Origin: Polyangiaceae bacterium
GTDB taxonomy: Bacteria; Myxococcota_A; Polyangia; Polyangiales; Polyangiaceae
DNA length: 44,277 nt
Assembly: GCA_023150915.1 (NCBI GenBank)
Contig: JAKLKA010000048.1
Coordinates: forward strand, 1-44,277
Direction: 5' to 3'
Shown here: piece after piece, positions 1 through 44,277 of the stretch
Layout of the letters: each line of letters begins with the position of its first letter
Numbering within the stretch: the first letter of the stretch is position 1
Notes under the pieces: model-generated
What the model was told of the DNA's origin: nothing
The model's input: only the letters and a program-made list of their open reading frames with translations
Database searches by the model: none
Translations under genes and position numbers: made by a program

Positions 1-294
1 TCCGCCTGCGCCGCTGCCACCGCCGCCCGGCGCGCCCCCGCTGCCGGCCCCCGCGGCCCCGCCGCTGGCCGGCGGCTCGTCGCCGTTGTCGCCACTGCCG
101 GCTGCACCCCCAGCAGCGCTGCCCCCGGCGCCCGGCTCGTTGCCCTCGGCGCCGCCCGTACCGGGATCGTCCGGGGGCTCTTGCTCGCCCGCGCCGACCA
201 CCGGCTTCACGTCCGGCGCGCTCACGCCTTCGTCACCGCTGCCGGCGGCACAGCCCAGGGCAAACACCGAGAAAACGAGCCACGCCTTGGTCAT
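1..294 (-). CDS. Gly/Ala-rich lipoprotein, partial (C-terminus outside window)
   Basis: The 98 codons visible begin with a lipoprotein signal peptide (hydrophobic LVFSVFALGC, lipobox Cys at about residue 15). A low-complexity stretch rich in Gly, Ala, Ser, Pro and acidic residues follows and runs to the window edge. Such linkers tether surface domains in myxobacterial lipoproteins, so any functional domain probably lies beyond position 1. The ATG overlaps the stop of the upstream NHL-like gene (ATGA, 291-294), which implies translational coupling as the third gene of an operon. The function cannot be told from the part seen. Confidence 0.75.
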   Translation of the reverse strand, partial: MTKAWLVFSVFALGCAAGSGDEGVSAPDVKPVVGAGEQEPPDDPGTGGAEGNEPGAGGSAAGGAAGSGDNGDEPPASGGAAGAGSGGAPGGGGSGAGG

Positions 295-1340
295 TCGCAC
301 TCCACCTTCGAGTACGAGACCCCCTGCTCGGTGCGCAGCGCGTAGAGCACGCCCCCGCCCGGCAGTGCCACCAGGTCGCGCAGCGACTCTTCGGGCAGCA
401 CGTTGGCCGGGACGGTCGCAGTTCCGGTGGGCTCGCCGTGCTCGGGCTCGAGGCACACGATGCGGATCTCGGATTCGGTGTCGCTCCGCTCGAGCTCGGC
501 TGCGAAGTACACGGTGCCCGCGCGGTCGCTGTCGAGCAGCGACAGGTGACGGATCGGCAGCTCGAGCCGCAGCTCACGGGTGTAGCGGTGCGCGCGGGTC
601 GCGCGCTCGGTCGAGCTCACGTAGGCGCGGCCGTTCGGTGCTTCGACGATGCCGGCACTCAGGAACGAGCGGCCGTCCCGGCTGGGGCGCCCCGGGATCT
701 CGCTCCGCTCGGCCGCTGGCTCACCCGAGGTCGAGCCCAGCTTCACCAGCGGGCCGTGGGCGCGCTCGGCGTACACGTCCTTGCCGTCCACCACCAGTGC
801 CGTGACGCTGCCGGCGTCGGGGATGCCGGCGCCTTCGAGCGCAAGCGTGCCGAGGGGCTTGCCGTCCGCGTCGTAGAGCGACACCGACTTGTCGCGGAAC
901 CGGTCGAGCACCGCCATGCTGCCGTCGTCGGCCCAGGCGACGTCTTCCGGATAACCGGCCTGGATCGGCACGACTGCCTCGGTCTTTCCGTCCGGGCCAC
1001 GACGCACGACGCGATCGTTGACGTTGTCGAGCACCAGCAGCCGACCGCGGGCGTCCGCCGCGAAGCTCATCGGACCCACCGGGCTGCCCTCGGCGGGCCG
1101 ATCACGGCCGAGCTGATCGCGGCCCCCGCCCCAGCTGGCGGTGAGCACGGGTCCCTGGGGCTGGGCTGCGGGCGCCGGCGCGGTCGCGGCGCTGACCGTG
1201 CGCGCCGCCGCGGCGGCCCGGTTCGGTGTCCGCGGGGCGGCGACCGAGCGCGGCGCGCTGGACGAGACCGCCGGCCGCCCCCACCACAGCGCGGCGCTGG
1301 CCCCGAGCGCCAGCGCGATCACGAGCGTGCGCTTCTTCAT
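291..1340 (-). CDS. Secreted NHL/beta-propeller-like protein
   Basis: The 349-residue product starts at an ATG two bases after the stop of the upstream NlpC/P60 gene. It has a positively charged N-terminus (MKKR), a hydrophobic segment at about 6-20 that is a signal peptide or anchor, and an Ala/Pro-rich linker to about residue 65. The rest repeats 'GRLLVLD', 'VAWADDGSMAVLDR', 'GRAYVSS' and 'VALPGGGVLYALR' strands about 45-50 residues apart, the pattern of an NHL/SMP-30-like propeller. Propellers of this kind usually bind ligands or proteins; no catalytic motif was seen. A longer in-frame opening upstream lies inside the preceding gene and was rejected as the start. The 3' end overlaps the next lipoprotein gene by ATGA. 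Confidence 0.75.
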   Translation of the reverse strand: MKKRTLVIALALGASAALWWGRPAVSSSAPRSVAAPRTPNRAAAAARTVSAATAPAPAAQPQGPVLTASWGGGRDQLGRDRPAEGSPVGPMSFAADARGRLLVLDNVNDRVVRRGPDGKTEAVVPIQAGYPEDVAWADDGSMAVLDRFRDKSVSLYDADGKPLGTLALEGAGIPDAGSVTALVVDGKDVYAERAHGPLVKLGSTSGEPAAERSEIPGRPSRDGRSFLSAGIVEAPNGRAYVSSTERATRAHRYTRELRLELPIRHLSLLDSDRAGTVYFAAELERSDTESEIRIVCLEPEHGEPTGTATVPANVLPEESLRDLVALPGGGVLYALRTEQGVSYSKVECE

Positions 1341-1342
1341 CT

Positions 1343-2434
1343 TCAGAAGCCCTTGCGCCGCACGGCCTTGTACGCGCTGCCGGCGGTGCGATAGCCCTTC
1401 ACGCAGCCGCCTTTGCAGTTCTTGCACTCGTAGGCGTAGATCGAGCCCCAGGGGTCGCCCTTCGAGTAGATGAAGACGTGACCCGAGCCGCCCGAGCGGT
1501 AGTTCATCGCGTCGGCCTGCTTGATGTTCGAACGCGAGATGATGGACCACTCGCTGCTGCTCGAGTTGAAGTCGGCGGTGGTGTACGGGTGGCTGTCGAC
1601 GCTCATCTTCGAGTTGCTCGACGGCACCTGCCAGACCTTGGCGACGAAGCCCGAGCAGTCGCCGCCATAGCTGCCGCTGTGCGAGCAGCTGGGGCAGGCG
1701 CCCGAGCACGAGCCGCCCTGGCTGCCGGGCCCGCCCTCGCGGAAGCGACCGTGGCCCCACCAGTAGGAATGGCCCACGCCGACCTCGGCGCGCTGCATGG
1801 CGACGCCCACCTTGCTGGTGGGGGCGTCCGCCGGCGGGTCGCCGCCGGTCGGGGGATTCGTGGGCTCTTCTTCGCCGGGGCTGCTGAGCAGATCGTAGTA
1901 CTTGCTGGAGCTCCAGCCCGAGCTACTGCCGTATTTCACGTTGTAGAACCCGTTGGTCGGGTCGGGGGAAAGCAGCGTCACCTGCCCGCCCTCGGGCACC
2001 ACCGTGATCACCGAGTGCGAGGTCGACGCGCCCGAGCGCAGATTGACGTCGCTGGTGGCCTTCAGCGCGCTGCCGGCCGGCAGCCCGCCCACCGTGCTGC
2101 CGATCGGCTCGAGGTAGCTGCCGTAGCTGTAGCCGGTGGTCCCATCGTGGTCGATCCGGTAAAACCCGTTGGTCGGCTGCGACGAGACGACCGTGACCAT
2201 AGCGCCCTTCGGCACCACCCGGACCACGCCCGACGACGACGACGGCCCGGACCGCAGGTTCAGATTACCGGTGGTGCGCAGCTGGCTGCCGGCGGCGATC
2301 GGGCCGGTCAGCCCCTCGCCGACCACGTTGGCGTCTTCGGTCAGCTCTTCCGAGTCGAGCGGCGCATTGGCCGGCGCGCAGCCCACGAAGCCCGATGCGA
2401 CCACGAAGAGCCCTGCCCAGATCCTGACGCTCAT
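1343..2434 (-). CDS. Lipoprotein with two SH3b domains and an NlpC/P60-type peptidase domain
   Basis: The 363-residue protein has a lipoprotein signal (GFVGC, Cys19). Two bacterial SH3 domains follow at about 50-110 and 120-180, each with the NLRSG motif and an NGFY strand. After a Pro/Glu linker (183-205) comes a C-terminal cysteine-peptidase domain. Its likely nucleophile is Cys260 in GGDCSGFV and its likely His is His319 in SGHVFIY, the usual NlpC/P60 arrangement. The family cuts peptide stems of peptidoglycan (gamma-D-Glu-meso-DAP) and SH3b domains bind the wall. An extra Cys/Ser/Gly-rich loop (about 240-256) precedes the active site. It is the first gene of a three-gene unit with the genes ending at 291 and at the window edge. 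Confidence 0.85.
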   Translation of the reverse strand: MSVRIWAGLFVVASGFVGCAPANAPLDSEELTEDANVVGEGLTGPIAAGSQLRTTGNLNLRSGPSSSSGVVRVVPKGAMVTVVSSQPTNGFYRIDHDGTTGYSYGSYLEPIGSTVGGLPAGSALKATSDVNLRSGASTSHSVITVVPEGGQVTLLSPDPTNGFYNVKYGSSSGWSSSKYYDLLSSPGEEEPTNPPTGGDPPADAPTSKVGVAMQRAEVGVGHSYWWGHGRFREGGPGSQGGSCSGACPSCSHSGSYGGDCSGFVAKVWQVPSSNSKMSVDSHPYTTADFNSSSSEWSIISRSNIKQADAMNYRSGGSGHVFIYSKGDPWGSIYAYECKNCKGGCVKGYRTAGSAYKAVRRKGF

Positions 2435-2566
2435 GGCGGGTCCATGAGCAAGCCATGTGCCGCCCGCTGGGGTGGGCCGCAGGCCTGAATTTTCAGCAGA
2501 ATCGCGCTGGTGGGAGGATGTAGGCGCGCGGCCCGCGTCCGGAATTCGTCCGGACGCGCTTCGGAC
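2435..2566. other. Intergenic region upstream of the NlpC/P60 operon
   Basis: This gap lies between dut and the NlpC/P60 operon, both read on the minus strand. It should carry the promoter of the NlpC/P60 operon and the end of the dut transcript. It includes a short AT-richer patch around 2490-2502. No convincing hairpin terminator or sigma-70 hexamers were seen. Confidence 0.4.
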
Positions 2567-3010
2567 CTAGCGCCCGGTCGAGCCGAAGCCGCCGGCCCCA
2601 CGCGGCGTGGCATCGAGGTCGTCGGCCCAGGCGAGCTCGGCCCGCGCCACCGGGGCGATCACCAGCTGGGCGATGCGGCACAGGGGCTCGACCGCGAACG
2701 GCTCGGCGCCGTGGTTCACCAAGAGCACCCCGACCTCGCCGCGGAAGTCGGCGTCGATGGTGCCGGGGCTGTTGACCATGCCGATGCCGTGGCGCAGCGC
2801 CAGGCCCGAGCGCGGCCGGATCTGGCCCTCGAAGCCCGGCGGGATCGCCAGCGAGAGCCCGGTCGGGATCAGCCGTCGTTCGCCCGGCGCGAGGGTTATC
2901 GGTGCCTCGAGGGCGGCGCTCAGATCGAGGCCCGCCGAGTCCGCGGTCTGGTAGCTGGGCAATGGGACCGCGACCGCGCCCACGCGCTTGACCCGCACCC
3001 GCGGGGTCAC
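2567..3010 (-). CDS. dut: Deoxyuridine 5'-triphosphate nucleotidohydrolase (dUTPase)
   Basis: The 147-residue product has normal length for a trimeric dUTPase, which hydrolyses dUTP to dUMP and pyrophosphate and keeps uracil out of DNA. The family motifs are present in order: SAGLDLSA (I), [11 protein letters not shown] (II), [11 protein letters not shown] (III, with the catalytic Asp), RIAQLVI (IV) and the Gly-rich C-terminal GGFGSTG (V) that closes over the substrate. The GTG start overlaps the stop of the upstream MoxR gene (GTGA), so it is the last gene of the mepA/AAA-TPR/moxR/dut unit. The protein is cytoplasmic. Confidence 0.96.
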
Positions 3011-4179
3011 AGCTGGGCGAACCTTCCGCTCTTCAGCGAGGCGTCGAGCAGCTGCCGCACGCGCTGTTCCAGGGCTCGCGCCTGCGGGTCCGGGATCTGC
3101 GAAAGGGCGGTCTTGATCTCACCCAGCGCCTTGAGCTGACTGAACAGCTGCAGGTCGCTGGGCGGGGCCGCCCCGGTGAGCACCTGCCGGATGCGCTCGA
3201 TCTCGGCCGAGAGCGCCTCGACGCCGACGCCCAGGGCGCCGACCCGTCGCCGGTCCGGGTGCTCACGGTAGAAGGCCTCGAGCACCGGCTGCACGATCTG
3301 TTCGAGGATCGGCGCCTGATCTTCGGCGTTCCAGATGTGCTTGAGCACGAACAGGTCGCTCACGTCGGCCTCGCTCCGCCCGTCGATGTAGGCGCTGGCG
3401 GCGAACAGCTTGAGCATCTTGACCACGCGGCGATCGCTGATGCTGATCCCCTCGGCGCGGATCTGGAAGACCAGCCCCTTGTAGCTGGAGAGGAACGCCT
3501 CGGAGAACGACAGCCGGCGCGCCAGATCTTCGGTCATGGCGTGGATGTTGGCGGCCGAGAGCAGCGGCTGGGGCTTGCTGCGCCGCAGCTTCTTCACCTC
3601 GTGCTGGACGCCCAGCTGCAACAGCTCGTTGAAGTGATAGGCGTCCAGATGGTCGGAGCGGATCCGGAGCAAGAAGCGGTCGAACATCGCCGACAACGAC
3701 TCGTCGCTGGGCACCTCGTTCGACGCGCCGAAGGCGCTGATCAGCGGGCACTCGATGATCTGCCCGCCCGAGGTGTAGCGGCGCTCGTTCAGCAGGCTGA
3801 GCAGAGAGTTGAGGATGGCGCTGTTGGCCTTGAACACCTCGTCCAGGAACACCACCTCGCTCTCGGGCAGCATGCCCTCGGTCTTGCGGCGATAGTGGCC
3901 GTCACGGAACGCCGCGATGTCGACCGGTCCGAAGATCTCGTTCGGCTCGGTGAAGCGCGTCAGCAAATACTCGAAGTATTTGGCGTCGATCAGCTCGGCC
4001 AGGGTGCGGATCAGGGCGCTCTTCGCCGTGCCCGGGGGCCCGATCAGCACGGCGTGCTCCCGGGCGACCACGGCGATGAGCAAGAGCCGAATCACCTCGC
4101 TCTTGCCCAAGAACTGGGAGTCGAGGGATTCGGCGACGCGTTGCAGACGGGAAGAGAGGTCGTTCGACATGGGGCTCAC
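3007..4179 (-). CDS. MoxR-family AAA+ ATPase (RavA-like)
   Basis: The 390-residue product has a MoxR AAA+ core. The Walker A is GPPGTAKS at about 47-54, the Walker B is [11 protein letters not shown] at about residue 110-120, and sensor-type ASNEVP precedes a MFDRFLLR segment. A helical lid and an extended C-terminal helical tail (about 290-390) follow. MoxR ATPases act as chaperones that mature or remodel metalloproteins and envelope or stress complexes; RavA is the nearest well-known relative by architecture. The usual partner with a von Willebrand A domain is not adjacent. Translation may start at the GTG overlapping the upstream stop (4179) or at ATG 4170, three codons later; neither has a clear Shine-Dalgarno. 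The 3' end overlaps dut by GTGA. Confidence 0.9.
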
Positions 4180-6818
4180 GCGTGTTTGCTGGTCGCCTGG
4201 CGGTGTTTCGCGAAGATCTCGTCGCCCATGGCCTTGAGCTTGTGTGCCTCGCGCTGGATGTCGGCGTTGTTCTTGTAGTGCTCGCTACCCATCACGTACG
4301 ACGAGAACGCATAGTAGCTGCGCGCGACCTCGATCTCGTTGCCAATCTCTTTCGACAGCGCCACCGATCGCATGAAGTAGTCGATGGCCTTGCCCTCGTG
4401 GCCCGCGCCCCAGGCGCCGGCCGCGGTGATCTCGCCCAGCGTGCGCAGGGCCACGGCCAGGTGCGACTTGCTGCGGACCTGGGCGAACAGGTCGACCGCG
4501 TGCTTGATGGCCTCGCGGGCTTTGCGCAGGTCGTTCTGCAGCAAATAGGCCTTGGCGAGCCCGCGCTTGGCCTCGGCCAGATGCAGGTTGTCGCCCAGCT
4601 CGTCGCACAGCTCTTCGGCCTGCTTGAGCACCCGGATCGCTTCGGCGGTGTCGCCCAGCCGGTAGTGCATCTCACCGATGTTGGTCAGCACCACCGCCAG
4701 CCGATTACGCTCGCCGATCTCGCGGGCCACCTCGTAAGCCTCGCGGAACAGGCGCAAGGCCTCGGTGTTGTCGTTGCGGTCCTGCGCCAGCTTGCCCAGG
4801 TTGTTCAGGCTCTGCACGATCCCCAAGGGGTCGCTGATCTCGCGCCGCAGCTTGAGCGAGGCCTCGAGCGCCTCGAGCGCGCTCTCGGGTTTGCCGTGGT
4901 CCATCCAGACCAGGCCGATGTTGTTGAAGCTCAGGGCAATGCTGCGCAGGTCTTGGAGCTCTTTGCGGATTTCCAGCCCGACCTTCAGCTCGGTGAGCGC
5001 CGCGTCGTACTCGCCGCGCATCCACAGGCATTTGCCAATGTCGTCGTGGCAGGCGGCGATGCCCCGCCGATCGGACGCCAGCTCGAACAGGGCCAGGCCC
5101 GTTTCCAGGTGCTTCTGCGCCAAGGTCAGCATGCCGGTGTCGCGGTTCAGGCGCCCGATGCGGTTGTGCGCCGCGCCGCCCTTGCCGCGCAGCGCGAGCC
5201 GGTAGGCCAGCGCCAGCATCTCGAGAAACGCGCTCAGCGCGTCGTCGGTCTTGCCGAGCGTGGTGAGCACGTCTCCGTGGTCGTGCAGGGCGTCGATCCG
5301 GCGCCGGGCGTCCGAGTCGCCGAGCAACTCGAGCCCCTTGGCGTAGTACTCGTGGGCCTTCTTCGCGGCGTAGCCCTTGCGGGCCAGGTCGGCGGCTTCC
5401 AGATAAGTGAGCCCCGCGCGCCCCAGCGCGCCGGCCTTCTCCAGGTGCTGGGCCAGCATGGCGCAGTACTCTTCCTGGGAGCGCACGCCCTCTTTCTGCG
5501 CCAGCCAGTCGGCCACCGTCTGGTGATAGCGCCGGCCTGCCGCGCCGCTGGTCAGCTGCGCGATCCGCTCGCGCTCCAGGTTGTGCTTGAAGACGTACTC
5601 GACCTCGCCCGAAAAGGAAGAGTCGGGGAGCTTCAGCACGTAGTCCCGGGCCACCAGGCCATCGAGCAGGGCCTGGCGGTCGTCCCAGTCCTTCATGTCG
5701 GCGCGGGTCCAGAAGTCGGGGGCGGGCTTGTCCATGCGGGCCATCGCCACCAGCGCGCCGAGCCAGAACACGCTGCCGATGGCGGCGGCGTGCTCGAGCA
5801 GCGCTCGCTCGGCGGCCGACAGGGCGGCGATGCGGGCGGACACCGCGTCGGCCACGTTGAGCGGCAGACGCGCGCCGGCCAGCTTGTCCAGATCGACCTT
5901 CCACTTCGGCTCGCGCGCCAGCGCGTCACGCTCGTCGAGCACGCCGGTATCGTGGAAGATGCGCACCATCTGCTCGAGCAGGCCGGGGTTGCCGCCGGCC
6001 ATGAACAGGGCGGCCTCTACCAGCGCGTCGGGCGGGCCGCCCTCGCACGGGGCCAGCAGCGCCTTGGCCAGCGCCAGAGCCTGCTCCGAGGGCAGCGCCG
6101 AGAGCTCGAGCCGCTGGTGGCGCTCGCGACCGAACGAGAACCAGTCCTCGTGCCGCGCCGAGATCTCGGGGCGCGTGGCGCACAAGATCAAGATCGGCCC
6201 GCTCAGGTTCTCCATCAGGTAGCGCAAGAGCTCGACCGAGTCGTCGTCGGCCAGGTGCAGATCCTCGAACACCAGACAGATCGGCCCCTGCCCTGCGTCG
6301 CCCTCGACGAACGCCTTGACGATCGAGCGCCGGAGCAGCCGCGCCTGGATCGGATCGTCGGCCACGGCCTTGGTCAGCGGGCTGCCCAGGAAGTCGAGGT
6401 CGATCAGCTGCCCCAGGAAGTAGCAGACGTCGCCGACCTTCCGATCTTCGAGCACGGTGGCGACCTGAGCGCGCACCTGGGCTTTGGCGGCTTCGGCATC
6501 CATGCCTTCGACCAGGCCGAAGCGCGCGCGGAGCAGGCGAGCGAACACGCCGTACGAGTTCTGAAGGCTGCGGGCGGCGCCGCGGTAGACGCGCGGCACC
6601 CGCCCCCCCGCGGCGCGCAGCTCTTGCAAGAAGTCGTGGATCAGCCGGCTCTTGCCGATGCCGCTCGGCCCGACCAGGGTCACGATCCGAGCCTGACCCC
6701 CGGTGCGCGCCGCCTCGGCGGCCGCCGCCAGGGCCTGCTTCTCGGCCTCGCGACCCAAGAGGGGCGCGCGTAGGTCATTCATTCCGAACAGGATTTCGGT
6801 CGCGGGCGCCTCGTTCAT
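4176..6818 (-). CDS. AAA (STAND-like) ATPase with C-terminal TPR array
   Basis: The 880-residue cytoplasmic protein begins with LGREAEKQAL (about 21-30), typical of AAA_16/STAND ATPases. It has Walker A GPSGIGKS at 50-57, Walker B LVFEDLHLADDD at 182-193 and an arginine-containing ATRPE sensor. A winged-helix-like region covers about 310-440. From about 480 to 860 there are roughly eight to ten tetratricopeptide repeats of the LGN/kinesin-light-chain kind (NNIGLVWMDHG, NNLGKLAQ, TNIGEMHYRLG). In myxobacteria this ATPase-TPR module is often fused to a Ser/Thr kinase or adenylate cyclase; none is present here, so it may serve as a stand-alone signal scaffold. Start ATG 6818 overlaps the mepA stop (ATGA). 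An internal ATG at 6782 is an alternative. Confidence 0.88.
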   Translation of the reverse strand: MNEAPATEILFGMNDLRAPLLGREAEKQALAAAAEAARTGGQARIVTLVGPSGIGKSRLIHDFLQELRAAGGRVPRVYRGAARSLQNSYGVFARLLRARFGLVEGMDAEAAKAQVRAQVATVLEDRKVGDVCYFLGQLIDLDFLGSPLTKAVADDPIQARLLRRSIVKAFVEGDAGQGPICLVFEDLHLADDDSVELLRYLMENLSGPILILCATRPEISARHEDWFSFGRERHQRLELSALPSEQALALAKALLAPCEGGPPDALVEAALFMAGGNPGLLEQMVRIFHDTGVLDERDALAREPKWKVDLDKLAGARLPLNVADAVSARIAALSAAERALLEHAAAIGSVFWLGALVAMARMDKPAPDFWTRADMKDWDDRQALLDGLVARDYVLKLPDSSFSGEVEYVFKHNLERERIAQLTSGAAGRRYHQTVADWLAQKEGVRSQEEYCAMLAQHLEKAGALGRAGLTYLEAADLARKGYAAKKAHEYYAKGLELLGDSDARRRIDALHDHGDVLTTLGKTDDALSAFLEMLALAYRLALRGKGGAAHNRIGRLNRDTGMLTLAQKHLETGLALFELASDRRGIAACHDDIGKCLWMRGEYDAALTELKVGLEIRKELQDLRSIALSFNNIGLVWMDHGKPESALEALEASLKLRREISDPLGIVQSLNNLGKLAQDRNDNTEALRLFREAYEVAREIGERNRLAVVLTNIGEMHYRLGDTAEAIRVLKQAEELCDELGDNLHLAEAKRGLAKAYLLQNDLRKAREAIKHAVDLFAQVRSKSHLAVALRTLGEITAAGAWGAGHEGKAIDYFMRSVALSKEIGNEIEVARSYYAFSSYVMGSEHYKNNADIQREAHKLKAMGDEIFAKHRQATSKHA

Positions 6819-7666
6819 CGGCGCCCAGTCTCGCGCTCTTTCTTGTGCTTCACAAGGGCGCGAGAGCTGGAAAATACGCGGCGGATCGAGGCTGGCTGGA
6901 CCGCGGGGTCGGCCGGGAGCGGGGCCGAGATGCAGGTGCGCGTCTGCCCCGAGGGGCACGCGATGCGGACGTGGAAGTGATCGTCGTGGACCTGACCTCT
7001 GCTCGGCTGCTTCATCGCCATGGCCGCGCGATGCAGGACCGGCAGGTAGGTGCCCTTGGTGCGGGCGTACGCCAGCAGCCGCGCGCGGACGCGGTCGGCG
7101 ACGAAGATGTGCTCCACGCGCGCCGCCGGATCGGTGACCCAGGCCTCGATCAGCGCCCAGTTCCGGGCGTCGTCGAAGCGATAGCTCCGGTTTTCCAGCG
7201 CCACCCCCCGGCCGTCGACCGTCATGAATTCGGCCGGCGACACGCTCTCGCCATCTGCGCCGACGAACAGGAACGCCACGTCGGCGTCGCGACCGCTCTC
7301 GTGGCTGCGGTGGCCCGGCAGCTCGCCGCCGTCGCGGCGCGACAGGTCCCCCACGTGCAGGGTCAGCCCGGCGAAGCGAGCCGCCAGGCGCTTGGCCGAG
7401 CGCTCGAGCATCCCGACCAGGGCTGGTAGACCATAGTGCGCCCCGTTGGAGAAGCGCAGGCGAAGCTCGCGGCTCGCCTCGAGGGCCACTGCGCCCTCGA
7501 GCTTGCCAGCGGTGGGCGAGCCGATGCTGCGGGCCAAGAGGGCGGTCGGCCGCCGGCCGATCGCCGCGCGCTTCGGCGCCGGCGCCATCGCGCTCTCCCG
7601 CGCAGCCGACCCCGCCGTGACGGTCACGGAGAGGGCGAGCACGAGCGTCGGTAGTTTCCGGCGCAT
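6815..7666 (-). CDS. mepA: Penicillin-insensitive murein endopeptidase (MepA/M74 family)
   Basis: The 283-residue product has an N-terminal signal sequence (about 1-22). Zinc-ligand motifs of the LAS-type M74 peptidases follow: GHRSHESGRDADV at about 118-130 and DDHFHVRI near residue 230. MepA cleaves D-Ala-meso-DAP crosslinks in the periplasm. The upstream side is the divergent accD promoter region, so this is the first gene of the four-gene unit ending in dut. The following AAA-TPR gene starts within its stop codon. The C-terminal tail (about 250-283) is Arg/Lys/Ser-rich and not part of the enzyme fold. Confidence 0.9.
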   Translation of the reverse strand: MRRKLPTLVLALSVTVTAGSAARESAMAPAPKRAAIGRRPTALLARSIGSPTAGKLEGAVALEASRELRLRFSNGAHYGLPALVGMLERSAKRLAARFAGLTLHVGDLSRRDGGELPGHRSHESGRDADVAFLFVGADGESVSPAEFMTVDGRGVALENRSYRFDDARNWALIEAWVTDPAARVEHIFVADRVRARLLAYARTKGTYLPVLHRAAMAMKQPSRGQVHDDHFHVRIACPSGQTRTCISAPLPADPAVQPASIRRVFSSSRALVKHKKERETGRR

Positions 7667-7818
7667 GGCAGCTAGCTAACGGGACCGGCTCGGGTGGGCC
7701 AAAATCGAGGCATTCGCCCCGGCCGGTTGCGCGCTGGCGGCGCCTGTACGACGCTCCGCCGACCGCGGCGCAGAGCATTCGGCCCTGGCTTCCCGGTCTG
7801 ATAGATTACCGGACTCTC
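7667..7818. promoter_or_regulatory. Divergent promoter region mepA / accD
   Basis: This 152-bp gap lies between the divergent starts of mepA and accD, so promoters for both should lie here by position. No confident -35/-10 pair and no palindrome were seen. The stretch AGATTACC just upstream of accD is the least GC-rich part. Confidence 0.4.
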
Positions 7819-8670
7819 GTGTCCAGCCTTCCTGACAAGACCCCAGCCCAAGGCTTTTCCAACGAAAAGCGCTCGCTCGGAAAGGGCGTGTTCAAGAAGT
7901 GCGGAGGCTGCGGCTCGGTGCTCACCGCCGAGGCGCTCTCCGACACGTGGCACGTGTGTTCGGGCTGCGGCTATCACCACCCCATGACGCCGGCCGATTG
8001 GCGCCGGCTGCTGTTGGACGGCGGCGCCCTCGAGCGCTGGGACGACCACGTGGCTCCGGCCGATCCGCTGCGCTTCGACGACGGCAAGGGGTACCGCGAG
8101 CGGCTCGAGCGGGCGAAGAAGCAGAGCGGCCAGACCGAGGCGGTGGAGGTCGGGCGCGCCCACATCGCCGGCCACCCGGTCGCCTACGGCTGCTACGTCT
8201 TCTCGTTCATGGGTGGCAGCATGGGCTCGGTGGTGGGCGAGCGCGTGACCCGGCTGTTCGAGCGCGCGACGACCGACCGGCTGCCGGTGGTGTTGCTGCA
8301 CGCCTCGGGGGGCGCCCGCATGCAAGAGGGCATCTTGAGCTTGATGCAAATGGCAAAGACCGTCGCAGCCCTGTCCCGCTTCCGCGCTGTACGCAAGCCG
8401 TACATCAGCTTGTGCTTGCACCCCACCACCGGTGGCGTGGCCGCCAGCACCGCCCTGCTGGGCGACGTGAACCTGGTCGAGCCCAACGCGCTGATCGGCT
8501 TCGCTGGCCCGCGCGTGATCGAGAGCACCCTCCGGACGACCTTGCCCGAAGGCTTCCAGCGCTCCGAGTTCCTGCAAAACCACGGGATGGTGGACCGCAT
8601 CGTGCCCCGCTCCGAAATGAAGTCGACCCTGACCGTGCTGCTCTCTCACCTGGGCGGAGGCCGCGCGTGA
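7819..8670 (+). CDS. accD: Acetyl-CoA carboxylase carboxyltransferase subunit beta
   Basis: The 283-residue product has the N-terminal zinc ribbon of AccD (Cys28, Cys31, Cys47 and Cys50 in KKCGGCG and HVCSGCGYHH). The crotonase-like carboxyltransferase core follows, with FMGGSMGSVVGE, ASGGARMQEG, HPTTGGVAAS and FAGPRVIE. With AccA it transfers the carboxyl group from biotin-BCCP to acetyl-CoA, making malonyl-CoA for fatty-acid synthesis. The start is GTG. folC overlaps its stop by GTGA, an accD-folC order found in many bacteria. Confidence 0.97.
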   Translation: MSSLPDKTPAQGFSNEKRSLGKGVFKKCGGCGSVLTAEALSDTWHVCSGCGYHHPMTPADWRRLLLDGGALERWDDHVAPADPLRFDDGKGYRERLERAKKQSGQTEAVEVGRAHIAGHPVAYGCYVFSFMGGSMGSVVGERVTRLFERATTDRLPVVLLHASGGARMQEGILSLMQMAKTVAALSRFRAVRKPYISLCLHPTTGGVAASTALLGDVNLVEPNALIGFAGPRVIESTLRTTLPEGFQRSEFLQNHGMVDRIVPRSEMKSTLTVLLSHLGGGRA

Positions 8671-9905
8671 GCGCCGATCTCGCCCAGGCCCTCGACCGCC
8701 TGTACGCGCTGGTGCCCAAGGGCAAAGAGCTGGGGCTCGGGCGCATGCAGGCCGCCTGCGACAAGCTGGGCAACCCCGAGCGCGCGTTCGCCGCGGTGCA
8801 CGTGGCCGGCACCAACGGCAAGGGCACGGTCTCGGCGTTCGTCGCCTCCATCGCGCGGGCTTCGGGCAAGCGCGTGGGGCTCTACACGTCGCCGCACCTG
8901 GTGCGCTTCGCAGAGCGCATCCAGATCGACGGCGCGCCGCTCGACGACGAGACCCTGACGTCGGTGCTCGGCCGGGTGATGGACGCGGCGCCCGATCTGA
9001 CGTTCTTCGAGACCGCCACGCTGGCGGCGTTCTTGGCCTTCCAAGACGCGAAGGTCGAGCTGGCCGTGCTCGAGGTCGGCCTGGGCGGTCGCCTCGACGC
9101 CACCAACGTGATCCCGCCGCCGAAGGTGGCGGCCATCACCCGGGTGGCCTTCGATCACATGGACGAGCTCGGCGACTCGCTGAGCAAGATCGCCACCGAG
9201 AAGGCCGGGATCATCAAGAAGGGCTCGACCGTGGTGGTCGGCAAGCTTCACCCCGACGCCCGCGACGTGGTCGAGCGGCAGGTGGCGCAGGTGGGCGCGC
9301 ACCTGGTGGCGCTCTCGAGCCCCGAGCCCATCCCCGGCGCTGCCCTCGCCTACCCGCGCTTCGCCATGTTCGGCTCGAACCTGGCGGTGGCCGTCACCGT
9401 GGCCCAAGAGCTGGGCATCGCCCCGCGCACCATCGCCGACGGCATCGAGGCCGCGCAGTGGCCGGGTCGCAACGAGCTGCTCCACCGCAACGGCCAAGAG
9501 CTCACCTTGCTGGACTGCGCACACAACCCCGACGGGACGGTGGCGCTCTCGCACGTGCTCGACCCGTCGATCTTGGGCGAGATCGAGAGCCGCCGGGACG
9601 TGGCCCTGGTGTTCGGCGCGCTCAAGCGCAAGAGCTGGAAGGCCATGCTGCGCCGGCTGGACCAGGTGGCCGCGCACAAGTTCTTCGTGGCGCCCCCCCT
9701 GCCCGAAGACAAGGTGGCCGATCCGAAGGCGATGGCTGCCGCATTCACCGGCACCGTGGCGCCGAGCATCGCCGAGGCCCTGAGCATGGCGCGCGCCAAG
9801 GTCGGGCAGTCGGGCCTGGTGGTGGTGACCGGTTCCATCTATCTGGTGGGCGCCGCGCGGGCCCTGCTCTTGAACGTTCCGGCGGATCCCCCCGTGGACA
9901 TGTGA
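8667..9905 (+). CDS. folC: Bifunctional folylpolyglutamate/dihydrofolate synthase
   Basis: The 412-residue product fits the Mur-ligase-like FolC family. It has P-loop GTNGKGT at 48-54, YTSPHLVRFAERI, the EVGLGGRLDATNV segment, FDHMDELGDS, EKAGIIKKG and the C-terminal domain with LLDCAHNPDG. It adds L-Glu to dihydropteroate and then further Glu residues to tetrahydrofolate, using ATP, in the cytoplasm. The GTG start lies in the accD stop. Open frame continues upstream inside accD, but homologous sequence begins at SADLAQALDRLYAL, which supports the chosen start. Confidence 0.95.
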   Translation: MSADLAQALDRLYALVPKGKELGLGRMQAACDKLGNPERAFAAVHVAGTNGKGTVSAFVASIARASGKRVGLYTSPHLVRFAERIQIDGAPLDDETLTSVLGRVMDAAPDLTFFETATLAAFLAFQDAKVELAVLEVGLGGRLDATNVIPPPKVAAITRVAFDHMDELGDSLSKIATEKAGIIKKGSTVVVGKLHPDARDVVERQVAQVGAHLVALSSPEPIPGAALAYPRFAMFGSNLAVAVTVAQELGIAPRTIADGIEAAQWPGRNELLHRNGQELTLLDCAHNPDGTVALSHVLDPSILGEIESRRDVALVFGALKRKSWKAMLRRLDQVAAHKFFVAPPLPEDKVADPKAMAAAFTGTVAPSIAEALSMARAKVGQSGLVVVTGSIYLVGAARALLLNVPADPPVDM

Positions 9906-9912
9906 GGTCGGC

Positions 9913-10398
9913 ATGCCGTCGTTCGACGTCGTCTCCAAGGTGGCCTGGGCGGAAGTGACGAATGCCCTCGACCAAGCGTCGCGGGAGGTCGGCCAGCGCT
10001 TCGACTTCAAGGACACCGAGACCAGCCTCGAGAAGACCGAAGAGGGCATCGTGGTCCGCGCGAACAGTGAAGAGCGCGCTCAGGCCGCGGTCGGAGTGCT
10101 GCAAGAGAAGCTGATCCGCCGCAAGGTGAGCCTGAAGCACCTGGACGTAGGCGACCCCACGCCCGGGCCCAAGGGCTCGGCCCGCATCTTGGTGAAGATC
10201 AAAGAGGGCATCGAGCAAGACAAGGCGAAGCAGGTCCTGAAGCTGCTCAAGGACAAGAAGCTGAAGGTCCAGGCGTCGATCCAGGGGGACAGCGTGCGCA
10301 TCACGGGCAAGAAGAAGGACGACCTGCAAGAGGTCATTGCACTGCTCCGGGCCGAAGACTTCGGCATCGTGCTGTCATTCGAGAACTTCAGGGATTGA
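9913..10398 (+). CDS. yajQ: YajQ-family nucleotide-binding protein
   Basis: The 161-residue product matches YajQ along its full length: MPSFDVVSKV at the start, RFDFKDTET, the two ferredoxin-like halves, and the C-terminal GIVLSFENFRD. Family members bind nucleotides; one from Xanthomonas is reported as a cyclic-di-GMP effector, and E. coli YajQ binds GTP, ATP and tRNA. Which applies here cannot be told from sequence. It starts seven bases after folC and is followed two bases later by glmM, so it sits inside the accD-folC-yajQ-glmM run. Confidence 0.95.
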   Translation: MPSFDVVSKVAWAEVTNALDQASREVGQRFDFKDTETSLEKTEEGIVVRANSEERAQAAVGVLQEKLIRRKVSLKHLDVGDPTPGPKGSARILVKIKEGIEQDKAKQVLKLLKDKKLKVQASIQGDSVRITGKKKDDLQEVIALLRAEDFGIVLSFENFRD

Positions 10399-10400
10399 GC

Positions 10401-11768
10401 ATGAACCCCAGGCGGCTCTTCGGGACCGACGGCATTCGCGGCAAGGCCAACGTGCCGCCCATGACCCCCGAGCTGGTGGTGCGGCTCGGCCGGGCGATTG
10501 CGCTGGTGGCGCGGCGGGACGCGGGTCGGGCGCCGCGCATCGTGATCGGGAAAGACACGCGCCTCTCGGGCTACATGCTGGAGACGGCCCTCGAAGCCGG
10601 GATCTGCGCCATGGGCGGTCGCGTGCTGCTCACCGGGCCCATGCCCACCCCCGCCGTGGCCAACCTGACCCAGAGCATGCGGGCCGACGCCGGCGTGGTG
10701 ATCAGCGCCAGCCACAACCCCTACGACGACAACGGTATCAAGATCTTCGGGCCCGACGGCTTCAAGCTGGCCGACGAGCGCGAGGCCGAGATCGAGCGTT
10801 TGCTCGACGACGCGGCGCTCGATCAGCGCCCGTGCACCGGCGAGCGCGTCGGTCGCGCCGAGCGCATCGACGACGCCACGGGGCGCTACATCGTGTATGC
10901 GAAGAACGCGTTCCCGAAAGAGCTGACGCTGAACGGGCTCAAGGTGGTGGTCGACGCCGCCCACGGCGCGGCCTATCGCGTGGCGCCGCTGGTGTTCAGC
11001 GAGCTCGGGGCGGAAGTCACGGCCATTGGCGTCACGCCGAACGGCAAGAACATCAACAAGGCCTGCGGTGCCCTGCACCCGGCGGCGATGGTGCGCGAGG
11101 TGCTCAAGCGGCAGGCCCACATCGGCATTGCGCTCGACGGCGACGCCGACCGGGTGATCATCGCCGACGAACGCGGCCAGATCGTGGACGGCGACGCGGT
11201 GATGGCGCTGTGCGCCACCCGCATGCTGAAGGCCGGAAAGCTGAACGGCGGCACCGTGGTCGCCACCGTGATGAGCAACATGGGCCTGGACCGCGCCCTG
11301 GCCCCCCTGGGCGGTCGGGTCGAGCGCACCGCGGTCGGCGACCGCTACGTGGTCGAGTGCATGCGCAAGAACGGCTACGCCTTCGGTGGCGAGCAGAGCG
11401 GCCACCTGGTGTTCCTCGAGCACGCCACCACGGGCGACGGCGTGGTCGGTGCCCTGCAGGTGCTGGCGGTGATGGTGGCCGAAGAGCGGCCGCTGTCCGA
11501 GCTGGCCCACGTGATGGAGAAGGTGCCGCAGCTGCTCGAGAACGTGGTCCTGCCCATGCGCCGGCCGATCGACGAGATGCCCGAGCTCACCCGAGAGATC
11601 CGCAGGGTCGAGGCCGAGCTCGGGCGCGACGGGCGGGTGCTGGTCCGGTGGAGCGGCACCGAGCCCAAGCTGCGGTTGATGGTCGAGGGGCCCGACATGA
11701 GCCGGCTCGAGGCGGTGGTCCGCACCATGGCCGACGCCGCGCGCTCGGACATGGGCGTCGCCCGGTGA
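10401..11768 (+). CDS. glmM: Phosphoglucosamine mutase
   Basis: The 455-residue product converts glucosamine-6-phosphate to glucosamine-1-phosphate on the way to UDP-GlcNAc for peptidoglycan and LPS. Diagnostic segments are FGTDGIRG at the N-terminus, the phosphoserine loop ISASHNP (Ser104), the metal loop DGDADRV, the sugar-binding GGEQSGH and the phosphate-binding VRWSGTEPK near the C-terminus. ATG 10401 is preferred over a TTG two codons earlier that lies in the yajQ stop. The downstream ABC ATPase gene overlaps by GTGA. Confidence 0.97.
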   Translation: MNPRRLFGTDGIRGKANVPPMTPELVVRLGRAIALVARRDAGRAPRIVIGKDTRLSGYMLETALEAGICAMGGRVLLTGPMPTPAVANLTQSMRADAGVVISASHNPYDDNGIKIFGPDGFKLADEREAEIERLLDDAALDQRPCTGERVGRAERIDDATGRYIVYAKNAFPKELTLNGLKVVVDAAHGAAYRVAPLVFSELGAEVTAIGVTPNGKNINKACGALHPAAMVREVLKRQAHIGIALDGDADRVIIADERGQIVDGDAVMALCATRMLKAGKLNGGTVVATVMSNMGLDRALAPLGGRVERTAVGDRYVVECMRKNGYAFGGEQSGHLVFLEHATTGDGVVGALQVLAVMVAEERPLSELAHVMEKVPQLLENVVLPMRRPIDEMPELTREIRRVEAELGRDGRVLVRWSGTEPKLRLMVEGPDMSRLEAVVRTMADAARSDMGVAR

Positions 11769-12454
11769 GCGTGATCGTCGCCCAGGGGCTGACGCGCACG
11801 TTCGGCACCGGCGAAGCCGCCCGACGTGCCGTGGACGACGTCTCGCTCTCGGTGGCTGCCGGCGAGGTGGTGCTGATCTTCGGCCCCAGCGGCTGCGGCA
11901 AGAGCACCCTCTTGGCGCTGATCGGCGGGCTGGACCGGGCCTTTTCCGGCAGCCTGAGCCTGTTCGGTCAGGACGTGGCCACGCTCTCGGATGCGGCGCT
12001 CTCGCGACTGCGCGGTGAGAAGATCGGCTTCGTGTTCCAGGCTTTTCACCTCTTGGCCCATCTGTCGGTGATCGAGAACGTGATGGCGCCAGCGCTGTTC
12101 TCGCCGCACGACCGGCACGAGGGCGAGGTGCGGGCCCGCGCCGGCGAGGTGCTGGCGCGGGTGGGCCTGGCCGATCGGGCGCTCTCGGGCCCGGCAGAGC
12201 TCTCGGGCGGGCAGCGCCAGCGGGTGGCGATTGCCCGCGCCCTGCTCCACCAGCCCAGCCTGCTCTTGTGCGACGAGCCCACCGGCAACCTGGACCGCAA
12301 GACCGGCGAGCAGATCATCGAGCTGTTCGCCGAGCTCCACGCCGAGCTTGGCACCACGATCGTGATCGTGACCCACGAAGAGCGCCTCTCGCGGCTCGCG
12401 GATCGGACCCTGGACATGGTCGACGGCAAGCTGGAAGCGGGGAGCGCGCCGTGA
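11765..12454 (+). CDS. ABC transporter ATP-binding protein (MacB/LolD/FtsE type)
   Basis: The 229-residue product is a complete nucleotide-binding subunit. It has Walker A GPSGCGKST (about 40-48), Q-loop in FVFQAFHLLAHL, signature LSGGQRQRVAIARAL, Walker B LLLCDEPTGNLD and H-loop IVTHEE. The LLAHLSVIENVM stretch and short length fit the LolD/MacB/FtsE group, which drive mechanotransmission across the inner membrane rather than classic import. The GTG start overlaps glmM and the 3' end overlaps the permease gene, so it forms a pair with that permease. Confidence 0.93.
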   Translation: MSVIVAQGLTRTFGTGEAARRAVDDVSLSVAAGEVVLIFGPSGCGKSTLLALIGGLDRAFSGSLSLFGQDVATLSDAALSRLRGEKIGFVFQAFHLLAHLSVIENVMAPALFSPHDRHEGEVRARAGEVLARVGLADRALSGPAELSGGQRQRVAIARALLHQPSLLLCDEPTGNLDRKTGEQIIELFAELHAELGTTIVIVTHEERLSRLADRTLDMVDGKLEAGSAP

Positions 12455-13833
12455 GGCTCCGAGCGCTGGGCAAGATGGTCCGCGGCGAGCTTCGCCGCAC
12501 CCGCGGGCCGCTGGTGACCGCCGGCTTCGGCATCGCCGTGGGCGTGGCGTCGCTGGTGTTCTTCCTGGCCCTGGGGCTCGGCGCCCGCCGGGTGCTGCTG
12601 GGCGACGTGTTCCCCATCGATCAGGTGGAGCTCGAGCCGAAGAAGACCAGCGCGGGGCTCATCGCGCTGCTCGGCGGTGTGCACGAGCCCGCGGGCATCG
12701 ACGCCCAGAGCGTGGAGCGGCTGAAGGCGCTTCCGGGCGTGAAAGAGGTCTTCCCCAAGCTCCGCTTCCGCTTCCCGAGCATGGCCCGCGGCGGCAAAGA
12801 GATCCTGGGGACCGAGATCGGGACCCACGAGATGGTCGGCGACGGCATCGACCCCGCGCTGGTCGCGGGCACGGTGACGGGGTTTCGCGACCCGCTCGAG
12901 ACGCCCGGCGCCGAGTGCCGCAGCGACGCCGACTGCAAGGGCCCGCAGTATTGCGAGCGACCCAGCGCCAGCCCCCAGGGCCAGTGCTCCGATCCCGTGC
13001 CTGCCCTGGTCAGCCGCTACCTGGTCGAGCTGTTCGATCACGGCGTGGCGCCCGCGCACGGTCTGCCGCCCGTGGCCGAGACGCTGATCGGCCGCGCGCA
13101 GGGTGTGGCCTTCGAGCTGACACTCGGCAACTCGCTGCTCGGCGTCGCCCGCCACGGCGAGCAGCGCAAGGCGCGGGTGAAGGTGGTCGGCATCTCGCCC
13201 AAGGCCATCGATCTCGGGGTGACCCTGCCGGCCGAGGTAGTGCGGCGCTGGAACCGCGAGTACGCCGGCGAGGCAGCGGCGACGCGCTATTCGAGCGTGG
13301 TGGTGCGGGTCGGCGGCGCCGGCGACACCGGTCACTTGATCGACGCGGCCGCCGGCTTGGGCCTGGTGCCCCATGACACCCGCGCGCGGGACGTGAGCGT
13401 GCTCATCTCGGCCGTGCTCGCGCTGCTGGTGCTGGTGGCCTCGGTGATCCTGGCCGTGGCCGCGGCCAACATCGCCCACACCTTCCGCATGCTGGTGGCC
13501 GAACGCCAGCACGAGATCGGCCTGTATCGAGCCCTGGGCGCCAGCGCTCGAGACATCCGGCTCTGGCTGTCGTCGCTGGCGCTGGTGATCGGCACCCTGG
13601 CCGGGCTGGGCGGCGCGCTGGTGGCGCGGGGCGGCGCACTGATCGCCGACTGGCGTGCGGCCAAAGATCTTCCCGACTTCCCCTTCAAGCCCGAGTCGTT
13701 CTTCGTCTTCCCCGGGTGGCTCTGGCTGCTCGCCATCGGGTTCGCGTCGCTGTTCGCGCTGCTCGGCGCGATGGGCCCCGCCCGCCGCGCCGCCCGGACC
13801 GATCCCGCCCAGGCCCTGACCCGGGATCGCTGA
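12451..13833 (+). CDS. FtsX/MacB-type ABC permease with a Cys-rich periplasmic insert
   Basis: The 460-residue inner-membrane permease has one transmembrane helix near the N-terminus (about 22-44), a long periplasmic domain and three C-terminal helices (about 315-345, 365-395, 425-450). The cytoplasmic hallmark EIGLYRALGAS follows the second helix. The ending RRAARTDPAQAL is typical of the MacB/LolC/FtsX superfamily. Unusually, residues 156-179 of the periplasmic domain carry four cysteines (156, 162, 168, 179) in a CRSDADC-type arrangement. The GTG start overlaps the ATPase stop. Substrate unknown; lipoprotein trafficking, a peptide or envelope signalling are all possible. Confidence 0.88.
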   Translation: MRLRALGKMVRGELRRTRGPLVTAGFGIAVGVASLVFFLALGLGARRVLLGDVFPIDQVELEPKKTSAGLIALLGGVHEPAGIDAQSVERLKALPGVKEVFPKLRFRFPSMARGGKEILGTEIGTHEMVGDGIDPALVAGTVTGFRDPLETPGAECRSDADCKGPQYCERPSASPQGQCSDPVPALVSRYLVELFDHGVAPAHGLPPVAETLIGRAQGVAFELTLGNSLLGVARHGEQRKARVKVVGISPKAIDLGVTLPAEVVRRWNREYAGEAAATRYSSVVVRVGGAGDTGHLIDAAAGLGLVPHDTRARDVSVLISAVLALLVLVASVILAVAAANIAHTFRMLVAERQHEIGLYRALGASARDIRLWLSSLALVIGTLAGLGGALVARGGALIADWRAAKDLPDFPFKPESFFVFPGWLWLLAIGFASLFALLGAMGPARRAARTDPAQALTRDR

Positions 13834-13894
13834 CGGCGCACCCGCGTCGATAACCCGTTCCATTGTGCGCAGACACCGCCTAAGCCTGGGACCG

Positions 13895-14974
13895 ATGCCT
13901 CACGCCCTCTCCCTGCCCCAGCTCTGCGGTCAGCTCTTGGTCGTCGGCTTCAGCGGCACCAGCCTGCCCCCTGCCCTGGAGACCGCCCTGCGCGCGGGGC
14001 GCATGGGTGGCGTGATCGTCTTCAAGCGCAACCTGCCGACCCTCGAGGTGGCTCACGCGCTCAACTGCGCCGCGCTCGGCGCCGCGGCGGCCGATCTTCC
14101 GCCGTTCATCGCGGTCGACCAAGAGGGCGGCCGGGTCGGCCGCCTGCCCCCGCCGTTCCTGAAGCTGCCAGCGATGAAGAAGCTCGGCGCGCTGGGCGAC
14201 GAGAGCTTGCTTCGGCGCGTGGGCAGCGTGCTCGGCAGCGAGCTCCAGAAGCTCGGCTACAACCTGGACTTTGCGCCGGTGCTGGACGTCGACTCGAACC
14301 CCGACAACCCGGTGATCGGCGACCGCGCCTTCTCCGCCGATCCGGCCGAGGTCGCGCGCCTGGCCAGCGCCCTGCTCGAGGGCCTGCAGGCGGCCGGCGT
14401 GATGGCCTGCGGCAAGCACTTCCCGGGTCACGGCGACACGCACCTCGACAGCCACCTGGAGCTCCCCTTCGTACGCCACCCCGAGGCGCGCCTGCGCGCC
14501 GTCGAGCTTCCCCCGTTTCACCAGGCGGTGAACCGGGGGGTTGCCACGCTGATGACGGCGCACGTGGTCTACGACGGCCTGGACGCCGATCGGCCCGCCA
14601 CGCTCTCGCCCCGGATCTCGACCGAGCTCTTGCGCGGCGAGCTGGGCTTCGAGGGCGTGCTGTTCAGCGACGATCTCGAGATGCGGGCGCTGGCCGACCG
14701 GATGAGCGTGGAGGAGAGCGCCGTCGGCGCGATCCGCGCCGGCTGCGACGCGCTGCTCGTGTGCAGCGATCTCGCGCTGGCCGAGCGCGCCCACGCCGCC
14801 CTGGTCCGCGAGGCCGAGCGCGACGCCGACTTCCGGGCCCGCTGCACTCAGGCCGCGACCCGCGGGCTGGCGACTCGCCGGCGCTTCCCGCCCCGGCCCG
14901 ACGCGGACGCGAGCGGCGTCGGCGGCCGTGAGGCACGGGAGCTCGAGGCGGAGATCGCTTCCAGGCTGGCCTGA
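13895..14974 (+). CDS. nagZ: Glycoside hydrolase family 3 beta-N-acetylhexosaminidase (NagZ-like)
   Basis: The 359-residue product matches NagZ: AVDQEGGRVGRL, NLDFAPVLDVDSNPDN, the loop signature KHFPGHGDT with its His, and the nucleophile Asp in FSDDLEM. NagZ removes GlcNAc from 1,6-anhydroMurNAc peptides during wall recycling. No signal peptide is evident, as expected for the cytoplasmic enzyme. ATG 13895 begins just before the conserved LCGQLLVVGF; a further upstream in-frame codon lacks support. The gene follows the permease by 61 bases and ends at a convergent terminator. Confidence 0.92.
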   Translation: MPHALSLPQLCGQLLVVGFSGTSLPPALETALRAGRMGGVIVFKRNLPTLEVAHALNCAALGAAAADLPPFIAVDQEGGRVGRLPPPFLKLPAMKKLGALGDESLLRRVGSVLGSELQKLGYNLDFAPVLDVDSNPDNPVIGDRAFSADPAEVARLASALLEGLQAAGVMACGKHFPGHGDTHLDSHLELPFVRHPEARLRAVELPPFHQAVNRGVATLMTAHVVYDGLDADRPATLSPRISTELLRGELGFEGVLFSDDLEMRALADRMSVEESAVGAIRAGCDALLVCSDLALAERAHAALVREAERDADFRARCTQAATRGLATRRRFPPRPDADASGVGGREARELEAEIASRLA

Positions 14975-14980
14975 GCCACA

Positions 14981-15013
14981 AAAAGACGAAGGCCCCGCGT
15001 TGCCGCGAGGCCC
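14981..15013 (-). terminator. Rho-independent terminator for the Cys-rich gene (may work both ways)
   Basis: The stem 14991-14999 pairs with 15004-15012 (nine positions, one mismatch) around a TTGC loop. Read on the minus strand it is followed, after a short spacer, by CTTTTTG, a proper U-tract for transcripts of the gene at 15038-16330. On the plus strand, after nagZ, the hairpin is present but the trailing bases are only modestly T-rich. Confidence 0.75.
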
Positions 15014-15037
15014 TCGTTCATCCAGAGGCTTCTGGAA

Positions 15038-16330
15038 TCAGCCGGCGCCAGCCGAGCCGCTTGCCGAAGCGCTCGCCTTGACCGACACGTTCAGGCTGAC
15101 CGAAGCGTCCGCCTGAGCCTTGAGCGATGCCACGAGGCAGCCGCCGACCTTGAGCGCAGCCTGGCCGCCGCCCTTGACCGCCGCCTGCACGCCCTCGATC
15201 GAGGCCTTCACGTTGGCGATGGCGCCCTCGATGCGGGCCTTCATGCCGAGCGTGACCTTGAGCAGCGCCGGGAGGTTCTTCTCCAGCGCGCCCTTGAGCT
15301 TGGCCGACGCCTCGGCGTCCGCCGCACCCGAGAAGTTCACGCTGACCGAGGCCGGGGTGCACTCGAGCTTGGCGCTGACCTCAGCGTCGCAGTTCGCCTT
15401 GCACTCCGCGCTCATCTTCGGCGGAACGACCTCACCGGAGCACTTCGGCTCCTTGATCTCCACCGAGCAGCCGCCCGAGCACGAGCCTTCGCACTTGGCT
15501 TGGCCCTTGACCTCGCACGTAGCCGAGCACTTGCCCGAGCACTTGCCCTTGCAGGTGCCCTTGGCGTTCGCCGAGCACTTGCCTTCGCACTTGCCCTTGC
15601 AGGCGCCCTTGTTCTTGTCGCCGGCGGTGGAGGCCTGGCCGTCGCACTTGCCTTCGCAAGCGCCGCCGCAGGTGCCGCTGAAGTCAGCCTCGCAGCTGCC
15701 CTCGCACGAGCCGCCGCAGGTGCCTTCGCACTTGGCGCCGGCTTCGACGGTGCAACCGCCCTTGCACTCGCCCTCGCACTTGCCGCTGATCTCGCCGCCC
15801 TCGCACTTGACCTCGGCCTTGCCGCCCGAGACGCTCGCGTCGCAGGAGCCAGCGCACTCGGCCATGGCGTTCATCGAGGCAGAGCACTTCGGGGGAACGA
15901 CCTTGACGTCCAGCTTGCCGCTGATCTTCGCCTTGGCCTTGACCTCACCGAGGATCTTCACCGCAGCCTGGCAGGCGGCCTCGGCCTTCTTGCCGGGACC
16001 CTCTTCCTTGGCAGCGACGTCTTCGTCGCTCGCGCCGAGGTCCTTGGCGAGGTTGGCGCACGCGAGCGTGACGTCGCCCTCGACCTGAGCCGCGAGGTTC
16101 TTCAAGTTCGCGCCCGCAGCGAGCGCGCCCTTGATCTTGCCTTCCATCTCCGCCTGGAGGCCGAAGTTGGCCTTCATGATCGCGCTCGGATCACTGATGT
16201 CTGCCGGGCAGGACCCGGGGAGACCAGGCAGACCCGGCATGCCGCCACAGTTCATGAGCAGCGGAGCTGCAATCAGGGCCGCGGTGCCGAGCACCGGACC
16301 ACCCACCATGCGCCAACGATTACCGACCAT
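15038..16330 (-). CDS. Secreted Cys-rich protein with tandem CxxxC array
   Basis: This 430-residue secreted protein belongs to no family I can name. It has an N-terminal signal (hydrophobic 12-27; Cys28 in LLMNCGG is a possible but atypical lipobox). A helical region spans 43-135. The core at 149-324 has 28 cysteines, mostly spaced CxxxC with Gly and charged spacers (for example CEGTCGGSCEGSC). An amphipathic C-terminal helical region spans 335-400, and an Ala/Ser/Gly tail ends the protein. Two related modules starting VVPPK (about 144-180 and 301-331) flank the core. The start is secure: GGAGGAA lies nine bases before the ATG. Cys density suggests metal binding or disulfide-stabilised fibres; neither is proven. 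It has its own promoter region and terminator, so it is likely monocistronic. Confidence 0.85.
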   Translation of the reverse strand: MVGNRWRMVGGPVLGTAALIAAPLLMNCGGMPGLPGLPGSCPADISDPSAIMKANFGLQAEMEGKIKGALAAGANLKNLAAQVEGDVTLACANLAKDLGASDEDVAAKEEGPGKKAEAACQAAVKILGEVKAKAKISGKLDVKVVPPKCSASMNAMAECAGSCDASVSGGKAEVKCEGGEISGKCEGECKGGCTVEAGAKCEGTCGGSCEGSCEADFSGTCGGACEGKCDGQASTAGDKNKGACKGKCEGKCSANAKGTCKGKCSGKCSATCEVKGQAKCEGSCSGGCSVEIKEPKCSGEVVPPKMSAECKANCDAEVSAKLECTPASVSVNFSGAADAEASAKLKGALEKNLPALLKVTLGMKARIEGAIANVKASIEGVQAAVKGGGQAALKVGGCLVASLKAQADASVSLNVSVKASASASGSAGAG

Positions 16331-16589
16331 CTTCAATTCCTCCTCGGAAGCACTGCATTCCAAAGCCGCGGGGGACGCTACACCCAGAAGCCCACGCTTT
16401 GGAAGCGCGGTCTGAGGGTCCGGTGTCGCCCGCCTGGGTCTTTCCGCGAGCCCGTGCCGAGAGTCGGTTCGAGCCCATCCTGTGACGCTCGCCGGGCACA
16501 TCCCGGCTCACGTCGCCGGGCATATCGCCTCGATTTCGGGGAAAGTAAAGACTTTTGTTCAGTGCCGGCGGCGCCGGGCACGGCAAAAA
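16331..16589. promoter_or_regulatory. Promoter region of the Cys-rich protein gene
   Basis: This 259-bp gap precedes the Cys-rich gene (minus strand). It holds a strong Shine-Dalgarno at about 16339-16345 and an AT-richer patch at about 16543-16560 (minus-strand AAAAGTCTTTACTTT) unlike the surrounding DNA, where a promoter may lie. A CCGGC/GCCGG stem around 16564-16576 could be part of the 3' end of the tkt-DUF433 transcript. No defined operator was recognised. Confidence 0.45.
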
Positions 16590-16979
16590 CTACCGGGATC
16601 GCTGGCCCGAGTTGCCTTTGCCCTGGCGCGCGGCGCGCATCGTGGCGGGGGCGGGCTCGGCGAAGGGCAGCTCGACCTGGGACGGATTGCGCGGGTGGGG
16701 CGAGCGCGCCCCGGTGCGCTCCAGCATTTCGCGCTCTTGCTCGAGGTCGGCCTCGATCACCTCCAGGTTGTCGAGGGCGAAGGCCAGGGCGTCGAACACC
16801 TTGGCGGGCTCGAGCTGTGGGTAGCGCTTGAGGATGGTCTCGATGCGCGCGCCGTTCTTGTAGAAGGCGTAGAGCCGGCGGACCGGGATGCGCGTATCGG
16901 CGACGTGGGGGCTGCCGCCCAGCACCTTCGTGTCGACCCGCACGTGAGGGTGCGGCACGAGCACGATGGGCAGGCTCAT
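16590..16979 (-). CDS. DUF433 domain protein
   Basis: The 129-residue product has an N-terminal DUF433-like winged-helix domain (about 20-75). It includes SPHVADTRIPVRRLYAFYKNG, here trimmed to the key GxPHVxxTRIPV pattern, and the helical VFDALAFALDN stretch. A basic, disordered tail follows. DUF433 proteins are often antitoxins of PIN-type toxins, but no toxin gene is adjacent. Its ATG sits in the transketolase stop codon (ATGA), so it is co-translated with tkt. Role here unknown; DNA binding is a reasonable inference from the family. Confidence 0.78.
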   Translation of the reverse strand: MSLPIVLVPHPHVRVDTKVLGGSPHVADTRIPVRRLYAFYKNGARIETILKRYPQLEPAKVFDALAFALDNLEVIEADLEQEREMLERTGARSPHPRNPSQVELPFAEPAPATMRAARQGKGNSGQRSR

Positions 16980-18958
16980 CGCGGGCCCCCGCCGAAGTGA
17001 GCCCGGATGGCCTGGGCGACCTTGGCGGGAGTGAGCCCCAGCTCTTCCGCAATGCGTTCGGCGGGTGCCGAGGCCCCGAAGCGGTCGATCCCGAGCGCGA
17101 GCCCGGCTTCTCCGGTCACGCCGCGCCACAGGCTGGTGCGGCCGGCCTCGAGCGTGACCCGCGGAATGCCCGCGCCCAGCACCGCGCGTTGCTCGCCCTC
17201 GGGCTGCCGGCAGAACGCCTCCCAGCAGGGGGCGCTGACCACGCGCACGCGGAACGCATCGCCCAAGAGCTTCTTGGCCTCTACCGCCACGCCCACCTCG
17301 CTGCCGGTGGCGATCAGCACCAGGCTCGGATCGGCGGCATCGTCGACCACGTAGGCGCCCTTCAGGATCTGCTTGGGATCGAAGTCCGCCGGGCGCGCCA
17401 GCGTCGGCGTCTTCTGTCGGGTGAGCACCACGGCCGTGGGCGCGTTCGTGCGCGAAACGGCGTGAGCCCAGGCGGCGGCGCACTCCAGCCCGTCGGCAGG
17501 GCGGACCACGTCCAGGTTCGGGATCAGGCGCAGCGCGGCCACGTGCTCGATGGGCTGGTGGGTCGGGCCGTCTTCGCCGAGCAGCACCGAGTCGTGGGTG
17601 TAGATCCAGATGGCGGGCTGCCCCATCAGCGCTGACAGCCGCACGCTGGGCCGCATGTAGTCGCTGAAGACCAGGAAGGTGGAGCCGAACGGCACGAAGA
17701 AGCCCGACAGTGCCAGGCCGTTGGCGATGGCTCCCATGCCGTGCTCTCGGATGCCGAAGGCCAGGTTCCGCCCGGCGTGCTCGCCACGCTTCACCTCGCC
17801 GCTGCCCTTGATGGTGGTCTTGCAGCTCTCGGCCAGGTCGGCCGAGCCGCCCACCAGCGACGGCACCAGCTCGGCCACCTTCTGCTCCAGCTTCGCCGAG
17901 AGCGAGCGCGTGGCGTCGGCCTTGCCGTCCACCAGCTTCACCAGCTCGTCGAACAACTGCGCAGGAACCTGGCGCGAGCTGAGCTTCTGCCAGAGCTCGG
18001 CGCGCGGACCGGAGAGCCTCTCCACCCGCGCCTTCCACTCTGCCGCGAGCTTCTGGTTCTGGGCGACCCGCGCGCGGAACAGCTCGGTGGCGCCGGCCGG
18101 AACGTGGAACGGATCGGCGGGCCAGTCGGCCTTCTGCTTGGCACCAAGCACCTCGTCCTTGCCCAGCGGTGCGCCGTGGGCGCCCGAGGTGTCTTGCTTG
18201 GTGGGCGCGCCGATGGCGATGTGCGTGCGGGCCACGATCAGGCTCGGGCGGCCGGGCTCGGCCACGGCGGCGTCCAGCGCCTTCTGCACCGCGGCGGGGT
18301 CGTGGCCGTCGACGTGCTGCACGTACCAGCCGTACGCCTCGAAGCGCTTGCCCACGTCCTCGCTGAACGCCAGGCTGGTCGGGCCGTCGATGGTGATCTT
18401 GTTGTCGTCGTAGACCAAGACCAGGTTGTCGAGCCCCAGGTGCCCCGCCAGGCTGGCGGCCTCGCTGGCCACGCCCTCCATCAGATCGCCGTCGCCGGCG
18501 ATGCCGAACACGCGATAGTCGATCAGGGCGTCGTTCGGCTGGTTGACCCGCGCCGCCATCATCTTGCTGGCCAGGGCCAGGCCCACGGCGTTGCCCACGC
18601 CCTGGCCCAGCGGCCCGGTGGTGGTCTCGACGCCCGGCGTGTGCCCGACCTCGGGGTGGCCCGGTGTCTTGCTACCCCACTGCCGGAACGCTTTCAGATC
18701 GTCGAGGGTGACGTCGTACCCGGCCAAGTGGAGCAGCGAATAGAGCAACATCGAGGCGTGCCCCGCCGAGAGCACGAAGCGATCGCGGTTCGGCCAGCCC
18801 GGCTCGGTCGGCACGTAGCGCAGGTGGCGCGTGAAGATCTCGACGCCGATCCCGGCGAGCGCCATCGGCGTGCCGGGGTGACCCGAGTTGGCCTTCTCGA
18901 CGCCGTCCACGGACAGAAAACGCACGGTCTTGACTGCGGTCTCGAAGGCGCTCGACAT
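16976..18958 (-). CDS. tkt: Transketolase
   Basis: The 660-residue enzyme has the full transketolase layout. The N-terminal thiamine diphosphate domain has NSGHPGTPM, GHTPGVETTTGPLGQG, and GDGDLMEGV with the metal-binding DDNKITIDG. The central pyrimidine domain has FGIREHGMGAIANG with the catalytic Glu, and the C-terminal domain follows. It moves two-carbon units between sugar phosphates in the non-oxidative pentose phosphate pathway. ATG 18958 (MSSAFETAVKTVR) is chosen; upstream in-frame codons are basic and unlike the family. The DUF433 gene overlaps its 3' end. Confidence 0.97.
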   Translation of the reverse strand: MSSAFETAVKTVRFLSVDGVEKANSGHPGTPMALAGIGVEIFTRHLRYVPTEPGWPNRDRFVLSAGHASMLLYSLLHLAGYDVTLDDLKAFRQWGSKTPGHPEVGHTPGVETTTGPLGQGVGNAVGLALASKMMAARVNQPNDALIDYRVFGIAGDGDLMEGVASEAASLAGHLGLDNLVLVYDDNKITIDGPTSLAFSEDVGKRFEAYGWYVQHVDGHDPAAVQKALDAAVAEPGRPSLIVARTHIAIGAPTKQDTSGAHGAPLGKDEVLGAKQKADWPADPFHVPAGATELFRARVAQNQKLAAEWKARVERLSGPRAELWQKLSSRQVPAQLFDELVKLVDGKADATRSLSAKLEQKVAELVPSLVGGSADLAESCKTTIKGSGEVKRGEHAGRNLAFGIREHGMGAIANGLALSGFFVPFGSTFLVFSDYMRPSVRLSALMGQPAIWIYTHDSVLLGEDGPTHQPIEHVAALRLIPNLDVVRPADGLECAAAWAHAVSRTNAPTAVVLTRQKTPTLARPADFDPKQILKGAYVVDDAADPSLVLIATGSEVGVAVEAKKLLGDAFRVRVVSAPCWEAFCRQPEGEQRAVLGAGIPRVTLEAGRTSLWRGVTGEAGLALGIDRFGASAPAERIAEELGLTPAKVAQAIRAHFGGGPR

Positions 18959-19072
18959 GATAGGGCGGCGTAGACCAGCGGCCGAGCGTCGCCAAGGGGG
19001 CGCACGCGCCGCCGGATTTTTCGGCAACTGGCCACCCTTGCCGCCCGAGGTACACTCCGAAGGAGTTTCCGC

Positions 19073-19408
19073 ATGAATCCCACCGACCTCACCATCGAGA
19101 TCCTGAAGTCGATTCGAGACGAGGCGAAAGCGACCAATGGTCGTCTCGACGTGCTGACGGCCCGGGTCGACCAGCTGTCAGAGCGCGTCGACCTGACCAA
19201 CGAGCGGCTCGACAGGGGGCTTTCGGAACTGGCTCAGCGAATCGTTCATTCCGAAATCCGGACCGCCACCGCCATCGCCGACCTTGCGGGCGACGTCCGC
19301 GAGATGACCGGCGTGCTGAGGAACGCGAGCGAGCTCCGGCCGCGAGTCGAGCGCTGCGAGCACGACATCGCGGATCTGCGTGCTCGGCTCGATGCCGCGG
19401 GCCGATAG
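19073..19408 (+). CDS. Small coiled-coil protein
   Basis: The 111-residue product has a heptad pattern through most of its length (DVLTARVDQLSERVD, TNERLDRGL), so it is mainly a parallel or antiparallel coiled coil with no signal peptide. A strong AAGGAG lies seven bases before the ATG, which supports a real, well-translated gene despite its size. It is divergent from tkt and converges with mltG, two bases from its stop. Function unknown; coiled-coil proteins with this Arg/Asp/Leu pattern are common in myxobacterial genomes. Confidence 0.75.
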   Translation: MNPTDLTIEILKSIRDEAKATNGRLDVLTARVDQLSERVDLTNERLDRGLSELAQRIVHSEIRTATAIADLAGDVREMTGVLRNASELRPRVERCEHDIADLRARLDAAGR

Positions 19409-19410
19409 CC

Positions 19411-20529
19411 TCACCGCGTCTCTTCGATCGCCCGGTGGTGCGCGTCGAAGTCTCGACTGAAGCGGTGCCGGCCGCCGCCGGCGGCGACGAAGAACAGGTA
19501 GTCGGTCTTGGCGGGCGCGAGCACGGCTGCCAGGGACGCCTCGCCGGGGCTGGCGATGGGCCCCGGCGGCAAGCCCGCGTGCTTGTAGGTGTTGTAGCGG
19601 TTCTTCGGGTCGCGCAAGAGCGCGGGCGTCACCTTGCCGTCGAAGGCCGCGCAGCTGGGCGCGAGCTCGGGCTCGACCACGCAGCCGTAGGCCGCGGTGG
19701 GATCGGCCTGGAGCATCTTCGCCGGCTTGTGCTCGGGGTCGTCGAGCCGGTTCAGGTACACGCTGGCGATCACCGGGCGTTCGTCGTCGACCACCGCCTC
19801 GCGCTCCACGATCGACGCCAAGGTCACGATCTGGTGCTCGCCCCAGCCCCGCTGGTCGCGGAGCGCACGGGCGCCCTCCGGGTGCTTCGCGGCGAGCGCG
19901 TCGAACCGCTTGCGGAAGGTCTTGACCAGGGTGCGAATCACCTCGGCCGGCGCCGAGTCCACGTCCAGCTCGTAGGTGGCCGGGAAGAGCAGCCCCTCGA
20001 CGCTCTCGCCGCCCACGCCCAGCTCGCGTCGGAGCCCGTCGTCGCGCACCGCGCGGACGAAGGACGCAGCCGAGCAGATCTCGCTCTCTTCCAGGCGCCG
20101 CGCGAGCTGCGCGTGGTGCCAGCCCTCGGGCACCGTGATCTTCTTGCTCTCGCGCAGCCGCGAGCGCGTCAGGCGCAAGACCAGCTGGCGCGCGCCCAGC
20201 GAGTCGCTCAGCACGTGGGGGCCGGGCTCGAGATCCGCGGCGCTCGAGAAGATGCGCAGGTACCAGGCGAACAGCCGCGGGCTCGAGACCAGCCCGGCCC
20301 GGGCCAGTCGCTCACCTGCCCCGCTCGCGTCGGCGTCGCGTGGCCACTCGACCACGAAGCGCTTGCCCGAGCCCGCCCCGGGGAGCAGCGCCCAGCCGAA
20401 CAGAGCGAGCAGTGGAAGGAGCAGCACGCCTGCTCCGAGGGCGATGCCGATCACCAGGCCCCGCTTGGACTGTCGGGTCCGCCGAGCTCGGGGCTTGGCC
20501 GGCCGGCGCGACCGGCGCCGCGTGCTCAC
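19411..20529 (-). CDS. mltG: Endolytic murein transglycosylase
   Basis: The 372-residue product has a basic cytoplasmic N-terminus, one transmembrane helix (about 24-49), then a LysM-like region and the YceG catalytic domain. LASIVEREA carries the catalytic Glu, and LQADPTAAYG and NTYKHAGLPPGPIASPG are present. MltG cuts nascent glycan strands in the periplasm and limits their length. The GTG start overlaps the stop of ruvX (GTGA), so the two are translated together. Confidence 0.94.
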   Translation of the reverse strand: MSTRRRSRRPAKPRARRTRQSKRGLVIGIALGAGVLLLPLLALFGWALLPGAGSGKRFVVEWPRDADASGAGERLARAGLVSSPRLFAWYLRIFSSAADLEPGPHVLSDSLGARQLVLRLTRSRLRESKKITVPEGWHHAQLARRLEESEICSAASFVRAVRDDGLRRELGVGGESVEGLLFPATYELDVDSAPAEVIRTLVKTFRKRFDALAAKHPEGARALRDQRGWGEHQIVTLASIVEREAVVDDERPVIASVYLNRLDDPEHKPAKMLQADPTAAYGCVVEPELAPSCAAFDGKVTPALLRDPKNRYNTYKHAGLPPGPIASPGEASLAAVLAPAKTDYLFFVAAGGGRHRFSRDFDAHHRAIEETR

Positions 20530-20945
20530 GATCGGCTCTGCCTCGCGTCGAGCCAGCTCTGCAAGAGCACGGCCGCGGCTTCGCTGTCCACCAGCGCTCG
20601 CGCCTCTTTGGCCTTGATGCCCCGCTCACGCAGGCGGGCGGTTGCCTCGCGGGTGCTCAGCCACTCGTCCATCAGCTCCACGGAAACGCCCGTGGCGGCT
20701 CCCAGCTTCGCGGCGAAGAGCCGGGCGCGCTTCGCCTCGGGCCCCTCGCGGCCGTCGAGCCGACGGGGCAGGCCCACCACGAAATGGTCGATACCTTCTT
20801 CCCGTGCCAGGCGACCGAGCGCGGCGATCAGTTTCCCCCCGTCCTTGCCGCTCAGGTGGGGGCGCGGGTGCGCGAGCAGGCCCAGGTCATCGGCGACCGC
20901 CAGGCCCACCCGTACCGTGCCGAGATCGATGGCGGCCGCCCGCAT
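20526..20945 (-). CDS. ruvX: Putative pre-16S rRNA nuclease / Holliday-junction resolvase-like (YqgF)
   Basis: The 139-residue product has the RNase-H-like fold of YqgF. AIDLGTVRVGLAV at the N-terminus carries the first acidic residue (Asp7), VVGLPRRLDG is the second motif, and MDEWLSTREA followed by DSEAAAVLLQ carries the remaining acidic residues. The family processes the 16S rRNA 5' end; a role in recombination is older and less certain. ATG 20945 is used because upstream in-frame residues (Arg-rich) are unlike the family. It precedes mltG, a common yqgF-mltG pairing. Confidence 0.93.
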   Translation of the reverse strand: MRAAAIDLGTVRVGLAVADDLGLLAHPRPHLSGKDGGKLIAALGRLAREEGIDHFVVGLPRRLDGREGPEAKRARLFAAKLGAATGVSVELMDEWLSTREATARLRERGIKAKEARALVDSEAAAVLLQSWLDARQSRS

Positions 20946-21001
20946 CGCCCGGCTTCTAGCAAGCGCGCGCGAAGAGCGCGAGGAGCGTCTCGCCGAGCGC
21001 T

Positions 21002-21532
21002 TCAGCCCGCGAGCGCCACGGCGATGGTCTCGATGCCGAGGAACATCGGCAGCGGCTCCGAAATCAGCAGCCCCTCGCGCACGCCCTCGAGCGCCACGAA
21101 GCCCAAGCCCCCATAGAACGCCACCGCACCTGGCTTCGCGTCCGCCACCACTCCGACGCATCCGAGGCGATCACGCTGCTCGATCGCCAGGGTGAGCACG
21201 TGGCGTAGGAGCGCCTTTCCGATACCCAGGCCCTGTGCTCGCACGTCGACGCCCAGCCGGGCGAGTCGAAGCACGGGCAAGGGGTACCTTGGCAGCCGCT
21301 TGCGCAGGCGGGCGCTGGGAACCGCCGCCCGCTCGAGCGAGGACGGCGTGACGGTCGCGAACCCGAAAATCCGCCCCTCCACTGCCGCGACATAGGTGAC
21401 TGCTAGATGGAGCTTGAACTGGTTCTGCCCCGCGTAGTGCTCGAAGAACCGGTCGAGCTCGGCATCCCCGCACGACAGGCCGCTGCGGTCATCGTCGCGA
21501 GCAAGCGGGCGGATCTCAACCGCGCTCGGCAC
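21002..21532 (-). CDS. GNAT acetyltransferase toxin (TacT-like)
   Basis: The 176-residue GNAT-fold protein opens with a conserved start region of TacT-type toxins (LSCGDAELDRFFEHYAGQNQ). Strands with TYVA and GFATV follow, then the acetyl-CoA loop RAQGLGIGKALL and VAFYGGLGF. Characterised relatives acetylate the amino group of charged tRNAs and halt translation. The GTG start lies 17 bases inside the upstream antitoxin gene, the usual arrangement of these pairs. The catalytic Tyr is probably in AFYGGLGF. Confidence 0.88.
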   Translation of the reverse strand: MPSAVEIRPLARDDDRSGLSCGDAELDRFFEHYAGQNQFKLHLAVTYVAAVEGRIFGFATVTPSSLERAAVPSARLRKRLPRYPLPVLRLARLGVDVRAQGLGIGKALLRHVLTLAIEQRDRLGCVGVVADAKPGAVAFYGGLGFVALEGVREGLLISEPLPMFLGIETIAVALAG

Positions 21533-21791
21533 TCATCAGCTCGCGCAGGGCGGCGGTCGGAGACGGGGGGCGTTCGAGCAGCGCGACCACACGCTCGAAG
21601 GCCGTGTCGTCCAGGACCAGCCGGGTCGGTACGAGGGCTTCCTCCGGCAGCTCCTTGCGTGCTTCCATGAAGTAGAGCAGTGCCTGCTCGACGACGTAGT
21701 TCTTCTTGAGCCCGTGGCTCTCCGTGAAGCGATCGAGCTTCTCTTTCGTGGCGGCCGAGACCGTTGCCGAGATCTGCGATTGGTCGCTCAT
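21516..21791 (-). CDS. DUF1778-like ribbon-helix-helix antitoxin of the GNAT toxin
   Basis: The 91-residue product has an N-terminal ribbon-helix-helix (QISATVSAATKEKLDRF, then a helix with VVEQALLYFM) for DNA binding. Its C-terminal tail LDDTAFERVVALLERPP closely follows the toxin-wrapping tail seen in TacA/DUF1778 antitoxins. GGAGA lies about nine bases upstream of ATG 21791. The pair is probably autoregulated through the short palindrome at 21811-21824. Confidence 0.87.
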   Translation of the reverse strand: MSDQSQISATVSAATKEKLDRFTESHGLKKNYVVEQALLYFMEARKELPEEALVPTRLVLDDTAFERVVALLERPPSPTAALRELMSAERG

Positions 21792-21810
21792 CGTCGTGTC
21801 TCCGCCCGTG

Positions 21811-21824
21811 CATGTAAAAACATG
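21811..21824. promoter_or_regulatory. Possible operator of the TacAT-type pair
   Basis: CATGT and ACATG are separated by AAAA, forming a perfect 14-base palindrome-with-spacer 20 bases upstream of the antitoxin start. It lies in an AT-rich patch (21811-21842). RHH antitoxins usually bind such short inverted repeats over their own promoter; binding here is inferred. Confidence 0.5.
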
Positions 21825-22009
21825 GGCTACAATGGAAAAAGTAGCTCGAGCCCAGGCCAGGGACAAGCGGCACGGCGGCAAGCCGCTGTGAGCTCGCAGA
21901 CTTGCGCCCCGGCCCATGTGCCCGATTTCGCTCAGAGTCCTTGACCGTCCCCTGACAGACGAGCATAAGCGCGGAGCCATTTCGTCCGGGCGTGCCCGGG
22001 GATTCCTTC

Positions 22010-23263
22010 ATGAGCTACCGCGCCGTCAAGGGGATGAACGACATCCTGCCGGACGAAGTCGCCCGCTGGCACGCACTGGAGCGGGCCTTCCGGGAGACGG
22101 CCGAGCTCCATGGCTATGCCGAGATCCGCACGCCGGTGGTCGAGGGCACCGAGCTGTTCGTGCGCAGCATTGGCGAGACCACCGACGTGGTCGAGAAGGA
22201 GATGTACACCTTCTCGCACCACAGCGAGTCGCTCACCCTGCGCCCCGAAGGCACCGCGGGCGCGGCTCGGGCGTACGTGGAGCACAAGGCCCACGCCAAA
22301 GAGCCGGTCTCGCGCTGGTTCTACCTGGGCCCGATGTTCCGCGCCGAGCGCCCGCAGCGCGGGCGCTATCGCCAGTTCTACCAGGCCGGCTGCGAGATCT
22401 TCGGGGACCCGGGCCCCGCTTGCGACGCCGAAATGATCGACATGCTGGTGGGGCTGTTCCGCCGGCTGGGCGTGAGCGACGTGGTCGCGAACATCGGCAG
22501 CATCGGCGGCGCCGCCACGCGCGAGCGCTACCGTGGCGCGCTGCGCGAGTTCCTGAGCCCCAAGGCCGGCGAGCTCTCCGACCACGCACGGGCGCGGCTC
22601 GAGGTGAACCCGCTGCGCATTCTGGACTCGAAAGATCCGCGCGATCAGGCGGCCTGCCAGGGCGCCCCGCAGATCCTGGACGTCCTCGACGAGGCCGACC
22701 GGGCGCACTGGGAGACGCTGCTCGGGCACCTGGACGCGCTGGGCACGCCGTACGTGGTCGATCCGCTGCTGGTGCGGGGGCTCGACTACTACACCCGGAC
22801 GCTGTTCGAGCTGAAGAGCAGCGCGGGCGAGCTGGGCTCGCAGAACACCCTGTGCGGCGGGGGCCGCTACGACGACATGATCCGCGGCCTGGGCGGCCCC
22901 TCGGTGCCGGCCATCGGGTTCGCCATGGGGCTCGAGCGCATCTTGCTCGCGCTGGGGCCGATGGCCGCGCCGGCGCGCAAGACCTGTTCGATCGCGCCGA
23001 TGGGCACCCGAGCCGTCGGCAAGGCGCTCGAGCTCGGTCGGGCGCTGCGCGAGGCGGGCGTCGTGGCCGACGTGGACGGGCGCGGCAACTCGCTCAAGAG
23101 CATGCTGCGGCGGGCCGACGGTCTGGGCGCCCGCTTCTGCATCGTGCTCGGCGACGCCGAGCTGGAGCGCGGCGCGGTGCAGCTCAAGGACCTCGAGCGG
23201 CACACGCAAGAAGAGCTGCCGATCGGCGCGGTGGTGGCTCGCGTGGCAGGCGGTGGCGCGTGA
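22010..23263 (+). CDS. hisS: Histidyl-tRNA synthetase
   Basis: The 417-residue class II synthetase begins MSYRAVKGMNDILP. It shows EGTELFVRSIGETTDVV, motif 2 around LRPEGTAG and FYLGPMFRAERPQ, the histidine-specific VRGLDYYTRTLFE, and motif 3 GFAMGLERIL. A C-terminal anticodon-binding domain follows (about 325-417). It charges tRNA-His. ATG 22010 is preferred over an in-frame GTG at 21992. The stop overlaps the start of the downstream aromatic-repeat gene. Confidence 0.96.
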   Translation: MSYRAVKGMNDILPDEVARWHALERAFRETAELHGYAEIRTPVVEGTELFVRSIGETTDVVEKEMYTFSHHSESLTLRPEGTAGAARAYVEHKAHAKEPVSRWFYLGPMFRAERPQRGRYRQFYQAGCEIFGDPGPACDAEMIDMLVGLFRRLGVSDVVANIGSIGGAATRERYRGALREFLSPKAGELSDHARARLEVNPLRILDSKDPRDQAACQGAPQILDVLDEADRAHWETLLGHLDALGTPYVVDPLLVRGLDYYTRTLFELKSSAGELGSQNTLCGGGRYDDMIRGLGGPSVPAIGFAMGLERILLALGPMAAPARKTCSIAPMGTRAVGKALELGRALREAGVVADVDGRGNSLKSMLRRADGLGARFCIVLGDAELERGAVQLKDLERHTQEELPIGAVVARVAGGGA

Positions 23264-24969
23264 AGCGGTTCTTCTTGGTGCTCTGGGCGGTGCTGGCGCT
23301 GGCCCCGGCGGCCTGGGCGCAAGACCCCTTCGGGCCCGGCATTGCACCGATGGGCGGCGGCCAGCAGCCCAAGGCCAAGCCCAAGGCGCCGCCCCCCGGC
23401 ACGCCCGAGATGCACGCCGCGGGCGGCGGCGACTCGCTCTTGCCGCCGGGCAGCGAGCCCGGCCTGCCCAAAGACCCGCTCAAGATCGGCAAGAAGCTGA
23501 AGGCGCGGATCGGCACCAGCACCCAGCTCGATGATCTGGCCCAGGGCGGCACGGGCGAGACCCAGCGCGAGTTCTACGGCCTGTACTACTCCGAGAGGAA
23601 CGGCGGCTATCGCTTCCGCGTGGCGTTCCCGGCCTGGGCCGAGCGCACCCAGCCCTCGCGCACCGACTCGAAGGTGGTCGACCGCGCCTCGCTGTTCGGC
23701 GGCCTCTACTACAACCGCCGCAGCGCCGAGCGCGCCGACGACGTCCTGTTCCCGCTGGTCTGGAACATGCGCGACAAGACCGACGGCAGCCGCACCACCG
23801 TGGTCGGCCCGCTGGTGAACCGCGTGGCGCCGGGCGAGCGCGACAACTGGCTCGCCCCGCTGTACTTCACCGGCAAGCGCAAGCACGGCGGCTACACCAT
23901 CATCCCGCCGCTCTTCACCTATACGCGCACCAACCCCGACGGCCAGGGCGGCTTCAACCTGGTGGGCCCGATGTTCTGCTCGTGGAAGGGCGGGCAGAGC
24001 TGCGACCCGCGCACCGCCCACGATCTCGATTTCGGCGTCGCGCCCATCTATTTCTACGGCCAGAACGAGCAGAGCAAGTACGAGCTCATCCCCCCGCTGC
24101 TCCACTATTACAAGTACAACGACCGCACCGAGACCTACGTCAACCTGTGGGGCCCGTACTATCGCGAGCGCACGCAAGAGCGCGAGATCTTCCACTTGAT
24201 GCCCCTGTACTGGAGCATCTGGGGCCCGAACGAGCGGCACACCACCGTGCTGCCGTTCTTCCACTACGGGTACAAGGGCAACTCGTCGTTGTTCGTCAAC
24301 CCGTTCTACTTGCTCGCCAAGGGTGAAGAGGGCGAGAGCACCTTCGTGACCTGGGGCTATGCGCGGCACCGCGGCCGCACCAAGCTCGACATGATCACGC
24401 CGCTCTATTGGCACTACGAAGATCCGGACATCGGCCTCGACCAGAAGCTGTTCTTCCCGTTCCTGTACTCGCGCACCAGCCCGCGCGAATCCAACCAGGT
24501 CTTCTTCCCGTTCTGGGGGCACTTCGAGCGTTACGGCGTGAGCGAGACCACGTGGATCACGCCCTTCTTCCAGCACACCACCGATCTGCGCGGCTGGGAG
24601 ACCAACATCCACCCGATCCTCTACCTGGGTCGCAGCGGCCACAGCTCGCACACCGTGGTCGCGCCGTTCTTCTGGGACTTCGTCGGGCGCGAGTCCCGCG
24701 CCACGGTCGGCTTCCCGGTCTACTGGCGCTTCAGCGATCGCGACAGCGTGAGCCAGCTGGTCGGTAACGTTTACTACCACGAGAAGAAGCTCTCGAACGG
24801 CCTCGACTGGGAGATCCACATCTTCCCCGCGTTCAGCTATGGCGAGACGCCCGACGGCCACTGGTGGAACATCCTCTACGGTCTGGCCGGGTACACGCGT
24901 AAGGGCGACCTGGTGAAGATGCGGACCCTCTGGATCCCGATCAAGCTGAGCGGCGAAGAGAAAGACTGA
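23260..24969 (+). CDS. Secreted aromatic-repeat protein of unknown function
   Basis: The 569-residue product has a clear signal peptide (cleavage after AWAQ, about residue 21) and a Pro/Lys/Gly linker to about 105. From about 105 to 540 it consists of roughly 17-20 short degenerate repeats of 20-25 residues. Each centres on an aromatic strand such as LFPLVW, APLYF, MPLYWSIW, LPFFHYGY, TPLYWHYED, FFPFLYS or APFFWDF, and each is followed by a charged turn. The pattern suggests a beta-barrel or beta-solenoid exported to the periplasm or outer membrane. I recognise no named family. The GTG start overlaps the hisS stop, so expression is coupled to hisS. Confidence 0.85.
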   Translation: MKRFFLVLWAVLALAPAAWAQDPFGPGIAPMGGGQQPKAKPKAPPPGTPEMHAAGGGDSLLPPGSEPGLPKDPLKIGKKLKARIGTSTQLDDLAQGGTGETQREFYGLYYSERNGGYRFRVAFPAWAERTQPSRTDSKVVDRASLFGGLYYNRRSAERADDVLFPLVWNMRDKTDGSRTTVVGPLVNRVAPGERDNWLAPLYFTGKRKHGGYTIIPPLFTYTRTNPDGQGGFNLVGPMFCSWKGGQSCDPRTAHDLDFGVAPIYFYGQNEQSKYELIPPLLHYYKYNDRTETYVNLWGPYYRERTQEREIFHLMPLYWSIWGPNERHTTVLPFFHYGYKGNSSLFVNPFYLLAKGEEGESTFVTWGYARHRGRTKLDMITPLYWHYEDPDIGLDQKLFFPFLYSRTSPRESNQVFFPFWGHFERYGVSETTWITPFFQHTTDLRGWETNIHPILYLGRSGHSSHTVVAPFFWDFVGRESRATVGFPVYWRFSDRDSVSQLVGNVYYHEKKLSNGLDWEIHIFPAFSYGETPDGHWWNILYGLAGYTRKGDLVKMRTLWIPIKLSGEEKD

Positions 24970-25014
24970 CGTGTGTCATCCCGCGGCTGGCTCGACCTGG
25001 GCTAAGCTGAGACG

Positions 25015-25731
25015 ATGAAACCCTTCTTCTTGTTGGTTGCATTGGGCTTGGTGTCGCTGACGGCGTGCGGTGGGGACGACGACGGCGGCGGCAGCGGCGG
25101 GTCGTCCAGCGGCGGGTCGTCCAGCGGCGGGTCGTCCAGCGGCGGCAGCGGCGGGTCGTCCACCGGCGGCACCGCGGGCAGTGGCGGCGGCACGGCCGGC
25201 AGCGGCGGGTCGTCCACCGGCGGCACGGCCGGCAGCGGCGGGTCGTCCACCGGCGGCACCGGCGGGTCGTCCACCGGCGGCACGGGCGGGTCGTCCACCG
25301 GCGGCACCGGCGGGTCGTCCACCGGCGGCACCGGCGGCACGGGTGGCTCGAGCGCCTGCAACGCGCTGGTCAACGACGGCGCCGACATCCCGGAGGTCGC
25401 GCAGACCGGCACGCCCCCCACCATGACCGGCGGCAGCGTCACCGACGGCACCTACGTCCTGACGTCGCGCAAGGACTGGCAGGGCAGCTGCGGGTGCACC
25501 ACGCGCCAGAAGATCACGGTCAGCGGCGGCAAGATCCAGCTGGTGACCCGCACGGACAGCAAGCCCGACCAGCACATGAGCGCGACTGCCACCTTCGCCA
25601 GCAACAAGCTGTCGCTGGCCGTCGACTGCCCCACCGCGGCCAAGCAGGAACACACGTACACTGCGACCGCCACCGAGCTCCAGATCTTCAGCGCGTCCGA
25701 TCAGGCGCTTAGCGTCTACACCAAGAAGTGA
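25015..25731 (+). CDS. Lipoprotein with Gly/Ser/Thr repeat linker
   Basis: The 238-residue product starts with a lipoprotein signal (LTACGGDDD; Cys18). A GGSSTGGT-type repeat linker follows (about 24-115), encoded by tandem DNA repeats. The C-terminal domain of about 120 residues has five cysteines (ACNAL, SCGCT, VDCPT) and beta-rich sequence, with no family recognised. It has its own short upstream region with GAGACG near the ATG. The Asp/Gly stretch after the lipid Cys may favour surface display, by analogy with other lipoproteins. Its stop abuts the stop of the convergent gene. Confidence 0.8.
   Translation: MKPFFLLVALGLVSLTACGGDDDGGGSGGSSSGGSSSGGSSSGGSGGSSTGGTAGSGGGTAGSGGSSTGGTAGSGGSSTGGTGGSSTGGTGGSSTGGTGGSSTGGTGGTGGSSACNALVNDGADIPEVAQTGTPPTMTGGSVTDGTYVLTSRKDWQGSCGCTTRQKITVSGGKIQLVTRTDSKPDQHMSATATFASNKLSLAVDCPTAAKQEHTYTATATELQIFSASDQALSVYTKK
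25086..25350 (+). repeat. In-gene tandem repeats (18- and 24-bp units)
   Basis: Three 18-bp units (GGCGGGTCGTCCAGCGGC) are followed by several 24-bp units beginning GGCGGGTCGTCCACCGGC, some separated by GGCAGC/GGCACG spacers. All unit lengths are multiples of three, so changes in copy number would lengthen or shorten the linker without breaking the frame. Confidence 0.85.
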
Positions 25732-26136
25732 TCAGAACCGGTAGCTGTACGCCGCGCTCGCGGGTCCGACGCTCAGCGTGTGGATCCGGCGCGGCGCACG
25801 GCCCGCCTTCGCGGGCTCTTTGCTCGAGAGCACGATCAGCGCCACGCCCGCCGCGGCGCTGAGCCCGCCGCCGATCATCAGTGGCACGCCGAGCCGCTTC
25901 GAACCCAGGTCGTCGGTCCCGAACGCCAGATAGCCGCCCACCGCGGCGGCGCCCACGCCGGCACCCGCCATGAACATGGCCACCGGCAAGGGCGAGTCCT
26001 TGGGCGGGGCGGCCTCTTCGACCGGCTTGTCCGCAGGCGCAGCCGGCGCGGCGGCCTTGGGGGCCGGGCCTTCGGCCCAGGCCGGGGCGGTGAACGCGAG
26101 GGCAAGAACGGCGGCGGACAGAGCAAGGGCGCGCAT
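25732..26136 (-). CDS. Exported protein with two transmembrane segments
   Basis: The 134-residue product has a signal peptide (MRALALSAAVLALAFTAPAWA) and an Ala/Pro/Glu-rich stretch. Two Gly/Ala-rich hydrophobic segments follow (about 50-68 and 82-104, the second ending LIVLSS), then a short tail ending in Tyr-Arg-Phe. The terminal aromatic is reminiscent of outer-membrane proteins but the length is too small for a barrel. No family recognised. The gene is convergent with the Gly/Ser lipoprotein and divergent from argC. Confidence 0.7.
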   Translation of the reverse strand: MRALALSAAVLALAFTAPAWAEGPAPKAAAPAAPADKPVEEAAPPKDSPLPVAMFMAGAGVGAAAVGGYLAFGTDDLGSKRLGVPLMIGGGLSAAAGVALIVLSSKEPAKAGRAPRRIHTLSVGPASAAYSYRF

Positions 26137-26203
26137 GGCGGGCGGAGACTAGGGCAGAATGCCGCTGTCGCCAACCGGCTAGCCCCACGCTAACTTCCGG
26201 CGC

Positions 26204-27253
26204 GTGAAACGCTTCAAAGCAGCAGTCATTGGCGGCTCGGGCTACGGCGGCGGCGAGATGATCCGCCGCCTCTTGCTCCACCCCGAGGTAGAGCTCTGCC
26301 GGATCTCGTCCCTGGACTTCATCGGTGAGCCGCTCAGCGCGGCGCACCCGAACCTCGAGGGGCGGTCCGAGCTCCGCTTCGAGAGCATGCCGCCCGAAGC
26401 GGCTGCCGAGGGCATGGACGTGGTGCTGCTCGGCCTGCCCCACAAGGTCAGCGCTGAGGTGGTGCCGAAGCTGATGGCCACGGGCACGCGCATCGTCGAC
26501 ATGAGCGGCGACTTCCGCTTGAAGAGCGCCGCAGCCTACGAGCAGCACTACGGCAAGAAGCACCCCTGCCCCGAGCTGCTCGAGCGGTTCGTCTACGGCC
26601 TGCCGGAGCTCAACCGTGAGGCCCTGGGCAAAGCGAAGTACGTGGCGTCCCCGGGCTGCTTCGCCACCACCATCGCGCTCGGGCTGCTGCCACTGGCCAA
26701 GGCCGGTCTGCTGCGTGGCCCCGTCGAGACGGTCGGCATCACCGGCTCGAGCGGCAGCGGCGTGGTGCCCAGCGCCGGCACCCATCACCCGGTCCGCGCC
26801 GGCAACCTCAAGACCTACAAGCCGCTGTCGCACCAGCACGTGCCCGAGATCGAAGAGACGCTGTCCGCGGCCGGCGCGCCGGGCGTGCTGCTGCGCTTCG
26901 TCCCGGTCTCGGCCCCGCTCTCGCGCGGCATCTTCGCCACCAGCTTCGCGCGCGTGGACGCATCCGTGCCCAAAGCGGAGCTGGAGCAGCTGGCGGCGCG
27001 CTCCTTCGCCCGGGAACCGTTCGTGCGCGTGCCCCGCGGGCGCTTGCCCGAGGTGGTCGCGGTCGCGGGCTCGAACTACGTCGAGGTCGCCTTGGTGCCC
27101 GGCCCCATCGAAGACGGCCTGCGCCTGGTCACCTGCTTTAGCGCGACCGACAACCTGATCAAGGGTGGCGCCGGTCAGGCCATCCAGAACATGAACCTGA
27201 TCCTGGGCCTGGGCGAGCAGCTGTCCCTGGAAGATCCGGGCGGCTACCCGTGA
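26204..27253 (+). CDS. argC: N-acetyl-gamma-glutamyl-phosphate reductase
   Basis: The 349-residue product begins with the NADP-binding GGSGYGGGEMIR. It carries the catalytic Cys in ASPGCFATT (about residue 149) and GITGSSGSGVVPSAGTHHP, typical of ArgC. It reduces N-acetylglutamyl phosphate to the semialdehyde in arginine synthesis. The start is GTG. Its stop overlaps the argB start, so the two consecutive steps of the pathway are translated together; ArgB supplies its substrate. Confidence 0.95.
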   Translation: MKRFKAAVIGGSGYGGGEMIRRLLLHPEVELCRISSLDFIGEPLSAAHPNLEGRSELRFESMPPEAAAEGMDVVLLGLPHKVSAEVVPKLMATGTRIVDMSGDFRLKSAAAYEQHYGKKHPCPELLERFVYGLPELNREALGKAKYVASPGCFATTIALGLLPLAKAGLLRGPVETVGITGSSGSGVVPSAGTHHPVRAGNLKTYKPLSHQHVPEIEETLSAAGAPGVLLRFVPVSAPLSRGIFATSFARVDASVPKAELEQLAARSFAREPFVRVPRGRLPEVVAVAGSNYVEVALVPGPIEDGLRLVTCFSATDNLIKGGAGQAIQNMNLILGLGEQLSLEDPGGYP

Positions 27254-28047
27254 TCGTCGTCAAGCTGGGCGGCGAGGTGATCCGCGGGGGCGCTCTGACC
27301 GCTGTTGCCGCCGAGATCGCCGCGCTCGCGCGCCAAGAGCGCGTCCTGGTGGTGCATGGCGGCGGACCGCAGACCAGCGCGCTGCAGAAGACCCTGGGCC
27401 AAACGCCGAACATCGTCGGTGGCCGGCGCGTTACTGACGCCGCCACTCTGGATGCCATCAAGATGGCCGTCGCGGGCCAAGCCAACGTGGATCTCTGCGC
27501 CGCGCTCACCGGCGCCGGCCAGAGGCCCGTGGGGCTGCACGGCGCGTCCAGCGCGGTGATCCGAGCCAAGCAGCGCCCGCCCCGCGTCTACAGCGGCGCT
27601 GGCCCCGAGCCGGTCGATCTCGGTCACGTCGGCGACGTCGAGGGGTTCGACGTCGGGCTGCTCGAGCTGCTCGCTGGCGGCGGCTACCTGCCGGTCCTCG
27701 CCTGCATCGGCGCAGACGCCGCGGGTCACGTGTTCAACATCAACGCCGACATCGTGGCGACGCGCGTCGCCGCCGCGCTGTCCGCCTCCGACCTGATGGC
27801 GCTGATGGACGTGCCGGGCGTGCTCCGGGATCGTGACGACCCGGGCTCGCGCCTGCCGCGGCTCACCATCGACGAGGCTCGAGGCTTGATCCACGACGGC
27901 GTCGTGGCCGGCGGCATGATCCCCAAGCTGGAAGAGTCGTTCGTGGCGCTCGAGGCCGGAGTGCCGCGGGTGCACTTGTTGAACGGGGATTTGGCTCGGG
28001 CCGCCGCCAGCCCGGGCTCGGTGGGAACTTTGCTGGTGCGGTGCTAG
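27250..28047 (+). CDS. argB: Acetylglutamate kinase
   Basis: The 265-residue amino-acid-kinase-fold protein has KLGGEVI at the N-terminus, VVHGGGPQTS for phosphate and substrate binding, NINADIVATRVAAAL and the C-terminal VAGGMIPKLE. It phosphorylates N-acetylglutamate with ATP. The N-terminal extension seen in Arg-inhibited hexameric enzymes is absent, which suggests an Arg-insensitive form, by inference. An acetylaminoadipate kinase is a less likely alternative given coupling to argC. The GTG start lies in the argC stop. Confidence 0.93.
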   Translation: MIVVKLGGEVIRGGALTAVAAEIAALARQERVLVVHGGGPQTSALQKTLGQTPNIVGGRRVTDAATLDAIKMAVAGQANVDLCAALTGAGQRPVGLHGASSAVIRAKQRPPRVYSGAGPEPVDLGHVGDVEGFDVGLLELLAGGGYLPVLACIGADAAGHVFNINADIVATRVAAALSASDLMALMDVPGVLRDRDDPGSRLPRLTIDEARGLIHDGVVAGGMIPKLEESFVALEAGVPRVHLLNGDLARAAASPGSVGTLLVRC

Positions 28048-28057
28048 CGTCGGGGTC

Positions 28058-28489
28058 ATGACGACTCGAGGGATGGTTTTCGTCGCGCTCATCGCCTTCG
28101 CTGCGGCTGGCTGCTCCAAGAACGAGGACAAGCCGCTCGACAAGACGACCACTCAGACCACCGAGGCCCCGAAGGCGGCCGAGGACAAGGCCGGCGCGCC
28201 CGCCGCGCCTCAGGAGAAGGCCGCAGCCCCGGCGGAGAGCGCTCCGGCACCCACCGCCGCCAAGGCGGGCGACGTCGAGCTGGGCAAGGACGGCGTGAAG
28301 ACGGGCGGCACCACCACGACCAAGGACGGCGTGAGCACCGCTGGCGGGACCAAGGTCGACAAGACCGGGGTCAAGACCGGAACGGGCACCGGAGTCACCA
28401 CCGACGGCAAGACCACCAAAGTGGGCGGCACCGGGATCGTGGTGGATCCGAAGAAGGTCAAGGTCGGCGGGCTGGAAATCGCGAAGTAG
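28058..28489 (+). CDS. Small lipoprotein with Thr/Gly/Lys repeats
   Basis: The 143-residue product has a lipoprotein signal (AAAGCSKNE; Cys19). An Ala/Pro/Glu/Lys-rich linker follows, then a repeat region built on 'KxGVKTGxGT' and 'TTxDGxST' units (about 75-125), ending VGGLEIAK. It starts 10 bases after argB. The last 16 codons and stop belong to a 273-bp segment that is duplicated just downstream. No family or function recognised. Confidence 0.75.
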   Translation: MTTRGMVFVALIAFAAAGCSKNEDKPLDKTTTQTTEAPKAAEDKAGAPAAPQEKAAAPAESAPAPTAAKAGDVELGKDGVKTGGTTTTKDGVSTAGGTKVDKTGVKTGTGTGVTTDGKTTKVGGTGIVVDPKKVKVGGLEIAK

Positions 28490-28713
28490 CTCGGAGGCTA
28501 CGGCCCGGCTGGCAATCGGCTCCGCTTGGACTTTGCAGCGATGCCGCTCGGCCGGAGGCCGAGCCCCGGAATCACCTCGGGGGTCTTGTTAGGGTCAGAT
28601 CACGATCCGCCCCTGAGACCCTGCACGAGAACCCGGCGAAGCCGGGCGCCGGCCGTTCCTCGACCTGCCACCGACGCGAGGCGTGTGGGCCGCGCGCGGA
28701 GCGAGAATCATCC
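28441..28713 (+). repeat. Tandem duplication, copy 1 (273 bp)
   Basis: This copy begins in the final codons of the small lipoprotein gene and continues through non-coding DNA to 28713, where the sequence restarts as copy 2. It contains hairpins: an 8-bp perfect stem with a GGA loop at 28546-28564, a 5-bp CCCCG/CGGGG stem at 28564-28582 followed by GTCTTGTT, and a 6-bp stem with a GAA loop at 28632-28646. The second of these may serve as the lipoprotein gene terminator. Confidence 0.92.
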
Positions 28714-28762
28714 GGTGGATCCGAAGAAGGTCAAGGTCGGCGGGCTGGAAATCGCGAAGTAG
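28714..28762 (+). pseudogene. Duplicated 3' fragment of the small lipoprotein gene
   Basis: The codons for DPKKVKVGGLEIAK and the TAG stop are repeated without the rest of the gene. An open frame runs through it from 28526 but has no Shine-Dalgarno and is made of the intergenic part of copy 1. It is therefore a by-product of the duplication and not a gene. Confidence 0.8.
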
Positions 28763-28987
28763 CTCGGAGGCTACAGCTCGGCTGGCAATCGGCTCCGCTC
28801 GGACTTTGCAGCGAGGCCGCTCGGCCGGAGGCCGAGCCCCGGAATCACCTCGGGGGTCTTGTTAGGGTCAGATCACGATCCGCCCCTGAGACCCCAGCAT
28901 GAGAACCCGGCGAGCCCGGGCGCCGGCCGTTCCTCGACCTGCCACCGACGCGAGACGCGTGGGCCGCGCGCGGAGCGAGAATCATCC
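28714..28987 (+). repeat. Tandem duplication, copy 2 (274 bp)
   Basis: This is a near-identical copy of 28441-28713, differing at a handful of bases and one single-base indel near 28893. The GGA-loop hairpin recurs at 28819-28837. The GAA-loop hairpin has changed to a 5-bp stem with a longer loop but can still pair. The few differences indicate a recent event. Confidence 0.92.
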
Positions 28988-28998
28988 GAGGACCAATC

Positions 28999-29841
28999 CT
29001 ATTTCGCATCCGAACAGCACCGGAACCCGGTCTCGGCGCCGTGGTAGTACCGGTCATGCGCGGTCTGCGCGGCCCGGCAGAAGTTCCGGCTGGGCTGCCA
29101 GTAGGCGCCCTTCATGGCGGGGCGAGACGGGACCGAGCCGTCGATGGTGACGAACTCTTCCAGGTTGCCGGCCAGGTGCTTGATGCCGAACGGGCTCACA
29201 CAGCGGGGGTACTCGTCGGCCGTCACCCGCATGTCGCGCAGCTTGCCCTCGGGCGTCACCACGTCGAAGTGGTCTGCGTTGCAGGCTGAGGCGTCCCGCT
29301 TGAAGCCATAGGGGTACGGGCGCATCTCTTCGCCCTCGCAGGCGAAGTTGTACTCGCTCTCCATGCACATGCGCTTGCCCAGGCTGCGGCAGGTCTGATC
29401 ACCGTGCGTCCAGCTCTGGTCGCTGGCGGGAAGGGTCTCGCCGGGGCGGACGTATTCCGAGCGGTCCATACAGAACCGCATCTTCTTCCGGGGCTTGAGG
29501 CACTTGGCCGGCTGGGCGTACTCCGCGCAGCGGAAGAACTCGTAGCGCCCCGGGGGATCCATGTACTTCAGGCAGCGCTGCTCGACCTCGGGGCAATATT
29601 CGCCCTCGACCAGCACCATGCCCTCGCCGCAGGCCTTCGGCTCTTCGGGCTTGGCCAGCTGCGCCAAGTTCACCGCGGCTGGAACCAGCGCGGCCAAGGT
29701 CGGCGACTGAGCCAGCCGGGGGGTGGGGCCGTCCTCGTCGACGGGTTGCGGGGCAGCCGCGTCACGTCGGTTACAGGCGACGAGGAGCAGCAGGGCTGCG
29801 CTCATCACCGCGGCGTTGGGGAAGCGTCGCACGCCGGCCAT
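28999..29841 (-). CDS. SUMF1/FGE-like lipoprotein A
   Basis: The 280-residue product has a lipoprotein signal (LLLLVAC; Cys23) and a C-terminal formylglycine-generating-enzyme-like domain: GMVLVEGEYCPEVEQ, FCMDRSEYVRPGE, a Cys-containing helix (CRSLGKRMCMESEYNFACEG), FGIKHLAGNLEEFV, and the terminal GFRCC. FGE-like domains bind polypeptides or glycans; the catalytic copper-binding Cys pair of true FGE cannot be assigned with confidence, so it is probably a non-enzymatic relative. It is a paralogue of the next upstream gene. ATG 29841 is chosen over a TTG three codons upstream. Confidence 0.82.
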   Translation of the reverse strand: MAGVRRFPNAAVMSAALLLLVACNRRDAAAPQPVDEDGPTPRLAQSPTLAALVPAAVNLAQLAKPEEPKACGEGMVLVEGEYCPEVEQRCLKYMDPPGRYEFFRCAEYAQPAKCLKPRKKMRFCMDRSEYVRPGETLPASDQSWTHGDQTCRSLGKRMCMESEYNFACEGEEMRPYPYGFKRDASACNADHFDVVTPEGKLRDMRVTADEYPRCVSPFGIKHLAGNLEEFVTIDGSVPSRPAMKGAYWQPSRNFCRAAQTAHDRYYHGAETGFRCCSDAK

Positions 29842-29983
29842 GAATCCCAACGAAACGCTGGGGCGTCAAGCGCTGTTTTTTCCGGGGGCACCCGGGAATT
29901 CCCATGGCCTCTTGCAGGGATGCGTATGATTTCGGCAGCTTTGCCTGCGTTATCTCGAGTAGATCGTTCGGTCGGCCGGCGGC

Positions 29984-30958
29984 TCAGCCGCGGGCCCCGG
30001 CGGACGCCCCCGGGGCGTCGGCGCAGCAGCGAACGCCGACCTGGATATCGTGATAGTGGTCGTCGTGCTTGGTGGTGGCCGGCCGACAGCGGTTGCGCGC
30101 CGGCATCCACCACCCACCCTTGAGGCCGTTCCGGTAGGGGTAGTTGTGGCGCTGGCTTTCGCGCAGCACGGGCTCGTCCAGGTTGCCGACCATGTCGTAG
30201 ACGCCGAACGGGCTCTGGCACTCGGGGTTCGCCCCGTTGGCCATGCGGTGGTCGGCCAGCACCTGGTACTGGCGGTTGTTCGGGTCGTACAGCTCCTCTT
30301 TCGGCCGGTCCTGGTTGCACTTCGCTTCGCGCTTCCAGCCGTAGGGATAGGGCCACATCTCTTCGCCCTCGCAGGCGAAGTTCCATTCGTCCTCGGTGCA
30401 CACCCGTTTTCCGAGGTTTTTGCAGGTATCTTGGGCCACCACGAAGCTGGCGTGGTTCATCGGCAGCTTCTCGCCGGGCTTGGTGTACTCGTGGCGGTCG
30501 ATGCAGAAGCTGAGCGGGATGCGTTCGCCCACGCAATTGGCCTTGGGTTCGTATTCGCCGCAGCGGGCATAGGGCAGCGCCGGGTCGTCCAGCCACTTCA
30601 CGCAGGTGTGTCGAACGTCGGTGCAGTACTCGCCGTGGACGGCGACCATCTCGGGGGGGCACGCCCCGCCCGTGGTGGGCACAGCCCCCGGAGGCGCTCC
30701 CGGCACCGGCGCGACGTTGGTGTCGTGGCTGGGGATCTGGTTCACAGTGACTGCGTCGCGCGTGACGCTGTGACGCTCGACGTTACGGTCCTCGACCGCC
30801 CCCTGATACGGGTCGGCGGTGCCGACGGGAGCCACAGCGGCCAGGCCGAAGCCCTCCGAAACCGGCGTCCAGACCGGGTGCTCGGCGCTCGAACCCGCGC
30901 CCTTCGTGAGGAACCCTGCCGCAACCAAAAGGAAGCCCGTCAACAAGCGCCGAGTCAT
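29984..30958 (-). CDS. SUMF1/FGE-like exported protein B
   Basis: The 324-residue paralogue of gene A has a strong Shine-Dalgarno (GGAGGT, seven to eight bases before ATG 30958). A hydrophobic N-terminal segment (LLTGFLLVAAGFL) has no clear lipobox. A linker precedes the same domain: EMVAVHGEYCTDVR, FCIDRHEYTKPGEK, GKRVCTEDEWNFACEG, FGVYDMVGNLDEPV, GVRCCAD. The shared Cys positions with gene A suggest conserved disulfides in the envelope. An ORF extension upstream of 30958 was rejected because of the Shine-Dalgarno. The stop of the secreted methyltransferase gene lies 90 bases upstream on the same strand. Confidence 0.82.
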   Translation of the reverse strand: MTRRLLTGFLLVAAGFLTKGAGSSAEHPVWTPVSEGFGLAAVAPVGTADPYQGAVEDRNVERHSVTRDAVTVNQIPSHDTNVAPVPGAPPGAVPTTGGACPPEMVAVHGEYCTDVRHTCVKWLDDPALPYARCGEYEPKANCVGERIPLSFCIDRHEYTKPGEKLPMNHASFVVAQDTCKNLGKRVCTEDEWNFACEGEEMWPYPYGWKREAKCNQDRPKEELYDPNNRQYQVLADHRMANGANPECQSPFGVYDMVGNLDEPVLRESQRHNYPYRNGLKGGWWMPARNRCRPATTKHDDHYHDIQVGVRCCADAPGASAGARG

Positions 30959-31048
30959 ACGACCTCCACCTACATCGTCGCAGTCCTCGAAGCGCCGAAC
31001 CAAGTTCCCTGACATGCCAAGGGTAACTGCATCCGCCGTGCCGAGCGA

Positions 31049-31843
31049 TCAGCGTCCACCGTCTCCCAGGAACGGCACGAAGCGGACGTCCAAAAGCCGG
31101 TCGACGATGAAGGCATTCGCGCCGCGTCCGAGGCTCGTTCGCGTCCACCGCTCGAGCACCTGCACCTCGGAGCGCGCCCCGACCGGGATCACCAGCCGCC
31201 CACCGACTGCGAGCTGGTCCAGCAAAGGCTGCGGCACCTTCTGGGGAGCCGCCGTCACCACGATGACGTCGAACGGCTCGGCTTCCGGCCAGCCCACGTA
31301 GCCGTCCCCGGTGCGGAGCTCGATCCGATAGCCGAGTCCGGCCAGGTTCTTCTGGGCCTGCTCGGCCAGCTCGGGGATGTACTCGATGGACCAGGTGCGC
31401 TCGCAGAGCTCGGCGAGCACCGCTGCCTGGTAGCCGCTTCCGGTGCCGATCTCGAGGCACTTGTCCGTCGGACGGGGCGCCACGGCTTCGGTCATGAAGG
31501 CCACGATGAAGGGCTGGCTGATGGTCTGCCCGCTCCCGATGGGCAGAGGCTGGTCCGCGTAGGCCATGCCCTTCACCGAGTCGGGGATGAACGCGTGGCG
31601 GGGCACGCGCCGCAGGGCGGCCAGCACGCGCTCGTGCTTCACGCCCTGGCGGGCCAGATCGCGCACCAGCGCGTCGCGCTCTGCCACGCGCTCGCCGAAC
31701 GCCCGCGGCGGGGACGCCGGCGTGTCGACTCGCGGGTCGGCAGCCGGCGGCGCCGTGGTCCCCGGCGTCGCCGTCGGCGAGGGCTCGCGCCGGGTGCAGG
31801 CGCTGAGCACCCAGCACAGGGCGATGATCGGGCGGACTGTCAC
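31049..31843 (-). CDS. pcm: Protein-L-isoaspartate O-methyltransferase with lipoprotein signal
   Basis: The 264-residue product has a PIMT core (about 60-264): IGSGQTISQPFIVAFM with the substrate-site Ser, the SAM-binding LEIGTGSGYQAAVLA, VIVVTAAPQKVPQPLLDQL and GGRLVIPVG. The enzyme methylates isoaspartyl residues to start repair of aged proteins. Unusually, residues 1-16 form a lipoprotein signal (CWVLSACTRRE, Cys16) followed by a Pro/Thr linker, so the mature protein should sit in the envelope. GTG 31843 is the only plausible start that gives this signal. It follows the M50 protease by 19 bases. Confidence 0.88.
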   Translation of the reverse strand: MTVRPIIALCWVLSACTRREPSPTATPGTTAPPAADPRVDTPASPPRAFGERVAERDALVRDLARQGVKHERVLAALRRVPRHAFIPDSVKGMAYADQPLPIGSGQTISQPFIVAFMTEAVAPRPTDKCLEIGTGSGYQAAVLAELCERTWSIEYIPELAEQAQKNLAGLGYRIELRTGDGYVGWPEAEPFDVIVVTAAPQKVPQPLLDQLAVGGRLVIPVGARSEVQVLERWTRTSLGRGANAFIVDRLLDVRFVPFLGDGGR

Positions 31844-31862
31844 GCCCCGGGCCGTGCAGACC

Positions 31863-33026
31863 TCATGCCGCGCGGCGCTCGGCCAGCGCGTGCCGCAACC
31901 GCTCGGCGAGCTCGGCTTCGCCGCCCGCGTCGGTTTCCCGTGCGATGCGCTCCAGATCGTCGTCGGGCACGTGCTCGGCGATCTCGAGGGCCAGCTCGGC
32001 CGCCGCGCGAACATTGCCGGATTTCAGCTGCAAACGCACCAATGTCGCGGCCACTTCGACCCGACGATCGCCCTGGTCGCGCAGGGCCACGAGCAGCCGC
32101 ATGGCGTACGGTACGTCGCCGTCGGCTTCGGCCACGGCTGCCTCCACGTAAGGGTCGAGCGCGCCGCGCGTGGTGCGAATCAGGTTGCGCGCCGCGGCCG
32201 TGTCGCCGCCGAGCAGCGCCGCCCAGACCAGGGTCTCGACCGCCAGCTTGCGCTCGGCGGGGTCGCGGCTGGCGTCCAGCGCGGCGCTGGCCAGGGTCGC
32301 CGCGCGCGGCCCGTGGCCGGCGTCGAGCGCGCGCTGGGCCTCGGCCAGCAGATCCTTGGCGGCCTCGGCGGGGAGCTGCGGGCGCTCGGGCGCGGCCTGC
32401 ATGGCCGACAAGAAGTTCGAGACCCCGCCCATGGCGAACAAGAGCGCGCCCAAGAGCGAGCCCAGCCGGAACAGCGCAATCGCCGTGATCACGCCGAAGA
32501 TCAGGGACACGGTGGCGGACAGCTTGCGCCGTTCGGGCCCGAGCGCCGTCGCGAGGACCTGCCCGCCATCGAAGGGCAGCACCGGAAGCAGGTTGATCAC
32601 GCTCCAGAACGCGTTGGCGAACGCCAAGAGCGCGAGCCCCTCGACCCAGGGCGTACCCTTCGGGGCGCCCAGGGTGCGCGACAGCCCGATCAGCGCACCG
32701 TACGCGACCAGGCCGAGGGCGAACCCCGCGCCCGGCCCTGCCAGGGTCACCAAGATGCGGCGCTTCTTGCCCAGGTCGGTGGTGGCCGACCACGAGGTCA
32801 CGCCGCCCAGCATGTGCAGCACGATGCTCGGCGACTGGCCGTAGGCGCGGGCTGCAAAGGCGTGACCCAGCTCGTGCACCAGGATCGACACGAAGATGAT
32901 GCCGAGCCACATCGCGGCGTCGGTCCAGGGCCGGCCAGGGCGCAGGCCGATGATCAGCGCCAGGATCCAGAAGCCGATCTGGATCTCGACCGGGAAGCCG
33001 AACAGCCGGAAACGCAGTGCGCCCAT
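31863..33026 (-). CDS. Site-2-protease-like M50 membrane metalloprotease
   Basis: The 387-residue product has four to six predicted transmembrane segments. The zinc motif HELGH is at 51-55, and LPFDGGQ near residue 170 supplies the third ligand Asp. Together these define M50/S2P intramembrane proteases, which cut regulatory membrane proteins such as anti-sigma factors. After the last helix (about 225) there is a cytoplasmic helical, TPR-like tail (about 235-385), Ala-rich, that could recruit substrates. It lies between the L,D-transpeptidase gene and the secreted PIMT gene on the same strand. No sigma/anti-sigma pair is nearby. Confidence 0.88.
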   Translation of the reverse strand: MGALRFRLFGFPVEIQIGFWILALIIGLRPGRPWTDAAMWLGIIFVSILVHELGHAFAARAYGQSPSIVLHMLGGVTSWSATTDLGKKRRILVTLAGPGAGFALGLVAYGALIGLSRTLGAPKGTPWVEGLALLAFANAFWSVINLLPVLPFDGGQVLATALGPERRKLSATVSLIFGVITAIALFRLGSLLGALLFAMGGVSNFLSAMQAAPERPQLPAEAAKDLLAEAQRALDAGHGPRAATLASAALDASRDPAERKLAVETLVWAALLGGDTAAARNLIRTTRGALDPYVEAAVAEADGDVPYAMRLLVALRDQGDRRVEVAATLVRLQLKSGNVRAAAELALEIAEHVPDDDLERIARETDAGGEAELAERLRHALAERRAA

Positions 33027-33071
33027 CGGCCGGTCTGATAGCGCAGGTTCGAGGCGTGGGCGAGCGGCGCG

Positions 33072-34889
33072 TCACTCGTGAACGTACACCGCCGTTCCCT
33101 GCCCCATGTCGGCCCCGATATTGATGCCGTGCCAGCCCTCGGGCACCGGCGGATCGGTCCAACGAAAGACCAAGCGCGCGTCGATCGGCGACAGGTTCAC
33201 GCAGCCGTGGCTGCGCGGCAGGCCAAACACGTCGTGCCAATAGGCGCCGTGCAAGGCGTAGCCCGCGGCGAAGTACTGGATCCAGGGCACGTCGCGCAGC
33301 TCGAAGTTCTGCGACCCGCGCCGCACGGTGATGCCGTACTCCGGATCACGGCCCTTCTTGATGTTCAGCAGGCGGCGCTTATCGTCCTCGCCGAGCCTCT
33401 CGCCTCCTTCCTCCGCCTTCTTCAGGCGCGCGATGGTCGCCGCCTTGTCGGGGCTGATGGCCGCCGAGCGGCCGCGGCTACCGCCGGCCACGGTCGAGTT
33501 CTCTTGCGAGTCCATCGCCGCCGCGATGTGCTTGCTCTGCAGGCGGAACTGCCCCTGTAGAGTGGAGAGCGTGGTCTTGGGGTCGCCGATGCGATCGCGC
33601 CCGGTGGAGACCAGGGTCGCGTACCAAGCACGCTTGCCCTCGTACAGCACCAGCGTCTGCTGCATCAGCGAGACGTCGATCCACTTCTCGCCCTTCTCGG
33701 CCCACTCTGGCCACTCGGCAGGAGGCGCGACCACCGCGATGTCTTCGGCGCGCAGCCAGCGCGTCTTGTCCTTGGTGGTCTGGTAGAAGCGCTTGCCGGC
33801 CTTGACCCGGGCGTTGCCGCTGAGCGGCACGATGGCGCGCTTGGGTACCTCTTCCGCGGGCTTTGCCTCGTCTTTGCCCTTGATCAGCTTCCAGGTGGTC
33901 GTGTCGCTCTTGATCACCCAGGCGAAGGGCGCTTCGACACCCTTGCCCAGCTCGACGCCGTGGAACGCCGATCCGGTGTCGGGCTTGACCTTGGTGGCGG
34001 GGATCAGGCGAAGGTCCACCGTGATGCCGAAGCGGCGCTTGAAGCCGGCGTCGTCGGTGTCGAACGAGCCGACGAACGACAGCCCCGTCTTGCGCCGCAC
34101 CCGATCGGCAAACACCGCGTAGTCCGGCACGTTGAAGCCCGAGACGTTGGGGACCAGACGCTTGCCCCCTTCCAGCCAGAAAGGGATCGGATCTCCGGCG
34201 CTCTTGCCGCCGAACAGCTCGCCCATCGACTGCTCGGTGCTGGGGCGGAACCCGGCCGCCGGCTTCGCGCCGGGCGCCGCAATCCCGCGGCTGTCGAGCG
34301 GCACGTCGTTGGCGCCGAGGACCACCGACTGCACCTCGGACTTGTGCGACTCGTACCAGTCCAGGTGCTCGGCCAGCGCCATCTCGCTCTTCTCTTGGTC
34401 GGCCTTGCTCGGAACTCGCAGGTATTGCGGCGCCGTCGCGCGCACGAATCCGTAACGGTAAGGCAGCGGCCTCTCCAGATCCGGGCGCACCGCGGCGGCG
34501 CGCAAGATCGGAGCGTCCATCTCGATGGTCGCTTCGTCGGTGCACACGTGGCCCATCGGGTAGATGCGATACCACTTGCCCTTGCAGCCCTTGCCGCTCA
34601 CCGGCTCGGCGTCGCGCTGCACGACACCACCCAGGCGGACGTAGCCGAGCCTGCGCGACTCGACGTCGGGCAGCTTGTAGACCGTGGCGGCGATCACCGT
34701 GGCGCCCAGCTTGGGCGCCTGGTCGGGCGCCTTGGTGTCGAGCTCGCCGTGCTCCACCACCAGCGTCGAGACCGGATTCGGCGTGGCGCTGGCCGAACCC
34801 GCGGGCGAGCTCTCGCTCTTCGCCTTCGGCGAGCAAGCCGCCGCGGCCACGGCCGCAATGCTGAGCGCTGTCAGGCCCCGGAAGGTCAC
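33072..34889 (-). CDS. L,D-transpeptidase (YkuD) lipoprotein
   Basis: The 605-residue product has a GTG start, a lipoprotein signal (AAAACSPK) and an SH3-like N-terminal segment. A large middle domain has paired [16 protein letters not shown] and KWIDVSL elements. The YkuD domain carries [10 protein letters not shown] and the catalytic SHGCVNLS with Cys563. L,D-transpeptidases make 3-3 crosslinks in peptidoglycan or attach proteins. About 65 charged residues (roughly 458-525) are inserted between the first beta-hairpins and the catalytic loop. It is 48 bases after the VanW gene, likely the same transcript. Confidence 0.9.
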
Positions 34890-34937
34890 GAGACGGGCGT
34901 TCTTAGCGAGTTTGTCGGCTCCGTCAAACCCGCCGGG

Positions 34938-36383
34938 TCAGCCCGCCGGGTCCCCCTCCGACGGGCCCTCGCTGATCGGCTCTCCGCCCTTGCCCTTGCC
35001 GTCGATCTCGACGTGCTTGGCGCCCTCGGGCAATTCGGGCAGCTCGGCCAGGTTGGCGCCGGGCCCGACCCAGAACACCTCGGGCACCGGGCGGTATTCG
35101 CTGTGATAGCTGCGGATCGGGCGCACTTCGCCGTTCGGCAGCGTGAGCCTCACGCTGCTCACCACGTCGTAGCCCTTGATGCCCCGCTGTCGCTTGAGCG
35201 TCTTGCCCTCTTTGACGAACGGCTTGGTCCAGACGCGGCGGTAGAAATCGTGGGTGCGCACCACTGCGTAGGTGTGCTCGACCTTGCCTTCGGGCTCGCG
35301 GCCCAAGAGCTCGACGCGCAGGCGGCTCGGCGTCGGCAAGAAGGCGTGGATGATGATCGGCGTGTCGTACGCGTTCTTGAACTTGAGGTCGACCTCGCCC
35401 CAGACCACGGTCGCGTCCAGGCCCAGGGGCGCGTACCCACTCGGTCGGCTGTGGCTGCGGCGGGCCACCACGTCCAGCGCGCCGAACACCGCCGCCGCGT
35501 GCACCGTGGAGGCCACCTGGCAGGTTCCGCCGCCCAGCCCGGGCTCGAGCTCGTCGTCGCGGATCACCGGCGCCATCACGAAGCCGCGCTCGAGGGTTCG
35601 GGGGCCGACGATCTGGTTGAAGCTGACGGTCTGGCCCGGCGCGATCACGAAGCCGTTCAGGTACTCGGCGGCCTTGCCGATGTTCACCGCCCGCCCGCGA
35701 CCCGTGCCGCCGAAGCCGGTCTCGAACGACGACAGCACCTTGGAGACGTCGACGTTTGCCAGCGACGCGCTGGTGACCCTGGCAGGGACGGGCCTCATCG
35801 CCAGGGCGAAGACCGCCAGATCGCCGCGCTCGCCTTCGGCCAGCATCTGGAGCGTGCCCTCGGGATCGAGCTCGCGGCCCGGGGCGTCGTCGATGCGCTG
35901 GTGCTGGACCAGATCGAGGCGGGCGTCGACCGGTGCCTTGGCCACCTGGCGCGCCACGCGCTCGAACACCATGCGCGCGCGGTTCGGGTCCAGGCTGAAG
36001 GCCAGCGGCAGGTCGATCTCGCCCCGCCGCGACTTCAGCGCGCGGTACGCCCGCTCGCTGGGGGTGCCGGTCTCGGCGTGCTCCCGCACGGCCTTCATGG
36101 TCGCGGCCACGTCCAGCTCGATCCCCAGCTCGCCGAACGACACCGGGAGTGTTCCGTCTTGGTCGGGGAGCGCGAAGTAGGCCTCGCGATCGAGCAAGCG
36201 CACGCGCCGCGCCTCGAGCCAGTCGCCCAGCGCAACGCCCTCGGGCTGGAGCTCTCCCCCCACGGTCGCGCCCGGCATGGCTCGCCCGGACGACTGCCAG
36301 TCGAAGTACTTCCAGGTGACCCCGCCGGTGAGCGCAGCAGCGCTCAGGGCGAGGAACGAGGCCAGGACGAGATCGCGCCGCAC
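34938..36383 (-). CDS. VanW-family envelope protein
   Basis: The 481-residue product (GTG 36383) has one N-terminal transmembrane or signal segment ([17 protein letters not shown]). A domain similar to the peptidoglycan-binding type-4 region seen before VanW follows (about 30-235). The VanW/G5-adjacent domain has [28 protein letters not shown] and [13 protein letters not shown]. VanW proteins occur in glycopeptide-resistance clusters but their biochemistry is unresolved. An alternative TTG at 36449 adds 22 residues of low-complexity sequence and was not chosen. It is probably the first gene of the VanW/LDT/M50/PIMT unit. Confidence 0.85.
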
Positions 36384-36500
36384 GGTGAAAGGGTAACGGG
36401 CCCCGGCGCCTGCCGGCAAAGTGCCGGCAGCCCGAGGACTCGTTGCCAAGGATTACGCTCGGATGCGGGGGTCGTCTTCCCGGGGTATAAGCCCGGGCGA

Positions 36501-36701
36501 ATGAAGCTGACGGTCAACGGCGAGAGCTGCGAGGTCCCGGACGGGCTGAGCGTGCGGGGCCTGGTCGAGCACCTGGGTCTGATCGAAGGCCCGGTGGCGG
36601 TGGAGAAGAACCGCGAGGTGGTGCCGCGCGCCGAGCACGCGAACGTCCTCTTGGCCGCCGGGGACGTGGTCGAGATCGTGCACTTCGTGGGTGGTGGCTG
36701 A
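36501..36701 (+). CDS. thiS: ThiS sulfur-carrier protein
   Basis: The 66-residue ubiquitin-like protein ([15 protein letters not shown] at the start, [15 protein letters not shown] in the middle) ends in Gly-Gly-Gly. The C-terminal Gly is adenylated and thiocarboxylated and hands sulfur to the thiazole synthase ThiG. No thiG, thiF or thiO gene is in the window; the neighbours are VanW (divergent) and a gamma-carbonic-anhydrase gene (convergent, stop three bases away). Confidence 0.9.
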
Positions 36702-36704
36702 GGG

Positions 36705-37226
36705 TCAGCCCTGCATCCGCCGGTGCTCCCGGGCCAGCTCCAGATAGCTGACCGCGCCGTTCACGCCCAGCTTGGCTTCGTCGGCGGTCACCTCGCGGAT
36801 CACCTTGGCGGGCGAGCCGCGCACCAGGCTTCGAGCCGGGATCTTCATCCGGGGCGGCACCACGCTGCCGGCCGCGATCAGGCAGTCGTCGCCGATCTCC
36901 ACGTTGTCCAGGATCACGCTGCCCATGCCCACCAGCACCCGATCGCCGATCCGGGCGCCGTGGATCACCACGTTGTGCCCGACGGTCACGTCTTGCCCGA
37001 TCTCGGTGTGGCTGATGCCGGTGGTCATGTGGATCATGGTCAGATCCTGCACGTTGGTCCGGGCCCCGATGCGGATGTGCCCGCAGTCGCCCCGCAGCAC
37101 CGCGCCGTACCAGACGTTGACCTCGTCACCGAGCTCCACGTCGCCGATCACCACGCAGGTCTCGGCGAGAAAACAGCTCTCCGCGATGCGCGGAGCCAAG
37201 GTCTTGTAGGTGCGAACCAGGGCCAT
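36705..37226 (-). CDS. Gamma-carbonic-anhydrase-like hexapeptide protein
   Basis: The 173-residue left-handed beta-helix protein of the YrdA/PaaY/CaiE group shows repeated VIGDVELG, IRIGARTNVQD and TEIGQDVTVG hexapeptides. The three zinc His ligands are His66 (MIHMTT), His84 and His89 (GHNVVIHG). Some members hydrate carbon dioxide, others have no known activity. Its ATG shares one base with the miaB stop (TGATG), so it is coupled to miaB. Confidence 0.92.
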   Translation of the reverse strand: MALVRTYKTLAPRIAESCFLAETCVVIGDVELGDEVNVWYGAVLRGDCGHIRIGARTNVQDLTMIHMTTGISHTEIGQDVTVGHNVVIHGARIGDRVLVGMGSVILDNVEIGDDCLIAAGSVVPPRMKIPARSLVRGSPAKVIREVTADEAKLGVNGAVSYLELAREHRRMQG

Positions 37227-38698
37227 CAGATCACCACGGGCAAGAGGCGTTTCTCGGAGGGTTTTGCCGCGGGGCCGAGGGGCGCCGCGCGACGCGGATC
37301 GGTGAGCTCGGCTTCGAGCGAGTTCTTGAAGGCCCGCACCACGCGCACGGGCAAGAGCTCGCCGGTCGGATCGTCGGCGGCACCGAAGTGGACGATCTCG
37401 TTTGCCTCGGTCCGGCCCGAGTAGCCGACCCTGCCCGGGCCTTCGACCAGCACGGCCTGGACCGAGCCCACCAGCCCCTCGAGGTGCGCGCGCCGGATCG
37501 AATCCGAGAGCGCGAACAGCTCCTCGAGGCGCGCGCTCTTCTCGCCCTCGGGCACGTCGTCCGTGAGCTTCTGCGCCGGCGTGAACGGCCGCTCGGAATA
37601 CTTGAAGCCGAACAGCCCCACGAAGCCGAGCTCGCGCACCAGCTCGAGGGTCGCCTCGAAGTCCTGCCGGCTCTCCCCCGGGAAACCCACGATCACGTCG
37701 GTCGACAGCGTGACCCCGGGGACCGCAGCGCGGAGGGCCGCGACTCGCTCCCGGTATTCGGCCGCCGAGTAGCGGCGGATCATCCGCCGCAGCACGCGAT
37801 CGCTGCCGCTCTGCACCGGCAGGTGAACGTGGCGCACCATGAACGGCAGCTCCTGGTGGGCGCGGATCAGGCTCATGGTCAGGTGCCGCGGGTGCGGGCT
37901 GGCGTAGCGCAGCCGCCGCAGCCCGGGCACCTCGCGGGCGATGCGGTAGAGCAGCGACGACAGCTCGCTCTCGTCCTGCCGCGCCGAGGTGGGGTGCGTG
38001 TGCGTCCAGGGGGCCTCGCCGGCTCCGGGCGCCGGATCGAGGGCGCCGGCCGGGTCGCGGTAGCTGTTCACGGTCTGACCGAGCAACATCACCTCGCCCA
38101 CGCCGGCGCCGACCAGCCGCGCGATCTCGTCGACGATCTCGTGACTCTCGCGGTAGCGCTCGGGGCCCCGCGTGTGCGGCACGATGCAGAACGAGCAGCG
38201 CTCGTTGCAGCCCTTCATCACGGTGACGTGGGCCGTCACGCCCGCGCGCCCCAGCCCGGGCTCGGCCCGGAGGAAGCGCGGCCGATCCAGATCGTGCACC
38301 GTGCGCACCTGGGGCGGCGCACCGGACTCGAGCTCGGCGAGGAGGGCCGGCAGCTCGGCGATGTTGTCGGGCCCGAACACCAGATCCAGCTCGGGCACGC
38401 GCCGGAGCAGGCGCTCGCCCTCTTGCTGCGCCACGCAGCCGGCCACGCCGAGCACCACGCCCGGGCGCGCGCGCTTGTGAGCCACCAGCCGGCCGACCTC
38501 GCTCCGCAGCTTGTGCTCGGCCTTGTCGCGCACGCTGCAGGTGTTGACCAAGATCACGTCTGCCTGGTCGACGCCCGGCGCCTCTTCGTAGCCCGCCTGA
38601 CGCAACACCTCGGCCATGCGAGTCGAGTCGTGCTCGTTCATCTGGCAGCCGAAGGTGACGAGGGCGAAAGAGCGCACGGGGGCGCGGGAAGCTAGCAC
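37226..38698 (-). CDS. miaB: tRNA-2-methylthio-N6-dimethylallyladenosine synthase
   Basis: The 490-residue radical SAM methylthiotransferase has N-terminal cluster cysteines in FGCQMNE, NTCSVRDK and AGCVAQQ. The radical SAM motif CNERCSFC and a C-terminal TRAM domain (about 415-475) are present. It adds methylthio to the adenosine 3' of the anticodon in certain tRNAs. The Ala/Pro-rich loop between the radical SAM and TRAM halves (about 208-235) is longer than usual. The start is GTG 38698. The gamma-carbonic-anhydrase gene follows in the same transcript. Confidence 0.95.
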   Translation of the reverse strand: MLASRAPVRSFALVTFGCQMNEHDSTRMAEVLRQAGYEEAPGVDQADVILVNTCSVRDKAEHKLRSEVGRLVAHKRARPGVVLGVAGCVAQQEGERLLRRVPELDLVFGPDNIAELPALLAELESGAPPQVRTVHDLDRPRFLRAEPGLGRAGVTAHVTVMKGCNERCSFCIVPHTRGPERYRESHEIVDEIARLVGAGVGEVMLLGQTVNSYRDPAGALDPAPGAGEAPWTHTHPTSARQDESELSSLLYRIAREVPGLRRLRYASPHPRHLTMSLIRAHQELPFMVRHVHLPVQSGSDRVLRRMIRRYSAAEYRERVAALRAAVPGVTLSTDVIVGFPGESRQDFEATLELVRELGFVGLFGFKYSERPFTPAQKLTDDVPEGEKSARLEELFALSDSIRRAHLEGLVGSVQAVLVEGPGRVGYSGRTEANEIVHFGAADDPTGELLPVRVVRAFKNSLEAELTDPRRAAPLGPAAKPSEKRLLPVVI

Positions 38699-38763
38699 CC
38701 TTCGGTCACTCGGGCATCCGCTGGCTCATGCCCAAGGATAGAGGCTGGCCCCGGACTCGGAGC

Positions 38764-39048
38764 TCAGCGGATGCGTGTGGCGACGATCTCCTTGCCGCCC
38801 ACGCTCAGGGTGCACGTGCCGTCGAGCTGCCTGAGCCCGCCCCACTCGATCGCAACCTGAACCTCCACGGGTTCACCGTTGTGTTCGGCCGTGCCTTCGA
38901 GCTTGCCGAGACCGATCCACGACCAGCTGCGCCGCGCAATCTCGCTGCCGTCCCACTCGAGGTTGAAGCCCTTCGTCACTTCGTTGCGAAAGACGGTGAC
39001 CTTGTGGCCCTCGTAGTCTGCTTCCCAGCGCGTTTCGAGAATCCCCAT
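38764..39048 (-). CDS. Small cytoplasmic beta-rich protein
   Basis: The 94-residue product has no signal peptide or membrane segment. It is rich in alternating beta-strand residues: WEADYEGHKVTVFR, KGFNLEWDG, GTAEHNGEPVEVQVAI. The shape resembles small beta-sandwich domains such as the FAIM1 fold, but I cannot assign the family. It lies alone between miaB and the DUF1566 gene with ordinary spacing. Confidence 0.6.
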   Translation of the reverse strand: MGILETRWEADYEGHKVTVFRNEVTKGFNLEWDGSEIARRSWSWIGLGKLEGTAEHNGEPVEVQVAIEWGGLRQLDGTCTLSVGGKEIVATRIR

Positions 39049-39165
39049 GGATCGAGGCTACACACAGGGAAAAGGCGCGCGCAAGCTCGGGGCGGCTGGG
39101 CGCACTCCCGCGCCTCCTACGCCGGGAAGCCCCCTGAGACGCGCGTGGTGCGGCGCGGCGCACTC

Positions 39166-39702
39166 TCAGCGCACGCACATCACGCCGTTCTGGGTGGACA
39201 GCGCCTGGACGCCGAGCATTGCGCGACGAAACTCCACGGTCCACCCGCGCGAGGCGTCGGCGGTCGTGGATGACCAGAGATCTTGATCGCAGTCGTGGCC
39301 GTTGAACGCAGACTGCCAGTAGCAACCGTTCAACGCGGGGCCCGCGGGCTGATAACTGCAGGTGCAGGCGCTCACTTCGGCTTTCGCGACCTCGCAAAGC
39401 GGAGCGCTCGCTTCGGTCGCCGGGCAACCCTCGATGAGCGAGCGAAGATCGGCGAGGGTCGGCAGCGTCCAACCGGGGCCCTCGAGGTCGAGCCCCTTGC
39501 AGTAGTCCTTGGCCTCCTCGAAAGTGAACCACTGACGGGGGCTGCCGTCCGGCGGTGGCGACTGCCACGAGCGCCCGCTCGCATCCTTCAACACCACGCC
39601 GTGATCGATGGGCGGTGAGCACGTGCCATCGCCCTTCTTGGCAGCGGGACAGGCGCCAAGATCGAGCTCCCGCGTCGAGTCTGGCTCGACACTACACAGC
39701 AT
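39166..39702 (-). CDS. DUF1566-type domain protein; probably the frameshifted 3' half of the next gene
   Basis: The 178-residue ORF from ATG 39702 contains a DUF1566/Lcl-like domain: WFTFEEAKDYCKGLDLEG, WTLPTLADLRSLIEG, LWSSTTADASRGWTVEF and Cys pairs. No signal peptide begins at this ATG, although DUF1566 domains are nearly always exported. The ORF overlaps the 3' end of the lipoprotein gene (39692-40075) by 11 bases in another frame. A one-base shift would make a single lipoprotein with a beta-sandwich domain followed by DUF1566. It is therefore either a frameshifted gene, a sequencing error, or a less likely pair of overlapping genes. Confidence 0.7.
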   Translation of the reverse strand: MLCSVEPDSTRELDLGACPAAKKGDGTCSPPIDHGVVLKDASGRSWQSPPPDGSPRQWFTFEEAKDYCKGLDLEGPGWTLPTLADLRSLIEGCPATEASAPLCEVAKAEVSACTCSYQPAGPALNGCYWQSAFNGHDCDQDLWSSTTADASRGWTVEFRRAMLGVQALSTQNGVMCVR

Positions 39703-40075
39703 GCGTGCCGTCGATTTCTCCGACCAACTCCCGAGGAAGCAGCACCGCCCGCACGTTGGTGGTCTCCCCGGCAGGTGCAGCCCGAGTCCCGACGGTGAGG
39801 CTGAAGTAACCGTCCTTTTGCAGCGTTGCCACGACGCGATCGGCCGGGAGCGCGACGTTTTCGATGCGGAACCGGCCGCTCCCATCGGACTTGGCGCTCG
39901 CGCCATAAGCAGAGACGAAGACGTCGGCCAGCGGCGCGCCCTCTTTGGTCGAAACCACGCCCTCGAGCGCTCCGCCGCTGACTTGGTTTCCCCCTGAATC
40001 GCCCCCACCGCCGCACTGAACCAGCAGCAACGAACAGGCAACGACGAGCAAGGGACTGAACGAGTAGCGATGCAT
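39692..40075 (-). CDS. Lipoprotein with carboxypeptidase-regulatory-like domain; probable 5' half of a split gene
   Basis: The 127-residue product has a lipoprotein signal (SLLLVQCGGGG; Cys20). A beta-sandwich of the carboxypeptidase regulatory-like kind follows: GVVSTKEGAPLADVFVSAYG, SDGSGRFRIENV and DRVVATLQKDGYF. It ends abruptly at VGEIDGTHAV just where the DUF1566 ORF continues in another frame. ATG 40075 is used. The promoter lies in the 346-bp gap upstream. Confidence 0.7.
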   Translation of the reverse strand: MHRYSFSPLLVVACSLLLVQCGGGGDSGGNQVSGGALEGVVSTKEGAPLADVFVSAYGASAKSDGSGRFRIENVALPADRVVATLQKDGYFSLTVGTRAAPAGETTNVRAVLLPRELVGEIDGTHAV

Positions 40076-40421
40076 GGTGCGCAGCTCCGGGGGAAGAACA
40101 TCGGACGTACCAGGTGGGCAGATCCCGAGGAAGTCAGCAGTTGCTGACACCCGGTCCCCGTGCGGCGTTCGCGGGGCCATCGTGCGCGCGTACGCTCGCA
40201 CCATACTCCTCGGCTCGGCGGCGCGCCGGCTCGTCCCCCAGCGCGCGATCGATTGGGCCGAGGATCTGCTCGACGCCGATGCGGCGCGCGTGCAGTGCAC
40301 GGCGATGCGCTTTCGCACCAGGCACTGCGCGTTGCACTCTTGCTCGGGGTTGCCGCTGGGGATTGCCACCATGTCGCGCCACCTTGATCCGGCGGGCCAG
40401 GCGGCCATAAAAGGGCTCCCG
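40076..40421. other. 346-bp divergent intergenic region with possible gene relic
   Basis: Promoters for the divergent lipoprotein and SBBP genes should lie here. A minus-strand frame through 40290-40350 reads ECNAQC and then C ten residues later, the same Cys spacing as a module of the Cys-rich protein at 15038-16330. The frame continues into Arg/Ser-rich sequence with no domain, so it looks like a decayed fragment. No sigma-70 hexamers stood out. Confidence 0.4.
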
Positions 40422-41894
40422 ATGGCGGCTCACCGGTTGTTCTCCCTCTGCACGCTGCTGCTCCTGGGCTTCACCGCGGGATGCGGCAAAAAACCGACGG
40501 GGAGCGGCGCCCCTGCGCCCTCCGCGGAAGCTCCCCCGGCGAGTGGCTCGGCCGCGGCGCCCGCGTCGAAGCCGAGCCCCAGGCTCGGCACGTGGGTGAA
40601 GCGCCTCGGGAGCAACGCGCCCGACGGCAACTCGGGCGACGGCTACATCAACCCCGAAGTCGGCAAGCTCGTCGCGGTGGACGCCGAAGGAAACGTCCTG
40701 CTCGTGGCCTGCTTCCGCGGGACCGCGGACTTCGGAGGGGGGCCCCTGACATCCGCCGGCGACACGGACCTCGTCCTCGCGCAGTACGACAGTACCGGCG
40801 CGCACCGCTGGAGCCGGCGCTTCGGGGGGGCCGCGGCGGAGCATGTGAGCGATCTCGCGCTGGACCCGCAAGGCAACATCTACCTGGCCGGGAGCTTCTG
40901 GGGCACGGTCGATTTCGGCGGGGGGCCCCTGGGCGAAGGTGGCTTCGTGGTGAAGCTCGATCCGCACGGCAACCACCTCTGGAGCAAGCCCGTCCAAAAG
41001 GGTCGCGTCACCGGCGTCGCGATCACGCCCCAGGGCGACGTCATCGTCGCCGGCCCGTTCAAGGGCGAGACCGTCGTCGGCACCGAGAAGGTGACCAGCG
41101 CGGGAGATCAGAGCTCGTTTCTGGCCAAGCTCGACGCCGGGGGGCGCGGCCAATGGGTCAAGGCGTTCGGAGGGGCAAAGGCGAGCGTGGAGGTCCGCGC
41201 GTTGAGGGCCCACACCGACGGGACCCTCTACCTGGCGGCCGAGATCAAGAAGACCGTGGATTTCGGCGGAGGGCCGCTCTCCAGCGCCGGAAGCTCCGAC
41301 GTCGCATTCGTCAAGCTCGACGCTGGCGGCGGCCACCAGTGGAGCAAGAGCTTCGGAGGGGAGCTCGAGGATCGCGTCTCTCGCATCGCGCTCGACACGT
41401 CGGGGGCGATGGTGGCGGTGGGCAGGTTCATCAAACCCATCGATTTCGGCGGGGGGAAGCTCGTCTCCAGCGGCGACGAAGAGGGCTTCATCGCGAAGCT
41501 CGACGCGAGCGGCGCCCACGTGTGGAGCAAGCGCTTCGGGGGGAAACAGAAGGACGCGATCCATGGGGTCGCGATCGATCCGCAGGGCCACGTCGCCGTC
41601 ACCGGCGACTTCCCGGGCGAGGCAGGTTTCGACAACCAGGCGCCGCTCGCCAGCGCCGGGGATCGGGAGAAGCTCAGGCGCGACACGTTCATCGCGCTGC
41701 TCGATCCGAAGGGGGCTCCCTTGTGGAGTCGGCGGCTCGGAGGCCCGGAATCGGAGTGGGGGACCGACGTCGCCATGGACCGCGCCGGCGCCGTGGTCGT
41801 CACTGGAGGCTTCGAGGGCAAGGCGACCTACCAGGACGGTGATCTCACCTCGATCGGGGGCAACGACATCTACCTCGTCGCCATTGCGAAGTAG
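40422..41894 (+). CDS. SBBP beta-propeller lipoprotein
   Basis: The 490-residue product has a lipoprotein signal (GFTAGCGKK; Cys21) and an Ala/Pro/Ser linker (25-55). Seven to eight SBBP-type blades of about 55 residues follow, each with 'VDFGGGPLxSAGxxD' and 'KLDxxGxHxWSKxFGG' and an 'IAxDxxGNVxVxGxF' strand. Such propellers act as surface scaffolds or binding proteins in myxobacteria. ATG 40422 is chosen because it gives the signal peptide; the open frame upstream is intergenic. Confidence 0.87.
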   Translation: MAAHRLFSLCTLLLLGFTAGCGKKPTGSGAPAPSAEAPPASGSAAAPASKPSPRLGTWVKRLGSNAPDGNSGDGYINPEVGKLVAVDAEGNVLLVACFRGTADFGGGPLTSAGDTDLVLAQYDSTGAHRWSRRFGGAAAEHVSDLALDPQGNIYLAGSFWGTVDFGGGPLGEGGFVVKLDPHGNHLWSKPVQKGRVTGVAITPQGDVIVAGPFKGETVVGTEKVTSAGDQSSFLAKLDAGGRGQWVKAFGGAKASVEVRALRAHTDGTLYLAAEIKKTVDFGGGPLSSAGSSDVAFVKLDAGGGHQWSKSFGGELEDRVSRIALDTSGAMVAVGRFIKPIDFGGGKLVSSGDEEGFIAKLDASGAHVWSKRFGGKQKDAIHGVAIDPQGHVAVTGDFPGEAGFDNQAPLASAGDREKLRRDTFIALLDPKGAPLWSRRLGGPESEWGTDVAMDRAGAVVVTGGFEGKATYQDGDLTSIGGNDIYLVAIAK

Positions 41895-41954
41895 CCGGCT
41901 CCCCGGCTGCCCGGCGAAGAACGCCGACCCCCACAGCTCGGCGCGCGGTAGGGC

Positions 41955-42398
41955 TCACCGTCCGACGAACGCCGTGAGCGACTGGACGGCCAGCCCGGGA
42001 AACCGGCTGAAGTCTCGGTCCTCCGTCAGCAGCGTCCGGGCGCCGTGTTCCAAGCACACGGCCGCGATCTGCGCGTCGAAGACGTGGTTGCCGGCGGCCG
42101 CGGATTGGATGAGCAGCCGCCGCAGCACCGCCATGTACTGATCGCCCGGCACGAGCACCCGGACGGATGGGCTCGCCAAGAGCGAGTCGAGGGAGTCCAG
42201 CGCCTCGGCCGTCGGGGTCGGCGGGTCGAAGACTCGATGGTGCGAAACGACGCGAAGGAACTCCCCCGCGCAGAAGATCGGCAGCGCCCAGGCGTCGGTC
42301 CCTTCCGCCAGCCTGCGGAGCGCGGCGATGGCTTGCCGGTGGAGCGGCATCTCGGCGCGGTCCGCGTAGATCAGGACGTTCGTGTCGACCGCGATCAC
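41955..42398 (-). CDS. vapC: PIN-domain ribonuclease toxin (VapC)
   Basis: The 147-residue product has the PIN acidic residues: Asp5 (VDTNVLIYA), Glu46 (FCAGEF), Asp108 (VFDAQIAAVCLE) and Asp127/Asp129 (LLTEDRDF). VapC toxins cut RNA, most often initiator tRNA or rRNA. The GTG start overlaps the vapB stop (GTGA), as in most vapBC pairs. Confidence 0.9.
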   Translation of the reverse strand: MIAVDTNVLIYADRAEMPLHRQAIAALRRLAEGTDAWALPIFCAGEFLRVVSHHRVFDPPTPTAEALDSLDSLLASPSVRVLVPGDQYMAVLRRLLIQSAAAGNHVFDAQIAAVCLEHGARTLLTEDRDFSRFPGLAVQSLTAFVGR

Positions 42399-42634
42399 CG
42401 CCGGCCTTCCATGACCTCGAACAGCGAGTCCCGATCAGTGACGTCGACGCCAGGGCGGAGCGTTCCGCGATGCGGCTTCCATTTCAGCTGGTACGCGGAG
42501 CGGGCGGCGGGGCGTCGCGTCAGGCTCGCCGCCAGGGCCTCTTCCACCACCGCCGTCAGCGTCGTCCCCCGCTCTGCGGCGCGGCGCTTGGCCGCGGCCA
42601 GCAGGCGATCGTCCAGATCCAGGGTGGTGCGCAT
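42395..42634 (-). CDS. vapB: Ribbon-helix-helix antitoxin (VapB)
   Basis: The 79-residue product starts MRTTLDLDDRLLAAAKR, a standard RHH DNA-binding N-terminus, followed by TTLTAVVEEALA. A basic/acidic C-terminal tail with WKPHRG and DRDSLFEVM should block VapC. ATG 42634 lies one base after the palindromic operator, so the transcript is probably leaderless or nearly so. An ORF extension to 42670 would read through the operator and was rejected. Confidence 0.9.
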   Translation of the reverse strand: MRTTLDLDDRLLAAAKRRAAERGTTLTAVVEEALAASLTRRPAARSAYQLKWKPHRGTLRPGVDVTDRDSLFEVMEGRR

Positions 42635-42635
42635 G

Positions 42636-42670
42636 CATATATGTGTTCCATGCGCACATATATGTGTCAA
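42636..42670 (-). promoter_or_regulatory. vapBC promoter with palindromic operator
   Basis: A perfect 10-bp inverted repeat, CATATATGTG (42636-42645) and CACATATATG (42655-42664), has a 9-bp spacer. Directly outside it, on the minus strand, TTGACA (42670-42665) matches the sigma-70 -35 consensus exactly. The AT-rich TATATG close to the ATG could serve as -10, though the spacing is about 19-23, longer than ideal. Autoregulation by VapB-VapC is inferred from the family. Confidence 0.75.
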
Positions 42671-42806
42671 GGCGTCCCGAGAGCCTCACGCACCGGCTCC
42701 CAGGCACGCGTGTCGCGAGCCCGGCTTCGTCGCGCGGTGCTTGCGCGGCTTGCCCGCGCCCGAGAGGCGCTTCGTCTCGTCAGCGATGAGGCGGTCCAAA
42801 GACCCC

Positions 42807-43826
<1,020 letters not shown>

Positions 43827-43871
43827 GGCGCCCGAGCATGCCACCGCTCGCCGCCGCCGTCATGGTCGCGC

Positions 43872-44277
43872 TCAGGGCGCCAGCACTTGTACCAGGCCCT
43901 TCGCCGCTGGCGTCTCATCGTCGCCGAGAGTCGTCGTGCTTGCGTACCCCAAGCGTCCCGACGCGCCGTCGCCGAAGCAGGCGATGCCGCCGGCCAAGAG
44001 CGCGCAGGTGTGCGCGTCTCCGGCGCTGACGGCGAACGCTACGCCGCCCAATGGCACGGCGCCGGCGCTGGCCGGGGTCTCGTCGTCGCCGATCAGCACG
44101 TTCTTGCCGTAGCCCAGCGCGGCCGCCGACGCGCCCCAGCAGCTCAGCTGTCCGGTCTCGAGCAGCGCGCAGGTGTGCCCGCCCCCCGCGGCAAGGGCCA
44201 CGGCCCGCGCGCCGAGGGACACCACGGCCGCGGCCGAGGCCGGCTCGTTGTCACCGATGGTGCTCTTGTTGCCGTAG
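43872..44277 (-). CDS. RCC1-repeat protein, partial (N-terminus outside window)
   Basis: The 135 visible codons form the C-terminal end of an RCC1-type propeller. Repeats read GHTCALLETGQLSCWG, LGYGKNVLIGDDETP and HTCALLAGGIACFG, with a Cys pair in each repeat, typical of myxobacterial extracellular RCC1 proteins. The frame is open through the window edge. These are usually secreted or surface proteins of unknown ligand. The next gene on the same strand is the Pro-rich lipoprotein, 45 bases after the stop. Confidence 0.85.
   Translation of the reverse strand, partial: YGNKSTIGDNEPASAAAVVSLGARAVALAAGGGHTCALLETGQLSCWGASAAALGYGKNVLIGDDETPASAGAVPLGGVAFAVSAGDAHTCALLAGGIACFGDGASGRLGYASTTTLGDDETPAAKGLVQVLAP

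Follow-up and report, generated by a model that had tools for sequence, protein, structure and literature searches.

In the window, by which we mean the whole analysed stretch of 44,277 nucleotides from a Polyangiaceae bacterium, we identified a gene whose product carries 28 cysteines within C149–C324 (176 residues). All 27 spacings between consecutive array cysteines form a perfect palindrome, in which array cysteine i is partnered by residue 473-i; from C149 to C324 they read 10,4,13,9,4,4,8,4,4,4,8,4,4,15,4,4,8,4,4,4,8,4,4,9,13,4,10. The mirrored spacing is a feature of the family, and its two halves have changed together in evolution. We consider it rather probable that the gene encodes an outer-membrane lipoprotein that has a helical base and extends a long stalk in the form of an antiparallel hairpin, in which mirrored cysteines would be paired, most likely as disulfides. 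The protein has 33 cysteines in all, and the features of the gene and its product are listed in Table 1.

Table 1. Features of the array gene and its product in the window (residue numbers refer to the 430-residue protein)
Feature	Position	Strand	Basis
Whole gene, 430 aa	15038..16330	minus	ORF, ATG at 16330
Ribosome-binding site AGGAGG, 8 nt before ATG	16339..16344	minus	read from sequence
Intrinsic terminator-like hairpin	14986..15017	minus	14-pair stem then CTTTTTG
Predicted signal peptide, residues 1–27	16250..16330	minus	hydrophobic stretch before conserved Cys
Cys28, probable lipid-modified residue	16247..16249	minus	Cys conserved in aligned sequences
N-terminal helical base region (predicted), residues 41–137 (Cys41, 91, 120)	15920..16210	minus	AlphaFold helices, conserved Cys
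First VVPPK module, residues 144–176	15803..15901	minus	predicted helix carrying C159 and C163
Outgoing arm, C149–C229, 14 Cys	15644..15886	minus	spacings 10,4,13,9,4,4,8,4,4,4,8,4,4
Putative tip loop, residues 230–243	15602..15643	minus	central spacing variable in homologues and on tree
Returning arm, C244–C324, 14 Cys	15359..15601	minus	exact mirror of outgoing arm
Second VVPPK module, residues 301–324	15359..15430	minus	predicted helix carrying C310 and C314
C-terminal helical base region (predicted), residues 331–430 (Cys398)	15041..15340	minus	AlphaFold helices

The preliminary description had reported an array of 28 cysteines made mostly of CxxxC, and this array is real: 16 of its 27 steps are CxxxC, whereas 10,000 shufflings of the residues gave 2.5 such steps on average and never more than 9. 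By reading it as a CxxxC run between two modules, that description overlooked the palindrome, in which the information lies. Its two VVPPK motifs exist (residues 144–148 and 301–305), but the second precedes the last three cysteines and lies within the array, so the two do not bracket it. The mirrored pairs of the window protein number 14, whereas 20,000 shuffles of its spacings averaged 6.8 and reached 13 at most; as the spacing set is rich in fours, chance mirrors arise easily under this null and the homologues carry more weight. At the residue level, 14 of 74 non-cysteine positions are identical to their mirror position (shuffled mean 8.8, sd 2.6, maximum 19), a slight excess that places the symmetry in the cysteine spacing and not in copied sequence.

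We collected 159 distinct homologous ORFs at E 1e-6 from 176 loci, with identical sequences merged and near-identical ones kept. The arrays of 115 of them are exact palindromes, and most others deviate by one residue. An array framed by 10,4 and 4,10 is present in 146 homologues (106 exact palindromes); of the remaining 40 framed arrays, 30 have a single step that deviates by one residue, nine deviate slightly more, and one (L097) is an ORF-start artefact with an upstream in-frame cysteine, which leaves 145 usable framed homologues. Nine of the 13 homologues without this frame have a 14..14 frame instead and are exact palindromes without exception; the others are two arrays cut by contig ends (L050, L022), a near-mirrored array with an extra cysteine (L169) and a remote paralogue (L005). 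L050, L022, L005 and L097 were omitted from some counts. The number of cysteines between the outermost mirrored ones is even in 157 of the 159 homologues, and 7–17 pairs are exactly mirrored in 156. Conservation of the standalone mirrored rungs (steps of 9, 10 and 13) is no less strict than that of the CxxxC runs. The central spacing varies freely, from 8 to 18 in the 145 framed homologues, as expected of a tip loop. Loss of the cysteine pattern in homologues had been named beforehand as a ground for doubt; the aligned homologues keep it.

A search of the window's own genome and 96 relatives gave matches at E 1e-5 or better, each of which may be to any family member, in 91 of the 97 genomes, i.e., in 90 of the 96 relatives (57 of the 59 from the window's genus and family and 33 of the 37 from elsewhere in the order). 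The family is often present at several places per genome. Across the phylum, a profile search at E 1e-10 matched 82 of 377 genomes, all in the window's class. These comprised 60 of the 71 listed genomes of the window's order and 22 others of the class; the non-matching genomes of this sample are listed in part, and eight of the 11 misses among the listed order genomes belong to one genus (g52). A pattern scan of one genome per species (84,980 species), which reaches close relatives only, recovered 15 loci, all in records of Myxococcota, Myxococcales, Polyangia, Polyangiaceae or Sorangium. A plasmid search for the array family gave no match. The window, contig C271, lies in an 8.0-Mb genome that encodes two further clear members (C240, C7) and one remote member (C83). 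The latter, L005 (G000:C83:73822-74394), has 37 cysteines, an apparently ordinary signal peptide and no flanking domains that match; its spacings form a rough mirror, with 4,4,4,4,4 on either side of a 6, followed by near-equal steps.

The two arms were compared in 45 distinct arm pairs, with the middle step taken as the centre without optimisation and the two framing steps dropped; this centre rule builds in an equal number of cysteines per arm, but not step-by-step agreement. Step identity between an arm and its own partner is 0.937, compared with a mean of 0.52 and a maximum of 0.617 in 20,000 permutations of the right arms, and the arms are identical in 23 of the 45 distinct types versus at most six in the permutations. 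Direct tandem repetition of the array was rejected, with a step identity of 0.361 against 0.947 for the mirror, which fits better in 45 of 45 cases. We further mapped arm changes on a tree of the flanking domains (145 members), where counts stand without a shuffled control. Exact arm types changed 42 times on the left and 43 times on the right, with 35 same-branch changes, 24 of them to identical arms. When neighbouring lengths were merged into coarse types, there were 35 left and 32 right changes; each of the 32 right-arm changes fell on a branch where the left arm changes too, and 29 led to identical arms. On the same tree, the number of cysteines per arm changed 23 times and the length of the tip loop (central spacing) 40 times. 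Such coordinated changes would be difficult to account for if a cysteine could do without its mirror partner, and mirror pairing of the array cysteines is strongly supported. Residue covariation at the mirror register is suggestive at most, as offsets 0 and -4 tie for the highest of 21 values (0.444 and 0.445) with effective numbers of 12–23. The charge ratio is 1.13 at the mirror register and higher at five other register shifts; among direct mirrored pairs, minus-minus occurs 48 times versus 74.9 expected and minus-plus 89 times versus 75.6 expected.

Structure was predicted in two AlphaFold runs, one of the full protein and one of the array only, with an alignment of 15 sequences. Confidence was low (mean pLDDT 61 and 62); the N-terminal base region, with block means mostly of 72–89, was the best among the flanks. 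Conserved cysteines accompany both base regions, with Cys41, 91 and 120 present in 38–39 and Cys398 in 39 of 39 aligned sequences. The array-only model places 20 of the 28 array cysteines in strands, four in two helices and four in neither. Its helices occupy positions 9–19 and 164–176 of the segment, and the exact mirror of 9–19 is 166–176. Secondary structure in this model mirrors best at sums of 179–180 and 189 (expected 185), and in the full model the mirror peaks at the expected sum of 419 (57 of 81). Taken together, the models favour strands with a helical collar without settling the register. The middle residue of the CxxxC steps is glycine in 81% and alanine in 17% of 2408 steps in the homologues. 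Such a wealth of glycine fits a helix poorly; on a beta strand, cysteine would alternate on one face with the Gly/Ala that occupies 98% of the middles. Fold searches of the PDB with both models found nothing at E 0.001 or below and are uninformative at such model confidence.

The same models leave some room for a two-lobed globule or a head-to-head dimer, in which the mirrored spacing would reflect antiparallel packing around a pseudo-twofold axis. AlphaFold predicts the arms as a series of several short strands, covariation is also found at an offset of 4, and a second layer could pack against the Cys/Gly face. What speaks against such an arrangement is that the element that varies freely is the central spacing, as one tip loop would show. 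We regard this arrangement as unlikely, though deserving of serious consideration.

In the hairpin reading that we prefer, the N- and C-terminal segments would build a helical base near the membrane, and the chain between these flanks would run out, turn at the variable loop and return as one long antiparallel hairpin. Each outgoing cysteine would face its mirror partner (C149-C324, C159-C314, C163-C310 and so on to C229-C244), and the 14 pairs, most likely disulfides, would build a ladder and so hold the hairpin rigid as a stalk. Next to the base, a pair of CxxxC helices may associate in the manner of a helical hairpin. Above this collar, beta strands are the most likely form of the CxGxC arms, in which Cys would alternate with Gly/Ala on one face, and the stalk, with about 80 residues per arm, would measure roughly 20–27 nm if fully extended. 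In evolution, the rod would have grown or shrunk as the two arms acquired or lost rungs simultaneously. Its natural role could be that of a stiff envelope strut or a surface stalk. This comes close to the disulfide-built fibre or surface coat that had been among the possibilities raised at the outset; two rods may also interlock through their Cys/Gly faces to make a fibre.

The protein had been described as secreted, but it looks like a lipoprotein and not a freely secreted protein: Cys28 follows a hydrophobic stretch, and 37 of 39 aligned sequences have a cysteine at this position. A Gly/Pro linker follows Cys28 and leads to residues 41–137. For some loci (L001, L024 and others) the predicted signal-peptide start lies too far upstream, which leaves the array untouched. 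The lipid cysteine is preceded by G, A or S in 78 of the 142 members and by N or D in 48; the window protein has an unusual N before Cys28. Within this segment (residues 25–30, window 16241–16258), N or D before the cysteine occurs in much of the window's orthologue group, and a relaxed lipobox is possible. Outside the array, 106 of 142 members have three cysteines between the lipid cysteine and the array and one after it, as would be required for two additional disulfides in the base. An odd total beyond the lipid cysteine is seen in 30 of the 142 members and speaks against a strict rule by which all cysteines outside the array are paired.

Exported thiols would meet a probable VKOR-DsbA fusion and other DsbA-like proteins. 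VKOR and DsbA matches lie in one open frame of 424 aa (G000:C260:11650-12606), a probable fusion oxidase, and DsbA-domain matches in the window's genome number 14, several within the same frames. Seven tandem DsbA-domain matches in two long frames (804 and 685 aa; G000:C126:23500-27269) represent apparent multi-DsbA proteins.

Metal storage, also raised in the preliminary description, is not favoured. It would make the protein a metal-binding or storage lipoprotein with reduced mirrored cysteines, in which neighbouring CxxxC motifs on the two arms form four-thiolate sites. Copper storage proteins (Csp) are helical bundles that store Cu(I) with CXXXC motifs carried on their helices. The 28 cysteines in CxxxC runs share this motif with them, and a hairpin with mirrored cysteines could hold metals too. 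However, the standalone rungs are conserved as strictly as the runs, export of the protein is probable and its genome has VKOR-DsbA along with 14 DsbA matches, and Gly or Ala in nearly all CxxxC middles is ill suited to helices such as those of Csp. No metal-related family was found among the eight neighbouring ORFs scanned, and, with E allowed to rise to 10, neither Pfam nor NCBIfam gave a copper storage or metallothionein family for the window protein; Csp gave no family or PDB sequence match. Metal storage therefore appears distinctly unlikely. An envelope redox buffer or store of sacrificial thiols, whose mirrored pairs open and close reversibly, would be consistent with the closely spaced pairs and the many Dsb-like domains in the genome, but such a store needs pairs and not an exact register over 27 steps with compensating changes in two arms, and we consider it improbable.

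The preliminary description knew of no named family with such a layout, and rightly so: the family is widespread in Polyangia, yet no curated family exceeded its cut-off in the 15 members scanned. The window protein matches no Pfam or NCBIfam family at cut-off and nothing in PHROGs, and we found no description of the array family among the results listed from the open PMC literature. A PDB sequence search returned a phycocyanin chain (E 0.018) as its sole match. Bactofilin (PF04519) scores 24.1 bits at residues 330–395 of the window protein, below the gathering threshold of 27.9, and was rejected; it is weak in four of the 15 members, with a near miss of 27.3 bits in L012 at residues 214–285, and the differing places of these matches point to composition rather than descent. 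L18 and flotillin matches were likewise below cut-off and were dismissed.

Runs of CxxxC are shared with the Cxxx-repeat proteins of TIGR04114 (tSAM_targ_Cxxx), for which the array family scores below cut-off. Targets of this kind are expected to have a radical SAM gene nearby, and TIGR04115 is the maturase of Cxxx-repeat targets. Modification by a radical SAM enzyme, with thioether instead of disulfide cross-links, is highly improbable, since the weak TIGR04114 matches in two of the 15 members (L009 with 19.4 bits, E 0.001, a near miss; L015 with 15.8 bits) and that of the window protein (10.7 bits, E 0.6) all fall below the cut-off of 20, no radical-SAM family is present among the eight neighbouring ORFs scanned, and a phage array ORF (L178) beside a TIGR04115-like maturase is without a global mirror. 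That ORF lies in one of four viral loci (L177–L180) found in a scan of viral contigs (IMG/VR), which match query residues 125–264 at most. Their proteins contain very large CxxC/CxxxC arrays, with up to 104 cysteines in one ORF (L177), and none has a global mirror; the three viral array ORFs scanned gave no NCBIfam match. The ORF adjoining the array in L178 matches radical-SAM maturase models, with TIGR04115 the best at 316.9 bits (cut-off 350), and also an intein-containing radical-SAM model, and the same applies to L179 and L180.

The closest parallels in working principle are cystine-ladder hairpins and alpha-hairpinins; this would be a kinship of function, and we do not claim membership by descent. 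As in cystine-ladder hairpins, the array has mirror-related cysteines on two arms; its strands are predicted at low confidence and without a settled register. Tachyplesin has a CxxxC on each strand. Theta-defensins are described as a cystine ladder (PMC6327110) and tachyplesin-type beta-hairpin peptides as having two bridges in 17–18 residues (PMC13001179). Both consist of antiparallel strands closed by mirror-paired cysteines, as proposed for the array, but they are short, with two to three rungs, whereas 156 of the 159 array homologues have 7–17 mirrored pairs in a protein of about 400 residues. Alpha-hairpinins are described as two antiparallel CxxxC helices joined by Cys1-Cys4 and Cys2-Cys3 (PMC7191063), which is how C159/C163 would pair with C314/C310; this model suits no more than the basal collar, since the long arms are predicted strands with Gly/Ala in the CxxxC middle. 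Among myxobacterial surface proteins, TraA has a cysteine-rich region that has been proposed as a stalk (PMC6372800). It combines tandem cysteine-rich repeats of about 20 residues with a recognition domain, and the excerpted text of that source describes no mirror array (PMC6372800).

Chlamydial OmcA/OmcB and the exosporium proteins of Clostridioides are cysteine-rich components of a disulfide-stiffened outer layer. They would be analogous to the array protein in the way they work only, as their organisation differs. Beyond the single protein, we tentatively propose a new class of envelope rod, a single-polypeptide hairpin with up to 17 mirrored cysteine pairs that could serve as a length-tunable strut or spike throughout a bacterial class; we hold this wider claim less firmly than the hairpin reading of the window protein. 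If the cysteines pair as proposed, a disulfide-laddered hairpin would have been scaled up several-fold, and the ladder would be far longer than any cystine ladder known to us. It would also supply a rule for reading cysteine pairing from sequence and would tie cysteine spacing to envelope architecture in Polyangia. A sharp evolutionary question would follow, namely how two arms gain the same rung together.

The gene has its own start and end signals, as the preliminary description had proposed. The ribosome-binding site that it called excellent is indeed an AGGAGG at a distance of 8 nt from the ATG, and the terminator-like hairpin begins about 20 nt past the stop codon. The terminator scan by itself is not significant, with two sites found and 1.7 expected from shuffles. 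A search for a sigma-70-type promoter at the array gene found none. The eight neighbouring ORFs scanned encode PGM/PMM, an FtsX-like permease, a family-3 glycosidase (GH3), DUF433, transketolase, YceG and RuvX, and one is unmatched. We compared the window ORFs by tblastn with 14 related loci (up to 17 kb), several of which end early at contig ends, and recovered the glycosidase in seven, the DUF433 region in ten, transketolase in eight and YceG in nine. These recurring neighbours indicate that the array gene is an old, vertically kept resident of the locus. A long plus-strand ORF at 21901–24963 of the window, which has no Pfam match at E 1e-5, has tblastn matches in nine of the 14 related loci.
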